Below are positions 1 through 64,000 of a stretch of 64,000 nt of DNA, piece after piece; position 1 is the stretch's first letter; each line of letters starts with the position of its first letter. Source of the DNA: Spartobacteria bacterium (GTDB taxonomy: Bacteria; Verrucomicrobiota; Verrucomicrobiia; Chthoniobacterales; UBA10450); contig PLCN01000020.1 of assembly GCA_003134785.1 (NCBI GenBank), forward strand, positions 349,864 through 413,863, written 5' to 3'. The notes beneath the pieces were generated by a model. It saw only the letters and a list, made by a program, of their open reading frames with translations, searched no databases and was not told the DNA's origin. The translations under genes were made by a program, and so were the position numbers.

Positions 1-56
1 GACACTGAGGTCCCTCCCACATTGCGAAGAGCTGACGCCGATACTAGCGTGCGCCC

Positions 57-992
57 ATGCCGTCGGACTCAAACGTTTTCACGCTGGGACATTCTCCAGA
101 CCCGGACGACGCCTTCATGTTTTATGCGATGGCGGAACACAAAATCGATCTGCGCGGCTATCGTTTCGAGCACCGGCTCGAGGACATTCAAACGCTGAAT
201 GAGCGCGCGCTTCGCGGTGAGCTGCACATCTCTGCGATTTCGATTCACGCGTTTGCTTATGTGAGCGATCGCTACGCGCTTCTGCCCTGCGGCGCGAGCA
301 TGGGCGATGGGTACGGCCCGATGATAGTCGCGGCCACTGCCGACGGTCTTTCAGCCGGCACATCGGACGAAGAAATCCGGGCGTGGCTTCGAAATCGGAA
401 GATCGCGATTCCCGGCCGGATGACGAGCGCATACCTGGCGCTTCAACTTTATCTCGGCGACTTCGATCACGTCGTGGTCCCATTCGATCAAATCTTCGAC
501 GCAGTGAAAAGCGGGCGAGCCGCGGCCGGCCTGATCATTCACGAAGGCCAGCTCACCTACAGTCGCTCGGGCTTCACCAAGATTGTCGACCTGGGTGAAT
601 GGTGGAAGCGCGAGACCGGGCTGCCGTTGCCTCTCGGCGGAAATGTTTTGCGCAAAGACATCGCCCCTCCGGTGCAACGCGATCTGCTCGAGATCATGCG
701 CGAGAGCATCGATTTCGGGCTCGCGCATCGAGACGAAGCCGTTGCGCATTCGATGCCGTACGCGCGCGACATGGATGCGAATCTCGCGGGAAAATTCATC
801 GGGATGTACGTGAACGATTACACCCGCGACTACGGCGAGACCGGACGCAGAGCCGTCCGCGAATTTTTGCAAGCGGCGCACGAGCGCGACTATCTCGACA
901 AAACGCCCACGGTGGAATTTGTGGAATTCGGGGACGCAGTCATCCCGAGCCGCGCAGACGGCGAGGGACCTCACAATCGAACGGTCGACTAA
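57..992 (+). CDS. mqnD: 1,4-dihydroxy-6-naphthoate synthase (MqnD), futalosine menaquinone pathway
   Basis: MqnD converts cyclic dehypoxanthinyl futalosine to 1,4-dihydroxy-6-naphthoate, a late step of the alternative cytoplasmic menaquinone route. The N-terminus carries the family signature LGHSPDPDDAFMFYA (residues 10-24), followed by GELHISAISIHAF and the GYGPMIVA segment typical of this periplasmic-binding-protein-like fold. The 311-residue length is slightly above the usual length of about 280, because the last 18 or so residues (from VIPSRADGEG) are encoded by a dispersed inverted repeat that runs past the natural end of the gene. The other mqn genes are not in the window. The family assignment is secure. 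The C-terminal tail is probably not functional. Confidence 0.93.
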   Translation: MPSDSNVFTLGHSPDPDDAFMFYAMAEHKIDLRGYRFEHRLEDIQTLNERALRGELHISAISIHAFAYVSDRYALLPCGASMGDGYGPMIVAATADGLSAGTSDEEIRAWLRNRKIAIPGRMTSAYLALQLYLGDFDHVVVPFDQIFDAVKSGRAAAGLIIHEGQLTYSRSGFTKIVDLGEWWKRETGLPLPLGGNVLRKDIAPPVQRDLLEIMRESIDFGLAHRDEAVAHSMPYARDMDANLAGKFIGMYVNDYTRDYGETGRRAVREFLQAAHERDYLDKTPTVEFVEFGDAVIPSRADGEGPHNRTVD

Positions 993-1096
993 CTTGCGCC
1001 CTCGCCGCGTCTCCCGCGGAAACGACGTGCTGTTGACGCAAGCAAACCTGCATTGCAAGTGTGAGGTCCCTCGCCGTCTGCGCGGCTCGGGATGAC
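939..1096. repeat. Dispersed inverted-repeat element, copy 1 (36-bp arms, about 158 bp)
   Basis: A 36-bp arm starting GTCATCCCGAGC and ending GGGACCTCAC (939-974) is repeated as an exact reverse complement at 1061-1096, with 86 bp between the arms. The same arms, with one mismatch each and a partly similar interior (AA[TC]CG...TCGA), occur at 63486-63647. The left arm overlaps the 3' end of mqnD and encodes its last residues. No transposase is nearby, so this is a MITE- or REP/BIME-like non-autonomous element. The first bases of the window (about 6-16) also resemble one arm end. Confidence 0.85.
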
Positions 1097-1115
1097 AGCA
1101 GTTGACCCGCGCGGG

Positions 1116-1292
1116 CTACTTCTTCGGCTTAGGAGTCGGTTTGGCGGCTTCGGTCGCAAACGTCTTCACTCGCTCGAACTCCAGTTTGAATCCGCTCGCA
1201 AAATCGTGCGTGCCGTACTCGAAGAGCACGACAAAACAGAAGGTGAAAAACAGAAATAGAACGAGCCAGAAAAGCCCCCGGAGCAACGCCAT
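1116..1292 (-). CDS. Small single-pass membrane protein (58 aa), unknown function
   Basis: A short reading frame on the minus strand encodes 58 residues, beginning MALLRGLFWLVLFLFF. An N-terminal hydrophobic helix (about residues 5-25) contains many Phe and Leu residues. A soluble tail follows, with a charged segment (FKLEFERVKTF) and a Lys/Pro-rich end (KPTPKPKK). The organisation (Arg before the helix, charged tail after) suggests an inner-membrane anchor with a short tail. It is divergent from the aminotransferase at 1394 and could share its intergenic promoter region. It matches no family I recognise. The hydrophobic/charged pattern and clean boundaries favour a real gene. Confidence 0.6.
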   Translation of the reverse strand: MALLRGLFWLVLFLFFTFCFVVLFEYGTHDFASGFKLEFERVKTFATEAAKPTPKPKK

Positions 1293-1393
1293 GGAACTGA
1301 TGGTAACTTACTCGCCTGTCGAGGTCAACGAGGGCGATCAGGCGCCAAAGTTCCGATTGAACGCCCGGGTGAAGCTGCCATCCTTTTCCAGCC

Positions 1394-2581
1394 ATGCGCG
1401 TGCCTTTGCTCGATCTCAGCGAACAGTACCGCGCGCTGGCTGAACCGATTCGCGCACAGCTCGAGGAAGTCCTTGGAAGCCAGAGCTTCATCCTCGGGCC
1501 GAAGGTGGAAGCCTTCGAGGAGGCGATTGGTCGTTATTGCGGCGCGCCAAATGCAATCGGCGTTTCCTCCGGCACCGATGCGCTTCTGGCCATCCTAATG
1601 GCCCTGGAAATCGGACCGGGCGACGCCGTGATCACGAGCGCCTATTCATTCTTTGCCACCGGCGGCTGCATCGCACGCGTCGGCGCCACCCCGATCTTCA
1701 TCGATATCGACCCAGAGACCTACAATATTTCTCCGGCCGCTCTGGAGCGTTACCTAACGACATCCTGCCGTCCCAACAAGGATGGAGCACTTCTCTCTCC
1801 GCAAGGCACGACGGTGCGCGCTATCGTCCCGGTCCATCTCTTCGGGCTTTGCTGCGAGATGGACGCCATTCACCGAATTTCCGAGCAGTTTCAACTCGAC
1901 GTGATAGAAGATGCAGCCCAGGCCATCGGCGCGGAATGTTCATTCGGCGGTGTCACGGCGAAAGCGGGTGCGATGGGCGAAGTTAGTTGTTTCAGCTTTT
2001 ATCCCTCGAAGAATCTTGGCGCCGCGGGCGATGCCGGAATGGTGATCTGCCGGGATGACGCACTCGCGCAACGTCTCCGTTCCTGTCGTCAGCATGGAAT
2101 GGAGCCGCGCTATTATCATCACTTTATCGGCGGCAACTTCCGGCTGGATGAAATCCAGGCCGCGATCCTCGGAGTGAAGTTGCCATTCCTCGACGGCTGG
2201 TCGGCCGCCCGCCGCGTCGTGGCGGATTTCTATCGCGAAGAATTCAAGCGCCTCGGCCTAACGAATCAGTTTTCGATTCCCGCGGAGCCGTACCGGAATC
2301 TCGGCCTAACGAATCATCATATCTATCATCAATATGCGGTTCGCACTCCGCAGCGGGATGGGTTGCGCGAGCATCTGACGCGCAAGGAAATCGGAACGGC
2401 CATTTATTATCCGCTCGCGCTGCACGAACAAGAATGCTTTTCCTATCTCGGCTACCGCGCCGGGGATTTCCCCGAAGCCGAACGCGCCGCGCGGGAAACG
2501 CTGGCCTTGCCGATGTATCCGGAATTGCCGCGCGAATCGCAGCGCTACGTTGCTGAAGCGATCGCGGAATTTTTTGCTTAA
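1394..2581 (+). CDS. DegT/DnrJ/EryC1/StrS-family PLP-dependent sugar aminotransferase
   Basis: The protein belongs to the fold-type-I aminotransferases that aminate keto-sugars for surface polysaccharides or antibiotics. Visible features are the N-terminal VPLLDLSEQYRAL, the SSGTDALLAILMAL cofactor-phosphate loop, the VIEDAAQAIGAE segment that contacts the PLP ring, and the Schiff-base lysine in FSFYPSKNLGAAGD (Lys206). The GNFRLDEIQAAIL motif follows. The length of 395 is normal. The sugar substrate cannot be deduced, since no other nucleotide-sugar genes adjoin. The coding sequence contains three copies of the octamer CCTAACGA, two of them in a near-duplicated LGLTN segment near residues 289 and 305. 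Confidence 0.92.
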   Translation: MRVPLLDLSEQYRALAEPIRAQLEEVLGSQSFILGPKVEAFEEAIGRYCGAPNAIGVSSGTDALLAILMALEIGPGDAVITSAYSFFATGGCIARVGATPIFIDIDPETYNISPAALERYLTTSCRPNKDGALLSPQGTTVRAIVPVHLFGLCCEMDAIHRISEQFQLDVIEDAAQAIGAECSFGGVTAKAGAMGEVSCFSFYPSKNLGAAGDAGMVICRDDALAQRLRSCRQHGMEPRYYHHFIGGNFRLDEIQAAILGVKLPFLDGWSAARRVVADFYREEFKRLGLTNQFSIPAEPYRNLGLTNHHIYHQYAVRTPQRDGLREHLTRKEIGTAIYYPLALHEQECFSYLGYRAGDFPEAERAARETLALPMYPELPRESQRYVAEAIAEFFA

Positions 2582-2609
2582 ACTGACAAACTCTGCACAG
2601 GCAAAACAC

Positions 2610-2638
2610 TTGCGACCCAGGGCGCCCGAGCCTATATC
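2610..2638 (+). promoter_or_regulatory. Sigma-70-like promoter for tRNA-Tyr
   Basis: TTGCGA (2610-2615) and TATATC (2633-2638) are separated by exactly 17 bp. They lie 24 bp upstream of the mature tRNA-Tyr 5' end, so transcription would begin near 2645. Both hexamers match the sigma-70 consensus at four or more positions. Confidence 0.55.
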
Positions 2639-2661
2639 AACGCTCCCCTTTACCGACAAGC

Positions 2662-2744
2662 GGGTAGGTACCGAAGTGGCCAAACGGGGCGGACTGTAAA
2701 TCCGCTGGCTTACGCCTTCACTGGTTCGAATCCAGTCCTGCCCA
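2662..2744 (+). tRNA. tRNA-Tyr (anticodon GTA)
   Basis: The acceptor stem GGGTAGG pairs with CCTGCCC (2737-2743, one T-G pair) and A is the discriminator base. The anticodon stem GCGGA/TCCGC encloses CTGTAAA with anticodon GTA at 2696-2698. The T arm contains GGTTCGAATCC. A long variable arm makes it a class II tRNA, as expected for bacterial tRNA-Tyr. CCA is not encoded. The stop codon of the convergent permease begins 3 bp downstream. Confidence 0.95.
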
Positions 2745-2746
2745 TT

Positions 2747-4177
2747 TCATTCTCGCGACCGTTTCGCGCGCGCGGCGGCAAATATTCCCACGCCCACGAT
2801 GTTGGCGGCAATAATTACTCCCGCGATTTTGATGGTGAAGCTGAAATTGCTTTTCACATCAATGATCGGAAAGATCGAGAGCGCGACGTAGAGCAAGGTC
2901 ATGAGAAAACCGGAGGCCGCGGCGAGCCGCAGCCACCACGGCGGCGCCGGTTTCAGAACGCGCAAGCCGAACAGCGGGATGGCGAACATGACGAGATAAG
3001 TCAGCGCGTAAAAAATTCCGCCGGCGTTGAAGAGAAGTTGAAACGATTCCTGCTGGCCTACTCCGATGAGGCTGAGCGCACCCATCGCGAGCGTGACGAT
3101 ACCGACGAAGAGGATCGAGTTCACCGGCGTCTTGAAACGCGGATGCAGTTTCGTGAACCATCTCGGCATCAGATGGTCCCAGCCCGCCACCATCGGCAGT
3201 CTCGTTAGGCCGGTGAAGTTAACGCTCGCTTGCGCGACTCTAAGAATGATCAGGAGGGCCAGGGCAACCGGAACCACCAACGCGGCCACACCGAACGTCT
3301 TGAACCCCAGGCTGAGGACTTGCGGGATCGGAGCGATCAAATCGATTTGATCGGGCCGCACGAAAGCGAGGACCGAACTGGTGCCGAAAATGAACATGAT
3401 GGCGATGAGCGGCGCCGCGACCATGACTGACCGGCCGATCGTGCGTGCAGGGCTGCGACATTCGCCGGCGAGAATAGCGACGTATTCAAATCCACCGAGC
3501 GCGCCGAAGCCAAGCTTGCCGAGGATATTCAGGCTGAAGAGCGAGAAGACGGGCATAGCCGTGGCCAGCGGATGATATTCTCGCATCTCGCCCCGCGCGA
3601 CGTGAACAAACGGAAGCACGAGCAGAACGGCGAAGATCGTAAGCATGATGATGCCGCCGACGTTGTGGACCCATTTGCCGACGCTGAGTCCGATCGTCGA
3701 CACGATGACGAGCAGCGCGATCACGAGCAGGCTGGTCAGCGTGATCAACCATCTGTTCGATGAAAGCCATTGGCCGGAAGGCCCGATCGCGTAGGCGAGG
3801 TTCGTCGTTAGTTGCAGACCAATCTCCGACGTATTGGTGATGACGTAGAGCCAGAGATTCCATGCGACCATGAAGCCGGCAGCTTCGCTGAATCCGAGTT
3901 TCGCCCACTGATAGAGTCCGCCTTCCAGCGGCATCAGACGGTTCAAATAGATAACAACGGCCGCGGAAGGCAGATAGAAGAACGCGATCGCAACCAGCCA
4001 GAAAACGACATGCGCCGGGCCGAGCTTTCCCGCCGCGCCGACCCACGACAATCCGATGATAAAAAGAATCTGGGTGAGCGCGAGATCGCGAAGGCCGAGC
4101 TCCTTCTTGAAGTCGGCACTGTGCGCGGTGACGTCCGATTCCGCGCTTCGCAAATTTTCAGCGTGGCGCGCGCCCAT
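2747..4177 (-). CDS. APC-superfamily amino acid permease
   Basis: This is a 476-residue polytopic membrane protein with about 12 hydrophobic segments. The first is ALTQILFIIGLSWVGAAGK, where the family usually has a GxG-type substrate loop. The segment LMPLEGGLYQWAKLGF and the later LGFGALGGFEYVAILAGEC match the conserved TM2-3 and TM6 regions of amino acid/polyamine/organocation transporters. It probably exchanges or imports amino acids by a proton- or solute-coupled mechanism. The specificity cannot be read from sequence. The ORF ends 3 bp from tRNA-Tyr on the opposite strand. The start at ATG 4177 leaves a normal 35-residue cytoplasmic N-terminus. Confidence 0.88.
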   Translation of the reverse strand: MGARHAENLRSAESDVTAHSADFKKELGLRDLALTQILFIIGLSWVGAAGKLGPAHVVFWLVAIAFFYLPSAAVVIYLNRLMPLEGGLYQWAKLGFSEAAGFMVAWNLWLYVITNTSEIGLQLTTNLAYAIGPSGQWLSSNRWLITLTSLLVIALLVIVSTIGLSVGKWVHNVGGIIMLTIFAVLLVLPFVHVARGEMREYHPLATAMPVFSLFSLNILGKLGFGALGGFEYVAILAGECRSPARTIGRSVMVAAPLIAIMFIFGTSSVLAFVRPDQIDLIAPIPQVLSLGFKTFGVAALVVPVALALLIILRVAQASVNFTGLTRLPMVAGWDHLMPRWFTKLHPRFKTPVNSILFVGIVTLAMGALSLIGVGQQESFQLLFNAGGIFYALTYLVMFAIPLFGLRVLKPAPPWWLRLAAASGFLMTLLYVALSIFPIIDVKSNFSFTIKIAGVIIAANIVGVGIFAAARAKRSRE

Positions 4178-4236
4178 GCGCCGATCCTAGCACGGCGCTA
4201 AAGCCGGACGCACTTCAAATTGAACCGTGGCGCTGA

Positions 4237-4740
4237 CTAGCGCCGTTTGCTCTTCTTGCCGCCGCTCTTGCGGGCGCCCGAAGCCTTCTTGCCCTTACTC
4301 TTCGAAGACTTCGCCGCCTTCTTAGACTTGGGCGACTTTACGCCCCGCGCGGCGCTCTTCGATTTCGAGGGCTTGGTCGATTTGCTCTTTTTGCCTGCGG
4401 CGCGTGCCTTCGAGGTCTTGGCGCTCTTCTTCGTCGTCCCGCTTTTCTTCGAGGACTTCTTGCCGCGGCTTTTCGAACCTGCCGCTTTCGTCACTGCTTT
4501 GGCCTTGGCCGCAACCTTCTTGACGGCCTTTTTCACCGGCGCGGCCGAGGAACGGGAAGCTGCTGCTCGCCCCGCCAACGCACCAAGCACGCCACCGACG
4601 ACGGCGCCCACCGGACCGGCCACACTGCCGATGACGGCCCCGGTCGCGGCTCCCGCCGTTTGTTTCGAGATAGGTGGAATATCGATGTTCTCAGATGAAG
4701 AACCGGATGTGTCAGTGGATTTTTGATTTTCGTCAGGCAT
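4237..4740 (-). CDS. Glycine-zipper plus lysine/alanine-rich histone-H1-like protein
   Basis: The protein has 167 residues and two very different halves. Residues 1-28 are acidic and Ser-rich. Residues about 29-62 form a glycine zipper (AVIGSVAGPVGAVVGGVLG), a pattern seen in small membrane-inserting or oligomerising proteins. Residues about 65-167 are almost entirely Lys, Ala, Ser and Gly, in short KKAxK/SKSK repeats like the C-terminal tail of histone H1 and chlamydial Hc2. The tail should bind DNA or RNA non-specifically. Whether the zipper inserts in a membrane is inference. It is a single gene between the permease and a methyltransferase, with no catalytic motif. Confidence 0.75.
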   Translation of the reverse strand: MPDENQKSTDTSGSSSENIDIPPISKQTAGAATGAVIGSVAGPVGAVVGGVLGALAGRAAASRSSAAPVKKAVKKVAAKAKAVTKAAGSKSRGKKSSKKSGTTKKSAKTSKARAAGKKSKSTKPSKSKSAARGVKSPKSKKAAKSSKSKGKKASGARKSGGKKSKRR

Positions 4741-4865
4741 AAGAGTGCGCTCCTTTAGGGCGATGAGTTGGTTGGCTTCTATTCACTACCTATTTCGCAT
4801 CGCGTCAACCATCCAGCCGTGGCGAGATGACTTTTTGCGCCAGGCTCGCCGGGAGCGCCGCCAGC

Positions 4866-5555
4866 TTACCGTGGTGGAAACAGAACGTTTTCCCTTTCGA
4901 CCGACGCGCCTCGGTTGACGAAAAACTCCCGTAACTCGGGAGTGTAGTATTCTCCGTCTCCCTTGGGATTGAGACCGAGAAAAATGCGGCCGCCAGGATT
5001 GAGATGGCACTGGAGGTCGCCCAAAAAGAAGGCCCACTCCGCCGGGCCCCACCACCATTCGCGTTTGCTTTCGCGATTGAAATCAATCGAGAACGCGGTG
5101 ATCAAATCGAACTTCCGACCCAGATCAGGCAAAGGTTCATGCCGGCGAATCGTCCAAACCCGACGTTCGACCTGAAGAAGTTCGAGCAACTCGGTGAAAA
5201 GCGGGAACACATCGATATCGACGCCCAAGGCCGAATGCCCCAGCTGTTGGGTGATAAAGAGAAAGAACCCGCCGCCGCAGCCGAGGTCGAGGACCGACTG
5301 AGGCGAACTGCGATGCAGTTTCAAATCCTGCGCACGCTTGATATTCAGCCGCAGCCATCTCTTCACGTCCGCGTATTTGGCGTAGTGCTCCGTCGATGAG
5401 GCGTAGCGCGCCTGAAGCTCGGCCAGCTTGGTCTGGTCGATCCGGTCGAAAAGCGGTTCGAGGGGCAGCGGATGAATCACTCGTTCCGCGCGCCGCCAGG
5501 CACGCCGGTACGTGAGAGGTTGCGCGAGCTTCGCGACTTTATGCGAGAATCTCAC
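4866..5555 (-). CDS. Class I SAM-dependent methyltransferase
   Basis: Motif I of the Rossmann-like methyltransferase fold is present as VLDLGCGGGFFLFI (about residues 88-101), followed by the acidic motif II in LGVDIDVFP and the motif IV-like segment FDLITAFSIDFN. Near the C-terminus, LNPGGRIFLGLNP is the usual strand-turn before the last helix. The N-terminal 70 residues are basic and may orient the substrate. The substrate is unknown. The 229-residue size fits small-molecule or lipid/sugar methyltransferases. It is transcribed away from the RRM gene, with about 125 bp of empty sequence downstream. Confidence 0.82.
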   Translation of the reverse strand: MRFSHKVAKLAQPLTYRRAWRRAERVIHPLPLEPLFDRIDQTKLAELQARYASSTEHYAKYADVKRWLRLNIKRAQDLKLHRSSPQSVLDLGCGGGFFLFITQQLGHSALGVDIDVFPLFTELLELLQVERRVWTIRRHEPLPDLGRKFDLITAFSIDFNRESKREWWWGPAEWAFFLGDLQCHLNPGGRIFLGLNPKGDGEYYTPELREFFVNRGASVERENVLFPPR

Positions 5556-5683
5556 GGCTCAGCGTCGGCCCGAAAGAGTGTAAGTCGCAAGTGATCGCGC
5601 CACAGAAAATCCACTGGATCGCGACAACTCTCCCGTGCAGAGAAGACGTGTCTGGAGGATTGGACCCCAAACCGAAATGTAAA

Positions 5684-5699
5684 GGCGCGCAAACGCGCC
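5684..5699 (-). terminator. Possible terminator downstream of the RRM gene
   Basis: A GC-only 6-bp stem (GGCGCG/CGCGCC) with a 4-nt loop lies just after the RRM gene stop codon. On the minus strand it is followed by a weak T-rich stretch (TTTACATTT). Confidence 0.45.
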
Positions 5700-5702
5700 G
5701 GC

Positions 5703-6095
5703 TTATCGGCCGCGCCGTTGGCCACCGCCGCTGTCGCGACGTCCACCGCCGCTCCCGCCGCCGTAGCCTCCACCGCCGCCGCCATAGCCGCCACCACCGC
5801 CGCCGTAACCGCCGCCACCGCTGCGTCCACCACCGGGCGGGCGAGCTTCACGGGGGCGCGCTTCGTTCACGGTCAAGGGCCGGCCTTCGACCGTCTTGCC
5901 GTTGAATTCCGTGATCGCCTTTTGCGCATCTGCTTCCGTTGTCATGGTGACAAAGGCGAAGCCGCGCGACTTACCGGTGAACTTATCCTGCATCAACGTG
6001 ACCTCTTGAACTGGTCCCGCTTGAGCGAAAAGATCCTGCAGATCCGTTTCGGTCGTGTTGAAGGAAAGATTTCCTACGTATAATTTAGTTCCCAT
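5703..6095 (-). CDS. RNA-binding protein with one RRM and a glycine-rich tail
   Basis: A single RNA recognition motif occupies residues 1-80. RNP2 is KLYVGNLSF at the N-terminus and RNP1 is KSRGFAFVTM near residue 45, both with the aromatic residues that stack on RNA bases. Residues about 87-130 are a GGGYGGGGGGYGGG-type tail ending in Arg-rich GGGQRRGR. This is the architecture of cyanobacterial Rbp proteins and plant glycine-rich RNA-binding proteins, which are often cold-induced and act as RNA chaperones. The gene is monocistronic and divergent from the ketosynthase operon across 184 bp. Confidence 0.93.
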   Translation of the reverse strand: MGTKLYVGNLSFNTTETDLQDLFAQAGPVQEVTLMQDKFTGKSRGFAFVTMTTEADAQKAITEFNGKTVEGRPLTVNEARPREARPPGGGRSGGGGYGGGGGGYGGGGGGYGGGSGGGRRDSGGGQRRGR

Positions 6096-6279
6096 CTGAG
6101 TTTACTGTGGAAAACGCCGCCTGGTCACTGTTCCCGCTTATCGGATTTCAAATCGCCACTGAAAAACTCAACTGACAATCTACCAACGCACCGAGCTTCC
6201 GTTTTCTTTTCGGCGTGATTAGTAGAGGCTTTTGCCCGCGAAAGCAAATAGAATCGCGGACATGAATCGCCCCTGAAAA

Positions 6280-7509
6280 ATGCCTGGAAATTCCTCACCA
6301 AACCAACGACCGAAAGGCTCGCGCGTGGCTGTCGTAGCCGCCGGGATTGTGAGCCCGCTTGGCTTTGGATTAAACGAAACGATCGCCTCATTGCGCGAAG
6401 GACGGGATTGCGTTTCATCTGTCACCCGGTTCCCGGTAGAGCATTGCCGGTGCAAGACCGCGGGGCAGGTTTCTGACGATCGTCTGGCTGGCGCCGGTCA
6501 GTCTCAGCTTCGTTCCGAGCGGCTGCATCGCGTCGCGCAGATGATGATTCTCGCGTTGGAAGAAGCGCTCGAGCAGTCGCCCGGTTTCGAACCTCAGCTC
6601 AGTGTCGTCGGCACGACGAGCGGCGGCATGACCTTCGGCGAGGAATATTATCGCAGCTTAAAGAGCGGACGGACTTCCAGCCGTCGAGCGGCTTCGCTGA
6701 TTGCTAATTACACGCCGCAAAAGCCCGTGATGGATGCGCAGGAAGCGTTCGGCCTCACCGCACCTTGTCAGGTCATCGCGAACGCCTGCGCCTCCGGCAC
6801 CAACGCGATTGGCCATGCATTCGACTGCGTGAGATCAGGCCGCTACGACCGCGTGCTCGCCGGGGGTTACGACGCGCTTTCCGAACTGGTTTTCGTCGGC
6901 TTCGATTCGCTCCAGGCCTCGACGCCGGAACGATGCCGCCCATTCGATCGCGAACGCTCCGGATTAGTCCTGGGTGAAGGCGCGGCCATTCTCCTGCTGG
7001 AAAATTTCGACATCGCCCAGGCTCGCGGCGCGAAGATCCTCGCCGAGATAATCGGTTACGGAATCTCAACCGATAATCATCACCTTACCCAGCCGAATCC
7101 ATCGGGCACCGGTGCGCGCCAGGCGATGGAAGGCGCATTGCAGAGCGCACGAATTCCAGCGGAGGAGATCGATTACATCAACGCGCACGGAACGGCGACG
7201 CCGTTCAACGATGCGGCGGAAGGCAAAGCGATCGCTGAATTGTTCGATGGCGTTCCGGTCAGCTCGACCAAGGGCATGATGGGCCACTCGTTAGGCGCGG
7301 CCGGCGCGATCGAGGCGGTCATCAGCATCCTTGCTTTGCAGAATCAATTTCTGCCTCCGAACATCAACTTCCGGAACGGAGATGCGGAACTGAATCTCAA
7401 CATCATCGCGAACAGCTCGCAAGCCGGGAGCCTGCGCACAGTCCTATCGAATTCATTCGGCTTCGGCGGCACCAACGCTTCGGTGATTATTCGGGCGCTC
7501 GAGGCATGA
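6280..7509 (+). CDS. fabF: Beta-ketoacyl-ACP synthase (KAS II/FabF-type, KS-alpha-like)
   Basis: The enzyme condenses malonyl-ACP with an acyl primer. The full Cys-His-His catalytic set is visible: Cys170 in NACASGTNAIGHAF, His303 in NAHGTATPFND and His336 in KGMMGHSLGAAGA. The C-terminus ends in the conserved SNSFGFGGTNAS glycine-rich loop. The length of 409 is typical. It overlaps by 4 bp with a second ketosynthase-like gene that lacks all three residues, as in KS-alpha/chain-length-factor pairs, so it may serve a specialised polyene or lipid pathway and not housekeeping fatty acid synthesis. No ACP or ketoreductase gene lies nearby. Confidence 0.9.
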   Translation: MPGNSSPNQRPKGSRVAVVAAGIVSPLGFGLNETIASLREGRDCVSSVTRFPVEHCRCKTAGQVSDDRLAGAGQSQLRSERLHRVAQMMILALEEALEQSPGFEPQLSVVGTTSGGMTFGEEYYRSLKSGRTSSRRAASLIANYTPQKPVMDAQEAFGLTAPCQVIANACASGTNAIGHAFDCVRSGRYDRVLAGGYDALSELVFVGFDSLQASTPERCRPFDRERSGLVLGEGAAILLLENFDIAQARGAKILAEIIGYGISTDNHHLTQPNPSGTGARQAMEGALQSARIPAEEIDYINAHGTATPFNDAAEGKAIAELFDGVPVSSTKGMMGHSLGAAGAIEAVISILALQNQFLPPNINFRNGDAELNLNIIANSSQAGSLRTVLSNSFGFGGTNASVIIRALEA

Positions 7510-8633
7510 GCCTGTGCATCGCCGGCATGGGGTGGGTGACGCCGCTCGGAAGCAATGTGGGCGAGGTGTGGCAGCGGTTGCTCAATGGTGAGACGGCCAC
7601 AGCCGGATCAATCGCCAGTCCGCTGGGCCACGCTTATTCCATTTATCCAGTGCCTGCGGGTGCCATCGCCAAGACGCCGGCTCATCCGCGTCTGCGCCGA
7701 TCGAGCGCCATCTCGCGCTTTGCCGTTGCAGCCGGATTGGCGGCCCTGGAAGACGCCGGAGTGAAACTCGACGAAGAAACAGCGACGCGGACGGCGTTGA
7801 TCTTTGCCGTCTCCAATGGCGGCGTCATTTACACGAAGAAGTTTTATCATGAGATCGTCGAGTCGGGCGCCAAAGCCGCGAGTCCGTTGCTTTTTCCGGA
7901 AACGGTTTTCAATGCGCCCGCCAGCCATCTGGCCGCGATCCTCGGCATCGCCGGCGCGAGTTACACACTCGTAGGCGACGGCGCGGTCGGAATTCTGGCG
8001 TTGAAAATGGCGGAAGATTTGATGGCAAGCGAAACGCTCGACCGCTGCCTGGTAGTTGGCGCCGAAGAAGCCGATTGGTTGCTCTGCGATGCCTACCGCA
8101 AATGGCGGCTTCTGCGTTCGTCGCCGCCGCTCGAACCGTTCGCACAACCGCCGCGAGGAACGATCCTGAGTGAAGGCGCGGGTGCACTTTTACTCGGCCG
8201 CAGTGGCGAGATACAAATCGAGAAGGTCGCGGCCGGGACTAATTTTCGAAGGCAAAGTGAAGCGCGCGATTGTGTCGGGCAAGTCTTCGCCGAACTTTGC
8301 CTGGAAGCCGAGCCGGATCTGGTCCTCGCGAGCGCGAACGGAACCTTCATCGACGAAGCTGAGCGCGCCGCCGTTATGGAGCATAGCCCGCGTGCGAAAA
8401 TCTATGCGCTGAAACGGGCGCTGGGTGAAAGCGTGGGCGCAAGCGGCCTCTGGCAGAGCATCGCCGCCGCCCAGTCCCTCCGCACCCAACAAGTGCCTCA
8501 AGATTGTCGTTTCAGCATGGAAAATGGAACGGAGAGTTCGGAACGAAGCGACAGATCTCAACCTCAGCGCGCCGTTGTTTCCGTTTGTGGGTTGAATCAG
8601 CAGGTCGCCGGGTTGCGGCTGGCCTTGAACTAA
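7506..8633 (+). CDS. Catalytically dead ketosynthase-like protein (chain-length-factor-like)
   Basis: The 375-residue protein has the thiolase fold of ketosynthases (N-terminal IAGMGWVTPLGSNVGEVW; SEGAGALLLG in the middle) but each catalytic position is replaced. The nucleophile site reads LVGDGAVG with Gly159 for Cys, the first His site reads SANGT with Asn278, and the second reads LKRALGESVGASG with Glu308. The final glycine-rich FGFGGTN loop is also absent. This is the logic of KS-beta/chain-length factors, which dimerise with an active KS. Translational coupling to the preceding gene (ATGA overlap) supports a heterodimer. Classical chain-length factors carry Gln at the Cys position, so this is a divergent type. 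Confidence 0.75.
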   Translation: MSLCIAGMGWVTPLGSNVGEVWQRLLNGETATAGSIASPLGHAYSIYPVPAGAIAKTPAHPRLRRSSAISRFAVAAGLAALEDAGVKLDEETATRTALIFAVSNGGVIYTKKFYHEIVESGAKAASPLLFPETVFNAPASHLAAILGIAGASYTLVGDGAVGILALKMAEDLMASETLDRCLVVGAEEADWLLCDAYRKWRLLRSSPPLEPFAQPPRGTILSEGAGALLLGRSGEIQIEKVAAGTNFRRQSEARDCVGQVFAELCLEAEPDLVLASANGTFIDEAERAAVMEHSPRAKIYALKRALGESVGASGLWQSIAAAQSLRTQQVPQDCRFSMENGTESSERSDRSQPQRAVVSVCGLNQQVAGLRLALN

Positions 8634-8730
8634 CGACTCACTCCTCCTTCCATCTTTGCTCGACTTACCTTCGTCCACCCCGCTTTTGCCTTTGCAACCG
8701 CCTTGCGCTCCGCTAGTTTCGGCATCCGCG

Positions 8731-10977
8731 ATGCGTAAGCTGCTTTTGCCCATTTTTGTCCTCCTTTGCACCGCTTCGCTCGGGCAAGCGGCCGCGATCT
8801 CAAAAGAGCAGCCGCTCGAAATTACCGCGACCGGCGATACAAATTACCAGGACGGGATCGGGACCGCTCACGGCAACGTTGCCATTCGCACGGGCGATAC
8901 CGACATCTATTGCGACGCCGCGCGTTACAACCCAAAAACCCACGAAGTCTTCGCCGAGGGCCACGTGCGGATTTACCGCGTCGCCGGTCTCTTTATCGGA
9001 GAGCGCGCCATCTATAACACCGAGACGAAAGAAATTCGTGCCGTCGATATGCGGACGGACAAGAACCCCTACCTCGTCAGCGGCGTTGATGTCACTTCGA
9101 TTTCCGAGGGCGCATTTTTGGTGAAGCGGGGCTCGTTCACCACCCATGATTCGTCCAACCCTGACTTCCATCTCCAGGCGAAAACCGTTCGGATTTACGA
9201 AAACGACCGCGCCATTTTTCAGAACGTCACCTTCTACATTGGCAAGGTTCCGGTTTTTTGGTGGCCCTACATGTACCAATCTTTGGACGACGCCTTCAGC
9301 GTCATCGTTTCGCCCGCTTATCTCGGGGCGTGGGGGCCATCGCTTCTTACCCGGGTCACTTTCCCGATCACGGACGATATTAAAGGACGATTCGAACTCG
9401 ATTACCGATCGCGTCGCGGTGCGGCGATCGGTCTCGAAGCGGAGACCAGTTACGGCCTGAACAAAAGGAGCTTCGCCCGGCTGCGCACTTATTTTTTGCG
9501 GGACAACGATCCGAATATCAATCGCACCGACCTCCCGCGCGGTGACATTTCTCCCGGACGCTATCGGGTCTCACTCGAGGACCGCACGTTTTTCACCGAC
9601 GACATTTATGCCACGATCGACGTCACCAAACTCAGCGACCCGTTTGTGCTGGAGGATTTTTATCAGGGTGAGTTCCGGCTCAATCCGCAGCCGGATAACG
9701 TGATCGCGCTGACAAAACTGAATCCGAATTACACCCTCACCGCCATCGCGCGTTTTCAAGCAAACGACTTTTTCGAACAAACCTCGCGGCTGCCTGAAAT
9801 CGTGCTCGACATCAAACGCTCGCCGCTTTTCGGCGGACCGATTTTTTACGAAGGCGAAACGGGGATGGGTTATTTCCGCCGCCAATTCGCGACGGATTCG
9901 ACCTTCCAAAACTACGGGACGTTCCGGTTCGATTCCTTCCACCAGTTTCTCTATCCAAACACTTACTTCGGCTGGCTCTCGGTCGTGCCGCGGGTCGGCT
10001 TCCGCGGCACCTATTATGACGAAACGCGCGACCTCGGGAAAACGATTTTCACCCCAAATCCCAACCCGTTCATTCCTGATTTCCTCCTGCCTGACCCCAC
10101 GCTCGCGCAGCCCATCCAAAATGGAGGCAACACGTTCCGAACGGTGGTGAACGCGGGTGTCGAAGCTTCGTTCAAGATTTCGCGCGTCTGGGAAGGAGTC
10201 CAGAATAGTGCATTAGGCCTCGACGGTCTGCGCCACGTCATGCAGCCGTTTACAGATTTTTCGTTTGTTTCCAGTTCGAATTCGAATCCCGCTTCGATCC
10301 TGCAGTTCGATCGTTTTCAGCCCTCCACCCAATTGCAACCGATCGACTTCCCGCAATTTACTTCGGTCGATTCGATCGACAGCTGGACCATCTGGCGGCT
10401 CGGCGTGCGCAATCGCCTCCAAACGCGGAGGGACGATCTCACCGTGAGTTGGATGGATACGGAGACATATATCGACGTGAATTTTGATAACCCGTTCGAT
10501 AAGACCCAATACTCAAACTTCTTTAACCGGATCAATTTCACGCCCATCCCCTGGGCTGCATTTAGCATCGCGTCGCAGGTGCCGGTCTTCGAGAAGGGCT
10601 TCACCGAAATCAATACCACCGTCAGCGTGCAGCCGATCTCCAACCTTCAGGTCACTTTCGGACATAGGTACCTGAACCAGAATCCGTTCTTCGTGAACAG
10701 CAGCCTCTTCACGCTGTCGGGGTTTTATCGCATTAACGACAACTGGGGCATCGGCGTTAACGAGCAGTACGAAGGAACTACCGGCATCATCGAGGAACAG
10801 CGCTACTCCGTTTATCGGGACCTCTCGAGCTGGGTGGCGTCGTTCGGCGCGATCGTGCGCGATAACGGCGGAGGCGTGAAGGAATACGGCGTGCTCCTCA
10901 CCTTCACCTTGAAGGCGCTGCCCAAGTTCAGCTTCGATTTGAATTTCGATCCGGGCGGCACGAACCAAACTCAATAG
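8731..10977 (+). CDS. lptD: LPS-assembly outer membrane protein LptD
   Basis: LptD forms the outer-membrane barrel of the lipopolysaccharide transport bridge. I place the start at ATG 8731, because the translation from there begins with a clear signal peptide (MRKLLLPIFVLLCTASLGQA). An in-frame upstream ATG at 8656 would add 25 residues with no such character. Residues about 25-150 form the OstA/LptA-like jelly roll, with the repeated GTAHGNVAIRTGDTDIYCD and FAEGHVRIYR strands. The segment VPVFWWPYMYQ marks entry to the barrel, and the rest is alternating beta-strand sequence. The length of 748 aa is normal. Its presence implies an LPS- or lipooligosaccharide-bearing outer membrane. Confidence 0.92.
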   Translation: MRKLLLPIFVLLCTASLGQAAAISKEQPLEITATGDTNYQDGIGTAHGNVAIRTGDTDIYCDAARYNPKTHEVFAEGHVRIYRVAGLFIGERAIYNTETKEIRAVDMRTDKNPYLVSGVDVTSISEGAFLVKRGSFTTHDSSNPDFHLQAKTVRIYENDRAIFQNVTFYIGKVPVFWWPYMYQSLDDAFSVIVSPAYLGAWGPSLLTRVTFPITDDIKGRFELDYRSRRGAAIGLEAETSYGLNKRSFARLRTYFLRDNDPNINRTDLPRGDISPGRYRVSLEDRTFFTDDIYATIDVTKLSDPFVLEDFYQGEFRLNPQPDNVIALTKLNPNYTLTAIARFQANDFFEQTSRLPEIVLDIKRSPLFGGPIFYEGETGMGYFRRQFATDSTFQNYGTFRFDSFHQFLYPNTYFGWLSVVPRVGFRGTYYDETRDLGKTIFTPNPNPFIPDFLLPDPTLAQPIQNGGNTFRTVVNAGVEASFKISRVWEGVQNSALGLDGLRHVMQPFTDFSFVSSSNSNPASILQFDRFQPSTQLQPIDFPQFTSVDSIDSWTIWRLGVRNRLQTRRDDLTVSWMDTETYIDVNFDNPFDKTQYSNFFNRINFTPIPWAAFSIASQVPVFEKGFTEINTTVSVQPISNLQVTFGHRYLNQNPFFVNSSLFTLSGFYRINDNWGIGVNEQYEGTTGIIEEQRYSVYRDLSSWVASFGAIVRDNGGGVKEYGVLLTFTLKALPKFSFDLNFDPGGTNQTQ

Positions 10978-11066
10978 CCGTCGTGGTGCGATCTCGATTG
11001 CAATTTCCGCGCTTTGCCCGTTTCTTCTCGCGCCCCGCCTGAGGCGCGGCGTTCCTTTCGCTCTCC

Positions 11067-12380
11067 ATGGATATTTCCATTATCGGTTCCGGTTATGTCG
11101 GTCTCGTCACCGGCGCTTGTTTCGCGGACGTAGGACATAACGTGATCTGCGTCGATAACGATCCGCGAAAAGTCGAAGCGCTCCAGGCGGGAAAGGTGCC
11201 CATTTACGAACCGGGACTCGAGGAAGTCATTCATCGGAATGTCTCCGCGCGGCGGCTTCGCTTCACCGGCAGCATCCAGGACGGAGTCGAAAACTCTCAG
11301 ATTGTTTTCATCGCCGTGCCGACTCCGCAGCAACCAGATGGCAGCGTCGATCTCAGCTACATCGAGAAAGTCGCGCGGGAAATCGCCGGCGTGCTCACGA
11401 GTTATCGCGTGATCGTGGATAAGAGCACCGTGCCGGTGAAAACAGGCGAGAAGGTCCGCGAGTCGATCAAACGCTATAACCGCCACGGCGCCGAATTCGA
11501 TGTGGTCAGCAATCCGGAATTCTTGCGTGAAGGCTGCGCCGTCGCAGACTTGATGCATCCGGACCGGATCGTGATCGGCGCGCAAAGCGAGCACGCCATC
11601 GACTTAATGAAGAAGGTTTACGAACCGTTCATGGCGCCGATTCTCGTGACGGACATCAATAGCGCAGAGTTGATCAAGCACGCCGCGAATTCGTTCCTCG
11701 CGCTGAAAATTTCCTACATCAACGCGATCTCGGCCATCTGCCAGGCCAGTGGAGCGGACGTGGAAAAAGTGGCGGACGGCATCGGCATGGATCGCCGGAT
11801 CGGGCGATCATTCCTCAACGCCGGGATCGGCTACGGCGGCTCCTGCTTCCCGAAGGACATCGCCGCATTCATCACCATCTGCGATCAGCTCGGCGTCCCG
11901 TTCACCTTGTTAAAAGAAGTCCAGCGCGTCAACGCGGAGCAAAAGAGTCGGTTCCTGAAGTCGATCCGGGAAACGCTTTGGGTTTTACGCGACAAGAAAA
12001 TCGCGGTCTGGGGTCTCGCTTTCAAACCGGACACTGACGACATTCGATCATCCGTCGCGATCGAGCTTGTCGCCGACATGTTGAAAGAGGGAGCGAATGT
12101 GACTGCGTACGATCCCAAAGGGATGGAAAAGGCGCGCGAAGTGGAAGCGATCGCCGGTGCGAAGTTCGCCCAATCCGCGCTCGAGACGGTCGAAGGCGCC
12201 GAGGCGCTGATCATCGCCACGGAGTGGTCGGAATTCGCGAACGTCGATTTGGCCATCGTGAAGGAGAAGATGACGACGCCGATAATTTTCGACGGACGCA
12301 ACTTGTTCGATCCGGAGACGATGGCGAAGCTCGGCTTTCATTACTATTCCATTGGCCGCGCGAGTGTGGCTCCGCGCTAA
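11067..12380 (+). CDS. ugd: UDP-glucose 6-dehydrogenase family protein
   Basis: This oxidises UDP-glucose to UDP-glucuronate using two NAD. The N-terminal Rossmann motif is IIGSGYVGLVTGACFADVGH with the acidic VDND after beta-2. Catalytic Cys260 lies in GIGYGGSCFPKD, and the C-terminal domain begins near WGLAFKPDTDDIRSS. The 437-residue length fits. GDP-mannose dehydrogenase is a close relative, but the FKPDTDD and KHAANSFLALKISY segments fit the UDP-glucose enzyme best. It lies between lptD and rsmB, all on the plus strand, and may supply a sugar for surface glycans. Confidence 0.9.
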   Translation: MDISIIGSGYVGLVTGACFADVGHNVICVDNDPRKVEALQAGKVPIYEPGLEEVIHRNVSARRLRFTGSIQDGVENSQIVFIAVPTPQQPDGSVDLSYIEKVAREIAGVLTSYRVIVDKSTVPVKTGEKVRESIKRYNRHGAEFDVVSNPEFLREGCAVADLMHPDRIVIGAQSEHAIDLMKKVYEPFMAPILVTDINSAELIKHAANSFLALKISYINAISAICQASGADVEKVADGIGMDRRIGRSFLNAGIGYGGSCFPKDIAAFITICDQLGVPFTLLKEVQRVNAEQKSRFLKSIRETLWVLRDKKIAVWGLAFKPDTDDIRSSVAIELVADMLKEGANVTAYDPKGMEKAREVEAIAGAKFAQSALETVEGAEALIIATEWSEFANVDLAIVKEKMTTPIIFDGRNLFDPETMAKLGFHYYSIGRASVAPR

Positions 12381-12398
12381 TCGAACTGCGCGGCCGAT

Positions 12399-13652
12399 AT
12401 GGCGCACCAGTCTGCTCGTCAGCTCGCGCTGGCCGCGCTCCGCGAATGGCAAACCGGCAAGAACTTCGCCGATTCAATTCTGGCGCGGTTTTTGAGATCG
12501 AGCGATCTCACAGCGCCGGATCGCGCGTTTGCCACCGAGTTATTTTACGGGATCCTGCGCAATCTCAGTCTGCTCGATCTTTGGATCGGGTCGCTCAGGT
12601 CTGAGCACTTGGATCACGACACGCGCGACCTTTTGCGGCTGGGCCTCTACCAACTTTTCCTCCTTGAGACTCCAGAACATGCGGCTGTTTTCGAGACCGT
12701 CCATCTCGCTAACGCGAGGGCCCGACCTCTCGTTAACGCCGTCTTGCGAAATGCATTGCGTCGGAAAATGGAGCTGGTGGAGAAAGCGAGCCGGCAAAAT
12801 CTCAGCGTCAGAAGTTCGCATCCGCAGTTTCTGATTGATCGCTGGACAAAAAACTTCGGCGCCGAAAACACCGCCGCTCTCTGCGAGTGGAATAACCGTC
12901 CGGCTCCGATCTACGCTCGAGTCAATCGCCTCAGGATTTCTACCGAGGAGTTTCTTTCGCAGCACTCCCATGCTGTACGGCTGTCGCAGCACGAAAATTT
13001 TGTGCGCCTAACGAGTATTCCGATCGACGCTCTCGCCCGCGGGGATTGCTACATTCAGGATCCAAGCACCGCGGCCGCGTGCCTTCTGCTCGATCCCAGT
13101 CCAGGCGAGAAAGTGCTCGACGCGTGCGCGGCGCCGGGCGGGAAAACGGTTTACCTCGCCGAGCTGATGATGAATCAGGGTGTCATCATCGCTTGCGATC
13201 GCGACGAAGGCAGAATCAGAACGCTCCGGGATAATTTGGAGCGGCTTGGCGTCGAGATTGCCCGCTTGGCGCACCATGATTGGACCAGTGGCTCACCTTT
13301 GCGACATGACGCGGCGATTTCTCCATTCGATCGGATCCTGATCGACACGCCGTGCAGCAATACGGGTGTGATGCGCCGACGCGCGGATCTCCGCTGGCGG
13401 CTCGCGTCGAAGGATTTTTTTCGAGTGCAGGCGAAGCAGCTTCGCATTTTGCGCGGGACAATCTCGTTGCTCAAAACCGGAGGAGTCTTGGTTTACAGCA
13501 CGTGCAGCATCGAACCGGAGGAGAATGAGGAGGTCGTTAGGACTATCACGAACGAATTTTCTTTTCTGGAACTCGCCAAGGAAGTGTCGTCGCTTCCGTT
13601 CCGGGACGGGTTTGATGGTTCATACGCTGCGAAGCTGATTCGCACGAGATGA
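12399..13652 (+). CDS. rsmB: 16S rRNA (cytosine-967-C5)-methyltransferase RsmB
   Basis: The protein combines an N-terminal NusB-like RNA-binding domain (residues 1-135, with ARQLALAALREWQ and DRAFATELFYGILRN) and a C-terminal m5C methyltransferase domain. The SAM motif is VLDACAAPGGKT (from about residue 238). The two catalytic cysteines are Cys319 in DTPCSNTGVMRR and Cys369 in YSTCSIEPEENEE. The 417-residue size is typical of RsmB. It begins 18 bp after ugd, so the two may be cotranscribed. It also contains two CCTAACGA octamers. Confidence 0.92.
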   Translation: MAHQSARQLALAALREWQTGKNFADSILARFLRSSDLTAPDRAFATELFYGILRNLSLLDLWIGSLRSEHLDHDTRDLLRLGLYQLFLLETPEHAAVFETVHLANARARPLVNAVLRNALRRKMELVEKASRQNLSVRSSHPQFLIDRWTKNFGAENTAALCEWNNRPAPIYARVNRLRISTEEFLSQHSHAVRLSQHENFVRLTSIPIDALARGDCYIQDPSTAAACLLLDPSPGEKVLDACAAPGGKTVYLAELMMNQGVIIACDRDEGRIRTLRDNLERLGVEIARLAHHDWTSGSPLRHDAAISPFDRILIDTPCSNTGVMRRRADLRWRLASKDFFRVQAKQLRILRGTISLLKTGGVLVYSTCSIEPEENEEVVRTITNEFSFLELAKEVSSLPFRDGFDGSYAAKLIRTR

Positions 13653-13733
13653 AGAAGGGGGAGGGACAGCGACGCGAGTCGATGAAGATCGATGCGGTTG
13701 CATCCGGCATCGCTGGTGGAATCATTACTCCTT

Positions 13734-14849
13734 ATGCATGACCAGCGCTTTGATAAGCTCGCGAAAGTCCTCGTCGAATATTCCACGAGATTGAAGCGGA
13801 ACGAAACTGTCCTGATCGAAAATTTCGATGTTCCAGATGAGATGACGATCGCGCTCGTGCGCGCGGCACGAAAAGTGGGCGCCATTCCATTGGTGCAAAT
13901 TCAGCGGTCGCGTGTGAACCGCGAACTCGCACTCGATGCCTCCGAGAAGCAGCTCAACCTCACCGCTAGTCACGAACTGGCGCGAATGAAGAAGATGGAT
14001 GCCTACATCGCAATTCGAGGCAGCAATAACATTACGGAATTATCCGACGTCCCACCGGAGCAAATGAAGTTGGTTGCGAAAAAGATGCGGCCAGTCAACG
14101 ACTGGCGTGTCCAAAAAACAAAGTGGGTGGTCCTGCGCTGGCCCACTCCCTCGATGGCGCAACTCGCGAGCATGAGCTCAGAGGCATTCGAAGATTTTTA
14201 TTTCGAAGTCTGCACGCTCGACTACCGGAAATTGCAGCCGGGCATGAAAGCGCTCAAGGCGCTCATGGACAAAACCGATCGGGTCGAGATCAAAGGTCCC
14301 GGCACTGATTTACGCTTCAGTATCAAAGGCATCGGCGCGGTCATCTGCGGCGGCGATCGCAATATCCCGGATGGAGAGGTCTTCAGTTGTCCGGTCAAAG
14401 AGTCGGTCCAGGGTCACGTTCTGTTTAATGCGCCGACGATCTATCAAGGCATCGGATTCGACAATATCCGGCTCGAGTTCAAGGACGGCAAAGTGGTGAA
14501 GGCGACCGGCAATCAGACGGAGAAATTGAATAAGATTCTCGATTCCGATGCGGGCGCGCGTTACATCGGCGAGTTCTCGCTCGGCTTCAATCCTCATGTC
14601 CTGCATCCGATGCGCGACATTCTCTTCGACGAAAAAATCGCGGGCTCGTTTCATTTCACGCCGGGCCAGGCGTATGAAGACGCCGACAATGGAAATCGCA
14701 GCCAGGTCCATTGGGACATGGTGAATATTCAGCGGCCCGATTACGGCGGAGGCGAAGTTCATTTCGACGGCAAACTCATTCGTCGCGATGGCGACTTTCT
14801 GCCGGCGCCGTTGCGTTCGCTCAATCGCGGGCGGTTCGTGAAGCGTTAA
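13734..14849 (+). CDS. M29-family metallo-aminopeptidase
   Basis: Members of the aminopeptidase T/PepS family are dinuclear metal-dependent cytosolic peptidases. Conserved segments are the N-terminal [19 protein letters not shown], the metal-site glutamates in [20 protein letters not shown] and [13 protein letters not shown], and the [24 protein letters not shown] block, which carries His and Asp ligands. I chose ATG 13734, since family members start just before the DKLAKVLV helix. An ATG at 13692 would add 14 unrelated residues. The length is 371 aa. It is followed by a bidirectional terminator. Confidence 0.88.
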
Positions 14850-14886
14850 CGGCGCGAAGAGGCAAAGGCGCTTGAGGGGTACACAA

Positions 14887-14913
14887 AGCGAGGAGGCATA
14901 AGGCCTCCTCGCT
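14887..14913. terminator. Bidirectional hairpin terminator
   Basis: An 11-bp perfect stem (AGCGAGGAGGC/GCCTCCTCGCT) with a 5-nt loop sits between two convergent genes. The T-tracts are weak on both sides, so it may act on either transcript. Confidence 0.6.
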
Positions 14914-14936
14914 GCTGAAACAAACTGAAAGCGGTT

Positions 14937-17900
14937 CTACGCCGGTTTCGGAGCGGCGCCCTGGGCGGTCAATTGCATCATTCCGATCTCGCCATTTCCA
15001 GCGAGCTGAACATTCGCAATGTCGAACACGGGCGCACCCTCGACCGCACTTGGGCCTGAGCCGGGCAATTGCACCGACACATTCTTCGACGTGGAATTCA
15101 GAACAATCGAAGCGATCTCAAACGATGGCGAGAACTCCACGGTCGCGATTTGGAACCGGCCCGTCACATGGACTGACGCTTGTCCCTGCTGCGACGGAGT
15201 GAGCTGGACCGCGCCGCTTTCCGCGCCGGACAAAAGTTGCAGACCCGCGATATTGAAAGCAGGCGAGCTGATTACGCTCGGGCGCTGCTGTTGCGATGGA
15301 GTCAGCCGGATCATGCCGAGCGAATTGCCCGCGAGCTGTACGGTGGCGATTTCGAAGGTGACTTGAAGATTCATCGCCGGCTGCGGCTGCTGCGAAGGAG
15401 CGAGACGCATGGTGACAATCTTCGAAGTCGGCTTCAGCTGCAGCGCGCCCATCTTGAAGCTCGGAGTAAGTTGCAGCGATGCGATCTCGAAAGAGAAAGT
15501 AAGTTGCACCGCGGTCTGCATTCCGCTGGCGGGTTGAGGCTGAGGTCCAGCCCCAGTCATTGGAGCAGTTCGGATTGCGGGAGCGGGTGTTGGTTGGATC
15601 GGTTGAGGCATGGTGGCTGGTGTTGTTGGCTGCTGAGCTAGGGGCTCGGTGGAAATAACTTGCGGCGCGAAAGAGGGAGACTCGACGGATTGCCGCAGAG
15701 CACCCACGCCCGCAATCGCGGCTCCTGCCACGACTCCTTCAGGGAGACGCGCGGGAGATTCCGGTTCGGGCTTGGTGATTTCGGCCATGGGTGAATCAAA
15801 CGCGGGAACTTGATAAGGGATGGGCTGGACTTGTGCAAATGGTTCTATTTCCGGTTCGGCCATTTGAGCGGCCCGCGCAACTACGGGTTCCTCGACGATT
15901 TCGGAAGGCGTCGTGATCGGTTCGGACACGGCTTCGAAAACCGCGGGAGCTTCGGCGATCACCGGCTCGCTCACGGCTTCCGCGGTGAGCGGTGCTTCGA
16001 AAATCCCTGGTTCTATAAATGCGGCAGGCGTTGCAAATGCGACTGGCGCTTCGGCCCAGACCGGTTCTTCCTGCGGCGCCGGCGCAACCTCTTCGAAACT
16101 CGGAACAGATTCTGTTTTGGCGACCGGAGCAAACTCCCACTCCGGAGCGGCAGCAGGTGTGGACGTCTTCGGAGCGATGACCGGTGTGACCTCCAGCTGC
16201 TTGGCAAATTCCGCCACCTTGGAAACGGGCGCGGGTGCAATGAACGGCTCAGGCGCGTGCGTCGGAGCGGTTTCTCGAGGAACAAAATTTTCGACTGCAA
16301 TTGTTCCGGCTCCCGCGATGGGCCGATTCATCTTGCTGAACGGAACGGCGGCGCGACGCACGGATGGTTCGGAAGCTCTCAGCTGCACCGACATCTGCGG
16401 AGGCCCTCCAACGATGCGGGACGGAGCGGCAATTTTCTCTGCTGTTTTCTCAGCCCGCGGCGCGCTCGCAACCGCATCGAAACGCGGTCCCATCGCCGGC
16501 GCGGCGCTGGGATAAACCGAAACACTCACGCGTCGCCGGACTTCGGAAATCACCACCCACGCCAGAATGACGATGCCAGCCAAAAGAAGAAGTCCGACGA
16601 GCAACGTGTTCGAGTTGGTCAAGCGAGCCATGCGCTCGCCGAACGTCGGCTCGGACCATTCCCGCACCGTCGCCGGCGCGAGGACGGTAGCCGGCGTCGT
16701 CCCGGTGATAGCGGGAACAACCTGGTTAGCGGCAGAGTTGGGCGGACTGGTCGGCGGACTTTGTTGCGCGACCGCAGCCGAGGTCGTCGGAACATTAGCA
16801 GAACTTTCTTGCGTGACTGACGTCGCCGGAACGTTTGGAGGACTCGATTGAGTCTGCGCGCTTTGCTCCGGCTCGCGCGGAAGCGGCGCGCGTGTTTCCG
16901 AAGGCAGTGCATTCGAGACCACCGGCGTTTCCACCTTCGGAGAAGAAAGAGGCGCGGGCTTTTGCGGCGCCGTTTCGTTCGGTTGCTTGGGCGCTTTGTT
17001 CAAGGCCAGGGCAGTCGAAGGAATTGGGCTCGGTTCGATCGCCGGCGTCGCTTCCACTTTCGCGACTTCCGTTGACGCCGTGGTGGGCGCGGCCGCGAGA
17101 TTTTGCAGCCAACCGAGATCGTAGAAAGAATCAGCGAAAACGAGATTCATCGCCGGCGAATAAATCTTCCGGGCGGAAACGATCCAGTCGTTGGCTTTGG
17201 CCGCGTTGTTATGTTTGAACTCCCACGCGGCTTGGGCGTAATAGAGCGCCGGTGTGTCCCCGGTGAATTGGAATTGTTCCATCATCTTCTGCGCGCGGCT
17301 GTCTTTCCCTTCCAGTAACAGCGTCAGAAAAACCTTGAATTTGATGATCTGCGACACCTGATTTTTGTCGCCGCCGGGTGCCGGCGTGGCGCTAAAGAGC
17401 GCTTCGAATCGGTCACGCGCCTTGCTGTAATCTTTTTTCTTAAACGGAATCTGCGCCAAATTGAACTGCGCTTCGTGGAAGTTCGGATCCAGTTTGATCG
17501 CCTGCTTGAACGCGTTTTCCGCGCCGTCGAAATCTTTTTGTGCCAGCAAAATTTCACCGCGCAGGTTGATGGTTCCAGCCTGGCCCGGGTTAGCCGCATC
17601 GGCCTCCTCGATCAATTTGCGAGCGGCGGTGAGATCGCGTTGCTGGAAAGCCTGCTCAGCCGCGTCGTACTTCTCTGTGGCGAGGGCTTTCGCTTTCGCC
17701 TGCCGATCCGCCGCGGTCGTCAGCTCCAGCGCCACGCGGTTTTGACCTGCCGGCTTCTGCATCCAACCCACTTCATAGAGCGATTCGGCGAAGAGTTTGT
17801 TCAGCGCCGGCGAAAAACTTTTCTCTGCTTTCGCCAGCCAGTCTTTCGACTCCTTGTCGTTCTTGCGCTGCAACGAAATGGCCGCGTTCGAGTAATAGGC

Positions 17901-18413
17901 CGCCGGCGTCTCAGGCGAAAGTTCGAACTTCGCGAGGATCGAATCCACCATGTTGTCCTTCCCTTGGAGGAGATAGGTCAGGAGGATCTTATATTGAATG
18001 AGCTGAGACGCTTCGCCTTGCAACTCCGCGGCATTCCCCTGGAGCAAACCTTCGAAGCGTTTCCGCGCTTCGGCCCAGTCTTTCTTCAAAAACGGAATCT
18101 CAGCCAGGTTGAAACGTGCGTTCCAGAATTTGGGATCAGTCGCGAGAGCTTTCTGAAGCGCGGCCTCGGCTTGATCGTACTCAGCCTGCCGCATCAAAAT
18201 GACGCCGCGCAGATTATGCGATTCGGCCAGATCGGGCTGGCGCGCATCGATCGCATCGAGCTCCTGCAACGCCTGCGGATAATTGTTAGCGTTGAATTCG
18301 CGGAAGGCCTTGTCGTACATCGACTCGAGCTCCGCTTTGGTGGGGGCGACATTTGTCGCCGCGAAAGAACTAAGAACCAGGACCGTGATCGTCGCGAATT
18401 TCCGAATATTCAT
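14937..18413 (-). CDS. Large TPR membrane protein with a C-terminal repeat domain
   Basis: From ATG 18413 the product has 1158 residues. The order is a signal peptide (MNIRKFATITVLVLSSFAATNV), then two homologous TPR blocks (about residues 25-250 and 275-470) that both contain FNLAxIPFxKKDxxxAxxRFExL. A Pro/Ser/Thr-rich spacer follows, then one transmembrane helix near 603-622 (LLVGLLLLAGIVILAWVVI), then a long Ala/Pro/Glu-rich stretch. From about residue 968 there are about 12 short repeats with the core F-x-I-A-x-[VL]-[QE]-L separated by TPSQQ-type turns. An upstream in-frame ATG at 18530 would add 39 basic residues and hide the signal peptide. The role is unknown; the layout suggests an envelope scaffold. 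Confidence 0.72.
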   Translation of the reverse strand: MNIRKFATITVLVLSSFAATNVAPTKAELESMYDKAFREFNANNYPQALQELDAIDARQPDLAESHNLRGVILMRQAEYDQAEAALQKALATDPKFWNARFNLAEIPFLKKDWAEARKRFEGLLQGNAAELQGEASQLIQYKILLTYLLQGKDNMVDSILAKFELSPETPAAYYSNAAISLQRKNDKESKDWLAKAEKSFSPALNKLFAESLYEVGWMQKPAGQNRVALELTTAADRQAKAKALATEKYDAAEQAFQQRDLTAARKLIEEADAANPGQAGTINLRGEILLAQKDFDGAENAFKQAIKLDPNFHEAQFNLAQIPFKKKDYSKARDRFEALFSATPAPGGDKNQVSQIIKFKVFLTLLLEGKDSRAQKMMEQFQFTGDTPALYYAQAAWEFKHNNAAKANDWIVSARKIYSPAMNLVFADSFYDLGWLQNLAAAPTTASTEVAKVEATPAIEPSPIPSTALALNKAPKQPNETAPQKPAPLSSPKVETPVVSNALPSETRAPLPREPEQSAQTQSSPPNVPATSVTQESSANVPTTSAAVAQQSPPTSPPNSAANQVVPAITGTTPATVLAPATVREWSEPTFGERMARLTNSNTLLVGLLLLAGIVILAWVVISEVRRRVSVSVYPSAAPAMGPRFDAVASAPRAEKTAEKIAAPSRIVGGPPQMSVQLRASEPSVRRAAVPFSKMNRPIAGAGTIAVENFVPRETAPTHAPEPFIAPAPVSKVAEFAKQLEVTPVIAPKTSTPAAAPEWEFAPVAKTESVPSFEEVAPAPQEEPVWAEAPVAFATPAAFIEPGIFEAPLTAEAVSEPVIAEAPAVFEAVSEPITTPSEIVEEPVVARAAQMAEPEIEPFAQVQPIPYQVPAFDSPMAEITKPEPESPARLPEGVVAGAAIAGVGALRQSVESPSFAPQVISTEPLAQQPTTPATMPQPIQPTPAPAIRTAPMTGAGPQPQPASGMQTAVQLTFSFEIASLQLTPSFKMGALQLKPTSKIVTMRLAPSQQPQPAMNLQVTFEIATVQLAGNSLGMIRLTPSQQQRPSVISSPAFNIAGLQLLSGAESGAVQLTPSQQGQASVHVTGRFQIATVEFSPSFEIASIVLNSTSKNVSVQLPGSGPSAVEGAPVFDIANVQLAGNGEIGMMQLTAQGAAPKPA

Positions 18414-18569
18414 GCCAGAACGCATACAAGCTTTACGAAATGTGGATGACAAGCCATTTCTGCCGTTTTCTCCGCGAAAACCCGATTTTTTTTCCTGTCG
18501 CCACAGTTTCGTGGGCGGTGTTGAGAGCAAGTCTCATTCTCATTCCGCTCCTCACCCCGAGGTCGCGCC

Positions 18570-19511
18570 TTACAACTTCGCCGCTGCATCGAGGGCAAGC
18601 GCCGCGCTGCCAATAATGCCGGCGTCATTTCCCAAGTCGGCCGGAACCACTTCAAGATGTTCGTGATAAACGGGCGCGGTCCGCTCGCGAATCGTGCGTT
18701 TGATCGGCTCGAACACCAACGGCCCGGCCTTCGCCACTCCTCCGCCGATGACGAACCGATCCGGATTGAGCAGCCACGCGATGTTGCTGAGCATGACGCC
18801 GATTTCGAATCCAATTTCCTCCCAAAGTTTGACCGCGATCCGATCGCCGTTCATCGCGGCTTTCTCGAGAGACAACGGCGTGATCTCATCCGTCGCGAGC
18901 GTGAGGTCAGCCGCTGCATACAGTTTCGTCGCGCGCTCGATGATCTCGCGATTGCCGACATACTTTTCCAGCGCGCCAAAATTCCCGTAATGACCCGGCA
19001 CCCCACGCGGCTCGAGAATCATCTGGCCGATCTCACCCGCGCCCAGCTGGCTGCCGCGAAATAATTTTCCGTCCAAAATCAAACCGCCACCGACGCCTGT
19101 TCCGAGAGTCAGGCAAACAACGTTCGCGCGGTCCCGGCCCGCGCCGAATTTCCATTCGGCGTAGGCCATCGCGTTCGCATCGTTTTCTATGATGGATGGC
19201 AATCCTGTTCTCTCGCGCAGCAACGCAGCCAGCGGCACATCAAGCCAGCCCGGCACGTTCGATAATTCGCGGACCCGGCCGTTCACTCCATCGATGAGAC
19301 CGGGGAGTCCCGCTCCGAGCGCGCGAATCTCCGGATGCTGTTCGCGCAAAACCGCAATATCTCGAAAGACTGCGGCAAGAAGACTGTCCGCGCTCTGATG
19401 TGTGCGAGTCGGAATCGGGTGTGCGCGCGCGATAATTTCTTTCCCGCGCACGACTCCGGGTTTCACGCTGGTGCCGCCGAAGTCGATCCCGATCGCGAGT
19501 CGCGTGCTCAT
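18570..19511 (-). CDS. ROK-family sugar kinase (glucokinase-like)
   Basis: The ASKHA fold is recognised by the N-terminal phosphate motif IGIDFGGTSVKPGVV, the substrate region with IIENDANAMAYAEWKFGAG, and LTLGTGVGGGLILDG. In typical ROK kinases a zinc-binding segment (GHMxx...GxCxCGxxGCLE) follows. Here it reads GEIGQMI...GVPGHYGNFGALE, so the His and all the cysteines are missing. The fold and the catalytic Asp region (ENDAN) remain, so sugar kinase activity is plausible without the structural zinc. It overlaps coaX by 4 bp (ATGA), so the two are translationally coupled. Confidence 0.85.
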   Translation of the reverse strand: MSTRLAIGIDFGGTSVKPGVVRGKEIIARAHPIPTRTHQSADSLLAAVFRDIAVLREQHPEIRALGAGLPGLIDGVNGRVRELSNVPGWLDVPLAALLRERTGLPSIIENDANAMAYAEWKFGAGRDRANVVCLTLGTGVGGGLILDGKLFRGSQLGAGEIGQMILEPRGVPGHYGNFGALEKYVGNREIIERATKLYAAADLTLATDEITPLSLEKAAMNGDRIAVKLWEEIGFEIGVMLSNIAWLLNPDRFVIGGGVAKAGPLVFEPIKRTIRERTAPVYHEHLEVVPADLGNDAGIIGSAALALDAAAKL

Positions 19512-20284
19512 GAACGCTCTGCCTTTTTGACGTTTCGATTCGCGATAATTCGCAAACCTTCCAGCGTCAGGTTGGGATGGACCGCTTCGATTTCCGGAAG
19601 TTTTCTCGCGATCAATTGCGCATACCCGCCCGTCGCCACCACTCTTGGTTTGCTTCGCGGAAAATTCTCAGCGCTGACGCGGAGGAGAATCTCACGCACC
19701 AGACCGCGATAACCAAAGATCGCTCCGGACATCATCGCTTCACGAGTCGTTTTGCCGATCGCGCGTTTCGGTTCACGCAGGTTCAGTTTCGGAAGTAATG
19801 CCGTTCGTTGATGTAAAAAATTTGTCATGGCTTCCAACCCGGGCGCGATGACGCCGCCAACGTAATCCCCCTTCGCGGACACGACATCGAAGGTCACTGC
19901 CGTTCCGAAATCAACCACGATTGCCGGATAGGTGTATAATTGCGCCACGGCCGCGGCGTTCGCCAACCGATCCGCGCCAATCGATCGCGGTGACGGATAA
20001 TCGACGCCAACACCGAGATCGAGCTTCGGGTTCAAGAAGAGCGTGCGCGACGAGCCAGCAGCCCTCGTCATCATCTTATTTTTTTGCGGCACAACTGAGG
20101 AGATGACAATTGTGCCGACGTTTCGGTTGCGCAAGATCCCGCGAATCGTCGCGGCGGTCAGCGCATCGGTCGGAAACCGCATTGGTTTCTCCAGTTTCCG
20201 CGTCGTGGCAAACGCGAGCTTCGTGTAGGAATTACTGATATCGACCAGGAGATAATCGGTCGTTCGTTTCGCAGCCGCGCGCAT
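19508..20284 (-). CDS. coaX: Type III pantothenate kinase (CoaX)
   Basis: CoaX phosphorylates pantothenate, the first step of CoA synthesis. It uses an ASKHA fold and requires a monovalent cation. Visible motifs are the N-terminal LLVDISNSYTKLAFA (equivalent to DxGNTxxKxA), the GADRLANAAAVAQLY helix, VVDFGTAVTFDVV with the catalytic region, and GGVIAPGLEAM. I start at ATG 20284 (258 aa, the usual length). A longer frame from 20359 adds 25 residues that do not belong to the fold. With coaC and coaB at 53.8-55.0 kb, the window holds most of the CoA pathway, in two places. Confidence 0.92.
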   Translation of the reverse strand: MRAAAKRTTDYLLVDISNSYTKLAFATTRKLEKPMRFPTDALTAATIRGILRNRNVGTIVISSVVPQKNKMMTRAAGSSRTLFLNPKLDLGVGVDYPSPRSIGADRLANAAAVAQLYTYPAIVVDFGTAVTFDVVSAKGDYVGGVIAPGLEAMTNFLHQRTALLPKLNLREPKRAIGKTTREAMMSGAIFGYRGLVREILLRVSAENFPRSKPRVVATGGYAQLIARKLPEIEAVHPNLTLEGLRIIANRNVKKAERS

Positions 20285-20375
20285 TCGTGAAACGCAATTC
20301 ACGCTGGAACGCTCGGCCCCGTCAAGTCCGCGCGGCGAGCTTGCGAGCCTGAGACGCAACGCTTAGCCTCGGCCC

Positions 20376-21362
20376 GTGAGAAAACTGGTTCATCGCCCGC
20401 GCCGGCTCCGCCGCAGTGCGGGGCTGCGAAACCTCGTTCGCGAGACGAAACTCACGACGCACGATTTCGTTCTGCCACTGTTCGTCAGCAAAAAGGTGAA
20501 GACGCGGCAACCGATCGCGAGCATGCCCGGCGTTTTCCAGTTCGCTCTTGCTGATCTGGCCGACGAAGCTCACCGCGCCTACGACCTCGGGCTGCAGGCT
20601 GTCCTGCTCTTTGGCATTCCGGAACAAAAAGACGAGCAGGCCACGTCTGCCTACGCGGAGAATGGCATCGTGCAGCAGGCGGTGCAGACGATCAAAGCTC
20701 GTTGTCCCGAGCTGGTCGTGATCACGGATGTTTGTCTGTGCGAATACATGAGCCATGGCCATTGCGGCGTTACGCGCGGGGACGGCGAGCACTTTCATGT
20801 TCTGAATGACGAGTCGGTCGAGCTGCTGGCGAAGACTGCGCTTTCGCATGCCGCGGCCGGCGCGGATCTGGTCGCCCCGAGCGACATGATGGACGGACGC
20901 ATCGGCGCGATCCGCGAGATACTCGACGCAAACGGTTTCGAGGAAACCGGCATCATGAGTTATGCGGCCAAGTTCGCCTCTGCTTTTTACGGACCATTCC
21001 GAGACGCGGCGGAAAGTCCGCCGCAATTCGGCGACCGGCGCTCGTACCAAATGGACAGCGCGAACGCGCAAGAAGCGTTGCGCGAAGTCGCGCTCGATAT
21101 CGAAGAGGGCGCGGACATCGTGCTGGTGAAACCGGCGTTGCCCTATCTCGATATTCTCTGGCGAGTGCACGAGCGTTTCGGCAAACCGACGGCTGTCTAT
21201 CACGTGAGTGGCGAGTTCGCGATGGTGAAGGCCGGCGCCGAAAAAGGCTGTTTCGATGAACGCGCTGCTGTGCTCGAAATCATGACGTCGCTGAAACGCG
21301 CGGGCGCCGACTTGATCATTACCTATTGGGCGAAGGAGCTCGCCGAATGGACGCACCAATAG
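20376..21362 (+). CDS. hemB: Delta-aminolevulinic acid dehydratase (porphobilinogen synthase)
   Basis: HemB condenses two 5-aminolevulinate molecules to porphobilinogen in tetrapyrrole synthesis. The zinc-binding cysteines are in DVCLCEYMSHGHCG. The two active-site lysines are in SYAAKFASAFYGPFRD and DIVLVKPALPYLD. The length of 328 is standard. Translation apparently begins at GTG 20376, since no ATG precedes the conserved RPRRLRRSAGLRNLVRE segment. It is divergent from coaX and overlaps the next gene. Together with hemQ at 59 kb it indicates haem synthesis, probably by the coproporphyrin-dependent route. Confidence 0.94.
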   Translation: MRKLVHRPRRLRRSAGLRNLVRETKLTTHDFVLPLFVSKKVKTRQPIASMPGVFQFALADLADEAHRAYDLGLQAVLLFGIPEQKDEQATSAYAENGIVQQAVQTIKARCPELVVITDVCLCEYMSHGHCGVTRGDGEHFHVLNDESVELLAKTALSHAAAGADLVAPSDMMDGRIGAIREILDANGFEETGIMSYAAKFASAFYGPFRDAAESPPQFGDRRSYQMDSANAQEALREVALDIEEGADIVLVKPALPYLDILWRVHERFGKPTAVYHVSGEFAMVKAGAEKGCFDERAAVLEIMTSLKRAGADLIITYWAKELAEWTHQ

Positions 21363-22072
21363 CTGTTCGTCGCGGCGAAACGGACACGCATGTCCGGCTC
21401 AAACGCCTCGCTCTTCTCTGGGCCCAGGCGAATGGCTACTCCGCCTGCGCGGCGGAAGTGAGCCTCCCGCAATGCAGATATCGCGCCGATGTGGCGGCGT
21501 ATCGGCCGCAGCCTAAACAAGCAGGCGTGACCGCAATTTTCGAATGCAAACAAGCGCTGCCCGATTTGCGTCGCGACAATTGTTGCGGTGCGGCCACGTT
21601 CGAACGGCTTCGCTCGGTCAGTCGGCGTCGCGAGATTCTCGAGAAACATCTCCGAGTTCATTACCCTACCCTGCGCGCGGGTGATTCGCTCTTTCCTGAA
21701 TATGATTCGGACGATTTCTCGGCGATCGGACATCACGGTTACGCTCGCGTTCTCCGGGAATTCTCGGCTTTGCAAACCCGGCTGAACGGCGGAAGAAAGT
21801 TCGAATGTCTGGTGCGTTACGCTTGCGCGAACCTGTTTTTTCTAGTCGTGCCTAACGACTTGTTTCGCGAGGAAGAATTGCCGCTCGGCTGGGGGGCGCT
21901 CGTGGAAACAAATGGTTCTCTCGACCTGGTTCGGAAGCCGATCTGGCATGATAACGGCGCTGAAAACCGCCTCCGATTTCTCCAGCGGATCGCGATCGCC
22001 GGGACGCGGCAGTTCAACCGCGCCCTGGGTGTCACGCGCGAAGAAATTGTCGCCGCAGCCCGATCAGTTTGA
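21347..22072 (+). CDS. Hypothetical protein with a PD-(D/E)XK nuclease-like core
   Basis: From ATG 21347 the product has 241 residues; an alternative ATG at 21326 lies further inside hemB. The segment RYRADVAAYRP...GVTAIFECKQALPDLRRD has the spacing of Asp then E-x-K that marks the PD-(D/E)XK endonuclease fold. A preceding helix, HVRLKRLALLWAQANGY, resembles the first helix of MmcB-like and VRR-type domains. The C-terminal half contains LVRYACANLFFLVVPNDL, a plausible core strand. It overlaps hemB at its start and gpmI (opposite strand) by 9 bp at its end. The nuclease assignment is by motif only. DNA repair or uptake processing is possible. Confidence 0.6.
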   Translation: MDAPIAVRRGETDTHVRLKRLALLWAQANGYSACAAEVSLPQCRYRADVAAYRPQPKQAGVTAIFECKQALPDLRRDNCCGAATFERLRSVSRRREILEKHLRVHYPTLRAGDSLFPEYDSDDFSAIGHHGYARVLREFSALQTRLNGGRKFECLVRYACANLFFLVVPNDLFREEELPLGWGALVETNGSLDLVRKPIWHDNGAENRLRFLQRIAIAGTRQFNRALGVTREEIVAAARSV

Positions 22073-23614
22073 ATCGTGCTTCCCGATCGGGACTAGCAAG
22101 TTTCGACCTGTCATTTCCTTCGGTTGAGGAAGCTCGAGCAGGAAAAGGAGCGTCGGCGCCACGTCCGCGAGGATCCCGTCTTCGACGCTAAACCGCCCGG
22201 CGTTTTCCGCGACATAAATGAAGTGAACCAGATTCGTGGTGTGGGCGGTATTCGGTGAACCATCGGGATTTCGCATTTGCTCACAATTGCCGTGATCGGC
22301 GGTGATCAGGCAAGCGCCGCCGTGCGCAAGCACTTCAGGGACGATTCGCGCGACGCATTCATCGATCGTTTCCACCGCCTTGATCCCGGCGGTGACAACA
22401 CCGGTGTGGCCGACCATGTCCGGATTCGCGAAGTTCAGAATGATCAGATCGTATATTCCGATTCGCGAGACGACTTCATCCGTGACTTCCCGCGCGCTCA
22501 TTTCCGGCTGGAGATCGTAGGTGGCGACTTTCGGCGACGGCACAATCTTGCGCTCCTCGCCCGCAAAAGCGTGTTCGATTCCTCCGTTAAAAAAATAAGT
22601 CACGTGTGGATACTTTTCCGTCTCGGCGATTCGCAATTGGGTCTTACCCGCTCCGCTTACGACCTCGGCCAGGATTTGCTTCAACTCTTCCGGCGCGAAA
22701 AGGAATGGAGCCGAATATGTCGCATCGTATTGCGTGAGCGTGACGTAGTTGATCTGCGGCCAGGCTTCGCGATCGAAGCCGTCGAAATCCTTGAGCAGGA
22801 AAGCTCGCGAAAGTTGCCGCGCCCGGTCAGCGCGGAAGTTGAAAAAGAAAACGGTGTCGCCATCTCGAATCCGTTGCTCGTCAGCGTACGAGAAAATTAG
22901 CGGCGGCATGAATTCATCGGTAACGCCGCTTTCGTACTGAGCGCGCACCGCTGCCGCCGGAGACGTTTTGCATTTTTCTCCGCGGCCGAACACGATCGCG
23001 TCCCAGGCTTTTTTTGTGCGGTCCCAACGACGATCGCGATCCATCGCAAAATAACGGCCGACGACAGTCGCGATCTGCGCGCCGCTTTTTGCCAAGCCGG
23101 CGGAACACGCGTCGAGAAAACCCGCGCCACCGGTCGGAGATGTATCCCGTCCATCCGTGAACGCGTGCACGAGAATGTCAGTCACACCGGCATCTCGCGC
23201 TTGCTGCGCCAGGGCAATGAGATGCTGATAATGACTGTGCACGCCGCCGTCGGAAACCAATCCGAGAAAGTGGAGCCGATGGCCGCGTGCGCGCACAAAG
23301 GTTTCCAAGGCGATCGGATTTCGGGCGAGTTCTCCTTCGGCGATTGCCTTGTTGATTCTAGTGAGATCCTGATAAACGATCCGGCCCGCGCCGAGATTGA
23401 GATGGCCTACTTCTGAGTTTCCCATTTGCCCTTCGGGCAATCCAACATCGAGACCGCTCGCGCTCAACTTGCCGCCCGGATATTCCCGATAAAGCCAGTC
23501 GTGGAAAGGCGTGCGCGCCAGCAAAGTCGCGTCGCCGTTTTCTTCGCGCTTTTCCTTGCCGCCAGGGTTGATGCCCCAGCCATCGCGAATGATGAGCACA
23601 ATCGGTTTCGCCAC
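22064..23614 (-). CDS. gpmI: 2,3-bisphosphoglycerate-independent phosphoglycerate mutase
   Basis: GpmI interconverts 3- and 2-phosphoglycerate in glycolysis and gluconeogenesis using two metal ions. The N-terminal metal motif is VLIIRDGWGINP. The phosphoserine nucleophile is Ser67 in GQMGNSEVGHLNLGAGRIVYQD. Downstream are HAFTDGRDTSPTGG, NFRADRARQLSRAF, FANPDMVGHTGV and CLITADHGNCEQM, which carry the metal ligands. The length of 516 is typical. It is divergent, across 85 bp, from a gene that belongs to the same alkaline phosphatase superfamily but has lost its active site. Confidence 0.95.
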   Translation of the reverse strand: MAKPIVLIIRDGWGINPGGKEKREENGDATLLARTPFHDWLYREYPGGKLSASGLDVGLPEGQMGNSEVGHLNLGAGRIVYQDLTRINKAIAEGELARNPIALETFVRARGHRLHFLGLVSDGGVHSHYQHLIALAQQARDAGVTDILVHAFTDGRDTSPTGGAGFLDACSAGLAKSGAQIATVVGRYFAMDRDRRWDRTKKAWDAIVFGRGEKCKTSPAAAVRAQYESGVTDEFMPPLIFSYADEQRIRDGDTVFFFNFRADRARQLSRAFLLKDFDGFDREAWPQINYVTLTQYDATYSAPFLFAPEELKQILAEVVSGAGKTQLRIAETEKYPHVTYFFNGGIEHAFAGEERKIVPSPKVATYDLQPEMSAREVTDEVVSRIGIYDLIILNFANPDMVGHTGVVTAGIKAVETIDECVARIVPEVLAHGGACLITADHGNCEQMRNPDGSPNTAHTTNLVHFIYVAENAGRFSVEDGILADVAPTLLFLLELPQPKEMTGRNLLVPIGKHDSN

Positions 23615-23699
23615 GGTGGCGCAGTTTGCCGACGATCACGTGGGGGCACAAGCGGTTCTTTCGTTGACAAGGCGAGGCACGCGCTCCTACATCGCCTTC

Positions 23700-24971
23700 A
23701 TGAAATGGCGCAACCAGTTGCTCGCGCTTTTCTGCCTCATCGCATTTGCCGTAGGCGGCGTCTTCTATTTCCAGCACTGGGTCGTCCAGAAACCGTTCGG
23801 AATTATTCTTTTTATCGGGGAAGGCCTGACGCCCGGGCGTTTGGCCTCAACCCGCACCTACGCCGCGGGCGCGGATACTGAACTCGCGCTTGATTCCATG
23901 CCCTATCTTGCCCTGCTTCGGAACTACTCGAATGATTTCGCAGCGCCGGACCAAGCCGCAGCCGCGACCGCTCTCGCGACGGGAGTAAAAGTAAACAATC
24001 GATTAGTCGGTTGCGACTCGGAAGGAAAGGCCCTCACCAATCTCATCGAGCTCGCGCGGCGGACGGGACGTGCCACCGGCCTGGTCACAAACGCGAACCT
24101 GACTGATCCGACGGCGGCGGCTTTCTCCGCGCACACTGTCGATCAAAACGACAAGCTAACCATTGCGCGTCAGATCGCCGAAAGTTTGAGAGTCGATCTG
24201 GTGCTGGGCGGAGGCGCGGCTGATTTTTTACCGGAGTCGAAAGGCGGACATCGCAAGGACGATCGCGATCTGCTTTTGGAAATGCGCCGGAACGGTTGTG
24301 ATCTCGTTCGATCCAAGGCGGAACTCGAGGCGATACCCGGGTGGCGCCGGCCGAAACTTTTCGGCGCGTTCAGCCAGGCCGAACTGGCCTATGCAGATCA
24401 AATCGAGGCGCGCGGCGAACAGCCGACTCTTTCAGACATGGTCCGGCGCGCGATTGAACTCCTTCAATTCAATCGGACCGGATATTTTCTCGTTGTGGAC
24501 GCCGGGTTGATGCGGAAGGCGGCGGAGAAAAACAATGGCGAGCACACCCTCGCTGAGACCCTGGAATTGGATAGAGCCCTCGCTCTCGCGCGACGATATG
24601 CGGGCGGAAAATCCGCCGTCTTTGTCTGCGGCGATGTCGGAATTGGTGGATTGAACTTGAACGGATATCCGTTTCGAAAAGATCGCGGAATCGCGGTGCT
24701 CGGCCTGAACTCCGCCGGGGATCCATGGTTCTCCTGGGCGACGGGACCGAATGGCGGAAAATATTATGGAGCTGCCAAGCTGGCGGCCTCACAGGAACCG
24801 CCGGCTCCTTCGCCGTCGGAACAACCGCAGGAACCAGGCGCTTTTTACGCGCCGACGGCGCTAAATACAGTGGATGACGTCGTCGTTATCGGAACTGGTC
24901 CGGGCGCTGACGCATTGCACGGCTCTATGGATAGCACCGCGCTCTTTCAGATAATCCGCGATAATTTTTGA
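23700..24971 (+). CDS. Alkaline-phosphatase-family pseudoenzyme, membrane-anchored
   Basis: From ATG 23700 the product has 423 residues, with a hydrophobic N-terminal anchor or signal (about residues 6-24). The fold is clearly alkaline phosphatase: FIGEGLTPGRLAS, DQAAAATALATGVK, GLVTNANLTDPTAAAFSAH and GPGADALHGSMDST all align with the family. However, key residues are changed. The nucleophile Ser is Gln85 and the first metal Asp is Glu41. The usual D-W-A-x-H is RKAAE (residues 272-276), and the usual Asp-His pair is Asp312-Val313. The Mg site D136/T138 survives. Phosphatase activity is therefore unlikely, and a binding or scaffold role in the periplasm is inferred. Confidence 0.72.
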   Translation: MKWRNQLLALFCLIAFAVGGVFYFQHWVVQKPFGIILFIGEGLTPGRLASTRTYAAGADTELALDSMPYLALLRNYSNDFAAPDQAAAATALATGVKVNNRLVGCDSEGKALTNLIELARRTGRATGLVTNANLTDPTAAAFSAHTVDQNDKLTIARQIAESLRVDLVLGGGAADFLPESKGGHRKDDRDLLLEMRRNGCDLVRSKAELEAIPGWRRPKLFGAFSQAELAYADQIEARGEQPTLSDMVRRAIELLQFNRTGYFLVVDAGLMRKAAEKNNGEHTLAETLELDRALALARRYAGGKSAVFVCGDVGIGGLNLNGYPFRKDRGIAVLGLNSAGDPWFSWATGPNGGKYYGAAKLAASQEPPAPSPSEQPQEPGAFYAPTALNTVDDVVVIGTGPGADALHGSMDSTALFQIIRDNF

Positions 24972-24999
24972 GCCCCCCCCGTGGCCGACGCGGAAACAA

Positions 25000-25037
25000 A
25001 AAGCCCGCCGATCGGTTTGCGCCGATGAGCGGGCTTT
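25000..25037 (-). terminator. Rho-independent terminator for the minus-strand secreted protein gene
   Basis: A 9-bp outer stem (AAAGCCCGC/GCGGGCTTT) plus an inner ATCGG/CCGAT stem lies between convergent genes. On the minus strand it is followed by TTTTTGTTT. It may also serve the plus-strand gene. Confidence 0.75.
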
Positions 25038-25054
25038 CGGAAAGGAGCGATCGG

Positions 25055-25912
25055 TTAGGGACTGGCCGGAACCAGCTGAGGAATAAACGTGAACGGAGGC
25101 GGATCGGGAAGCGTCGGCGGAGGGCCTTCAGCAGGAGGCGCGGGTGGACCTTCCGAAGGGATATCTTTGTTGTCAGCCATATCCTTGGAATCAGCTACGT
25201 CCTTCGAATCGGAAACAAGCTTGCGCTCCGAAGTGGTGCTGGAGAAGTTCCCGCTCGAAGCGATCAGGTTTCTCTGGTCGGGACCCGAAGCTGTCAGTTC
25301 AGCAACGGTAAACGGACTGTCAGAATGCGATGCTGGAATCCAGCGCATCATCACATAACGGCCAGTTGCCGCTGGAAAATCGATCGCAGCGCGACCCCGA
25401 GTGCCGTCATCGATCGTTGACCCCACAGGCTTCAAACTCGCAAACGCATTGCTGTCGAGCTTGAGGATATCCGGGGAATTGTCGCGATCGGTGCCCGGTA
25501 AAGATTTCATGACATAGAAATCAATGCTGCCCGGACGTGCGGAATAAATCGCAGAGAGATGCCGGACCGTGCAAACTTTTCCCAGATCAATTACCGCCGT
25601 CGGCGAGCTATCGTCCGCAGCGAAACCAAAGGAGGTCGCGGTTTGATCGTCGATCATGCTGTTCGCCAGTTTTAGATCGTTGCCGGAGCTCACGTAAAGT
25701 GCGCGCGCCTTATTTTTCAGACTGTAATTGATCAGGGCGAAGGTTGCCTGAGGCCCGAGGCGGGATTGCTTGAGATTGGCGGCTGCTTTTTCAACCGTCA
25801 CCTCCGGCACCTTTTGCAAGGTCACGTCGGATGCGAACGCACTGGAGGCGGCGCACAGAAGGATGCAAGCGGAACCGTAAACTTTGCTGAGCGAAGAAGT
25901 AAATGTTCTCAT
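25055..25912 (-). CDS. Secreted protein with a discoidin-like (galactose-binding) domain, unknown role
   Basis: From ATG 25912 the product has 285 residues and starts with a signal peptide ending near ASSAFA (residue 27). An in-frame ATG 9 bp upstream is also possible. Residues about 60-200 look like a jelly-roll carbohydrate-binding domain: MIDDQTATSFGFAADDSSPTAVIDLGKVCTVRHLSAIY has the D-x-x-x-T-x-W/F...AVIDLG pattern of F5/8-type domains, and a strand RYVMMRWIPAS closes it. A charged repeat follows (SDSKDVADSKDMADNKDI). The C-terminal 30 residues are Pro-rich. It stands alone with its own promoter and terminator. Surface attachment or glycan binding is an inference. Confidence 0.65.
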   Translation of the reverse strand: MRTFTSSLSKVYGSACILLCAASSAFASDVTLQKVPEVTVEKAAANLKQSRLGPQATFALINYSLKNKARALYVSSGNDLKLANSMIDDQTATSFGFAADDSSPTAVIDLGKVCTVRHLSAIYSARPGSIDFYVMKSLPGTDRDNSPDILKLDSNAFASLKPVGSTIDDGTRGRAAIDFPAATGRYVMMRWIPASHSDSPFTVAELTASGPDQRNLIASSGNFSSTTSERKLVSDSKDVADSKDMADNKDIPSEGPPAPPAEGPPPTLPDPPPFTFIPQLVPASP

Positions 25913-26252
25913 AATTTCCATATCCACAAAAAAGATAGTAGGACGTTTGCGTTTTTTCCGCAATAAAAATCTTTCGGGATCGTGAATTTTTTTGCAGCCC
26001 ACCGCCACGCCTTGGAAACAGACTGACACAAACCGGATTCTATTGCTCGCTTTTTTTGCAGAAAAGCGAACCCAGATCGATCTCCGTTACCGAGCACTTC
26101 CGTTCGCGAAGCAATTGATCCAAAGAGCGCGGCTCGCTTGGAAAAATCTAATTGGAATAGATCGATAGGAGAAGTGCGCCCGAACCTTTGATTGCCTGCC
26201 TAAAGCAATGCGTAAAATGGAAGGAACGATTTGTGTTTCTATCTTCTCCGAA
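25913..26252. other. Intergenic region of about 340 bp without a supported gene
   Basis: This stretch is more AT-rich than its surroundings. It contains the promoter for the gene ending at 25055 and nothing else I can support. No open frame here has coding character, and I see no tRNA or riboswitch pattern. Confidence 0.5.
25935..25963 (-). promoter_or_regulatory. Sigma-70-like promoter of the discoidin-like protein gene
   Basis: On the minus strand TTGCGG (25963-25958) and TACTAT (25940-25935) are spaced by exactly 17 bp. They lie 22 bp upstream of the chosen ATG at 25912. Flanking A-tracts are consistent with an UP-like context. Confidence 0.5.
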
Positions 26253-26606
26253 TCATTCACCGTTCAATTGGTGTTCGCTCCCAGATGCCTGGTGCGTCGC
26301 CGGTTTCCAAACGGAGCGATGCAAATTCCTTGTCGTTATTTGCAGGATGATCATCGGTGCCCATTGAGGGGTTTGGCAGATCGAGAACGAAAAGTTCCGT
26401 CGCCGTCCGGTATTGGGGCGCTCGCCATCTGTGGGCGCGAAGAAGGCAGGTTGCCCCTGATTCACCACTCGATGGTTGTGAGAAGCGGGGTGCAGGCTCA
26501 TGAAAATCGAGTCGGCGAAGCAGACTGCCGAGGAGAGCCCCAGTAAGGCCACGATCAAAACCAATATTTTTCGGAAGGCGAATGGATGGATGCTGATCAA
26601 AACCAT
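26253..26606 (-). CDS. Putative small secreted protein (117 aa), unknown
   Basis: From ATG 26606 the frame starts with MVLISIHPFAFRKILVLIVA, and the hydrophobic stretch continues to a plausible signal-peptidase site after SSAVCFA (about residue 31). The remaining 85 residues contain His and Asn (LHPASHNHRVVNQGQ) and no known domain. A perfect TATAAT on the minus strand (26621-26616) lies only 9 bp before the ATG, with no Shine-Dalgarno, so a leaderless transcript is conceivable. The overlapping plus-strand frame (26208-26546) lacks protein-like composition. The evidence is modest: the signal peptide is convincing but the mature part is not. Confidence 0.4.
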   Translation of the reverse strand: MVLISIHPFAFRKILVLIVALLGLSSAVCFADSIFMSLHPASHNHRVVNQGQPAFFAPTDGERPNTGRRRNFSFSICQTPQWAPMIILQITTRNLHRSVWKPATHQASGSEHQLNGE

Positions 26607-26740
26607 ATTATGGTTATTATAAGCAACGGGCATGCCACACCGAACCGTCAATGTAGCGGGTCGGCGGCGTTACCGGCGTGATCTGCGTAGCGGTGGTCGC
26701 GAAAGCCGCTTCGGTCGGGCTCGTCAAATTTGTGCGACGG

Positions 26741-28477
26741 CTAACGCCCGGCGAGGGTGCGTGCGAAGCTCAGATTTTCCTTCGCCGCCCGATAGTCCGG
26801 TTGAATGCGAAGTGCTGCCTCGTAATGAGCAATGGCTGAATCGTACTCGCCATCGCCGCAAAGTATGTCCGCAAGTTCCTTGTGAGCGATCTGGAGGTCG
26901 GGCGTGACGGACAGGCTGTGTTCGTAATGGTGCCGCGCTTCAGCCCGCATCCCCTTCGAAACGAAAATTGTGGCGAGGTTGGATTCGCACTTGCCATTCT
27001 TAGGATCAAGAACGAGCGAGCGCTGATAGTGCTCGATTGCTCGATCCAGATTTCCCAGATCGCTCCAAGCCAGCCCCAGAAAAAACTCGGCGTCTGCTAG
27101 GGACGGCTTGCGATTAATTGCGAACTCATATCTACTGATCGCTTCCTCCACACGCCCCGCCTCGTGCAACGCTTTTCCGTAGTTTAGTTGTGCTTGAGCA
27201 TCTTGCGGCAGCACCTCCGCAACCTTTGCGCTGCGCTCAATGAGCGGCACGACACGACCGATAAGCTGCGTGGCGCAGAGCGCTCCAAACGGAATCACCA
27301 GCACCGCCCACCGCAGGCTGTGCCGAACCCACGCCGGCCAAAGTCGAGGTGATGCCAGCGCAGCCGCACCAGCCCCTTCGATTCCAAGCATACTGCGCGT
27401 TTGCGCTTCACGAACTTTCCAAATGAATCCGTCGTAATAAAAATGCAGCAAGGCGGAGGCAGTCACGATGCCGATTAGGCCGTGTCGGATCCATTCTGCC
27501 GAAATGGCCGATTGGGTTAAACCTATTGCTCCGTAAGCCATAACCAAGCCGACATAGACTCCAATCAGCGCACCACTGCGTCGAAAAACAAAGCGCATGA
27601 ATCCACCGATATTTTTGTCCCGCTCCACGCGAGTCCGATTATAGATCCAGACGATAGCAAGATATTGCACGTCATGGAAAACCTCGAAGAGCGCGATCCC
27701 GACCAGGATATTCTGGACGCCGTTATTGCAGTACCACCAAAACGCAATGCTGCTGACGAGAAGCGTTATCTTTACGGGACTGGCGCCACGGGCCGCCCGC
27801 CAGTCACTCCACTGACGCCATAAGAAGACAATTGTCACCACCCCCAACGCGGCCACCACCGCCGTGCGAATGGCCACGACAGCAGCCGATGCGACCACCG
27901 GACCGCCGCTCTCATAGTACAGCTCGAACAACGTCCTGAAACGCATGGGCGAGAGAAGCACAGCCGCCGAGAACCATGCGAAACAAAGCGCCAAGTCCAC
28001 CCGGGCTCGGGTTGCTGCTCGGGCGGAAGCTTTGGCATCATAAATTCGGCAAAACCCGTAGGTCTGCATCATCCCGTGCCAGATTCCCCATGCCATCGCC
28101 ACCAACTGCACCGCCTGGATATCGTAAATAGAGGACCAGACGCAAACCGCCAGGATAGCCAATGGCGCGACGACAAACCGAATCTTAAAACGTTCGAACA
28201 ATGCTGGATCGCCATAGGCCCGGATCATGCCCGGCAAGTGATGACCCATCGCGCCGAAGGCACCCACAAAGAGGAAAATATCCTGCGCACTCCAACGTGC
28301 CTGGGCGGCCGTAAAGATCGGGATGAGCAGTACTGGTGTGCCGACAAAGAGAACCAAATCCCGCCAGCGATCCAAAATCCACGGGGATGACTTCAGGGGC
28401 GCGGAAGACGCGGATTGTTTTTTCGCGCTGACCTTCGATCGAGGGACCTTCGCCAGCGGCAGTGCGTGCGTCGCCAT
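26741..28477 (-). CDS. Polytopic membrane protein with conserved-looking His motifs and C-terminal TPRs
   Basis: The 578-residue protein has about 10 hydrophobic segments in residues 30-410, then a TPR domain (about 415-575) with at least four repeats (YGKALHEAGRVEEAISRYEFA, FFLGLAWSDLGNLDRAIEHY and so on). Histidine-containing motifs sit at helix ends in the membrane part: GAMGHHLPGM, GIWHGMMQTYGFCRIYD, LFEVFHDVQYLAIVWIYNR and LLHFYYDGFIWKVRE. Such spaced histidines resemble metal-ligand sets of integral-membrane oxygenases or desaturases, but I cannot assign a family. The TPR half probably faces solvent and binds a partner. It is transcribed alone, upstream of the TonB-receptor terminator. 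Confidence 0.68.
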   Translation of the reverse strand: MATHALPLAKVPRSKVSAKKQSASSAPLKSSPWILDRWRDLVLFVGTPVLLIPIFTAAQARWSAQDIFLFVGAFGAMGHHLPGMIRAYGDPALFERFKIRFVVAPLAILAVCVWSSIYDIQAVQLVAMAWGIWHGMMQTYGFCRIYDAKASARAATRARVDLALCFAWFSAAVLLSPMRFRTLFELYYESGGPVVASAAVVAIRTAVVAALGVVTIVFLWRQWSDWRAARGASPVKITLLVSSIAFWWYCNNGVQNILVGIALFEVFHDVQYLAIVWIYNRTRVERDKNIGGFMRFVFRRSGALIGVYVGLVMAYGAIGLTQSAISAEWIRHGLIGIVTASALLHFYYDGFIWKVREAQTRSMLGIEGAGAAALASPRLWPAWVRHSLRWAVLVIPFGALCATQLIGRVVPLIERSAKVAEVLPQDAQAQLNYGKALHEAGRVEEAISRYEFAINRKPSLADAEFFLGLAWSDLGNLDRAIEHYQRSLVLDPKNGKCESNLATIFVSKGMRAEARHHYEHSLSVTPDLQIAHKELADILCGDGEYDSAIAHYEAALRIQPDYRAAKENLSFARTLAGR

Positions 28478-28640
28478 GTTTCGTTTTGATAATTCAAATT
28501 GTCCTCAAAGACAAGTTGGTTTGCGCCTGGCTGGGGGACTATCTTTTGCGTCGCCTCATCATCTGAAAGCGAACGCTGGCTCAAGAGAGTCTCGTCCTGC
28601 CAGAAGCAGGCGACTTCCCGCGCTCTTTCCTGCCCACACA

Positions 28641-28675
28641 AAACAAAAGGCGGGTGGCATTTCTGCCACCCGCCT
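28641..28675 (-). terminator. Strong rho-independent terminator of the TonB-receptor gene
   Basis: A perfect 12-bp stem (AGGCGGGTGGCA/TGCCACCCGCCT) with a 4-nt loop is followed on the minus strand by TTTTGTTTT. It begins 24 bp after the receptor stop codon. Confidence 0.85.
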
Positions 28676-28699
28676 GATGCAATTGTTATCGACTCGGGC

Positions 28700-31600
28700 T
28701 TAGAACTTTTTGTCCAAGCTCACGTACCAGTAACGGTTACGAATCGAGTAGTTCGAAGTATCGTAGTTGTCGTTAAACGCGCCCAGGACGATTGGCGGGT
28801 TCCGATCAAATGCGTTGTTCACGCCCACGGTGAGCTTGGTGCCCCAGAGCATCCGCTGCCAGATCGACGAGGTTTCCGCCGCTGTCTGCATAACGTTCTT
28901 GCTGTCCTTCGCGTCCTTCGCGTAGGTAGGCGGAGCTTCGACAGCTGGCTTCACGAACTCGTAGCTCAACTGCATGTCAAGCGTAATGTAGCTGTCTACC
29001 AGGCGATGGAACCGGAAGTTCGGCTCCTGGAGCGTTCCCGGATTACCAACAACCAAACCATTGCCAAGGATGAAGTTGGGATCATCAAAGTAATCGCCAA
29101 TGTAATTACCCGTAGCTATGAAGTCGAAGTGATGCCATTCCCATTCCCCGCGCACAAACGCCTTGTTGAATGGAATACCGCCAGGAGCCAGCGGAAGTGT
29201 GGCGCTATAGTCGCCCAGGAAGTTGTGCGTCCCCAAGCCATCGCCCGGCTCTGCTTTCCAGATAAACACGTGGTTATAACCGCCCGAGAGCGTGAACTTG
29301 CCGAAGCGTTCGGTCGGAATCTCGTAAACCGCCGTGACATCTATTCCTTCGACGAGGCGCTTGCCTGCGTTGAGGTTATTAGCGTCAATACAATCCAGCG
29401 TGCCGTCCGCCAGGCGCGTTATGCCAACAGCTGGGCCTCCAGGGACGCCTGACGCTCCGGAGTTTCCAGACCCACCGCCGCAGCCGTCTGGATCTATCAC
29501 GCCTTGCGAGAGTAATACTTGCGCAGCATTCGCCGCAGGTAGTAACAGATTCTTGGTATACAGCTGATAGGCGTCCGCCGTCATCGTGAACCCCGGAACG
29601 AATTTCGGCGTCCAAACGATACCCATGGTATAGCTGTCCGTCTTTTCAGGCGTCAGAGCTGAGTTCCCACCTTGGAAAACACCGCTCGGCGGCTGAAGTG
29701 TTACTCTGTTAACCGGGTCAAACACCACTGGGAAGTTTTGTGTGACCGGGTTAAACAATGCGGTCGGGGACGGGGACAAGAATGACTGACCCCATGAAGC
29801 CCGCAACGTTATGTCGGCGATCGGCTGATAGCGCAATGTCACACGCGGGGTGCCGCCGAAATTTTCGTTGGGATTCGAGTTGTCAAAACTTGCGGTTCTG
29901 TTTGCCGGGTTCAGGGGTTCCTGATCTGTGTCATTGAATTTCTCGTACCGCCACGCCACTGAGAAATCCAAGGAACGCACGAATGGAACGTTCATCGTGG
30001 AGGTGACCAGCGGAACGCTCAATTCAGTAAAGAATGAGTCGACCTCCTGAAGGGTCTTCGAATTTGGGGAGGCGTTAAATCCGAGTTGATCTCCATTTGC
30101 CTGAACTGGATCGGGCACTGAATGCAGCGCGATATTGCGATGTTCGTAGCCAGCCGCAAAATCGACACCACCATTCCACAGGTTCGGAAAGAGATGGGCA
30201 TTGATCTTGGCGTCATAGAGGTAATCACGCTCGTAGAATTCCGAATGACCGAGATACGAAGCGCGTAGCGCCGCAGCTCTATTGTCGTATGCCGCCGTGC
30301 CGGTTTGGACTCCGGCCGCGTTGTAAACCGGAGCAGTGCCAGCGGTTGGCGCACTCTGACCGATGTACGGATCGAAGTTTCCAGCCGCGATTTCAGCCGC
30401 AAGCGGGGTAAACTGCGCGTCACCGCCGTCTATGCGTAGCTGGTCGAAGCGTTCGTAGACAAAACCCGAGTCGTAGCCAAAGCGGCTGATAAATCCGTTA
30501 TCCTTGATGTTGAAATCTCCGTTGATTCCAGCGGTGTAGCGATAGTAATCAGAATCGAAGAAGGACTTACGGAGCCCCAGTTCGTTGACGAGCCGATATC
30601 TCACCTGAGTGGTAAGCGGACCAAAGGGGTTGAACGGTGAGGACCGCGCAACTCCACCGGGAAGAGCGAAGGGAGAGGCCGCGAGACCGTTGTCCTGTTT
30701 CGTCTTCGAATACATGATGTCTCCGTAGAGCTGAAGGCCATCGCCGAAAATCTTGTACCGGCCGGTAACATAATAATTCGCTTTCTCCACCGCCGGGATC
30801 GCCGGGGTGAAATCACGGAAGTTGAATCGGCTCGGATCCGTTCCAGCCGGAACGTCAAACGGGCGATAGCTCGCTGCCGTGGGCGCATTGTTTGAGGGGT
30901 TTATGAGAACAAGCTGTCCCCGGCCAGTGACAGCAATGCGACCGGCGAAGGTAGGACTGTTGTTATTGATGCCGCCCTGTTGAAGGCCGGTCGGATTATT
31001 GCTCAAATCGCCGGTCGTGGCGATGGAACGATCCCGCGAGAATAGGTTCGCGCGGGAATAATATTCGCCAGCCGCCGCAATGGAGACTTTGCCGTCCAAA
31101 CCTGTGACACCACCGCGGAGGTAAACCTGGCGGACATGGGCATCGCTGTCGGTGGTGTTTCCGTAGAGGGCGAAAAGTTCCGCTCCTTCATAGGGCTTTT
31201 CTCCCGGCCCATTGAGCATGATGAAGTTGACTACGCCCGAAACTGCATCCGAGCCATAAATGGCCGAGGCGCCATCTTTCAGAACTTCAGTGCGGCTGAG
31301 ACCGCCAATCGAAATGGCGTTGATGTCGGGACCCACCCCTTGCAAGCCCTCTCCGAGGAACGCACGACGACCGTTAATCAGGACCAGGACGTTCTGCGAA
31401 CCAATTCCGCGAAGGTTAATAGTCGCCTGGCCGTTACCGCCGTTCGAATCATTTTCCGTCGCAGCGTTTCCGATGAAGGAAGGCAGTTGGCGCAATCCTT
31501 CTACCGGGGTGCTGGCCCCAGCCTTCTGGATGACCTCAGCGGTGTAAACAGTAACCGGCAGGGCCGATTCCGTTTCCGCAGTGGGAATGTAGGAACCGGT

Positions 31601-31744
31601 GACGATGACTCGTTCGGTTGTCGCTTCAGGGGCGGGTGCAGGCGCCTGCGCGTAGGCGCTGGCTGCCACGAGGAAAGGAAGTCCGACGCCGACTGCGAGA
31701 GCCGAGCGGAAGGATCCTAACGTTTTCAGTACGTATCTTATCAT
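28700..31744 (-). CDS. TonB-dependent outer membrane receptor
   Basis: I start at ATG 31744, which has GGAG 6 nt upstream; an in-frame ATG at 31756 overlaps that site. The product of 1014 residues has a signal peptide ending near AYAQ, a plug domain (VIVTGSYIPTAET, GGNGQATINLRGIGSQNVLVLINGRRA, VLKDGASAIYGSDAVSGVVNFIM) and a long beta-barrel that finishes in a terminal Phe (WYVSLDKKF), the outer-membrane insertion signal. It imports a large substrate with energy from TonB-ExbBD. The substrate cannot be inferred. The N-terminus lacks a signalling or SusC-type extension. A short Lys/Asp segment (AKDAKDSKN) interrupts a late barrel loop. Confidence 0.94.
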   Translation of the reverse strand: MIRYVLKTLGSFRSALAVGVGLPFLVAASAYAQAPAPAPEATTERVIVTGSYIPTAETESALPVTVYTAEVIQKAGASTPVEGLRQLPSFIGNAATENDSNGGNGQATINLRGIGSQNVLVLINGRRAFLGEGLQGVGPDINAISIGGLSRTEVLKDGASAIYGSDAVSGVVNFIMLNGPGEKPYEGAELFALYGNTTDSDAHVRQVYLRGGVTGLDGKVSIAAAGEYYSRANLFSRDRSIATTGDLSNNPTGLQQGGINNNSPTFAGRIAVTGRGQLVLINPSNNAPTAASYRPFDVPAGTDPSRFNFRDFTPAIPAVEKANYYVTGRYKIFGDGLQLYGDIMYSKTKQDNGLAASPFALPGGVARSSPFNPFGPLTTQVRYRLVNELGLRKSFFDSDYYRYTAGINGDFNIKDNGFISRFGYDSGFVYERFDQLRIDGGDAQFTPLAAEIAAGNFDPYIGQSAPTAGTAPVYNAAGVQTGTAAYDNRAAALRASYLGHSEFYERDYLYDAKINAHLFPNLWNGGVDFAAGYEHRNIALHSVPDPVQANGDQLGFNASPNSKTLQEVDSFFTELSVPLVTSTMNVPFVRSLDFSVAWRYEKFNDTDQEPLNPANRTASFDNSNPNENFGGTPRVTLRYQPIADITLRASWGQSFLSPSPTALFNPVTQNFPVVFDPVNRVTLQPPSGVFQGGNSALTPEKTDSYTMGIVWTPKFVPGFTMTADAYQLYTKNLLLPAANAAQVLLSQGVIDPDGCGGGSGNSGASGVPGGPAVGITRLADGTLDCIDANNLNAGKRLVEGIDVTAVYEIPTERFGKFTLSGGYNHVFIWKAEPGDGLGTHNFLGDYSATLPLAPGGIPFNKAFVRGEWEWHHFDFIATGNYIGDYFDDPNFILGNGLVVGNPGTLQEPNFRFHRLVDSYITLDMQLSYEFVKPAVEAPPTYAKDAKDSKNVMQTAAETSSIWQRMLWGTKLTVGVNNAFDRNPPIVLGAFNDNYDTSNYSIRNRYWYVSLDKKF

Positions 31745-31781
31745 TAGTTTCTCCATTGGTTTGGTTAGGTTTGGCGGTGAG

Positions 31782-31809
31782 GATTAACGACGTTTTAAAG
31801 GCATGACAA
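31782..31809 (-). promoter_or_regulatory. Possible promoter of the TonB-receptor gene
   Basis: On the minus strand TTGTCA (31809-31804) and TTAATC (31787-31782) are spaced by 16 bp within an AT-rich intergenic stretch. The -35 also overlaps a small AAAGGC/GCCTTT hairpin. The -10 match is weak. Confidence 0.33.
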
Positions 31810-31925
31810 GCCTTTTTTTCATTTTTTTTAAAATATTTTGAACGGACGTGGACAGAGTGATGTCGTGGGCCCCCACGAGTCAAGCGTGTTTTTTTGCAAA
31901 TATTTGAGAACGGAGAGCGGTTCCC

Positions 31926-32699
31926 CTAGGGCGAGTAATACACCGGCAGGGTGATGTTGCACTCGACCGGTTTCCCATTTCGAAAGGCGGGAATGAATCG
32001 CGCGACTCTGAAATCTTCCGCCGCCGCGCGTCCGAATCCGGCGAGCGGCGGGTACTCCGAAACCAGCTTCAGCTCCTTCAGATTTCCGTCGCCATCAATC
32101 TTCATTCCTAATTCCACCAGGCCAGAAACCGATGCCGTCAGCACGTCGCTTGGATAGTGCAATCCTTCGAACTTCGAATCGCGCCCAACAAATGGTTGCG
32201 GGCCAACAAAGTCATTTTCGTTTTTCAATTCTTCCTTTTCCTGGTTCGCAAAAATTCGGAGCCGGGACTTTCCGTTCACAACCTTGAAACTCACCGTTCC
32301 AAAAAAAAGCACGTGGACCGTTTGGTGATTGTAGATCGCTGGAACGAAGACGGCCGTATCCAGGCAAAACAATACATCTTGCTCCAGCGCGGAGGACTCG
32401 GGTGTCGCGCGATAGACCCAGCTATTCGCGATCTCTCCCGTCTTGGTGACAGAGCAACAAAAATTGAGAGTCGCATCTTTCTGGCCGTTGCGAATTAACC
32501 CCTGCGTATCAATTCGGTTGATGACCGAGAACGGACCAGTTCCGAGGAGCGCAGGCCGATATTGCGGCAAAGCTACAGCGGGAGTGGCCGAGGGGGCTTT
32601 GGTTGGCCCGGGTTTCGTCGGCCCTATCTGCACCTCGGCGGCGAATAGGTTCGCCCAACTGAGTAAAAACGCCGCGGATGACAAAACCAGTGCACGCAT
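31926..32699 (-). CDS. TonB C-terminal-domain protein (energy-transducer-like)
   Basis: From ATG 32699 the product has 257 residues. The N-terminus is hydrophobic (RALVLSSAAFLLSWANLF) and can be a membrane anchor or signal peptide. A short Pro/Lys linker (GPTKPGPTKAPSATP) follows. The C-terminal about 90 residues match the TonB fold: SGLVELGMKIDGDGNLKELKLVSEYPPLAGFGRAAAEDFRVARFIPAFRNGKPV. The preceding region (about 60-150) also looks like a degenerate copy of the same domain (ATLNFCCSVTKTGEIANSWVYRATPESSALEQDVLFCLDTAVFVPA). It is adjacent to and co-oriented with the TonB receptor. The linker is too short to span a normal periplasm. Confidence 0.72.
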   Translation of the reverse strand: MRALVLSSAAFLLSWANLFAAEVQIGPTKPGPTKAPSATPAVALPQYRPALLGTGPFSVINRIDTQGLIRNGQKDATLNFCCSVTKTGEIANSWVYRATPESSALEQDVLFCLDTAVFVPAIYNHQTVHVLFFGTVSFKVVNGKSRLRIFANQEKEELKNENDFVGPQPFVGRDSKFEGLHYPSDVLTASVSGLVELGMKIDGDGNLKELKLVSEYPPLAGFGRAAAEDFRVARFIPAFRNGKPVECNITLPVYYSP

Positions 32700-32927
32700 G
32701 AGTGCCCAAGCAACGCAGTGCCCGCAGTTTCGCAAGATCAATTTCGGACTGCAGGCAATCAGTCGGCTCTCGATCGCAAATGGTCATGAGTTCACGCGGA
32801 CAAGAATTGCAAGTTAACTGGTCGTTAGGCCGTGAACCCCACCGATCCCGGCATCGCGCTGCCCGGCGCTTCGCGCGGCTAAGCGGCACCAGTTTGCGCA
32901 GCCTCCGTTCAACGCGATCTTGGCACG

Positions 32928-33533
32928 ATGTTCACTGGTCTGATTGAAGAAATAGGCAGTGTCATTTTGCTCGAGACTGGAGAGCGAGGCGCGCAACTTA
33001 AAATCGTCGCGCCGCATGTTGCGGAGAAAATTCAAATCGGCGATAGCATCGCGGTCGACGGCTGCTGCCTAACGGTCGCCGCTCACCGCGGCGATCAACT
33101 CACTTTCGATCTGCTCGAAGAAACTTTGGACCGGACAAACTTAAAGGCGCTACGCCGCGACAGCCGCGTCAATCTCGAGCGCGCGCTTGCGGCCGACGGC
33201 CGTCTCGGCGGCCATTTCATGCAAGGCCACGTGGATTGCGCCGCGCGCATTCTGGCTACCGAAACGACCGATGCCGAACAACGACTCGAATTCGAATTGC
33301 CCGCTGCGTTCGCGCATTATGTCGCCTACAAAGGATCCATCGCAGTCAACGGAGTCAGCCTGACCGTGGCTGAATTACTCCCGCAAAGTTTCTCGGTTTG
33401 GATCATCCCGCACACCAAAGCGCAAACAAATCTCGGCGCGGCGCGCGTCGGTGATTTGGTCAACCTCGAGTTCGATCTCATCGCGAAGTACCTGGAGCGG
33501 ATGCTGGATCGCAAAGCGGTTCATTCGGAATGA
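32928..33533 (+). CDS. ribE: Riboflavin synthase, alpha subunit
   Basis: The enzyme dismutates two 6,7-dimethyl-8-ribityllumazine molecules to riboflavin. It consists of two similar lumazine-binding barrels. The first opens with MFTGLIEEIGSV and contains IGDSIAVDGCCLTVA, and the second repeats the pattern as YKGSIAVNGVSLTVAEL. HFMQGHVD marks the second domain start. The 201-residue length is standard. No FMN riboswitch is visible upstream and no other rib genes adjoin. It overlaps aroD by 4 bp. Confidence 0.94.
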   Translation: MFTGLIEEIGSVILLETGERGAQLKIVAPHVAEKIQIGDSIAVDGCCLTVAAHRGDQLTFDLLEETLDRTNLKALRRDSRVNLERALAADGRLGGHFMQGHVDCAARILATETTDAEQRLEFELPAAFAHYVAYKGSIAVNGVSLTVAELLPQSFSVWIIPHTKAQTNLGAARVGDLVNLEFDLIAKYLERMLDRKAVHSE

Positions 33534-34195
33534 CGAACCCGACGGTCCCGCAAATCGTCGGCGTGATTTCTTCCCGCGCAGATTTGCGGCGCGCGGTCGG
33601 GATGCGAAATCCACCTGATCTTTTCGAGCTGCGGCTGGATGCCGCAGTGGCGCGAATCGAAGAAATTAAAGACGCGATGGGAGAATTGCGAGCGCCGGTG
33701 ATCATCACAGCACGCCATCCCCGGGAAGGCGGTTTCAACGATTTGTCTTCGCGGGCGCGTTGCGGTTTGCTTCGGAGATTTCTTCCGTACGCGGACTATG
33801 TGGACATCGAACTGCGCTCGACCCGTCCGCTCGCACCCGTGCTCGAGGAGGCCCGCAAAAAAAAAATCCGCACGATCATTTCATTTCACGATTTCAGCGA
33901 CACCCCCCGCCCCGCGCGTTTGGATGAAATCGCGCGCGGGGCCCACTCGTTAGGCGCCGATTTCCTGAAGATCTCCACGCGAACCGACACGCAGCGTCAA
34001 TTGACCCGGCTGCTCGATTTCTTCGAGCAGCATCGCGTGGAAATAAAAATCGCGGCCATGGGAATTGGACGGCTCGGCCAAATCTCACGCCTGGAGTTTG
34101 CCCAGCTCGGTTCCGCTTTGAACTACGCGCACCTTGGGAAGCCACAAACCGCAGGTCAGCTTTCGATCGCTCAATTGCGCCGCGCTCTAAAATAG
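33530..34195 (+). CDS. aroD: Type I 3-dehydroquinate dehydratase
   Basis: AroD removes water from 3-dehydroquinate through a Schiff base in the shikimate pathway. The type I TIM barrel is recognised by DLFELRLDAA, VIITARHPREGG and YVDIELRS. The catalytic His120 is in IISFHDFSDTPRP, and the Schiff-base Lys147 is in GADFLKISTRT. The C-terminal strand AMGIGRLGQISRL and the GSALNYAHLGKPQTAGQLS segment complete it. The length of 221 is typical. It is translationally coupled to ribE, which is an unusual pairing. Confidence 0.92.
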   Translation: MTNPTVPQIVGVISSRADLRRAVGMRNPPDLFELRLDAAVARIEEIKDAMGELRAPVIITARHPREGGFNDLSSRARCGLLRRFLPYADYVDIELRSTRPLAPVLEEARKKKIRTIISFHDFSDTPRPARLDEIARGAHSLGADFLKISTRTDTQRQLTRLLDFFEQHRVEIKIAAMGIGRLGQISRLEFAQLGSALNYAHLGKPQTAGQLSIAQLRRALK

Positions 34196-34257
34196 CTCCA
34201 GCATCTTGCCGACTCTTCCGCTCGTATATAGTTAGAGACGTTTCCGTCCCCAATAAT

Positions 34258-34887
34258 ATGGACGATTCCATCACACTGCCAGACCGGGTCCCTGTCATGC
34301 CGCTTCCTGGCGCGCTTCTCTTCCCGCAAGCCCTCTTGCCGCTTTACATTTTCGAGCCGCGTTATCAGGAAATGCTCGCGCTCGCCTTGAGCGAGCACCG
34401 GATGTTTTGCGTTGCGTTGCTCAAGCCGCAGCGCTCGCAATGGAAATCGACCAACGATTTTTTTCACATCGCCGGAGTCGGATTGATCCGCGCCTGCGTG
34501 GGGCGCGGCGACGGCACCTCGAATTTGATCTTGCAAGGTTTGCGCCGCGTCCGCTTCTCCGCCTTCGAACAAAGCGCTCCGTTTCCCATTTCCCGAATCG
34601 AGCCGCTGGAATCCAAGGCGACGCCATCCGTGGAGACCGATGCTCTCGGCGCCAAAGTGCTCGAGCTTTACTCCAAGATAAAGGAGAGCGGCCGCCAGTT
34701 GCCCGACAAAGTTGACCAGTATCTTTCCCGCCTGGGCGATACCGAAATGCTCGCGGATCTGATGGCGGCCACGTTCATCAACGACCCGCTTCGCCGGCAA
34801 CAAATCCTGGAAGAACTCTCCGTGAATCAACGACTCCGGCTCGTGATCCAATATCTCCACGAGGAGACCGGCAGCGCCGCGGCATAA
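34258..34887 (+). CDS. Lon N-terminal-domain protein (stand-alone LON_substr_bdg)
   Basis: The 209-residue protein consists of the Lon substrate-binding domain without the ATPase or protease parts. The N-terminal VMPLPGALLFPQALLPLYIFEPRYQEML is diagnostic, and HIAGVGLIRACVGRGDGTSNLILQGLRRVRF continues the PUA-like beta-barrel. The last 70 residues form the helical subdomain. Such single-domain proteins occur widely and may act as peptide-binding adaptors, but no function is established. It follows aroD after 62 bp and may share the transcript. Confidence 0.88.
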   Translation: MDDSITLPDRVPVMPLPGALLFPQALLPLYIFEPRYQEMLALALSEHRMFCVALLKPQRSQWKSTNDFFHIAGVGLIRACVGRGDGTSNLILQGLRRVRFSAFEQSAPFPISRIEPLESKATPSVETDALGAKVLELYSKIKESGRQLPDKVDQYLSRLGDTEMLADLMAATFINDPLRRQQILEELSVNQRLRLVIQYLHEETGSAAA

Positions 34888-34925
34888 TTCAACGCCGCCG
34901 ACCCGCGCTTCGCACAGCGAAGCGG

Positions 34926-36092
34926 CTACAGGCCTCTGAGCCGCGCGTGTTCCTCCAATAAATACCGATCCGTCATCCCCGCGATATAATCGCAAATCGT
35001 TCGGTGCAGCCCTTCGTTCTCGATTCGTTTCGCAGCCGCGTCGCCCAACCGATCGGGCGCGAGCACGTAGGCCGCGAAAACCGACCGCAACATCTCACAA
35101 GCCTGGCGATTCACCTCCGCCACCCGCGGATGGTAATAGACGTTCTTATATAAGAAGCGGCGCAACTCGCGGTTCGCCTCGAGCAATTTTTCGCTGTAGG
35201 AAATGAGGGGGGCGGGTTGCCGTCGCACTTCGTCCGCGCTCCGCACGCCGGCGTTCGCGATCGTTTCGGCGCTGGTGGTGATCACGTCCCGCACCTGCAC
35301 ATCAATGATGTCGCGAATGATGATCTGGTGCAGTTCCGGCTCACGGACCTCCGGATAACGCTCGACGACTGATTGCTGGCTGGCGCGCCAAACGGCGCTT
35401 TCCTCTAATTGACTGGGGCTGAGAATTTCGAAGTCGACCGCATCGTCGAGATCGTGGCTGTAGTACGTGATCTCATCCGCGAGATTGGCGATCTGCGCTT
35501 CCAGCGAGGGGCAACGATATTTTTCCTCGCCCTCCACCGGCGGATCGTAAAACGCCTGATGCTTTTGCAAGCCTTCGCAAACTTCGAAGGTCAAATTCAA
35601 TCCGGGAAAATTCGGATACGCCGCCTCGAGCAACTCGACCACGCGCAGGCTCTGCCGGTTATGATCGAATCCGCCATGTTCCTGCATGCATTCGGCCAAC
35701 ATCTCTTCGCCGGAATGTCCAAAGGGCGAATGCCCGAGATCGTGCGCGAGCGCGATCGCCTCAGCCAAATCTTCGTTTAACGACAACGCGCGCGCGATCG
35801 TGCGGCTGATCGAGGCCACTTCGATCGAGTGCGTCAGCCGCGTGCGGAGATGATCGCCGGTCCCGTTGAGGAAAACCTGCGTTTTATATTCCAGCCGCCG
35901 AAATGCGCGCGAGTGAATGATGCGCGCGCGGTCGCGCTGAAACTCCGTGCGGTAAGCATGGCTCGCCTCGGAGTATTTTCGTCCCCGCGATTCGCCGGAC
36001 TTCTGCGCAAACGGCGCCAGCACGCCGCGTTCGTCCGCCTCCATTTTTTCCCGCGTTTTCCAGCCCTCGCGCTCGCGCGAATCGTTCGTCAC
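34926..36092 (-). CDS. HD-domain deoxyguanosinetriphosphate triphosphohydrolase-like protein
   Basis: The product of 388 residues belongs to the dGTPase-like HD hydrolases that cleave dNTPs to deoxynucleosides and triphosphate. Metal ligands are visible: His in TRLTHSIEVASISR, the His-Asp pair in ALAHDLGHSPFGHSGEEML, and Asp in EITYYSHDLDDAV. The RAFRRLEYKTQVFLNGTGDHLRTR opening is characteristic. It could control dNTP pools or act in defence by nucleotide depletion, as shown for some homologues, but nothing in the context favours defence. It is last in a minus-strand run after the pyruvate dehydrogenase genes. Confidence 0.9.
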   Translation of the reverse strand: MTNDSREREGWKTREKMEADERGVLAPFAQKSGESRGRKYSEASHAYRTEFQRDRARIIHSRAFRRLEYKTQVFLNGTGDHLRTRLTHSIEVASISRTIARALSLNEDLAEAIALAHDLGHSPFGHSGEEMLAECMQEHGGFDHNRQSLRVVELLEAAYPNFPGLNLTFEVCEGLQKHQAFYDPPVEGEEKYRCPSLEAQIANLADEITYYSHDLDDAVDFEILSPSQLEESAVWRASQQSVVERYPEVREPELHQIIIRDIIDVQVRDVITTSAETIANAGVRSADEVRRQPAPLISYSEKLLEANRELRRFLYKNVYYHPRVAEVNRQACEMLRSVFAAYVLAPDRLGDAAAKRIENEGLHRTICDYIAGMTDRYLLEEHARLRGL

Positions 36093-36185
36093 AACGAAGA
36101 CTTATCCTTCGCCCTGTCTATTTTCGAGTCCGGAGTTTGTGCCTGTGGTGGCCGCGATTACAACCCGCCTGAAAGCCGGCCGCCT

Positions 36186-36545
36186 CTATCGTTCGTCCTG
36201 CGCGCTCCGCGACCCCGGATCTGATTTTGAAAATTCTTCCCGGACAGCTTTCCGCGCTGCTCGCGCTTGCGCCCGGATCAGCAGCATATCCAAGAGCGCC
36301 AACAACAGGGCCAACAATGTGTCCCACGCGCACGCGAACCAGAACAGAATGAACCGCCACGGATGTTCGTGGGGGTTGAGCCAGGAACGTAAAACTGTTA
36401 ACCCGGCGACCAGCATAACAACCGCCACGAGCAGCGAGATCGCCATGGTTTTTCGGCGCGAGTTCGCGTCGCGCAGCAATCCGCGCGTGGCGTGAATCGC
36501 GAACGGCACCATCCAGAAACTCTTGTTCGGCGGCCGAGTTTCCAT
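36186..36545 (-). CDS. Small two-helix membrane protein, unknown
   Basis: The 119-residue protein has a basic N-terminus, then two transmembrane helices: MAISLLVAVVMLVAGLTVL (about 34-52) and FILFWFACAWDTLLALLLALLD (about 65-86). A Lys/Arg/Ser-rich soluble tail (AARKAVREEFSKSDPGSRSAQ) follows. It starts 10 bp after the E2 gene, so it is probably the last member of that operon. No enzymatic motif is present. I do not recognise the family. Confidence 0.68.
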   Translation of the reverse strand: METRPPNKSFWMVPFAIHATRGLLRDANSRRKTMAISLLVAVVMLVAGLTVLRSWLNPHEHPWRFILFWFACAWDTLLALLLALLDMLLIRAQARAARKAVREEFSKSDPGSRSAQDER

Positions 36546-36555
36546 GGCCTAACGA

Positions 36556-37908
36556 CTAGATCAGAAGCAACGCCGGGTTCTCGAGCAGCTGCCGGAGTTC
36601 CTTGAGGTATTCCGCGCCGAGAGCGCCATCGATCACGCGATGATCGCAGCTCATGCCGATGCTCATCCGCTGACCGGCCACGATCTGGTCGCAATCGTCG
36701 ATCACCGCTTTCTTTACGATCGCGCCGATCGAAAGGATGAATCCCTGTGGTGGATTGATGATCGCGGAAAAGCTGTCGATGCCGTAGCTGCCAAGATTTG
36801 AAACGGTGAAGGTGCCGCCTTGGAATTCCTCCGGCTTCATCCGCTTGTTCCTTGCGCGATGGGCCAGGTCTTTCACGGCTTCACTGATTTCGCGCAGCGA
36901 CTTGCTCTGCGCGGCTCGAATGACTGGAGTGACGAGACCGTCTTCAATCGCCACCGCGATGGCAAGATTTACGTCGCTGTATTGGACGATCGCGTCTACG
37001 TCGAAGGATGCGTTTGCTTTCGGCACGCGCACCGCAGCTTCGACGGAAGCTTTCAGCACAAAATCGTTTACGGTGATCTTCGCCGAATCCGACCCTTCAC
37101 CCGCCGATTTCAGTTCGGCCCGCGCGCTCATCAGCGGCCCGGCATCGATCTCGATGTTGAGATAGAAATGCGGAACCGGCCCCTTGCTCGCGACCAAACG
37201 TTCCGCGATCACTTTGCGCATTCCGCTGAGATTGATCCGCGCGCCTTCGCCGGCCTGGATCTGCGCAGCGGGCGGTGGTGTTGGCCCGCCTTTCGACTTA
37301 ACCGCCGCGCGGACGTCGGTTTCGGTAACACGGCCTTCGGGTCCCGTGCCCTTAATCGCAGAGATATCGACGCCTTGCTCGGCCGCGACTCGACGCGCGA
37401 GTGGGGAAGCTTTCACGCGCGCTTCGCCGCTGCTTTCGCTTGTTGATTCGGCAGCCGGCTTTGCCGGAGCCGCGGATTTTTTTGGTGCGGCCGATTTCTT
37501 CTCGGCCTTCTCAATCTCCGGCGGCGGAGCGGTCTCGGCTTGTTTTTCGTCTGCTGGCGCGGGTTTCTCCGTTTCGGCCGGCTCTTTCTTTATCGGTGCC
37601 GCCTTTTTTTCTTCTTTCGCTTCGGGCTCCGATTTTTTCTTCTCTTCCTTCGCCTCAGCCGGCGCGGACTCTCCTTCCCCGCTAATGAACGCGATCTTGT
37701 CGCCAACGTTTACCTTGCCGCCTTCTTCCACGTAGATTTCGGTGAGGGTTCCGTCTTCGGGTGATTCCCATTCCATCGTCGCCTTGTCGGTTTCGATCTC
37801 GGCGATGACATCGCCCGTGGAAACCTTGTCTCCCTTCTTCTTCTTCCAGGCGACGAGCGTGCCCTCGGTCATCGTGTCGCTCAGCTTCGGCATTTGAATT
37901 TCAGGCAT
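36556..37908 (-). CDS. pdhC: Pyruvate dehydrogenase E2, dihydrolipoamide acetyltransferase
   Basis: E2 is the core of the pyruvate dehydrogenase complex and transfers the acetyl group from lipoamide to CoA. One lipoyl domain (residues 1-80) carries Lys42 in IETDKATMEWES. A Lys/Glu/Pro/Ala-rich linker of about 85 residues follows. Then comes the peripheral-subunit-binding domain (ASPLARRVAAEQGVDISAIKGTGPEGRV) and the catalytic domain ending in SIGMSCDHRVIDGALGAEYL with the active-site His and Asp. The length of 450 fits a single-lipoyl E2. It lies 12 bp after E1 beta. No E3 gene is in the window. Confidence 0.94.
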   Translation of the reverse strand: MPEIQMPKLSDTMTEGTLVAWKKKKGDKVSTGDVIAEIETDKATMEWESPEDGTLTEIYVEEGGKVNVGDKIAFISGEGESAPAEAKEEKKKSEPEAKEEKKAAPIKKEPAETEKPAPADEKQAETAPPPEIEKAEKKSAAPKKSAAPAKPAAESTSESSGEARVKASPLARRVAAEQGVDISAIKGTGPEGRVTETDVRAAVKSKGGPTPPPAAQIQAGEGARINLSGMRKVIAERLVASKGPVPHFYLNIEIDAGPLMSARAELKSAGEGSDSAKITVNDFVLKASVEAAVRVPKANASFDVDAIVQYSDVNLAIAVAIEDGLVTPVIRAAQSKSLREISEAVKDLAHRARNKRMKPEEFQGGTFTVSNLGSYGIDSFSAIINPPQGFILSIGAIVKKAVIDDCDQIVAGQRMSIGMSCDHRVIDGALGAEYLKELRQLLENPALLLI

Positions 37909-37920
37909 GGCGATTAGTCG

Positions 37921-38907
37921 TTAGGTGTAACAAACTTTCTTCACGGCGGCGATTAACTTCTCCGCGCTGGGCAGCACCGCTTTCTCCAGCCGTTCGTTGT
38001 AGGGCATCGGTACATCTTCCTGCGCCACGCGGAGGATTGGCGCGTCGAGCCCATCGAACATTTCTTTCTGAATGCGGTAGGACACTTCCGCGCCCACTCC
38101 GCAGAAAGGCCGATCCTGCTCGACGATTACGACGCGATGCGTTTTCGAAACCGACTTGAGAATAGCTTCAAGGTCGAGCGGTTTGATCGAGCGCAGGTCA
38201 AGCACCTCGGCGCTGATCTCTTCTTCCTCCTCGAGTCTTTCCGCGGTCGCGAGCGCCAGCGGAACGGTCTGGGCGTAGCAGATAATCGTGACGTCGCCGC
38301 CTTCCCGTTTCACTTCCGCTTCGCCGAGCGGTATGAGCAAGTCGACATCTTCTTCTTCGACCAATCCCTTCGAGCTGTAGAGAAGTTCCACCTCCAGGAC
38401 CAGCACCGGGTTGTTGTCGCGGATCGCCGTCTTGAGCAAGCCTTTCGCATCGCGCGGTGTCGCTGGCGTGCAGATTTTCAAGCCCGGGATGTTGGCGAAA
38501 AGGCATTCGGTCGCGTGCGAATGAGTGGCGCCGAGTTGATGGGCCGGACCGTTTGGTCCGCGGAATGTGATTGGAATATTGAACTGGCCGCCGGACATCG
38601 TGAGCATGTTGGGCGCGTTGTTCACGACCTGATCGAACGCAACCAGCGAGAAACTGAAGGTCATGAATTCGATGATTGGCCGAAGTCCCACCATCGCGGC
38701 GCCAATGCCTAGCCCAGCGAAACCGTTTTCACTGATGGGCGTGTCGATGATGCGCCTGGGACCGAAGCGTTCGAGCAAGCCCTGGCTTACTTTGTAGGCG
38801 CCGTTGTATTCCGCGACTTCCTCGCCCATGAGGAAGACATCCGGATCGCGCGCCAGTTCCTCGGCGAGCGCTTCATTGAGCGCCTGGCGGTAAGTGATTT
38901 CTCTCAC
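37921..38907 (-). CDS. pdhB: Pyruvate dehydrogenase E1 component, beta subunit
   Basis: With the alpha subunit this forms the thiamin-diphosphate-dependent decarboxylase. The segment FLMGEEVAEYNGAYKVSQGLLERFGPRRIIDTPISENGFAGLGIGAAMVGLRP contains the conserved Glu that activates the cofactor. GPNGPAHQLGATHSHATECLF lines the active site. The C-terminal DLRSIKPLDLEAI and VVIVEQDRPFCGVGAEVSYRI are the transketolase C-domain. The length of 328 is standard. It overlaps pdhA by 4 bp and leads directly into pdhC. Confidence 0.95.
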   Translation of the reverse strand: MREITYRQALNEALAEELARDPDVFLMGEEVAEYNGAYKVSQGLLERFGPRRIIDTPISENGFAGLGIGAAMVGLRPIIEFMTFSFSLVAFDQVVNNAPNMLTMSGGQFNIPITFRGPNGPAHQLGATHSHATECLFANIPGLKICTPATPRDAKGLLKTAIRDNNPVLVLEVELLYSSKGLVEEEDVDLLIPLGEAEVKREGGDVTIICYAQTVPLALATAERLEEEEEISAEVLDLRSIKPLDLEAILKSVSKTHRVVIVEQDRPFCGVGAEVSYRIQKEMFDGLDAPILRVAQEDVPMPYNERLEKAVLPSAEKLIAAVKKVCYT

Positions 38908-39881
38908 GCGCTCGCTCCGTTCACGTAGGTGTAGTCGTAAAGCTTCTCTAAAGGCGGCTCGGGACTTTCCTCGGCAAATTTCACGCTGGCGAGCGCAGTT
39001 TCTTTCGCCTGCTTGTCCATCTTATCGAACTGCTCGTTCGAGAGTTTTTCCTCGCGCGTAAGCTGCGCGCGCAGACGCGTGATCGGATCATCCAGGCGGT
39101 ATTTTTCGAGCTGCTCCTTCGTGCGATAGCTCGCCGGATCGGACATGGAATGGCCGCGATAACGATAGGTGCGAATCTCCGCAAACGCCGGGTGCGGATC
39201 TTTGCGGATCCCATCGATGATCTTGGCGAGCGCATCGCGCACTTCCCGAAAGTTCATCCCGTCGATCACCGCCCCGGGGATTTCGTAACCTTCCGCGCGT
39301 TCGACGATTTCCTTCAGCGCGGTCGAACGCTCCACACTGGTCCCCATGGCGAAGAGATTGTTTTCGCAAACGAAGATGATCGGCAATTTGTAAAGCGCGG
39401 CGAGGTTCAGCGCCTCATGGAATCCTCCCTGGTTGATCGCACCGTCGCCGAAAAAGCAAAGCGTGACGCGGTCTTCGTCGCGATATTTGGAAGCGAACGC
39501 CAGCCCCACGCCGAGCGGAACATGCGCGCCGACGATAGCGTGCCCGCCGTACATGTGATGCTCGCGATCGAAATAATGCATGGAACCGCCGAGGCCGTGG
39601 GAGCAACCCGTGGCTTTGCCGAAAAGCTCTGCCATGCAAGCGTCCGCGCTCGTGCCGCGGGCGAGCGCGTGCGCATGATCGCGGTAAGCCGTTATGAGGT
39701 AATCATCCGGTCGTGCCGCCGCGACCGCGCCACAGACCACGGCTTCCTGACCGATGTAGAGATGGCAGAACCCGCCAATTTTTTGCGCTTGATATTGTTG
39801 ACTCGCGCGCTCCTCGAAACGCCGGATCAACAGCATCAGCGAGAGCATCTCGACTTCGTCGCGTTGCTCCGGCTGCTGCAT
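38904..39881 (-). CDS. pdhA: Pyruvate dehydrogenase E1 component, alpha subunit
   Basis: The alpha subunit binds thiamin diphosphate through the GDG...N motif, seen here as CFFGDGAINQGGFHEALNLAALYKLPIIFVCENN. The N-terminal RFEERASQQYQAQKIGGFCHLYIGQEAV and HGLGGSMHYF are typical. The phosphorylation-loop region YRYRGHSMSDPASYRTKEQ is also conserved, although regulation by phosphorylation is not expected in bacteria. The length is 325. It is translationally coupled to pdhB and starts 6 bp after the preceding membrane protein gene. Confidence 0.95.
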   Translation of the reverse strand: MQQPEQRDEVEMLSLMLLIRRFEERASQQYQAQKIGGFCHLYIGQEAVVCGAVAAARPDDYLITAYRDHAHALARGTSADACMAELFGKATGCSHGLGGSMHYFDREHHMYGGHAIVGAHVPLGVGLAFASKYRDEDRVTLCFFGDGAINQGGFHEALNLAALYKLPIIFVCENNLFAMGTSVERSTALKEIVERAEGYEIPGAVIDGMNFREVRDALAKIIDGIRKDPHPAFAEIRTYRYRGHSMSDPASYRTKEQLEKYRLDDPITRLRAQLTREEKLSNEQFDKMDKQAKETALASVKFAEESPEPPLEKLYDYTYVNGASA

Positions 39882-39887
39882 GCCGGT

Positions 39888-40481
39888 TTAAGCAGTGTGC
39901 GGAAGGACGGAAGCCGCGCGGGCGCGTTCCGAACTGCGAACGAAAGTCGTGCAAAGAACGAAAAGCCCGGTGAAAAGAAGATCGCTGACGACGGAGTTCC
40001 GGAAAAACATCCAGGTCGGCGTAGTGCTATATTGGGGCAAACCAACCGTGAGCGCTTGAATCAATCCGGCGAAGTTCTTCACGTACCCCGGATCGCTCAG
40101 CCAAGAGAAAATGTTCGTAATGACGTAGAAAAGCGTGGAACCGGCGAGCGAAGCGGGAAGCAAGGTTTTCCACGAAGGCCGATTGGCGATGAAGAGGCCG
40201 AGCCAGCCCACGAGTGCCAGCGCGAAATAGCGGCAAATGATCTCCGGAACGAGAAGCGGCGCGCCGTAATGCACGTTGAGCACGACGTCGGAAAGATAGA
40301 GAGCGAGAAGCGGCACGGTGAACTTGAGTTTCGGCGGAAAATAAACGGCGCCGCATAGTGCGATCGCGGCGAGCGGCGCGAAGTTCGACAGCCAGGTCGA
40401 ACCGGAAATAATGGCGAGTCCGGTCACGATCCGATAGGCGACCGCAGCGAGAATAAGAATGAGAGCGGGAATCATCGGCAT
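39888..40481 (-). CDS. DUF6580-type integral membrane protein
   Basis: The 197-residue protein has about six hydrophobic segments and the pattern NFAPLAAIALCGAVYFP...VPLLALYLSDVVLNVHYG, followed by STLFYVITNIFSWLSDPGY. The topology is reminiscent of ECF-transporter S components, but no substrate is known. It lies 6 bp upstream of pdhA and is probably cotranscribed with the pyruvate dehydrogenase genes. A role in thiamin or lipoate uptake would be attractive but is only a guess from position. Confidence 0.75.
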   Translation of the reverse strand: MPMIPALILILAAVAYRIVTGLAIISGSTWLSNFAPLAAIALCGAVYFPPKLKFTVPLLALYLSDVVLNVHYGAPLLVPEIICRYFALALVGWLGLFIANRPSWKTLLPASLAGSTLFYVITNIFSWLSDPGYVKNFAGLIQALTVGLPQYSTTPTWMFFRNSVVSDLLFTGLFVLCTTFVRSSERARAASVLPHTA

Positions 40482-40537
40482 GAATTTTATCCTTCCTGAG
40501 AGATATGCAATCCCCTTTTGGGTCTCTTCTGCTTCCT

Positions 40538-40595
40538 CCTACTCGTGCTCGTGCTCGTGATCGAAAAAGCAATCGATCACGAGTAGGAGCACGAC
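40538..40595. repeat. CTCGTG-type short repeat in inverted arrangement (includes the rpsT terminator hairpin)
   Basis: The left part repeats CTCGTG three times, and the right part carries its reverse complement (GAGTAGGAGCACGAC). The inner 11-bp stem is CTCGTGATCGA/TCGATCACGAG (40554-40564 and 40573-40583) with an A-rich loop. It lies downstream of rpsT and may terminate that gene. A related single-orientation run (ATCAGGATCAGGAGTACGAG) lies at 58739-58766. Confidence 0.6.
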
Positions 40596-40627
40596 AACGC
40601 AATCGGTGCTGTGAAAAAACGAGACGC

Positions 40628-40897
40628 TTAGGCGGCAGGAGCCGCGGTCGCGGGAGTGGTGAGCGATTTGTTCAAGCGGGCTTTGCGACGGTTGGCGGCA
40701 TTCTTATGAATGATGCCGCGCTTCGCCGCCTTATCGATGGCTGAAATCATCGCGTGCACATCGTTTGGCTCAGCTTTCGACGTCGTGCTCGAAATGCCTT
40801 TTTGCATTTTCCGTAAGCGGGTCAGGACACTGCGATTGCGGAGAGAGCGGACGGCGGTCTGACGCGCGCGTTTGCCGGCGGATTTGGTATTAGCCAT
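40628..40897 (-). CDS. rpsT: 30S ribosomal protein S20
   Basis: The 89-residue basic helical protein binds 16S rRNA during early 30S assembly. Diagnostic parts are the N-terminal MANTKSAGKRARQTAVRSLRNRSVLTRLRKM and the C-terminal IDKAAKRGIIHKNAANRRKARLNKSL. A short Ala/Thr/Pro tail ends it. It is transcribed separately from the downstream pdh operon, from which a hairpin repeat separates it. Confidence 0.96.
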   Translation of the reverse strand: MANTKSAGKRARQTAVRSLRNRSVLTRLRKMQKGISSTTSKAEPNDVHAMISAIDKAAKRGIIHKNAANRRKARLNKSLTTPATAAPAA

Positions 40898-40980
40898 TGT
40901 TGAAAGCGGAAATTTTGTGAACGTGGAGGCTCGCGGACGCGCGCGCGCGTGTCAAGCGATGCGAAACAGAGCCGCCCCAA

Positions 40981-41676
40981 CTACGCGCCGCGGCCCAGGT
41001 GAGGCGGTTCCTCCGGCTCCGCACTTTTGCGGACGGTCGAAGCAGGTGTCTTTTCCGGAGCTTGGGGCTCTTCTATTTTTTCGGGGGCAGGCGCAGGCTT
41101 TGGCGCTTCCAAGGTGAACACCGCGCCCTTCGCAGCTTTCGGGACTTTCGGCAATTTATCTGGCACGATCTCCACGATTGCTCCGATCGGAATCTGAGCA
41201 TAGAGATCGGCGACATCGCGCGATTTCATGCGGATGCAGCCATAGCTCGCCGGACGGCCAATGTATTTCTCCTCGGGCGTTCCGTGGATGTAAATGCACC
41301 GGCTGAAGGCGTGGGCGTTCGATGGTTGCAGGCCGCGCAGCCAGATAATCCTGGTGATGACCGGGTCGCGTCCGGGAGCATTCGGCTTGATGATTTCGCC
41401 GGTAAAACGCCGGTTGCGAAAGACCGCTCCGACCGGGGCGTGATCGCCAATCTTTTCCGCGACTTGGAGGAAACCGAGCGGTGTCGTCATGCGGCCCCAG
41501 TTGTCGCCGACTCCAAACTTGGAAGTGGAAACGGGATACGTGGCTAATTTCTCACCGTTGCCGATGACCATCAGTTTTTGGTCGCGCACGCTGACGATGA
41601 CGCGACTAGGACCATCCGCAAGCGCGGCCGATGACACCGCCACCAACGCGGTGACAACCAACGAAAGGCGAATCAT
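40981..41676 (-). CDS. L,D-transpeptidase (YkuD domain), exported
   Basis: From ATG 41676 the product has 231 residues with a signal peptide (MIRLSLVVTALVAVSSAALA). A frame open to 41940 adds 88 non-conserved residues overlapping the neighbouring gene. The YkuD catalytic motif is visible as His131 in YIHGTPEEKYIG and Cys147 in RPASYGCIRM. These enzymes cross-link peptidoglycan by 3-3 bonds or attach proteins to it. The mature protein ends in a Pro/Glu/Lys-rich tail of about 50 residues that may extend in the periplasm. Confidence 0.88.
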   Translation of the reverse strand: MIRLSLVVTALVAVSSAALADGPSRVIVSVRDQKLMVIGNGEKLATYPVSTSKFGVGDNWGRMTTPLGFLQVAEKIGDHAPVGAVFRNRRFTGEIIKPNAPGRDPVITRIIWLRGLQPSNAHAFSRCIYIHGTPEEKYIGRPASYGCIRMKSRDVADLYAQIPIGAIVEIVPDKLPKVPKAAKGAVFTLEAPKPAPAPEKIEEPQAPEKTPASTVRKSAEPEEPPHLGRGA

Positions 41677-41708
41677 CACTGGCGTTCTTACGGCAAAAGA
41701 GACGTTTG

Positions 41709-43217
41709 TCACGCGGGAATTGTGATCTCGGCTGCACGCTGGCTGCCAAGGCTGATCCTCGGAAACCATTGGCCCATCGAGGAAAGCGAAACGTACAGGA
41801 AGCCCAATTGGAACATGGCCAGGAACGGAACCGAGAGGAATTGGCGGTGCTGAATCGCGAACCAAACGAAATAAGTGAAGTAAATCGCGAAGGTCATTTC
41901 CGCGAGCGGGAGCAGCGATTTGAGGGGCATGTACTTGCAACTGCGCCAGGGCTGCTCCTTGCGTTCGATGCCGTATTTCGGCGTGCGCGCGAAATCCGAT
42001 TTGTGATTGAAGACGGCTTCGAGAACGGCGCGCGCATTATTAAGGGAGAGACCGACGCCGAGCGCGAGCAAGGCCGGCAAGAGGAGGATTTCCTTCATCC
42101 AGGTGCGCGGATTCAATTCACGCTGGGCGCAAATGTAAAAGACCGCGACGGAAACGGACGCGGTCATGAAGATCGGAACATCGAGAAGAAATGTCCGCAT
42201 CCAGCCTGCTTGCGGCCCACCAGTTGAAGGATGGAGAAGCACGCATAAACAAGCTAGCAAGAGGTATGCGAAGTTGGAGGTTAAATGAGCCGTCGCTTCG
42301 ATTTTGATCGGCAGCGAGAGATCGCTGCGCCAGATCGTGGGCAATAATTTCTTGCAGGTCTGGATCGAACCTTTCGTCCAGCGATGCTGCTGCGACTTGA
42401 AGCCGTTCATATCCACCGGCAACTCTGCCGGCGTGATCACGTCGGGCAGGAAAATAAACTTCCAGCCCGCGAGCTGCGCGCGATAACTCAAATCCAGGTC
42501 TTCGGTCAGCGTGTCGTGCTGCCAACCGCCGGACTCATCGATGCACGACCGGCGCCACAGTCCCGCCGTGCCGTTGAAATTGAAAAAACGGCCGCTCCGG
42601 CTCCGGGCCGTTTGTTCGAGCAAGAGATGTCCATCGAGAAACATCGCCTGCACGCGCGTGAGCAGCGAGTAGCCGCGGTTCAAATGACCCCAGCGCGTCT
42701 GGATCATGCCGACTTTCGGGTCCGTAAAAAAATGGATCGTCTTGCGCAGCAAATCCGGTTGCGGAACGAAGTCGGCATCGAGAATGCAAACGAAGTCGCC
42801 TTCAGCCGACCCAAGCCCGGTTTCGAGCGCTCCGGCTTTGAAGCCGGTGCGGTCAGTGCGGTGGATCAGCTCGACGTTGAACCCGCGGCTCTGCAACTTG
42901 TCCACGCAAGCGACGGTCAATTCCCGGGTGTCGTCGGTAGAATCATCCAGCACCTGGATCTGGAGCCGATCTTTCGGATAATCGATTTCGCTGACCGATT
43001 TGAGCAGCCGCTCGACGACGTAGACTTCGTTGAAGATCGGCAACTGCATCGTCACAATCGGCAACTGCTCGAAATAGCCCGCCGCCATCATCGGCCGCTT
43101 TCTGTTTTTCAGGAAAAGGTAAATAATCACATAACGGTGAATCCCGTACGCGGAGAGGCCGATGAGCACACTTAAGTAGCAAACCGTCCAGATGATAGAG
43201 CCAACGCTTCCTTGCAT
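41709..43217 (-). CDS. Family 2 membrane glycosyltransferase (cellulose-synthase-like)
   Basis: From ATG 43217 the product has 502 residues. An N-terminal transmembrane helix is followed by the GT-A domain with the processive-synthase signature: PIFNEVYVVERLLKSV, QVLDDSTDDT (first Asp), CILDADFVPQPD (DxD), TLTEDLDLSYRAQL (TED, catalytic base) and QQHRWTKGS (QxxRW). Several C-terminal helices form the membrane channel. The arrangement resembles bacterial cellulose- or mannan-synthase-like enzymes that extrude a beta-glycan. No BcsB- or cyclic-di-GMP-binding PilZ partner is adjacent. It is divergent from the secreted protein at 43428. Confidence 0.88.
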   Translation of the reverse strand: MQGSVGSIIWTVCYLSVLIGLSAYGIHRYVIIYLFLKNRKRPMMAAGYFEQLPIVTMQLPIFNEVYVVERLLKSVSEIDYPKDRLQIQVLDDSTDDTRELTVACVDKLQSRGFNVELIHRTDRTGFKAGALETGLGSAEGDFVCILDADFVPQPDLLRKTIHFFTDPKVGMIQTRWGHLNRGYSLLTRVQAMFLDGHLLLEQTARSRSGRFFNFNGTAGLWRRSCIDESGGWQHDTLTEDLDLSYRAQLAGWKFIFLPDVITPAELPVDMNGFKSQQHRWTKGSIQTCKKLLPTIWRSDLSLPIKIEATAHLTSNFAYLLLACLCVLLHPSTGGPQAGWMRTFLLDVPIFMTASVSVAVFYICAQRELNPRTWMKEILLLPALLALGVGLSLNNARAVLEAVFNHKSDFARTPKYGIERKEQPWRSCKYMPLKSLLPLAEMTFAIYFTYFVWFAIQHRQFLSVPFLAMFQLGFLYVSLSSMGQWFPRISLGSQRAAEITIPA

Positions 43218-43427
43218 ATCGGGGATAAAGAAATTGCCGCAAAGGCGACAAGGGCGACATGATGCCGCTTCCGACGCGCCCGTCAAATCAAAAATGGCGG
43301 GTTGTTCCAGCCAAACCGAACGCTTTTCCAGCTGGAGAGCGGCCAGAAAGGAAACCGGATTATCTCAGCCAGGCTCACTTGGCTCGGGATGCAAGCAACT
43401 GCGAGTCACCACTCGATTCAGAAAGGA

Positions 43428-44255
43428 ATGAAAGCACCCACTCTGTCCGGGCTGACTCTTACTATAATATGTACGCTGTTCGCGGCGGGACGCTCCGGAG
43501 CGCCTCTTCTTGCCCAGGAAAAGCCCGAGACCGCCGCGGAATACGAGCGGGAAGAATTGGGAGTGAATCCATATACGGCGCCATCCGTGGCCGATATTTT
43601 TCAGCAACTCGACGACCTCAAGCCCCTGCCCTTCGAACAACTCAAACGCGAATTCCCGCAAGCGACACCTTCCGGGCGCGAGCAGATGGGCCTGATCTTT
43701 GGCGGACTGGTTGGCGACGGCTTTCTGATTGTGGAATGCCAAAAGCAAAATCTGGTGGAGGACCTTGGCCGCGTCTTGTTGCGGCAAGCGCGCAGTCTCG
43801 GGGTCGGCGATCGGGTGATGCGCCACAGTGCGAGCCTCACCGAGCTGGGCAAGCGGGGCGACTGGACCGCAGTGCGGCGCGAATTGATCGCGACGCAGGA
43901 TGACGTCGAGCAAGCGATGACGGGGTTGCGCGATCAGAAAATGGCGCACTTCATCAGCCTCGGCGGATGGCTGCGCGGTCTGGAAATTACCTCGGGCGCG
44001 GTCGAAGCCAAATACTCGCCCGAACGCGCCGCCGTGCTCTGGCAACGCGATTTGATTAATTATTTTGGCGAGGAAATGAAGACGCTTCCGCCCCCGCTCG
44101 CGCGCACGCCTCTCTTCGAAAAAATTCGCGCCGGAATCGGCGTGATTCGCACCTTATTGAATCACGCGCCGCCGGATAAGATGAGCCTTGACGAGGTCAA
44201 GACGCTGCACGCGCAAGCGAAGGAATTGAACCTGGCCATCGTTGCCGGGCAGTAG
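43428..44255 (+). CDS. Exported hypothetical protein
   Basis: From ATG 43428, which has a good GAAAGGA just upstream, the product has 275 residues with an N-terminal signal peptide ending about LLAQ (residue 30). The rest is mainly helical, with conserved-looking QLDDLKPLPFEQLKREFPQATPSGREQMGLIFGGLVGDGFLIVECQ and KMAHFISLGGWLRGLEITSGAV. I do not recognise a family. An earlier in-frame ATG at 43302 gives a non-signal-like extension. It precedes the hybrid kinase by 50 bp on the same strand, so it may be part of the sensory unit. Confidence 0.65.
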   Translation: MKAPTLSGLTLTIICTLFAAGRSGAPLLAQEKPETAAEYEREELGVNPYTAPSVADIFQQLDDLKPLPFEQLKREFPQATPSGREQMGLIFGGLVGDGFLIVECQKQNLVEDLGRVLLRQARSLGVGDRVMRHSASLTELGKRGDWTAVRRELIATQDDVEQAMTGLRDQKMAHFISLGGWLRGLEITSGAVEAKYSPERAAVLWQRDLINYFGEEMKTLPPPLARTPLFEKIRAGIGVIRTLLNHAPPDKMSLDEVKTLHAQAKELNLAIVAGQ

Positions 44256-44305
44256 CGAACGGTATTTAGGGCCTTGCCGCAGCGGGAGAGAGAGCCGAGT
44301 TTTCG

Positions 44306-46831
44306 ATGGCGATGTTCCGGAACAAGTCGATCCCATTTCTAGCCGGGTGGAAACGCCGCGACCGCGACCGGTTCGAGCGTTTCAACATCGTGATCGCCAT
44401 CCTGCTCGCGGGCTGGGTGCCGTCGATCCTGATGCTGGTGGTTTCCTACACCATCCTGAGGAACACGCTCGAATCGAAAATCCTGCACGACCGACAGACT
44501 TTCGTGCAATTGATCGCGCATCTGGTGGGCGACGACCTCAGCCGGACCGGCAGCGTGATCGAATATTATCAGACGCAACCGGATGTCGTGAAAATGTTGT
44601 CGGCGCCCAGTCCGGGCGTGTCGGCTCAGCAATGGCTGGCCCAAACATTTTATTCCCATCCACGAATTGACGGCATGTTCCTCGCCGCGCCCGATGGACG
44701 GCTCGTTGCCTCATTGCCGGTGATTGCCGAGCCTGAAAATTTCTCCTCTGTTCTTTGGCGTGAAGGCGCCGCTGGATCGCCCGATGTGTATGTCTCGCCG
44801 GTCCATCCACGGCAGCCGGACAACCGCATGACGACGGACATCGTCGGCGCCGTCCGAACGCCCGAGGGCGTAGTCGTGGGATACCTCGGGGTCTCGGTCT
44901 TGGTGGAAAGAATTGGGCGCCGGCTTTCCACCATCGAAATTGCAGAGCAATCGATTTGTCAGGTGCTCGATCAAACTGGCACCGCACTTTTCGCCAACAA
45001 TTTTGTGCCCAACTCGGGAACGGTTGCGCCGCAGCCGGATAGTCTGACCCAGGAGATTCGTCAGAATAAGACAGGGTACATCGAGCGGAACGGAAATCTG
45101 TATTCGTTCACGACCATCGACACGACGGGCTGGACGACAATGGTGCAACAACCCAAGGCCGTGGCCTACAAACCGGTCCGCGATCTTTTGGACAAGATCA
45201 CCATTCCCGCGCTCTGGCTGATCGTCCTCACTGCGGTCGGCGCGTGGTTCGCGGGAAAGTTCGCCAGGCGCCAGGCGGAAGCAGCGCGACGAATCGAGCG
45301 CGAAGTTATTTTCAACGAAAAAATCCTGGCGAACATGCCCAGCGGCATCGCGTTGATCGATCCCGAATCCCGGCACTTTCTTCAAGCCAATCAAGCGTTC
45401 AGCGAAATGGCGAAACGCTTCGGCGAACTGCACCCGGACAAAGACATCCACGACGCCAGCTATGATGAAGTGAAGATCGCTTCCGCGGAAGCGATCGAGA
45501 AGGTGCTCGCATTCGGTGCGCCCTTCCAAAGTGTCGAGCAGCCGTTCACCGATCGGACCGGGATGACTCGCTTCGTTAATGTGAATCTGCTTCGGCTGCA
45601 GAGTTCGGAGGAGACAATCCAAGGCGTCCTATACCTCGTGGAAGACAAGACGCGTGACGTAACGCTGCGACAGGAATTGATCGGCGCGAACGCCTCGAAG
45701 GACCAGTTTCTTGCCTTGCTCTCGCACGAATTACGCAATCCGCTTTCACCGGTGATCGCGATGGTGGGCGAGCTCGAAGCGAGCGCTCCGGATACGCCCG
45801 AAGTGCGCCGCGCGCTTGAAGTTATCCGCCGCAACGTCGAACTCGAAGCGCGTTTGATCGACGATCTGCTTGACGTGACGCGCATCTCGAAAGGCAAGCT
45901 CCAGCTCAGCCTCGAAACCGTGGGCGTGCACGAGATTTTGCAGCGCTCTTACGAAATCTGCCGCGAGGAGATTGCCGCGAAAAATCTCGGGATCGAATTC
46001 CGTCTGCGAGCGGAACGCGCTTACGTCGAAGGCGACCCCGCTCGCTTGCAGCAGGTCTTTTGGAACCTGATCAAGAACAGCGTGAAATTCACCCCGGCCA
46101 ATGGCCGCATCGTCATCGAAACTTTCAATCCATCACCGGAGTCGATCGAGATCCGGACCACGGACACCGGCATCGGGATTGCGCCCGATAAGATGGAAAC
46201 AATTTTCAATGCGTTCGAGCAGGGCCAAAGCTCGATTACGCGTCGGTTCGGCGGTCTCGGCCTCGGTCTCGCCATTTCCAAAGCGATGGTCGCGGCGCAC
46301 GGGGGCGTGATTAAGGCCGAGAGCCACGGAAAAGACAGCGGTGCCACGTTCATCGTGATTCTCGATACGGTGGTGGCGCCAGTGGCAGCATCGAGCGGCG
46401 GTCGCAAGAAACCGGTCAGAGAAGTGGATGGCCAACGCGCTCAAGCGAAGAAGCCGGCGCATAGCGTCCTCGTGGTGGACGATCATGTCGATACCTGCAC
46501 CGGAATGAAAATGATGCTCGAGCGCCGTGGATATCGGGTCACGGTCGCGCACTCGGCAGATCAGGCGGTGGAGAAAACGCTGCACGAAGAATTCGATCTC
46601 GTGATCAGCGACATCGGCCTCCCCGATCGATCCGGCTATGAGCTCATGCGGGAATTGAGCGCGACGAAAGGGTTGCGCGGGATCGCCCTGAGCGGGTTCG
46701 GCATGGAAAACGACGTGAGCCGCGCCCGGGCCGCGGGTTTCTCGGAACACCTAACCAAACCGATCAACTTCGACCGCCTGGAAGAATCGATCCAAAACCT
46801 CCTCGAACCAGAGCCGGCGATTCCCTCCTAG
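44306..46831 (+). CDS. Hybrid sensor histidine kinase with periplasmic Cache sensor and receiver
   Basis: The 841-residue protein has a transmembrane helix near 27-49, a periplasmic double-Cache-type sensor (about 50-290) and a second helix near 293-315. Then come a PAS domain (about 335-455), HisKA with phospho-accepting His474 in LLSHELRNPLSP, an HATPase_c domain (NLIKNSVKF, TDTGIGI, GGLGLGLAIS) and a receiver with Asp769 in DLVISDIGLPD. The receiver's conserved Lys lies in HLTKPIN. No DNA-binding output is fused. It likely senses a small ligand and passes phosphate to a separate regulator. It is followed by a hairpin terminator. Confidence 0.93.
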   Translation: MAMFRNKSIPFLAGWKRRDRDRFERFNIVIAILLAGWVPSILMLVVSYTILRNTLESKILHDRQTFVQLIAHLVGDDLSRTGSVIEYYQTQPDVVKMLSAPSPGVSAQQWLAQTFYSHPRIDGMFLAAPDGRLVASLPVIAEPENFSSVLWREGAAGSPDVYVSPVHPRQPDNRMTTDIVGAVRTPEGVVVGYLGVSVLVERIGRRLSTIEIAEQSICQVLDQTGTALFANNFVPNSGTVAPQPDSLTQEIRQNKTGYIERNGNLYSFTTIDTTGWTTMVQQPKAVAYKPVRDLLDKITIPALWLIVLTAVGAWFAGKFARRQAEAARRIEREVIFNEKILANMPSGIALIDPESRHFLQANQAFSEMAKRFGELHPDKDIHDASYDEVKIASAEAIEKVLAFGAPFQSVEQPFTDRTGMTRFVNVNLLRLQSSEETIQGVLYLVEDKTRDVTLRQELIGANASKDQFLALLSHELRNPLSPVIAMVGELEASAPDTPEVRRALEVIRRNVELEARLIDDLLDVTRISKGKLQLSLETVGVHEILQRSYEICREEIAAKNLGIEFRLRAERAYVEGDPARLQQVFWNLIKNSVKFTPANGRIVIETFNPSPESIEIRTTDTGIGIAPDKMETIFNAFEQGQSSITRRFGGLGLGLAISKAMVAAHGGVIKAESHGKDSGATFIVILDTVVAPVAASSGGRKKPVREVDGQRAQAKKPAHSVLVVDDHVDTCTGMKMMLERRGYRVTVAHSADQAVEKTLHEEFDLVISDIGLPDRSGYELMRELSATKGLRGIALSGFGMENDVSRARAAGFSEHLTKPINFDRLEESIQNLLEPEPAIPS

Positions 46832-46838
46832 AATCGGA

Positions 46839-46867
46839 GGGACATGCTTCCTCATGTCCCACTTTTT
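46839..46867 (+). terminator. Rho-independent terminator after the hybrid kinase
   Basis: The 8-bp stem GGGACATG/CATGTCCC, with a 6-nt loop, is followed by ACTTTTT. It lies between convergent genes. Confidence 0.6.
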
Positions 46868-46879
46868 AGACCGGTGCAG

Positions 46880-47260
46880 CTATTGCGCGCTGCTACTGCC
46901 GCTGGTGCTGGTCCCACCGGCGGCCTCACGTTCGGCCGCCTGCTTCTCCGAGGCTTCCTTCAATTCGCGCGACAATTTTTCCACGCGCTGCCGCATGATC
47001 TTTCCCGCCTTAAACTTGACGGTAGCGCGAGGAGGAATGACAAAACTGCTGCCCGGTTCGTTTGGATTGCGTCCCACGCGAGGCTTCGTCAAGCGCGTCT
47101 GGAACACGCCAAAATTTCGCAACTCGACCGCGACATTATTCGCCAGGCTACTGGTGATATGGTCGAGGGTCCGCTGCACAACTTCAAAGACATCGTGCTG
47201 GACCATTCCCGTCTGATTACTGATGGCCACGACAATATCTCTCTTCGTGAGCTTGGGCAT
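46880..47260 (-). CDS. HU/IHF-family DNA-binding protein
   Basis: From ATG 47260 the product has 126 residues. The fold is visible as LTKRDIVVAISNQTGMVQHDVFEVVQRTLDHITSSL (helical dimer part) and VELRNFGVFQTRLTKPRVGRNPNEP (beta arm with the conserved GRNP and Pro). IPPRATVKFKAGKIMRQRV closes the domain. An extra C-terminal tail of about 30 residues is rich in Glu, Ala, Gly and Ser, longer than in E. coli HU. It may bend DNA and organise the nucleoid. The 97-bp leader contains an 8-bp GCCCCACC/GGTGGGGC hairpin at 47278-47301. Confidence 0.9.
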   Translation of the reverse strand: MPKLTKRDIVVAISNQTGMVQHDVFEVVQRTLDHITSSLANNVAVELRNFGVFQTRLTKPRVGRNPNEPGSSFVIPPRATVKFKAGKIMRQRVEKLSRELKEASEKQAAEREAAGGTSTSGSSSAQ

Positions 47261-47357
47261 ATTCACTAACGAATCGTGCCCCACCCCGAAGATGGTGGGG
47301 CGCAATCGCAATAAAATTTGCCTCAGTTATGCCGGGCAATTCCGCAAATAAAGTGGA

Positions 47358-47810
47358 TCAAGCCCGGCCGAAGCGCCGGTTCGCGGGATCCAGCGCGGGG
47401 AAAATTCGCGTAAGGTAATAAGTGAGCGGGGTTTGCCCAGCCAGAACCTTCCGTTTCGATTTCAACTGGCCCTGCACCACCCCGAGTTTTGTGAAAACGC
47501 CGTTCCACTCCGATTCCAGCCGCCGCACTTCGTCGTTCGATAATTCGCGCACGCCTCGCACAGACACGCAACGCTGGAGCACGTTCATCGCGCGCCCCGA
47601 AAGCTCCGCGAGAATGCCGAGTTCGCCGAAAACATGTTCGGTCTCCTGCAATAAATTCGCGCGTATCTCCGTAAACTGACGCTCCCGTTCCGCCGAGATC
47701 ATCGGCTTGGTCTTGTCGAGACCGTACGTGATCACGTCATGGAGTTTTTTCCAATTATCCAGCTGCAACGTCAGCAGCCTCAAATGAGTTTCGACGACTT
47801 TGTCTCTCAT
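47358..47810 (-). CDS. Helical hypothetical protein coupled to the PATAN protein
   Basis: The 150-residue protein is predicted to be mostly helical with heptad-like segments (VETHLRLLTLQLDNWKKLHDVI, LLQETEHVFGELGILAEL). Its C-terminus is LTYYLTRIFPALDPANRRFGRA. There is no signal peptide or catalytic motif. Its start overlaps the stop of the PATAN gene by 4 bp, so the two are translated together and probably act together. I cannot name the family. Confidence 0.68.
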   Translation of the reverse strand: MRDKVVETHLRLLTLQLDNWKKLHDVITYGLDKTKPMISAERERQFTEIRANLLQETEHVFGELGILAELSGRAMNVLQRCVSVRGVRELSNDEVRRLESEWNGVFTKLGVVQGQLKSKRKVLAGQTPLTYYLTRIFPALDPANRRFGRA

Positions 47811-48541
47811 GCGGGCCCCGTCGCTGAAAGTTCAAGGGTCTCATCGAGCTTCTGCAAATTGTCGATCAGGAGATGCGCCCAGGGACGATCCACGCTCTGG
47901 ACTTGGCTGATGATTCCTTCTTCAAAATAAAACCGGCCCTGGCGCCAGCGGAAAATTTCCGCGACGGCGGACTCTCCCTCCAGCGATCCGAAGACGGCAT
48001 GCCGCACCGAACCGTGAGCGAGGTAAATCTCACTGTTGCCCCGGCCCGACTTGAAAGTGAACCGGCCGCTGCGCTGCCCGAGGCAGCTCATTTGCAAAAT
48101 CTCCGCGGCGGAAAATTGATTGAGATTTCCGATGAGGGAATGACACGGATCGATGCCCTCGGCGGGTATGCCGCATTGACCGAGCGAACGCACAAACGAA
48201 TTCAATTGCCGGCGCAAGGTTCGCTCGCTGCCGTTCGTCGCAATTCGCGTGATCTTTTGCTGCTCCGCCGTTTGGACAAAATCCGTGTCGTGCGGCGCCG
48301 GCGCGAGCAAGATGATGTTCAACGATGGGAAATGCTGCCGCGCGTTGGTCGCCTGCTCGAGGGCAACGGGGGTTTCGCCTTCCACGACAAATCCGTCAAA
48401 ATTTTCGGCCAGCAGGATGGAGACGGCCTCCGGCAGCCTTCGCACGACCCGCAGCTCGACGTCGTCGATCTCGTCGAAAATGCCAAGCGCACGGTCCTGA
48501 AAGACCGGATCAGCGTTCAGAATAAGGAGCCTGGTTTCCAC
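47807..48541 (-). CDS. PATAN (DUF4388) domain protein with a degenerate receiver-like N-terminus
   Basis: Residues 1-115 resemble a CheY-like fold (LLILNADPVFQDRALGIFDE, DGFVVEGE, LNIILLAP) but lack the acidic pocket and a clear phospho-acceptor Asp. Residues about 130-240 are a PATAN/DUF4388 module: LIGNLNQFSAAEILQMSCLGQRSGRFTFKSG and EIYLAHGSVRHAVFGSLEGESAVAEIFRWRQGRFYFEEG. PATAN domains occur in PatA-like and gliding- or development-related regulators and mediate protein contacts. Together with the coupled helical protein it looks like a phosphorylation-independent adaptor. Confidence 0.8.
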   Translation of the reverse strand: METRLLILNADPVFQDRALGIFDEIDDVELRVVRRLPEAVSILLAENFDGFVVEGETPVALEQATNARQHFPSLNIILLAPAPHDTDFVQTAEQQKITRIATNGSERTLRRQLNSFVRSLGQCGIPAEGIDPCHSLIGNLNQFSAAEILQMSCLGQRSGRFTFKSGRGNSEIYLAHGSVRHAVFGSLEGESAVAEIFRWRQGRFYFEEGIISQVQSVDRPWAHLLIDNLQKLDETLELSATGPA

Positions 48542-48610
48542 AATTGCGAGTCTGCGCTAAGAGATTGTTAGCAGGAACCTTGCCCGCTGGTTCCGAAGCT
48601 TTGCCGCTGT

Positions 48611-49558
48611 TTACCTGCGCCATTCGCGGCGGGGCGGCGGCGCCGCATAACTCCCAGGCGCAATCTCGTGCGCCGTGCGAAAATGCACTTTCGCGAATTT
48701 CCGCAGCACATCGGGGCCCTCCGCCTCAACCAGCTTCCTCGCCGTCTCCTTGACCTGCGCCGAAACGCCGCGGCCAAGCTTCGCCCCGATCGCTTTCCCT
48801 CGGCGCTCGAGCGAATCAATAAAAGCTTCCCGCGCCAGGATCGAGGCCGCGGCTACGGCGAGATCGGATTCCGCTTTAGTCCTTTGCTCCAGCTTGATCG
48901 CCTGGCCGTGCTGCAGCAGGGCGTTTTCGATCACTTTCGCATCCGCGAATTTGTCCGACAGCGCTCGCGGACATTCGGGCTTTTTCGCCAGCAGATTTTC
49001 GATTACCCGCGCGTGGCCCCAACCCAGCAGGCTATTGAGATTGCCGAATTTTTCGTAGAGATCGTTGTAGCGCTCGGGCCCGATGGCGACGGTATCAATC
49101 GCCACGCCAGGTGTGGTCCGGATGATTTTCGCGAGGGCACGAATCCGCGCATCCGATCCGATCCGTTTGCTGTCCTGGATGCCGGCGTCGAGAAATTTTC
49201 GCGCGATAGTTCCATCCACGTAAACGCCGGCGATGACGAGCGGACCAAAGAAATCGCCTTTGCCGCTTTCATCGATGCCGAAATGCGGCTCGAACATTTC
49301 CGGCGAATGCACCTCCTCGTAGCCGAGCGTGGCTTGTTCGAGAATTTTTGGCTCGAGCTCGAACTGGACAAACTCCTCAATCCCCTTCCCCTGCAATAAA
49401 ATCTTCGGCCCCTTCTCGTACACGGCAACGCTGAGCTTGTTCTTTTGTGCGGAAAAAAGGGTGTAAGGCTTCGGGGAAAAGTCGTAGCCGAGATCCTGCA
49501 GCAAGCCGCGAAGCTTCGTCGCCTGATCCGTTGAGAGCGGGTGAGTGTAAGAGTTCAT
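48611..49558 (-). CDS. rnhC: Ribonuclease HIII
   Basis: RNase HIII cleaves the RNA strand of RNA/DNA hybrids. The N-terminal about 90 residues form the TBP-like substrate-binding domain characteristic of HIII (NKLSVAVYEKGPKILLQGKGIEEFVQFELEP). The catalytic domain starts at HFGIDESGKGDFFGPLVIAGVYVD, with the Asp-Glu pair, and contains the later acidic residues in AESDLAVAAASILAREAFI. The 315-residue length is typical. It lies immediately downstream of the heptamer palindrome, transcribed away from mutY. Confidence 0.92.
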   Translation of the reverse strand: MNSYTHPLSTDQATKLRGLLQDLGYDFSPKPYTLFSAQKNKLSVAVYEKGPKILLQGKGIEEFVQFELEPKILEQATLGYEEVHSPEMFEPHFGIDESGKGDFFGPLVIAGVYVDGTIARKFLDAGIQDSKRIGSDARIRALAKIIRTTPGVAIDTVAIGPERYNDLYEKFGNLNSLLGWGHARVIENLLAKKPECPRALSDKFADAKVIENALLQHGQAIKLEQRTKAESDLAVAAASILAREAFIDSLERRGKAIGAKLGRGVSAQVKETARKLVEAEGPDVLRKFAKVHFRTAHEIAPGSYAAPPPRREWRR

Positions 49559-49575
49559 CCTTCGCGGCAGAGAAC

Positions 49576-49659
49576 GCCTAACGTCTAACGCCTAACGCCT
49601 AACGTCCAACGAAAGACTTTGGAATTAGGTGTTGGACGTTAGGCGTTGGGCGTTAGACG
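49576..49659. repeat. Variable heptamer array forming a palindrome (5 units plus 4 inverted units)
   Basis: Five tandem 7-bp units (GCCTAAC, GTCTAAC, GCCTAAC, GCCTAAC, GTCCAAC; 49576-49610) are followed after 20 bp by four inverted units (GTTGGAC, GTTAGGC, GTTGGGC, GTTAGAC; 49631-49658). The arms pair over 29 bp with one mismatch. Units vary at positions 2 and 4. The array occupies the whole space between the divergent rnhC and mutY. Confidence 0.85.
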
Positions 49660-49672
49660 TTTCTTCATCTAC

Positions 49673-50662
49673 GTGAACCCTGCCTTATACGCCGCCTCTT
49701 TCCGGCGTTCTCTCCTCCATTGGTACCGCAAGAACGGCCGCGATCTCCCCTGGAGGCGCACTCGCAATCCCTACGCGATTCTGGTCTCCGAGTTCATGCT
49801 CCAGCAGACTCAAGTCGCGACGGTCATCCCTTATTATAATGAGTGGATGCGGCGCTTCCCCAATTTCGCCGCTCTCGCCGCTGCTTCAGAACATGAAGTT
49901 CTGCACGCCTGGCAGGGGCTTGGCTATTATGCGCGTGCCCGTAATCTCCGCGCGACCGCGATCGTCGTAACCCAAAAACACGGAGGTTCTTTTCCCCGGT
50001 CGCCGGATGCGATTCAGAATCTCCCGGGGATTGGCCGTTACACCGCCAACGCCGTCGCGGCGTTCGCCTTCAATCAATCCGTCCCAATCGTCGAAGCCAA
50101 CATCGCGCGTTTGCTCGCTCGACTGCTCGATCTTCAAATCCCGATCGATACCAGCGCAGGTCGCGCCGCGTTATGGGCGCATGCCGCCGCGTTGCTTCCG
50201 CTTCACGACGCCGGCGCGCATAACTCCGCGCTGATGGAGCTGGGCGCGCTGGTCTGCGGATCGCGGCCAAAATGCGAAGTATGCCCGGTCAAAAGATTCT
50301 GCCGCGCATCGGAACCATTGATGCTTCCACGAAAAAAGGCGCGACCAACGATCAAGCTTCAGACCGAACATCACAGCTTTGCATTTCGACGCAGTCGCGT
50401 CTTGCTCGAGCAATCGCAGGATCGATGGCGCGGGATGTGGATGCTCCCAAGATTGGAAACCGCGCCAACGGGCTGCATGCCTCTGCATGTCTCGAAATTT
50501 CCTTTTACCAATCATCGCATCACCTTGACCGTCTTCAGGCACACAGCTCCCGCGCCTGCATTAAAATCCTCACAGCGCTGGTTTTCTCTCGCCGCGCTCT
50601 CTTCCCTCCCCCTTCCGTCGCCTCATCGTCGGGCGTTGGAGGCAATCATCCCGCGGACTTGA
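49673..50662 (+). CDS. mutY: A/G-specific adenine glycosylase (MutY), variant active site
   Basis: MutY excises adenine mispaired with 8-oxoguanine. The HhH-GPD core is clear: [32 protein letters not shown] with catalytic Glu40, then [17 protein letters not shown]. The catalytic Asp region usually reads VDGN but here reads [11 protein letters not shown], with Glu141. The [4Fe-4S] cysteines are Cys195, 201, 204 and 210 (C-X5-C-X2-C-X5-C, one residue shorter than usual in the first gap). A NUDIX-like C-terminus follows. I place the start at GTG 49673. A TTG at 49646 lies inside the heptamer array. Confidence 0.88.
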
Positions 50663-50711
50663 GCCAACCTCTAATACAGGTAACCTCCCATCGCCGAATC
50701 GGCCTAACGAG

Positions 50712-51890
50712 ATGATTGAGACACTACCGGATGCGCGCGGCCACTTTGGACCGTATGGCGGGATGTTCGTGCCCGAGACACTCATGTCGGCGCTCGACGA
50801 GCTGACGGCGGAATACGAAAGGGCGAAGAATGATCCGGCGTTTCGGAGCGAGCTGGATGAATTGCTGCGGAACTTTGCCGGGCGCCCCACCCCGCTTTAT
50901 CTGGCGGAACGGCTCCTGAAAGATCTCGGCGGCGCGAAGATTTATTTGAAACGGGAGGACCTTCTCCACACCGGCGCGCACAAAATCAACAACGCCCTCG
51001 GCCAAATTCTGCTCGCACGGCGGATGGGAAAAAAACGCATCATCGCGGAGACGGGCGCCGGCCAGCACGGTGTGGCCACGGCGACCGTGGCCGCGCGCTT
51101 CGGCTGCGAATGCATCATTTATATGGGCTCCGTCGACATGGAGCGGCAATCGCTCAATGTCGCGCGCATGCGTTTCCTCGGCGCGAAGGTCGTCGCCGTT
51201 ACCGCAGGCCAGGCCACCCTGAAGGAAGCGATCAATGAGGCGATGCGCGATTGGGTCACGAACGTTCGCACCACCCATTATATTCTCGGCTCAGCGCTCG
51301 GTTCACACCCTTACCCGATGATGGTACGCGATTTTCATCGCGTAATCGGGATCGAAGCGCGCCGGCAAATTCTCGAACGAGAGGAACGACTGCCGGACCT
51401 GCTCGTCGCGTGTGTCGGCGGGGGTAGCAACGCGATCGGGCTTTTCCATCCGTTCTTGAACGACGAATCGGTGAAGATGATAGGCGTCGAAGCTGGCGGC
51501 GAAGGCATCCGCACCGGTAAACACGCCGCGCGTTTTCAAGGCGGCAGGCTGGGAGTTCTCCAAGGCACGAAAACATTTCTTCTTGCTAACGACGACGGTC
51601 AGATCGAACTGACGCATTCCGTTTCGGCGGGTCTCGACTACGCCGCGGTTGGTCCGGAGCACAGTTATCTCCGTGACGCCGGCCGGATCGAATACGATTA
51701 CGCGACCGACGACGAAGCGCTCGCCGCTTTCCGTACACTCGCGGAAACCGAAGGCATCATTCCCGCTCTGGAAACCGCGCACGCCATTGCGCACGTGATT
51801 AAGATCGCACCGGCCATGCCGCCCGATAAACTCATCATCATCAATTGCTCGGGACGAGGCGACAAAGACGCCGGCCATTTTGGAATTTAG
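50712..51890 (+). CDS. trpB: Tryptophan synthase, beta subunit
   Basis: TrpB joins indole and serine using pyridoxal phosphate. The cofactor lysine is Lys91 in [13 protein letters not shown]. The catalytic Glu is in [19 protein letters not shown], the phosphate cup is [12 protein letters not shown], and the C-terminal [12 protein letters not shown] is conserved. The N-terminal [16 protein letters not shown] marks the canonical TrpB1 type. The length of 392 is normal. No trpA is adjacent. The stop codon falls inside the first heptamer array, which encodes the last residues (HFGI). Confidence 0.96.
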
Positions 51891-51906
51891 ATTTTGGATT
51901 TTGGAT
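51879..51906 (-). repeat. Heptamer array, left flank of the four-helix-bundle gene (4 units)
   Basis: Read on the plus strand the units are TTTGGAA, TTTAGAT, TTTGGAT and TTTGGAT. They are the reverse complement of the ATC[CT]AAA units at 52279-52306, so the two arrays form inverted flanks around the gene at 51928-52305. The first unit overlaps the 3' end of trpB. Confidence 0.85.
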
Positions 51907-51927
51907 TAAAAGAAAAGATGCCCGGGC

Positions 51928-52305
51928 ATGGACGAGCAGCAATTTAAGCAGCGGACAAAAGCCATTGCCTTGCGTGTGATCAAACTGATTGGCGCCCTGC
52001 CGAGAGGCCGGGCAGAGGACGTTCTGGCGCGTCAGTTGATGCGATCTGCCACTTCGATCGGCGCAAATTATCGTGCAGCTTGTCGTGGCCGCTCTGCAGC
52101 TGACATGATCGCGCGGCTTTCAGTCGTTGAAGAGGAAGCCGACGAAGCAATCTATTGGATCGAGTTGCTAACTGAATCCGATTACGTTCCCGCGAAGAAG
52201 GTTGAACCCCTGAGGAACGAAATTCACGAAATTGTCTCGATGACGGTCGCCTCGATCAAAACGCTGCGATCACGCGCAATCCAAAATCCAAAATCTAAAA
52301 TCTAA
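51928..52305 (+). CDS. Four-helix-bundle protein (23S rRNA intervening-sequence/Avd-like family)
   Basis: The 125-residue protein matches the small helical family first noted in 23S rRNA intervening sequences and structurally related to Avd, the accessory protein of diversity-generating retroelements. Conserved parts are KAIALRVIKLIGALP, QLMRSATSIGANYRAACRGRS and VVEEEADEAIYWIELLTES. The last residues (IQNPKSKI) are encoded by the downstream heptamer array, and the upstream array ends 21 bp before the start. There is no reverse transcriptase in the window. A basic face suggests nucleic-acid binding. The position between inverted arrays looks like an inserted cassette between trpB and yicC. 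Confidence 0.9.
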   Translation: MDEQQFKQRTKAIALRVIKLIGALPRGRAEDVLARQLMRSATSIGANYRAACRGRSAADMIARLSVVEEEADEAIYWIELLTESDYVPAKKVEPLRNEIHEIVSMTVASIKTLRSRAIQNPKSKI

Positions 52306-52306
52306 A
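52279..52306 (+). repeat. Heptamer array, right flank of the four-helix-bundle gene (4 units)
   Basis: ATCCAAA, ATCCAAA, ATCTAAA and ATCTAAA run in tandem. The array contains the stop codon of the four-helix-bundle gene and ends exactly at the ATG of the next gene (52307). Confidence 0.88.
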
Positions 52307-53182
52307 ATGCGCAGCATGACCGGTTATGGCCGTGGTGAAGCCGATCACGGCGGGACGAAATTCAGCGTCGAGTTGAATTCGGTGAATCGGAAGCAAAGCG
52401 ACATCGTCATGAATCTTCCGCGTGATCTCACCGAGTTGGAGCCGCGTATCCGACAAGCCATCAATGAAAAAATTTCACGTGGCCGCTTGAATGTGGTGGT
52501 CGCGTTGCACGAAGGCGCAAACAGCTCGCACAAGCTTGCGCTCGATACTGCGCTGGCCCGCTCCTACCACGAAGCGATGCTCACGCTGCAAAAGGAATTG
52601 AGCGCACCCGGTGAAATCACCATCGGCACAATTTTGCAGGCGCCGGGCGTGATGCGTTCGCCGGAACACAGCGTCAATGCCGACGAAGTCTGGCCGGTGG
52701 TGCAGCGGGCCTTGGTGGCGGCGTTAAGCGAGCTGATCAAAATGCGCGAGCGTGAAGGTAAACATCTCGCGAAGGATTTGATCCATCGCTTGAAAGTCTT
52801 GCGCAAAGAGCTCAAGGAGATCCGCGCCTTATATCCTGAAGTCGTGAAGAAATATCGAGGGGCGTTGGTCGAGCGCATTGAGAAGTCGGGTATCAATCTC
52901 CCGATCGAGGATGAACGATTGCTGAAAGAAATCACTTTCTTCGCCGATCGCTCCGACATCTCGGAAGAATTGACGCGGCTGGAAAGTCACCTCGCCCAGT
53001 TTGCGCATCATCTTCGCGAGAACGAGCCTGTCGGCCGCACCCTCGAATTCATCACGCAGGAGATTTTCCGGGAGCTGAATACGCTGGGCGCGAAATCGAA
53101 CGACGCCGGCATTTCCCAACATGTCGTGGCCTGCAAATCGGAATTGGAAAAAATCCGCGAGCAAATCCAAAACCTTGAGTAA
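52307..53182 (+). CDS. YicC/YloC-family endoribonuclease
   Basis: The protein starts with the family signature MRSMTGYGRGE, and later contains EIKSVNxR-like VELNSVNRKQSDIVMNLPRDLTELEPRIRQAI. The C-terminus has ERLLKEITFFADRSDISEELTRLESHL and the RTLEFITQEIFRELNTLGAKSNDAGIS block that defines the domain. Family members are endoribonucleases implicated in RNA decay. The 291-residue length is standard. It directly precedes gmk, a widely conserved pair. Its start codon directly follows a heptamer array. Confidence 0.92.
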   Translation: MRSMTGYGRGEADHGGTKFSVELNSVNRKQSDIVMNLPRDLTELEPRIRQAINEKISRGRLNVVVALHEGANSSHKLALDTALARSYHEAMLTLQKELSAPGEITIGTILQAPGVMRSPEHSVNADEVWPVVQRALVAALSELIKMREREGKHLAKDLIHRLKVLRKELKEIRALYPEVVKKYRGALVERIEKSGINLPIEDERLLKEITFFADRSDISEELTRLESHLAQFAHHLRENEPVGRTLEFITQEIFRELNTLGAKSNDAGISQHVVACKSELEKIREQIQNLE

Positions 53183-53786
53183 CCAATTCACGCGCACCGG
53201 AATTCTCTTCGTCGTCTCCGCGCCTTCCGGCGCGGGCAAGACCACGCTCTGCGATGCGCTGCGGCAGACGCCTGATTTTGTCTACTCTGTTTCCTGCACC
53301 ACGCGGCCTCCGCGCGCTGGCGAAATCGAAGGCGAAGATTATCATTTTTTACCCGAGCCGGATTTTCGCGCACGCGTCGAGGCCGGCGAATTTTTGGAAT
53401 TCGCCAAGGTGCATGAACATTACTACGGCACACTGCGCAAGCCACTCGTGGCCAATTTGCAAAATGGCGTGGATGTCCTGATCGACGTCGATATCCAGGG
53501 CGCGGCGGCGATCCGATCCTACGACGACGAAACAATCCGGCGCGCGCTCTGCGATGTTTTTATCATGCCGCCTGATCTCGAGGAGTTGCGCCGGCGCCTG
53601 ACCAAACGCGGAACGGAAACGCCCCAACAGATCGAGTTGCGCATCGTGACCGCCGCGCGCGAGATGCAACTTTGGCGCGACTATCGCTACACCATCATCA
53701 GCAAATCGATGGAAGAAGATCTGCAAAAATTTCGAAACATCATGGGCGCGGAACGCTACTTGAGCAGGCGGCTGGCCTTGAGCTAA
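53175..53786 (+). CDS. gmk: Guanylate kinase
   Basis: Gmk phosphorylates GMP to GDP. The P-loop is FVVSAPSGAGKTTL, the GMP-binding part is YSVSCTTRPPRAGEIEGEDYHFL, and DVLIDVDIQGAAAI is the Walker B-like strand. I use TTG 53175 as start (203 aa, the usual length), overlapping yicC by 8 bp. An ATG at 53121 would lie deep inside yicC and add 18 residues. It is followed 8 bp later by the coaC frame, so yicC-gmk-coaC-coaB form one operon. Confidence 0.92.
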   Translation: MSNQFTRTGILFVVSAPSGAGKTTLCDALRQTPDFVYSVSCTTRPPRAGEIEGEDYHFLPEPDFRARVEAGEFLEFAKVHEHYYGTLRKPLVANLQNGVDVLIDVDIQGAAAIRSYDDETIRRALCDVFIMPPDLEELRRRLTKRGTETPQQIELRIVTAAREMQLWRDYRYTIISKSMEEDLQKFRNIMGAERYLSRRLALS

Positions 53787-53793
53787 TACATCG

Positions 53794-54381
53794 ATGGCCA
53801 GCAATCCAAAATCCAAAATCCAAAATCCAAAATGCGTTGTGCTCGGCGTCACGGGTTCCATCGCTGCCTACAAATCCGCCGAGCTGGCCAGCCTGCTCGT
53901 GAAGCAAGGCCATGACGTTTTCGTCGTGATGACGCGCGATGCAATCGAGTTCATCACGCCGCTCACGTTGCAAACTCTTTCCAAGAATCCAGTCACCACG
54001 AGTTTCTTCGATGAAAAAGAAAACTGGCGGCCGGGACATATCGAGTTGGCCGATCGCGCGAATCTTCTCCTCATCGCGCCCGCGACCGCGAATGTCGTCG
54101 CTGAGCTCGCGCACGGACTGGCCGGTCATCCTCTCGCCGCCATCGCGCTCGCGACTCGCGCGCCAATTCTAATGGCACCAGCGATGAATGGAAAAATGTG
54201 GGAGCACGCTGCCACGCAGAAAAATGTGGAGACCTTGAAAGCGCGCGGCGTCGAGTTCATCGGGCCGGAAGAAGGAATGCTGGCGTGCGGATACGAGGGC
54301 GTCGGCCGTTTGTGGAAAGTGGATGACATCGCTTTCCGCGCGGAGTTTTTGCTGGCGCGCCAGGATAATTTGATCGCGTGA
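53794..54381 (+). CDS. coaC: Phosphopantothenoylcysteine decarboxylase (CoaC), stand-alone
   Basis: This FMN-dependent enzyme decarboxylates 4'-phosphopantothenoylcysteine. Motifs: [18 protein letters not shown] (flavin phosphate loop), the active-site His in [26 protein letters not shown], the [15 protein letters not shown] substrate clamp, and the catalytic Cys in [13 protein letters not shown]. The length is 195 residues. The N-terminus ([10 protein letters not shown]) is encoded by heptamer repeats. A GTG near 53838 just before the fold could be the original start. Most bacteria fuse CoaB to CoaC, but here the two overlap as separate genes. Confidence 0.9.
53804..53831 (+). repeat. Heptamer array inside the 5' end of coaC (4 units)
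   Basis: Four exact ATCCAAA units in tandem lie between gmk and the conserved part of coaC. The three reading phases of a 7-bp unit give a 21-bp period that encodes NPKSKIQ. The array is followed by ATGCG, as at 52307. Confidence 0.88.
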
Positions 54382-55004
54382 GGTTCGTCGTCACCGCCGG
54401 TCCGACGCGCGAAGCAATCGATCCCGTTCGCTTCATCAGCAATCGCTCCTCGGGTAAAATGGGATACGCGATTGCGGAAGCGGCGATCGCCGCCGGACAC
54501 GACGTGAAGCTGATCTCCGGTCCGGTGAGTATCGCGCCACTGGCCGGCGCTCAATTCATTCCGATCACCACGAGCGACGAACTTCATGATGAGGTCCATC
54601 GCGCCGTGCAGGGATGCGACGTGCTGGTGATGTGCGCCGCGGTTTCAGATTACAAACCTGCGAGAGTCGCGCCGCGGAAAATGAAGAAGCGAAAACATCC
54701 GCTCGCACTGGAGTTGATCCCGACGCGCGACATTCTCGCTTCGCTCCCAAAAGAAAATCGCAACTATCTCGTCGTCGGTTTCGCGGCGGAGACACACGAT
54801 CTGGAAACGAACGCGCGAAGAAAACTCCGGAAGAAAAATTGCGACCTCATCGTCGCGAACGACGTGAGCAAAATCGATTCCGGAATGGAAAGTGATGAAA
54901 ATGCGGTGACGATTTTTTTTCGAAACGGGGAATCGAAAAAAATTTCGCGCACCTCCAAAAAAATTATCGCGCGCGAACTCATGAAAATAATTTCAAAGAT
55001 GTGA
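54378..55004 (+). CDS. coaB: Phosphopantothenate-cysteine ligase (CoaB), stand-alone
   Basis: CoaB ligates 4'-phosphopantothenate and cysteine using CTP in bacteria. The N-terminal [32 protein letters not shown] is the hallmark nucleotide-binding segment. [22 protein letters not shown] follows, with the catalytic Asn/Lys region, and [11 protein letters not shown] and [12 protein letters not shown] complete it. The start is GTG 54378, overlapping the coaC stop by 4 bp. The length is 208 residues. The last 60 bp are unusually A-rich ([18 protein letters not shown]), grading into the promoter of the next small gene. Confidence 0.92.
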
Positions 55005-55013
55005 CAAAAATGT

Positions 55014-55041
55014 TTGACAAAAAAACAGTGGTGATTACTGA
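55014..55041 (+). promoter_or_regulatory. Possible promoter of the Lys/Ala-rich micro-protein gene
   Basis: A consensus TTGACA (55014-55019) is followed after 16 bp by a weak TACTGA (55036-55041). It lies within an A-rich region about 70 bp before the small gene. Confidence 0.38.
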
Positions 55042-55114
55042 CAACATGTAAGTGAAGTTCAAAAAATCCTTCACCAACCCACCGCGTTAGCGGATCGAAA
55101 GGGGGGATTGTCTT

Positions 55115-55183
55115 ATGGCAAAGAAAAAAGCTGCAAAAAAACCAGCCGCCAAGAAAAAGGCCGCGAAGAAAAAGAAACATTAG
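55115..55183 (+). CDS. 22-residue Lys/Ala-rich histone-H1-like micro-protein
   Basis: ATG 55115 to TAG 55183 encodes a peptide of 22 residues built only of Met, Ala, Lys, Pro and His, starting MAKKKAAKKPAAKKK and ending in Lys-rich KKKKH. A strong purine-rich ribosome-binding site (AAGGGGGGATT) lies at the right distance. The unit has its own promoter-like TTGACA and an excellent terminator, so it looks like a genuine, well-expressed monocistronic gene. The composition matches the DNA-binding tail repeats of histone H1 and chlamydial Hc proteins, so binding to nucleic acid is inferred. It could also be the remnant of a longer histone-like gene. Confidence 0.65.
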   Translation: MAKKKAAKKPAAKKKAAKKKKH

Positions 55184-55244
55184 TTTCTAAGTAATCCGGT
55201 CACGAGCTACGAAAGCTTTTCGTAGTTCCAACCCTAACTTCAAC

Positions 55245-55282
55245 CCGGGAGGAGGATTCAATTTCTCCTCCCGGTTTTTTTT
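55245..55282 (+). terminator. Strong rho-independent terminator after the micro-protein gene
   Basis: A 10-bp stem CCGGGAGGAG/CTCCTCCCGG with a 10-nt loop is followed by eight T residues. A smaller hairpin (CTACGAAA/TTTTCGTAG) precedes it at about 55208-55226. Confidence 0.9.
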
Positions 55283-55344
55283 GCCGACTAGTCCGGGTGA
55301 AATCATTTGGCAGGGCGAGTGCGCAATCCTATTAATCATCCGTC

Positions 55345-56091
55345 ATGACGCATTACCTCGACGCGGCGGTCGAAGCGGCGCGCGCCGCGGGCGAATTGCT
55401 CCGGCGCGATTTTCAAAAACCGCTCCGCGTTAATTCTTCCGAGGCGCACGACATCAAACTCGAGATCGATGTGCGCACCCAGGAGTTGATCACCCATTCG
55501 CTGCTAAAAAAATTTCCCGAGCACGCGCTCTACGGCGAGGAAGGAATCGTGGGCGATCAGAAAAGCGATCATCAATGGGTGGTCGATCCGCTCGACGGCA
55601 CCGTGAACTATTTTTACGGCATTCCGCATTTCTGCGTTTCGATCGCACTGCGATTCATGGGCGAAATAATCGTCGGAGTAATTTACGATCCAATGCGCGA
55701 AGAAATTTGGGCGACGCAAAAAGGCGGCAAGGCGACGCTGAACGGCAAACCATTTCGCGTGAGCGAGCGCGCCGATCTCGCGGAAGCAGTGATATCAGTC
55801 GGGCTTTCCAAGACTGGCGTCACGATCGCGGCAGGTCTGCCGCTGCTCCAGGAAATGGTCCATCGCGCGCGCAAGTGCCGGCTCATGGGAAGTGCCGCGC
55901 TCGACATGGCGTACGTCGCTTGCGGACGTTTCGATGCTTATATCGAACAGGGAATCAGTCTGTGGGATATAGCGGCGGGTTGGATTCTCGTGGAGAATGC
56001 GGGCGGGACAGTCGAGATGAAACCGCGGACCGACATGAAAGAGAAATACAGCATCATCGCGTCCAACGGTGTGATCGATTTGAAACTGTAA
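55345..56091 (+). CDS. suhB: Inositol monophosphatase family protein
   Basis: The Mg-dependent phosphatase fold is recognised by the metal motifs ALYGEEGIVG (GEE), WVVDPLDGTVNYFYGIPHF (DPLDGT) and the C-terminal GISLWDIAAGWILVENAGG. The length of 248 is typical of SuhB/IMPase. Substrates may be inositol phosphates or related sugar phosphates. SuhB of E. coli also acts in rRNA antitermination, but that cannot be inferred here. It is followed 3 bp later by ispF and then cysS, so the three form an operon. Confidence 0.9.
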   Translation: MTHYLDAAVEAARAAGELLRRDFQKPLRVNSSEAHDIKLEIDVRTQELITHSLLKKFPEHALYGEEGIVGDQKSDHQWVVDPLDGTVNYFYGIPHFCVSIALRFMGEIIVGVIYDPMREEIWATQKGGKATLNGKPFRVSERADLAEAVISVGLSKTGVTIAAGLPLLQEMVHRARKCRLMGSAALDMAYVACGRFDAYIEQGISLWDIAAGWILVENAGGTVEMKPRTDMKEKYSIIASNGVIDLKL

Positions 56092-56094
56092 GAC

Positions 56095-56574
56095 ATGATC
56101 AGGTGTGGAACTGGTTACGACGCGCATCGGCTTGCGCGAGACCGCAAACTAATTCTCGGCGGCGTCGAGATTCCGCATGATCGCGGATTGGAAGGACACT
56201 CCGATGCGGATGTTCTCTGCCACGCGATCGCCGATGCGCTGCTCGGTGCGATCGGTGAAAACGATATCGGTCATCACTTTCCGAACACGGACGAATCGAT
56301 TCGCGGGATCAGCAGTATCGAAATTTTGCGGAAAGTGAATTCGGTGCTTGGTCGGCAGAAAGCGCGTGCGGTGAACGTCGATGCGACGTTGATCGCCGAG
56401 GCACCGAAGATCGCGCCGCATATTCCAGCGATGCGGGAGAAGATTGCAGCGGCGCTGAATCTCGAAACTTCACGAGTCAGCATCAAAGCCACTACGAACG
56501 AAGGCCTCGGTGCGATCGGCCGCGGCGAAGGCATGGCCGCGATGGCGGTGGCCACGGTCGAGACGACAAATTAA
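56095..56574 (+). CDS. ispF: 2-C-methyl-D-erythritol 2,4-cyclodiphosphate synthase
   Basis: IspF closes the cyclic diphosphate in the MEP isoprenoid pathway. The zinc ligands are in GTGYDAHRLARD (Asp, His) and GLEGHSDADVLCHAIADALLGA (His). GENDIGHHFPNTDE is the conserved loop, and the C-terminal KATTNEGLGAIGRGEGMAAMAVATV completes the trimer fold. The 159-residue length is standard. IspD is not in the window. Its stop overlaps the ATG of cysS by one base. Confidence 0.95.
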   Translation: MIRCGTGYDAHRLARDRKLILGGVEIPHDRGLEGHSDADVLCHAIADALLGAIGENDIGHHFPNTDESIRGISSIEILRKVNSVLGRQKARAVNVDATLIAEAPKIAPHIPAMREKIAAALNLETSRVSIKATTNEGLGAIGRGEGMAAMAVATVETTN

Positions 56575-58025
56575 TGCCGCTTCGATTCTTTAATACTTAC
56601 TCGCGCGCGCTCGAGGAATTTCATCCGCTCGATCCAACGGGACGCGAAGTGAAGATGTACACGTGCGGGCCGACGGTTTACAGCCATGCGCACATTGGAA
56701 ATTTCCGCGCGTATCTTTTCGAAGATTTGTTGCAGCGACATCTCGAACTGCGCGAGTTCAAGGTGCATCGCGTGATGAACATCACGGATGTGGACGATAA
56801 AACGATCCTGGGCTCGCGAAGCGCGGGCGTTCCGCTGGCGGAATTTACCGCGCCCTTCAAGCAGGCGTTCTTCGAAGACCTCGACACTCTTCGGATCGAG
56901 CGCGCTGATTCTTTTCCCGAAGCGACGGATCCGCGCCAGATCGCGGCCATGATCGAGATGATCAAGACGCTGATGGCGCGCGATCTCGTGTACCAAGCGG
57001 ACGACAAATCAGTTTATTATCGGATCAACAAATTTCCGGAGTATGGCCACCTCGCGCATTTCGATTTGTCGGAACTGCGTTCGACCGGAAGGGTGAAGAG
57101 CGACGAATACGACAAGGAACACGTCGGCGATTTCGCACTCTGGAAAGCTTGGGACGAAGCTGATGGGCCGGTGAAATGGGAAAGTCCGTGGGGGCCCGGC
57201 CGGCCGGGATGGCACATCGAGTGCAGCGCGATGGCAACGCAGCTTCTCGGCGAGCAGCTCGATATTCATTGTGGAGGAGTGGACAACATCTTTCCGCATC
57301 ACGAAGCGGAGATCGCGCAGACGGAGGGATGCACCGGAAAGAAATTTGTTCGCTATTGGATGCACTGCGCGCACCTGATGGTCGACGGGCAGAAGATGTC
57401 GAAGTCGCTCGGGAATTTCTACACGTTGCGCGACGTGCTCGCGAAAGGCTACAGCGGACGCGAGGTGCGCTATGCGCTGATGCGGGTGCATTATCGCGCG
57501 CCGCTGAATTTCACCTGGGAAGGAATGGAGGAATCGCGGGAGGCGTTGCGCAGGATTGATGATTGGCTGGCGCGGCTGCGGGCCAAAGCCGAAGAAGATA
57601 ACGTCCAACGTCCAACTCCGAAAGCGTTCGCGAGCGGGGCGTCCAACATCCAACGTCCAACGGAAGAGGGATCGGGGTTCGAAGACGCCTTGGATGATGA
57701 TCTCAACATTTCGGGTGCGCTCGGTGTTTTGTTCGAGACGATTCGCGAAACGAATCGAGCGCTCGATTTGGGCATGCTCGATCCAAATGCTGCGAGTTCG
57801 TGGCTCCAATGGTGGCAGCGGATCGACCGCGTTCTGGCGATCAGTGGTGAAGAGACGGCCGCGCTGTCGGCCGAGATTTCGGCGATCGCCGAAGCACGCG
57901 TGCAGGCGAGGCTTGCAAAGGATTGGCGAAAAAGTGATGAATTGCGCGACGAACTCGCCGCGAAAGGTTGGGAGGCCCGCGATACGAAGGACGGGCAGAA
58001 GATCACACGGCGCGACGGAGTTTAG
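56574..58025 (+). CDS. cysS: Cysteinyl-tRNA synthetase with a repeat-derived insertion
   Basis: CysRS charges tRNA-Cys. The class I signatures are HIGN in YTCGPTVYSHAHIGNFRAYL and KMSKS in VDGQKMSKSLGNFYTL. Zinc ligands include the Cys in TCGPTVY, the Cys in WHIECSAMA and the His/Glu in NIFPHHEAEIAQTE. The DALR-type anticodon domain begins about residue 365 (FEDALDDDLNISGALG). Residues about 343-366 (NVQRPTPKAFASGASNIQRPTEE) are encoded by two groups of heptamer repeats and interrupt the link before this domain. The frame is intact, so the protein is probably functional with a flexible loop. Confidence 0.94.
   Translation: MPLRFFNTYSRALEEFHPLDPTGREVKMYTCGPTVYSHAHIGNFRAYLFEDLLQRHLELREFKVHRVMNITDVDDKTILGSRSAGVPLAEFTAPFKQAFFEDLDTLRIERADSFPEATDPRQIAAMIEMIKTLMARDLVYQADDKSVYYRINKFPEYGHLAHFDLSELRSTGRVKSDEYDKEHVGDFALWKAWDEADGPVKWESPWGPGRPGWHIECSAMATQLLGEQLDIHCGGVDNIFPHHEAEIAQTEGCTGKKFVRYWMHCAHLMVDGQKMSKSLGNFYTLRDVLAKGYSGREVRYALMRVHYRAPLNFTWEGMEESREALRRIDDWLARLRAKAEEDNVQRPTPKAFASGASNIQRPTEEGSGFEDALDDDLNISGALGVLFETIRETNRALDLGMLDPNAASSWLQWWQRIDRVLAISGEETAALSAEISAIAEARVQARLAKDWRKSDELRDELAAKGWEARDTKDGQKITRRDGV
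57603..57661 (+). repeat. Heptamer repeats in frame inside cysS (2 plus 3 units)
   Basis: Two GTCCAAC units (57603-57616) and, 24 bp later, GTCCAAC, ATCCAAC and GTCCAAC (57641-57661) run in the same orientation. All are translated as part of a CysS interdomain loop. Confidence 0.85.
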
Positions 58026-58037
58026 TTCACCGAAAAA

Positions 58038-58727
58038 ATGTTTTCGCCGGCGGAATTCCTCAGCCTCGAACACACGGCGCACCCCAAGCTGTTTGAATCG
58101 CAGAAGTATGTTTGGGACGCGCTCAAACAGATCGCGAGGTATTTGCAATTTCGTTTGAAGCCGGCGGTACTCGGCGAGCTGGTCGGAAAACCGTTTATCA
58201 GCAACGCGGTATTTGTCGGTGCGGGGACGATCATCGAACAAGGCGCGGTTTTGAAGGGACCGGCGTGGATCGGGGAGAACTGCCACATTCGCAGCGGCTG
58301 TTACGTGCGCGAGAACGTGATCGCCGGCGACGGCGTGGTGATGGGGAACTCGTGCGAATTCAAGAACTGCATCCTGTTCGATGAAGCGCAGGTGCCGCAT
58401 TTCAATTACGTCGGCGATTCCATTCTCGGATTCCGCGCGCATCTGGGGGCGGGCGTGATTCTTTCGAATGTAAAATTGGATCATGGCGAGATTCACGTGA
58501 GCGCGATCGATGGAGATATCGCGACGGGATTGGCGAAATTTGGCGCGATCGTGGGAGACCGGACGGAGATCGGATGTAATGCGGTGATCAATCCGGGTTC
58601 GGTCCTCGGTCGCGATTGTCTGATCTATCCGGGCGCGAATTTTCGCGGCGTTTTGCCGAATGCGAGCGTGGTGAAGTTTCGGCAGAATCTTCAGGTGTTG
58701 CCGCGGCGAGCGATTGAGACGAAGTGA
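58038..58727 (+). CDS. Left-handed beta-helix acyltransferase-like protein (GlmU C-terminal-like)
   Basis: The 229-residue protein has a helical N-terminal part (LEHTAHPKLFESQKYVWDALKQIARYL) and then hexapeptide repeats: VFVGAGTIIEQGAVLKGPAWIGENCHIRSGCYVRENVIAGDGVVMG and IVGDRTEIGCNAVINPGSVLGRDCLIYPG. These build a left-handed beta-helix, as in the acetyltransferase part of GlmU. The inserted LDHGEIHVSAIDGDIATGLAKFGAIV loop carries a His that could be catalytic. There is no pyrophosphorylase domain. The acyl donor and acceptor are unknown. It follows cysS by 13 bp. Confidence 0.8.
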   Translation: MFSPAEFLSLEHTAHPKLFESQKYVWDALKQIARYLQFRLKPAVLGELVGKPFISNAVFVGAGTIIEQGAVLKGPAWIGENCHIRSGCYVRENVIAGDGVVMGNSCEFKNCILFDEAQVPHFNYVGDSILGFRAHLGAGVILSNVKLDHGEIHVSAIDGDIATGLAKFGAIVGDRTEIGCNAVINPGSVLGRDCLIYPGANFRGVLPNASVVKFRQNLQVLPRRAIETK

Positions 58728-58738
58728 GAAACGCGCGC

Positions 58739-58766
58739 GATCAGGATCAGGAGTACGAGTAAGAGA
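58739..58766. repeat. GAGTAC-type short repeat near tRNA-Ser
   Basis: A run CGATCAGGATCAGGAGTACG followed by AGTAAGAG resembles the right half of the repeat at 40538-40595. It fills the space between the acyltransferase gene and tRNA-Ser. Confidence 0.4.
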
Positions 58767-58770
58767 GGAA

Positions 58771-58855
58771 CGGATGGGCAGGGATTCGAACCCTGGTTGC
58801 CTTTCGGCAAACACGCTTTCCAGGCGTGCGCATTAGACCACTCTGCCACCCATCC
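58771..58855 (-). tRNA. tRNA-Ser (anticodon GGA)
   Basis: On the minus strand the acceptor stem GGATGGG pairs with CCCATCC, and G is the discriminator. The anticodon loop CTGGAAA (anticodon GGA, plus-strand TCC at 58819-58821) sits on the stem GCACGC/GCGTGT. A long variable arm (TTGCCGAAAGGCAA) and GGTTCGAATCC in the T loop confirm a class II serine tRNA. It reads UCC/UCU codons. CCA is not encoded. Confidence 0.95.
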
Positions 58856-58862
58856 TTGTAGT

Positions 58863-58927
58863 TGTAGCGGCGGACCGCCGGCGTCGCTGCAACAGAAACG
58901 ATTCGACGGTCATAGACCGCCGCTACA
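58863..58927. repeat. Dispersed inverted repeat TGTAGCGGCGG...CCGCCGCTACA
   Basis: Arms of 11 bp (58863-58873 and 58917-58927) flank a 43-bp interior that has further partial self-complementarity (ACCGCC...GGTCATAGACCG). It lies directly upstream of tRNA-Ser, where a promoter would be expected. Confidence 0.6.
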
Positions 58928-58938
58928 GAAAAAAGCAT

Positions 58939-59760
58939 TTAAAGCTGCAACCGGCGGAACAGTTCGTCGAGCGGCAGTTGCAAGCCGATGTAAAATTCGC
59001 CGAAGTCGCCGTAGACCGCGCTCACTTCGTCGAAGCGCATTTGGTAAACGATCGCTTTGATCTGAAAAGTATCGCGCGCGAAAAGAGTCACGCCCCATTC
59101 AGCATCATCGAGGCCGCTCGAGCCGGTGATGAGCTGCTTGATTTTGCCCGCGTATTCGCGCCCAACCTTTGCGTGACCGGCCATGAGACGCCGGCGTTCG
59201 GTGTAGGGAAGTGTGTACCAGTTGCGCTCCTCGCCGCGGCGTTTGCTCATATTGTAAAAGCAGACGACCGGCCAATCGGGCAACGTGGGATAAACGCGTT
59301 CGTGGCGGTACTTCGCCATGCGCTCGCGGAATGCGGTCATCGCTTGTGCGAACTCGGGAGACTCGGGTTTCAGCTTTTCCTCCGTCTCCAGTATGTGCGC
59401 GTGTTCTTCGTCGCTGGTGGCGTACTCGCTTTCTTCCGTGAGCGAGAGATAACTGTAAACGGGAACGAGAACGTCGGCGCCGAGCGCGAGCGTCAATTGT
59501 TTCTCGATTCGATTGGCGGCGTGCAGGTCGGGTGTGATCAACATGAACCCGAGATCCGCTTTCGGCGTCACGATGCTCAACGTGAGGAGCTGCGTGGATT
59601 CGAAGGCGCGGATTTCCTGGACCAGCGCGGAGAGCGCCACTTTTGCGGCGCGCTGCTCCTCCGCGCTGAGAAGTTGCCATTGGCTGAACTCGATCCGGTA
59701 ATAGAGATGCAGACAATGCCAGCCTTGTTCGGGCACCAGCGCTGGTTCTTTATCGCTCAT
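58939..59760 (-). CDS. hemQ: Coproheme decarboxylase / chlorite-dismutase-family protein (HemQ)
   Basis: HemQ converts coproheme to haem b in the coproporphyrin-dependent pathway. From ATG 59760 the product has 273 residues. The diagnostic segment is CFYNMSKRRGEERNWYTLPYTERRRLMAGHAKVGREYAGKI, with the Tyr used in decarboxylation and the proximal His ligand, followed by GSSGLDDAEWGVTLFARDTFQIKAIVYQMRFDEVSA. Residues about 110-130 are an acidic linker between the two ferredoxin-like halves. True chlorite dismutases carry a distal Arg in a different context, so HemQ is favoured. An upstream extension to 59871 is not conserved. Confidence 0.9.
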   Translation of the reverse strand: MSDKEPALVPEQGWHCLHLYYRIEFSQWQLLSAEEQRAAKVALSALVQEIRAFESTQLLTLSIVTPKADLGFMLITPDLHAANRIEKQLTLALGADVLVPVYSYLSLTEESEYATSDEEHAHILETEEKLKPESPEFAQAMTAFRERMAKYRHERVYPTLPDWPVVCFYNMSKRRGEERNWYTLPYTERRRLMAGHAKVGREYAGKIKQLITGSSGLDDAEWGVTLFARDTFQIKAIVYQMRFDEVSAVYGDFGEFYIGLQLPLDELFRRLQL

Positions 59761-59828
59761 CGCGGCAGTGTCATGGTCGAGCGGAACTGGGTCAAGCGAC
59801 GCGCGAACAGAAGCGCGCCCCTCCGAGT

Positions 59829-60611
59829 TCAGACTGCAGCGTTCGCCGCGCGCGGAAGATGGGCGATGCAATATTCTTCACCATCGCGGGCCACGCGAAA
59901 CTCGAGATTCGGATCGGTTATTTCCGTCGCGCCACAGGTGGCGCATTTGTGGAGCGGCTCTTCTTCACCGCGCGATTGAACCTCGAAGCGGTTTCGCCGG
60001 ACCGCGACCTCCTTGCGTTGTCGGAGGTGGCGAATCACTCCAGGCATAAAAAAGATGAGATAATTGCTCAGCGCCACGATGAGGGCCAGCCGGTAGGAAT
60101 TCGACTGGGTCGCAAAGCCGAGCAAAAGGAAACCCGCGTAAGCCCAGGCGATCCATTTTACTTTCAGCGGCAGAATGAAAAAAACATAAATGATCTCTTC
60201 GGGATAAAAGTGCGCGAAGGCGAAGAAGAGCGTGGTGAAAAGCATCTGGCTGGAGAACTGACTGTTGGAGAGAACGGCGGCGACCGTTGTTCCGATCATT
60301 CCGACCAGGAAATAAAGCGTGAGGCGGAAGGGTCCCCACGCGCGCTCGACACCGTCGCCGATGAACCAGAGAAACCAGAGCGCGACGACGACCAGCAGAA
60401 AATGGCCGGTCTGCGGAACGAAAATGTAGGTGACGAGCCGCCAGACTTCACCCGCCCGAATCCGGGCGATGTCGAGAGCGAGATAAGAATCGAAGCCCTT
60501 GTTCAAGAGAACGAGAACGAAGACGAGCGCGTTCAAGGTCACGACGGCGCGGATCAATCCGGGGATCGCAATGAAGCCAAGACGCCGTTCGAGTTTATCC
60601 AGAAAGCTCAT
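59829..60611 (-). CDS. Rhomboid-like membrane protein without catalytic serine, with zinc-ribbon-like tail
   Basis: From ATG 60611 the product has 260 residues with about six transmembrane helices. RAGEVWRLVTYIFVP and WFLWFIGDGVERAWGPFRLTLYFLVG match the L1 loop and TM2-3 region of rhomboids. The GxSG active-site motif is absent, and the equivalent region reads SSQMLFTTLFFAFAHFYPEE, so proteolysis is unlikely. This resembles derlin-like pseudo-rhomboids. The C-terminal soluble part has HKCATCGATEITDPNLEFRVARDGEEYCIAHL, with a Cys-x-x-Cys and later Cys/His that could bind zinc. It begins 68 bp upstream of the hemQ start, co-oriented. Confidence 0.78.
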   Translation of the reverse strand: MSFLDKLERRLGFIAIPGLIRAVVTLNALVFVLVLLNKGFDSYLALDIARIRAGEVWRLVTYIFVPQTGHFLLVVVALWFLWFIGDGVERAWGPFRLTLYFLVGMIGTTVAAVLSNSQFSSQMLFTTLFFAFAHFYPEEIIYVFFILPLKVKWIAWAYAGFLLLGFATQSNSYRLALIVALSNYLIFFMPGVIRHLRQRKEVAVRRNRFEVQSRGEEEPLHKCATCGATEITDPNLEFRVARDGEEYCIAHLPRAANAAV

Positions 60612-60715
60612 CGTTGCGTTCACGGTAGCGGGGCAAAGCGGCTCTTCAAGCGAACCGGTTATCAAGCGCACGCGGCTTGATTGACAGGCAGAACTCGGCG
60701 TCTAGGATGACGCGA

Positions 60716-61816
60716 ATGAGTGACGCCGCGCAGAAAAAAACGCCGCTCTACGAGGAACATGTGCGGCTCGGCGCGAAGATGATCCCTTTCGGCGATTGGA
60801 TCATGCCGGTGCAATACTCGAGCATCATGGAGGAGCACCAGGCGGTGCGAAACAACGTGGGCATGTTCGATATTTCGCACATGGGGCAGGTGGTCGCGAC
60901 GGGTGCGGCGGCGGCCGAATGGCTCAACGAGATGCTGACCAATAACGTGGAGAAACTCGAGGTCGGCACCGGTCAATACACGTTTTTGCTGAATGAAAGC
61001 GGCGGCATCATCGACGACTTGATCGTTTATCGTACGGCACCTGAGGAATTCCTGTTGGTGGTGAACGCGTCTCGGGCGGGGGAAGATTTCGCGTGGCTGG
61101 AGCGGCATCGTGCTGAGAATGTTTCTCTTTCCAATCGCAGCGCAGGCTTTGGCGGAGTGGCTATTCAAGGTCCGCGCGTGGTGGAGCTTTTTCATGCGCT
61201 GCTCGGGGACGAGATCGAGCTGCCGGCGCGCAATCATATCGTCGATTGTAAACTGAACGGAATGGATATCTCGATCGCCCGCACTGGTTACACGGGCGAA
61301 GACGGAGTCGAGGTTTTCTTCTTCGCGAAAGATGCGGCGAAGTTTTGGAACACGGTCCTGAAAACGGGCGAGCAGTTTGGAATCAAGCCTTGCGGTCTCG
61401 GCTCGCGCGATACGCTCCGGCTTGAGATGTGTTATCCGCTGAATGGCTCCGATCTTTCGCCGGAACACAATCCGATCGAAGCCGGGCTGGGATTCTTCGT
61501 CGATCTGAAGAAACCGAAATTCATCGGGCGCGAGGTGCTGGTGCAGGCGAAGGAAAACGGAACGGCCCACCGGCTCGTCCCCTTCCGCATGAAAAGCAAA
61601 GGACCGCCGCCGCGTCCGCATTACGGGGTCTGGCTCGCCAGCGAGCAGATCGGGGAAGCGACGAGCGGCACGTTATCGCCGAGCTTGAATCAGGGAATCG
61701 GGATGGCTTACCTTCCGACGCCGCAGGCCCGCGCCGGCACGGAAATCGAGATCGAAATTCGCGGGCAAAAATTTCCCGCCGTTATTGAGAAAAAACCGCT
61801 CTACAAAAAACCATGA
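60716..61816 (+). CDS. gcvT: Glycine cleavage system T protein (aminomethyltransferase)
   Basis: GcvT releases ammonia from the H-protein-bound aminomethyl group and forms methylene-tetrahydrofolate. Signature segments: KTPLYEEHVRLGAKMIPFGDWIMPVQYSS, GMFDISHMGQVV, GTGQYTFLLNESGGIIDDLIVYR with the catalytic Asp, ARTGYTGEDGVEVFF, and the C-terminal GYLPTP-like GMAYLPTPQARAGTEI. I use ATG 60716, which has AGGA 8 bp upstream; 60707 is an alternative. The length is 366 residues. It overlaps gcvH by 4 bp. GcvP is not in the window. Confidence 0.94.
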   Translation: MSDAAQKKTPLYEEHVRLGAKMIPFGDWIMPVQYSSIMEEHQAVRNNVGMFDISHMGQVVATGAAAAEWLNEMLTNNVEKLEVGTGQYTFLLNESGGIIDDLIVYRTAPEEFLLVVNASRAGEDFAWLERHRAENVSLSNRSAGFGGVAIQGPRVVELFHALLGDEIELPARNHIVDCKLNGMDISIARTGYTGEDGVEVFFFAKDAAKFWNTVLKTGEQFGIKPCGLGSRDTLRLEMCYPLNGSDLSPEHNPIEAGLGFFVDLKKPKFIGREVLVQAKENGTAHRLVPFRMKSKGPPPRPHYGVWLASEQIGEATSGTLSPSLNQGIGMAYLPTPQARAGTEIEIEIRGQKFPAVIEKKPLYKKP

Positions 61817-62190
61817 ATGTTCCCGACGATCTTTTTTACACCGAATCGCACGAATGGGTCCGCCGCGAAGGCGACAATGCGCGCGTCGGCATTACCGATC
61901 ACGCGCAAGCGGAGCTGACCGATGTCGTTTATGTCGAGCTGCCGAAAGTCGGCGCGCAGGCGGAGGCACGCGGACAGATCGCGGTCGTTGAATCAGTGAA
62001 GGCGGCCAGCGACATTTACGCGCCGGTTAAGGGAACGGTCCTGGAAGTGAACAAAGCGCTGGAAGGCAATCCGGCGTTGATCAATACCGATCCATTTGGC
62101 GAAGGCTGGATCTTTGTCCTGAAGATGGCTTCGCCGGACGACGTCAAGCAGCTCAAAGGCGCGGCCGCCTATCGCGCGGCGATCGCGTGA
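61813..62190 (+). CDS. gcvH: Glycine cleavage system H protein (lipoyl carrier)
   Basis: GcvH shuttles the aminomethyl intermediate between P, T and L proteins on a lipoyl arm. The lipoylated Lys63 lies in IAVVESVKAASDIYAPVKGTV. The N-terminal FYTESHEWVRREGDNARVGITDHAQAELTDVVYVELP is typical, and the 125-residue length is standard. It is translationally coupled to gcvT. No glycine-riboswitch-like tandem aptamer is visible upstream of gcvT. A hairpin repeat follows immediately after the stop. Confidence 0.95.
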   Translation: MNVPDDLFYTESHEWVRREGDNARVGITDHAQAELTDVVYVELPKVGAQAEARGQIAVVESVKAASDIYAPVKGTVLEVNKALEGNPALINTDPFGEGWIFVLKMASPDDVKQLKGAAAYRAAIA

Positions 62191-62196
62191 GACTGT

Positions 62197-62265
62197 AATG
62201 TAGAGGCGCTTGTGCCAAGCTGCCTGTCTAGTTCGGTAGGCGCTTGGCACAAGCGCCTCTACATT
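62197..62265. repeat. 24-bp perfect inverted repeat after gcvH
   Basis: The arms (62197-62220 and 62242-62265) are exact reverse complements, starting AATGTAGAGGCGCTTG and ending CAAGCGCCTCTACATT, with a 21-nt loop. It lies between convergent genes and could terminate transcription, although no T-run follows. The length and composition suggest a dispersed repeat element. Confidence 0.75.
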
Positions 62266-62663
62266 CGCCTCCGTTTGGTAGGAGCGGGAAACAGCATTTC
62301 GTCGACACAACGGATCAGATCATCGAGCGAAAGCGAGGTGGCAAGGAAGCTGTAGCCACTGATGAATCCACCTGTCACCACCTTTTTTTCGGGAGTTGGA
62401 TTCCCGCTCAAAAAAAGGAACGGCGTGTCTTTTAGCGTCGGCTCGGATTGGAGCTGGCGATTTACCTCTTCGCTCTCGACCTCTGCCTTCTCCGCATCGA
62501 GCAAAACCAGATCGGGCAAAAACCAAGGCGCAGCATGCAAGGCGAGGCGGCTGTCGTGTTCCACCCTCACGAGATATTTGCCCGTGCCTTCGAGCGCGCG
62601 CCTGACCAGCGCCGTCACTTTCGGCTCATGATCCACCAGCAGGATCTTTTTCAAAAACGTCAT
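62259..62663 (-). CDS. Stand-alone receiver-domain protein, partly degenerate
   Basis: From ATG 62663 the product has 134 residues with a CheY-like fold. The acidic pocket is KILLVDHEPK, the probable phospho-acceptor Asp is in PDLVLLDAEK, and the Thr/Ser position is in FLFLSGNP. The usual Lys-Pro near the end is replaced by the sequence SFLATSLSLDDL, so the signalling Lys is missing. There is no output domain. The 3' end overlaps the arm of the adjacent inverted repeat. It may be a phosphate sink or adaptor. No cognate kinase is adjacent. Confidence 0.75.
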   Translation of the reverse strand: MTFLKKILLVDHEPKVTALVRRALEGTGKYLVRVEHDSRLALHAAPWFLPDLVLLDAEKAEVESEEVNRQLQSEPTLKDTPFLFLSGNPTPEKKVVTGGFISGYSFLATSLSLDDLIRCVDEMLFPAPTKRRRM

Positions 62664-62732
62664 CGCGCGGTCTTCACTCTGGCACTGACTTAGCATCGTG
62701 TATGCCAGAGGAGCGCGGGCGAAAGAATGGGG

Positions 62733-63410
62733 TCAGAGCAAGGTCGAGACGGTGTTGATGGTGAGCGCGAGAATCACGGTGTTGAATCCGAAGGAGAGCA
62801 TGCCGTGCAGGAGCACGAGCTTGCGGAATTCGCGCGAGGTGATCTGAACGTCGGAGACTTGAAACGTCATCCCGATGACGAACGAGAAGTAGGCGAAATC
62901 CATGTAGTCGGGGTCGCGGCCGCCGGGAAACTCCAGTCCGCCCGCGTGCTGCTGCGGTCCGGCCGGGCCGTCGGGATCGCCGTAAAAGGTGTGGGCGTAA
63001 CGCAAACCGAAAACGGTGTGCACGAGCATCCAGGAAGAGACGACCGCGACCAGACTCATCAACAGGCGAAGAACAAAGTGCGGGTGTTGCACGTTCTTGT
63101 TGGCGAAAAAGAGGAAGCCTACCGCGAACAACCCGGCGCACGCTGCCACCACCACGAAGACAAAAATAACGGTGCGACTGACATCCTGCATCTGCGCGCG
63201 CGATCGACATTTGTGCGCAGGCGTGGTGACGATTGTCATCCAGGCGAGGGCGAGGATGCAGAAAGCAAAGACGTCCCAGGTGGCGATCGATTGGGTGGAA
63301 CGTTGCACCCGGCCATACAGGCCAAACCAAACCAGGGCGGCAACAAGGAGCGAAATGACCAGCCGATGCCGGGCGTCCTGTTTTTCAATCCAGTTCAGCG
63401 CGCTCGTCAT
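62733..63410 (-). CDS. DUF1345-family integral membrane protein
   Basis: From ATG 63410 the product has 225 residues and about five transmembrane helices. The DUF1345 hallmark is at the C-terminal side: DPDYMDFAYFSFVIGMTFQVSDVQITSREFRKLVLLHGMLSFGFNTVILAL. A SSWMLVHTVFGLRYAHTFY segment precedes it. The function of the family is not established. A frame open to 63464 adds 18 residues that are not conserved. The gene lies next to the second copy of the 160-bp inverted-repeat element. Confidence 0.88.
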   Translation of the reverse strand: MTSALNWIEKQDARHRLVISLLVAALVWFGLYGRVQRSTQSIATWDVFAFCILALAWMTIVTTPAHKCRSRAQMQDVSRTVIFVFVVVAACAGLFAVGFLFFANKNVQHPHFVLRLLMSLVAVVSSWMLVHTVFGLRYAHTFYGDPDGPAGPQQHAGGLEFPGGRDPDYMDFAYFSFVIGMTFQVSDVQITSREFRKLVLLHGMLSFGFNTVILALTINTVSTLL

Positions 63411-63485
63411 GATTTCGAATTCAGTAATTCGCCTAACGCAGAGATCGCGCAAGGAGGAAGACAACTATTTGCGGTGCTTGGCGCT

Positions 63486-63647
63486 GTCATCCCGAGCCGC
63501 GCAGACGGCGAGGGACCTCGCAACCGCCGATCGATTTTCTGCAAACCAGAGATGGGCCACGCACATGAGTGATGGAACGTTTCCCCCTTCATGATGGCGC
63601 GAGATTTTGTTGTGAGGTCCCTCGCCGTCTGCGCGGCTCGGGATGAT
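63486..63647. repeat. Dispersed inverted-repeat element, copy 2 (36-bp arms, about 162 bp)
   Basis: The arms at 63486-63521 and 63612-63647 match those at 939-974 and 1061-1096 with one difference each. The interior is 90 bp and begins AACCGCCGATCGATTTTCTG, partly similar to copy 1 (AATCGAACGGTCGACT). Here the element lies wholly between genes, ending 10 bp before the DUF1501 stop codon. Confidence 0.85.
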
Positions 63648-63656
63648 AAGCGGCGG

Positions 63657-64000
63657 CTAAGCAAAGATTCCGAGATTCGGGTGAGCGAACCGTCCAATGT
63701 TCGGCAGAACGGTCGGCAGATCCGAAGCGCTGACGCCGAACCACGTCGCCATGGTCGCGGAGAATTCGTCGACCGAGGTCGTGGGAATCCAGCGGCCTTG
63801 CCCGGTATCGTCGGGTCCGTTGACGGCGAGCGTCGGGAAAGTTCCGAACAAGCGGCCGCCCTGGACAGCGCCGCCGAGAACGAATTGATGACTGCCCCAC
63901 CCGTGATCGGAGCCGGAACCGTTCGTCGGAAAGGTGCGGCCAAAATCCGAAGCGGTAAAAGCCGTGACCTGCTCCGCGACGCCCATCTCGCCGGTGGCGG
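63657..64000 (-). CDS. DUF1501-family protein, C-terminal part (gene continues beyond the window)
   Basis: About 114 residues are visible, and the reading frame is open to the window edge, so the start lies outside. The segment TAFTASDFGRTFPTNGSGSDHGWGSHQFVLGGAVQGGRLFGTFPTL is the characteristic C-terminal block of DUF1501 proteins, which are distantly related to sulfatases and common in Planctomycetes and Verrucomicrobia. It usually follows a DUF1800 gene, which would be outside the window. The Asp/His residues in SDFGRT and SDHGWG are probable metal ligands. The exact function is unknown. Confidence 0.9.
   Translation of the reverse strand, partial: ATGEMGVAEQVTAFTASDFGRTFPTNGSGSDHGWGSHQFVLGGAVQGGRLFGTFPTLAVNGPDDTGQGRWIPTTSVDEFSATMATWFGVSASDLPTVLPNIGRFAHPNLGIFA

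Follow-up and report, generated by a model that had tools for sequence, protein, structure and literature searches.

A predicted all-beta domain with an internal repeat at the C-terminus of a TPR membrane protein in Chthoniobacterales

Introduction

Polar hub proteins of the FimV/HubP type possess one transmembrane helix, a periplasmic LysM domain and a long, poorly conserved cytoplasmic tail, which comprises TPR repeats and ends in a small conserved domain. A link of FimV with FimL and PilG has been reported (PMC10519157). A second group of related systems is formed by the cyanobacterial PATAN (DUF4388) response regulators, like PixE, PixG, and LsiR (PMC7690835), and such cyanobacterial regulators bind PilB, the motor of the type IV pilus (PMC10519157).

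The protein described here is encoded in a stretch of 64,000 nucleotides from a Spartobacteria bacterium (contig PLCN01000020.1, positions 349,864 to 413,863), which was analyzed as a whole and is called the window in the following. The window's bacterial family includes Candidatus Udaeobacter, which is known for its abundance in soils. In a literature search by title or abstract nothing was found on the C-terminal domain of this protein, and the literature yielded no paper on Udaeobacter together with TPR or on DUF4388 together with a response regulator.

Results

Architecture of the Host Protein

The gene is located on the minus strand of the window (14937..18413) and encodes 1158 amino acids. 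An ATG (MNIRKF...) was chosen as the probable start because of the signal-peptide-like sequence that follows it, and signal sequences of a similar kind begin separate TPR homologues in relatives. The putative N-terminal signal peptide (MNIRKFATITVLVLSSFAATNVA, 18333..18413, minus strand) was read from the sequence. It precedes two TPR modules, both recognized by Pfam TPR families and 40% identical to each other over 199 amino acids. The first one is located at 17724..18359 on the minus strand, its first residues overlapping the signal peptide in these boundaries, and the second one at 17010..17723 on the same strand. The N-terminal half scored above the Pfam gathering scores of TPR_19 (62.2 bits against 25) and TPR_1 (55.2 bits against 27.8).

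A hydropathy scan identified a single transmembrane helix (LLVGLLLLAGIVILAWVVI, 16548..16604, minus strand) with a hydropathy of 3.09 over 19 residues, followed by SEVRRR. Downstream of it lies a hypervariable linker of about 340 residues (15522..16547, minus strand), which is rich in Ala, Pro, and Glu, contains 107 Ala/Pro among 300 residues and shows low column conservation among 30 relatives. The protein ends in a conserved all-beta domain of 194 amino acids (residues 965-1158; 14940..15521, minus strand). One transmembrane helix and several hundred Ala/Pro/Glu-rich residues between the twin TPR part and the C-terminal domain had already been noted in a preliminary description of this DNA, and this layout was recovered here. 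Since a signal peptide and TPR modules come before a transmembrane helix with RRR on its C-terminal side, the C-terminus, and with it the all-beta domain, is predicted to lie in the cytoplasm. The linker would then be cytoplasmic as well and the TPR modules periplasmic.

Conservation and Distribution of the C-Terminal Domain

With the last 194 residues as query, the domain was found at identities of 90-93% within the genus and of 55-85% in the family as a whole. Among 30 relatives this end of the protein is conserved, whereas the linkers hardly align, and the complete open frames of the family that carry it are mostly 1070-1450 amino acids long. With dN/dS values of 0.025-0.11, and of about 0.05 against the nearest relatives, the domain is under strong purifying selection.

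As to the taxonomic distribution, raised as a question in the preliminary description, the domain occurs in 65 of 67 genomes within the window's family and, in the same order, in 6 genomes of a single sister family. Searches with wider profiles covered 335 genomes of the class and 387 genomes of the phylum, two samples which overlap in part, and detected the domain in no others, and no relative of it was found on viral contigs or plasmids. The named records with the domain belong to metagenome-assembled genomes of Spartobacteria, Chthoniobacterales, and Candidatus Udaeobacter, as well as to one contig labelled Acidobacteria. This contig (L077, 3.1 kb, Acidobacteria gp1 AA140) contains the domain and an M29 neighbour as in Verrucomicrobia and is probably mis-binned.

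Two genomes of genus g5 in the window's family possess additional copies of the domain. At one locus (L115, 5168 onward), a 216-amino-acid open frame ending in the domain lies directly after the TPR form. A partly masked contig (L116) carries two copies of the domain on opposite strands as well as a fragment.

The protein and 18 diverse sequences of the domain were scanned with Pfam, NCBIfam, and PHROGs without a consistent match to the domain, the few weak matches striking one member each, and two profiles searched against the PDB sequences gave no match to it either. This agrees with the earlier statement that no named domain with such a repeat was known, and the domain family is absent from the searched libraries. 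Epsilon-toxin appeared at chance level (E 0.2-0.3) with one of the PDB search profiles and disappeared with the more diverse one.

Gene Neighbourhood and Split Forms

In the window's family the gene order is fixed and reads LptD - Ugd - RsmB - M29 peptidase - TPR-domain gene - CoaX - GpmI, the names of the neighbours being assigned by sequence resemblance. In the sister family the domain is carried by a protein with transmembrane helix and linker, but without TPR. Three of its genomes (G055, G063, and G077) have a separate neighbouring TPR gene, whose product is homologous to the window protein's TPR half (about 34-36% identity over about 195 amino acids). The TPR half and the half with transmembrane helix, linker, and domain are one gene in the window's family and neighbouring genes in the sister family, and this pair of fused and split forms argues that the two halves work together.

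At one locus (L108:1-636), a second TPR protein has its C-terminus upstream of the TM-linker-domain gene and shares a LFAESFYxxGWL-type motif with the window's twin TPR modules. In this genome, the TM-linker-domain gene thus appears to be surrounded by two separate TPR genes.

In two genera of the sister family (G055/G077 and G063), the gene pair is located directly beside genes for a BBP2_2 barrel, a Poly_export/SLBB protein and a Wzc-like protein, which are followed by polysaccharide deacetylase and glycosyltransferase-like genes. This neighbourhood suggests which machine may be involved. The protein could even belong specifically to a machine that synthesizes or exports polysaccharide, in which the periplasmic TPR part would work with the export channel and the beta-domain, at the cytoplasmic face, with a Wzc-like kinase or a synthase. 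The best NCBIfam match of the TPR part, PrsT of the XrtA/PEP-CTERM system (TIGR02917), would fit such a role, but its 99.3 bits are below the cut-off of 312.2, as expected for generic TPRs. Moreover, neither the surroundings of the gene in the window nor the flanks of 67 loci of the family contained a polysaccharide-export locus, and the same applies to L110 and L113 of the sister family, where a TPR gene of doubtful kinship adjoins. In the window's genome a single Poly_export gene was found, which is located on a different contig. A dedicated polysaccharide role for the protein is therefore considered unlikely.

Internal Duplication and Predicted Structure

The motif F-x-[IVM]-A-x-[VLI] occurs six times in the domain, at domain residues 11, 56, 89, 123, 134, and 166, against 0.04 expected occurrences and a maximum of 2 in 5000 shuffles, so that the C-terminal repeats first noted on this TPR membrane protein are real. 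The alignment of the two halves reached a Smith-Waterman score of 125, whereas the highest score was 52 among 2000 plain shuffles and 68 among another 2000 which keep the hydrophobic pattern. The profile comparison with hhalign gave 38% identity between domain residues 2-76 and 114-187 and an E-value of 2e-11, which is a single-comparison value from few effective sequences. Chance repetition or low-complexity drift as the origin of the pattern is ruled out by the shuffles together with the dN/dS values.

The two beta-modules delimited in this comparison, module 1 (residues 2-76; 15294..15518, minus strand) and module 2 (residues 114-187; 14961..15182, minus strand), are separated by a stretch with one extra hairpin (residues 77-112; 15186..15293, minus strand). 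Each module of about 75 residues consists of five strands, which form a three-strand meander and a hairpin. The domain thus originated from a 75-residue unit that was duplicated. With a profile built on one module (A4), two copies were identified in most proteins of the family and one in G039 (L113), where the protein ends in a natural single-module form of 85 residues.

AlphaFold2, supplied with 60 relatives, predicted a compact all-beta model (pLDDT 83.6, pTM 0.81). Predicted disorder or a confident match to an existing family would have refuted the preliminary description, and neither was found. DSSP assigned to the model 11 strands of at least 3 residues, or 12 with the long first strand split into two, and the half module modelled alone reached a pLDDT of 79.5 and a pTM of 0.56. 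The preliminary description had counted about 12 short repeats and proposed a beta-solenoid or beta-roll. An all-beta model on the scale of 12 strands agrees with that number, but these are two five-strand modules plus a hairpin and not 12 equal repeats. In the same way, a distinct folded all-beta repeat domain is borne out, whereas an open solenoid or roll is not supported in view of the two-fold duplication, the single-module form and the lack of a solenoid among the listed fold matches, all of which are weak.

Foldseek gave no match with E < 0.001, neither for the full domain against the PDB and viral predicted structures nor for the half module against the PDB. With VIA-align, the best Z-scores were 4.0 and 3.7, and PilZ-type proteins, a FliM/FliN SpoA fusion, and split-barrel flavin proteins were among the matches, which are unreliable at such Z. 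A weak fold match does not demonstrate a new fold.

The weak matches are headed by chains of the PilZ/YcgR type, namely VCA0042 (Z 4.0, 82 aligned, rmsd 4.5) and the PilZ region of BcsA (Z 3.7, 63 aligned, rmsd 3.4), which would be compatible with each module being a divergent PilZ-like beta-barrel and with the domain sensing a nucleotide such as c-di-GMP. However, Z-scores below 5 are level with those of unrelated folds, none of 18 members matched the Pfam PilZ family at E-values of up to 10, and the ligand motif RxxxR followed by [DN]xSxxG is absent from all 78 alignment rows and from 30 longer C-termini. This PilZ-like reading is quite improbable.

A Cytosolic Response-Regulator Paralogue

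The domain was also found at the end of a paralogue (L106:6405-8510) with the architecture REC - DUF4388/PATAN - REC - linker - domain, DUF4388 being the name under which Pfam lists the PATAN domain. The paralogue scored above the gathering scores of Response_reg (82.2 bits against 30.2) and DUF4388 (41.8 bits against 25), and its C-terminal domain is 26% identical to that of the window protein. It is present in most genomes of the family, where it occupies a conserved position next to genes for MacB-type permeases, and usually purB too, across genera. The expected phosphorylation residues of its second receiver are kept in most copies examined. The paralogue (L106, L117-L131) evolves much faster, with 58-65% identity within the genus compared to at least 90% for the domain of the TPR form, and a tight mutual interface with the regulator is therefore not evident. 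Genus g5 has mostly the TPR form alone, so the domain does not depend on the regulator there.

The window itself contains a second DUF4388/PATAN protein at 47807-48541 on the minus strand, with a small ORF beside it at 47358-47810. Its DUF4388 match (G000:C24:397703-397993) has 69 bits and is the best of six in the genome.

Receiver domains are cytosolic by nature, and the two of the paralogue argue for a cytoplasmic C-terminal domain in the TPR form. This placement would thus rest on two independent lines, the topology of the host protein and the receiver domains of the paralogue. A location outside the cytoplasm, as a surface adhesin or wall-binding beta-repeat, would fit the polysaccharide neighbours in the sister family and an Ala/Pro-rich linker with a beta-repeat, which is a common surface architecture, but it is the least probable reading, as signal peptide, TPR, and transmembrane helix with RRR predict a cytoplasmic tail and the paralogue bears the domain on a protein with two cytosolic receiver domains.

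Discussion

The C-terminal domain is unnamed and lineage-specific, and it is set in a known kind of context, an envelope scaffold and a response regulator. Since it is near-universal in the family and strongly selected, these bacteria likely rely on its function. Single-module, duplicated, fused, and unfused forms all survive in living relatives, which makes it a clean case of domain birth. It may well be a cytoplasmic two-module beta-domain for protein interaction, i.e., for docking or assembly. Residues that look catalytic were, in our reading of the domain alignments, not recognized, and together with the missing PilZ ligand motif and the long Ala/Pro-rich linkers, which attach the domain to two kinds of proteins, this pattern points to docking or assembly.

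In the proposed mechanism, whose topology, docking function, partner identity, and surface-polysaccharide link we infer, the host protein would be an envelope-spanning scaffold with a cleaved signal peptide, periplasmic twin TPR modules, and one transmembrane helix. A disordered cytoplasmic tether would follow this helix and carry the beta-domain at its end, which would tie the periplasmic TPR scaffold to intracellular signalling. As a cytosolic response-regulator protein also terminates in this domain, the signalling output probably reaches the envelope machinery via the domain or a common partner. By analogy, the PATAN regulators which act on the type IV pilus motor offer a precedent for regulators working on envelope machines. 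If the docking reading is true, the domain provides a handle on envelope regulation in hard-to-grow bacteria.

A wider interpretation, which is rather doubtful, would see in it a new fold family, which originated within one bacterial order when a 75-residue beta-module was duplicated and which serves as a docking domain common to an envelope-spanning TPR scaffold and PATAN-type response regulators, with a coupling of signalling to the envelope that has not been described before. If true, this coupling would occur in bacteria that are among the most abundant in soil.

Compared to the known systems, the likeness to beta-barrels of the PilZ/YcgR type is a weak resemblance in fold, whereas the sequence match and the ligand motif are absent in the domain. 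PrsT (TIGR02917) shares the TPR repeats and, in some genomes of the sister family, a polysaccharide-associated neighbourhood, but the match is far below the cut-off and concerns the TPR part alone. The paralogue has the combination of REC and DUF4388 in common with the cyanobacterial PATAN regulators. It differs from them by an additional REC, a linker, and the unnamed beta-domain, and the link to PilB is one of the cyanobacterial regulators.

Neither LysM nor FimV was found in the window protein with Pfam and NCBIfam, and its TPR is N-terminal, before the transmembrane helix. The window protein thus differs from FimV by a predicted periplasmic TPR part and an all-beta end domain, whereas in FimV the LysM is periplasmic and the TPR cytoplasmic. 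It resembles the FimV/HubP type in that one transmembrane helix joins a periplasmic part to a variable cytoplasmic tail with a conserved end, and probably also in a functional link to response regulators.
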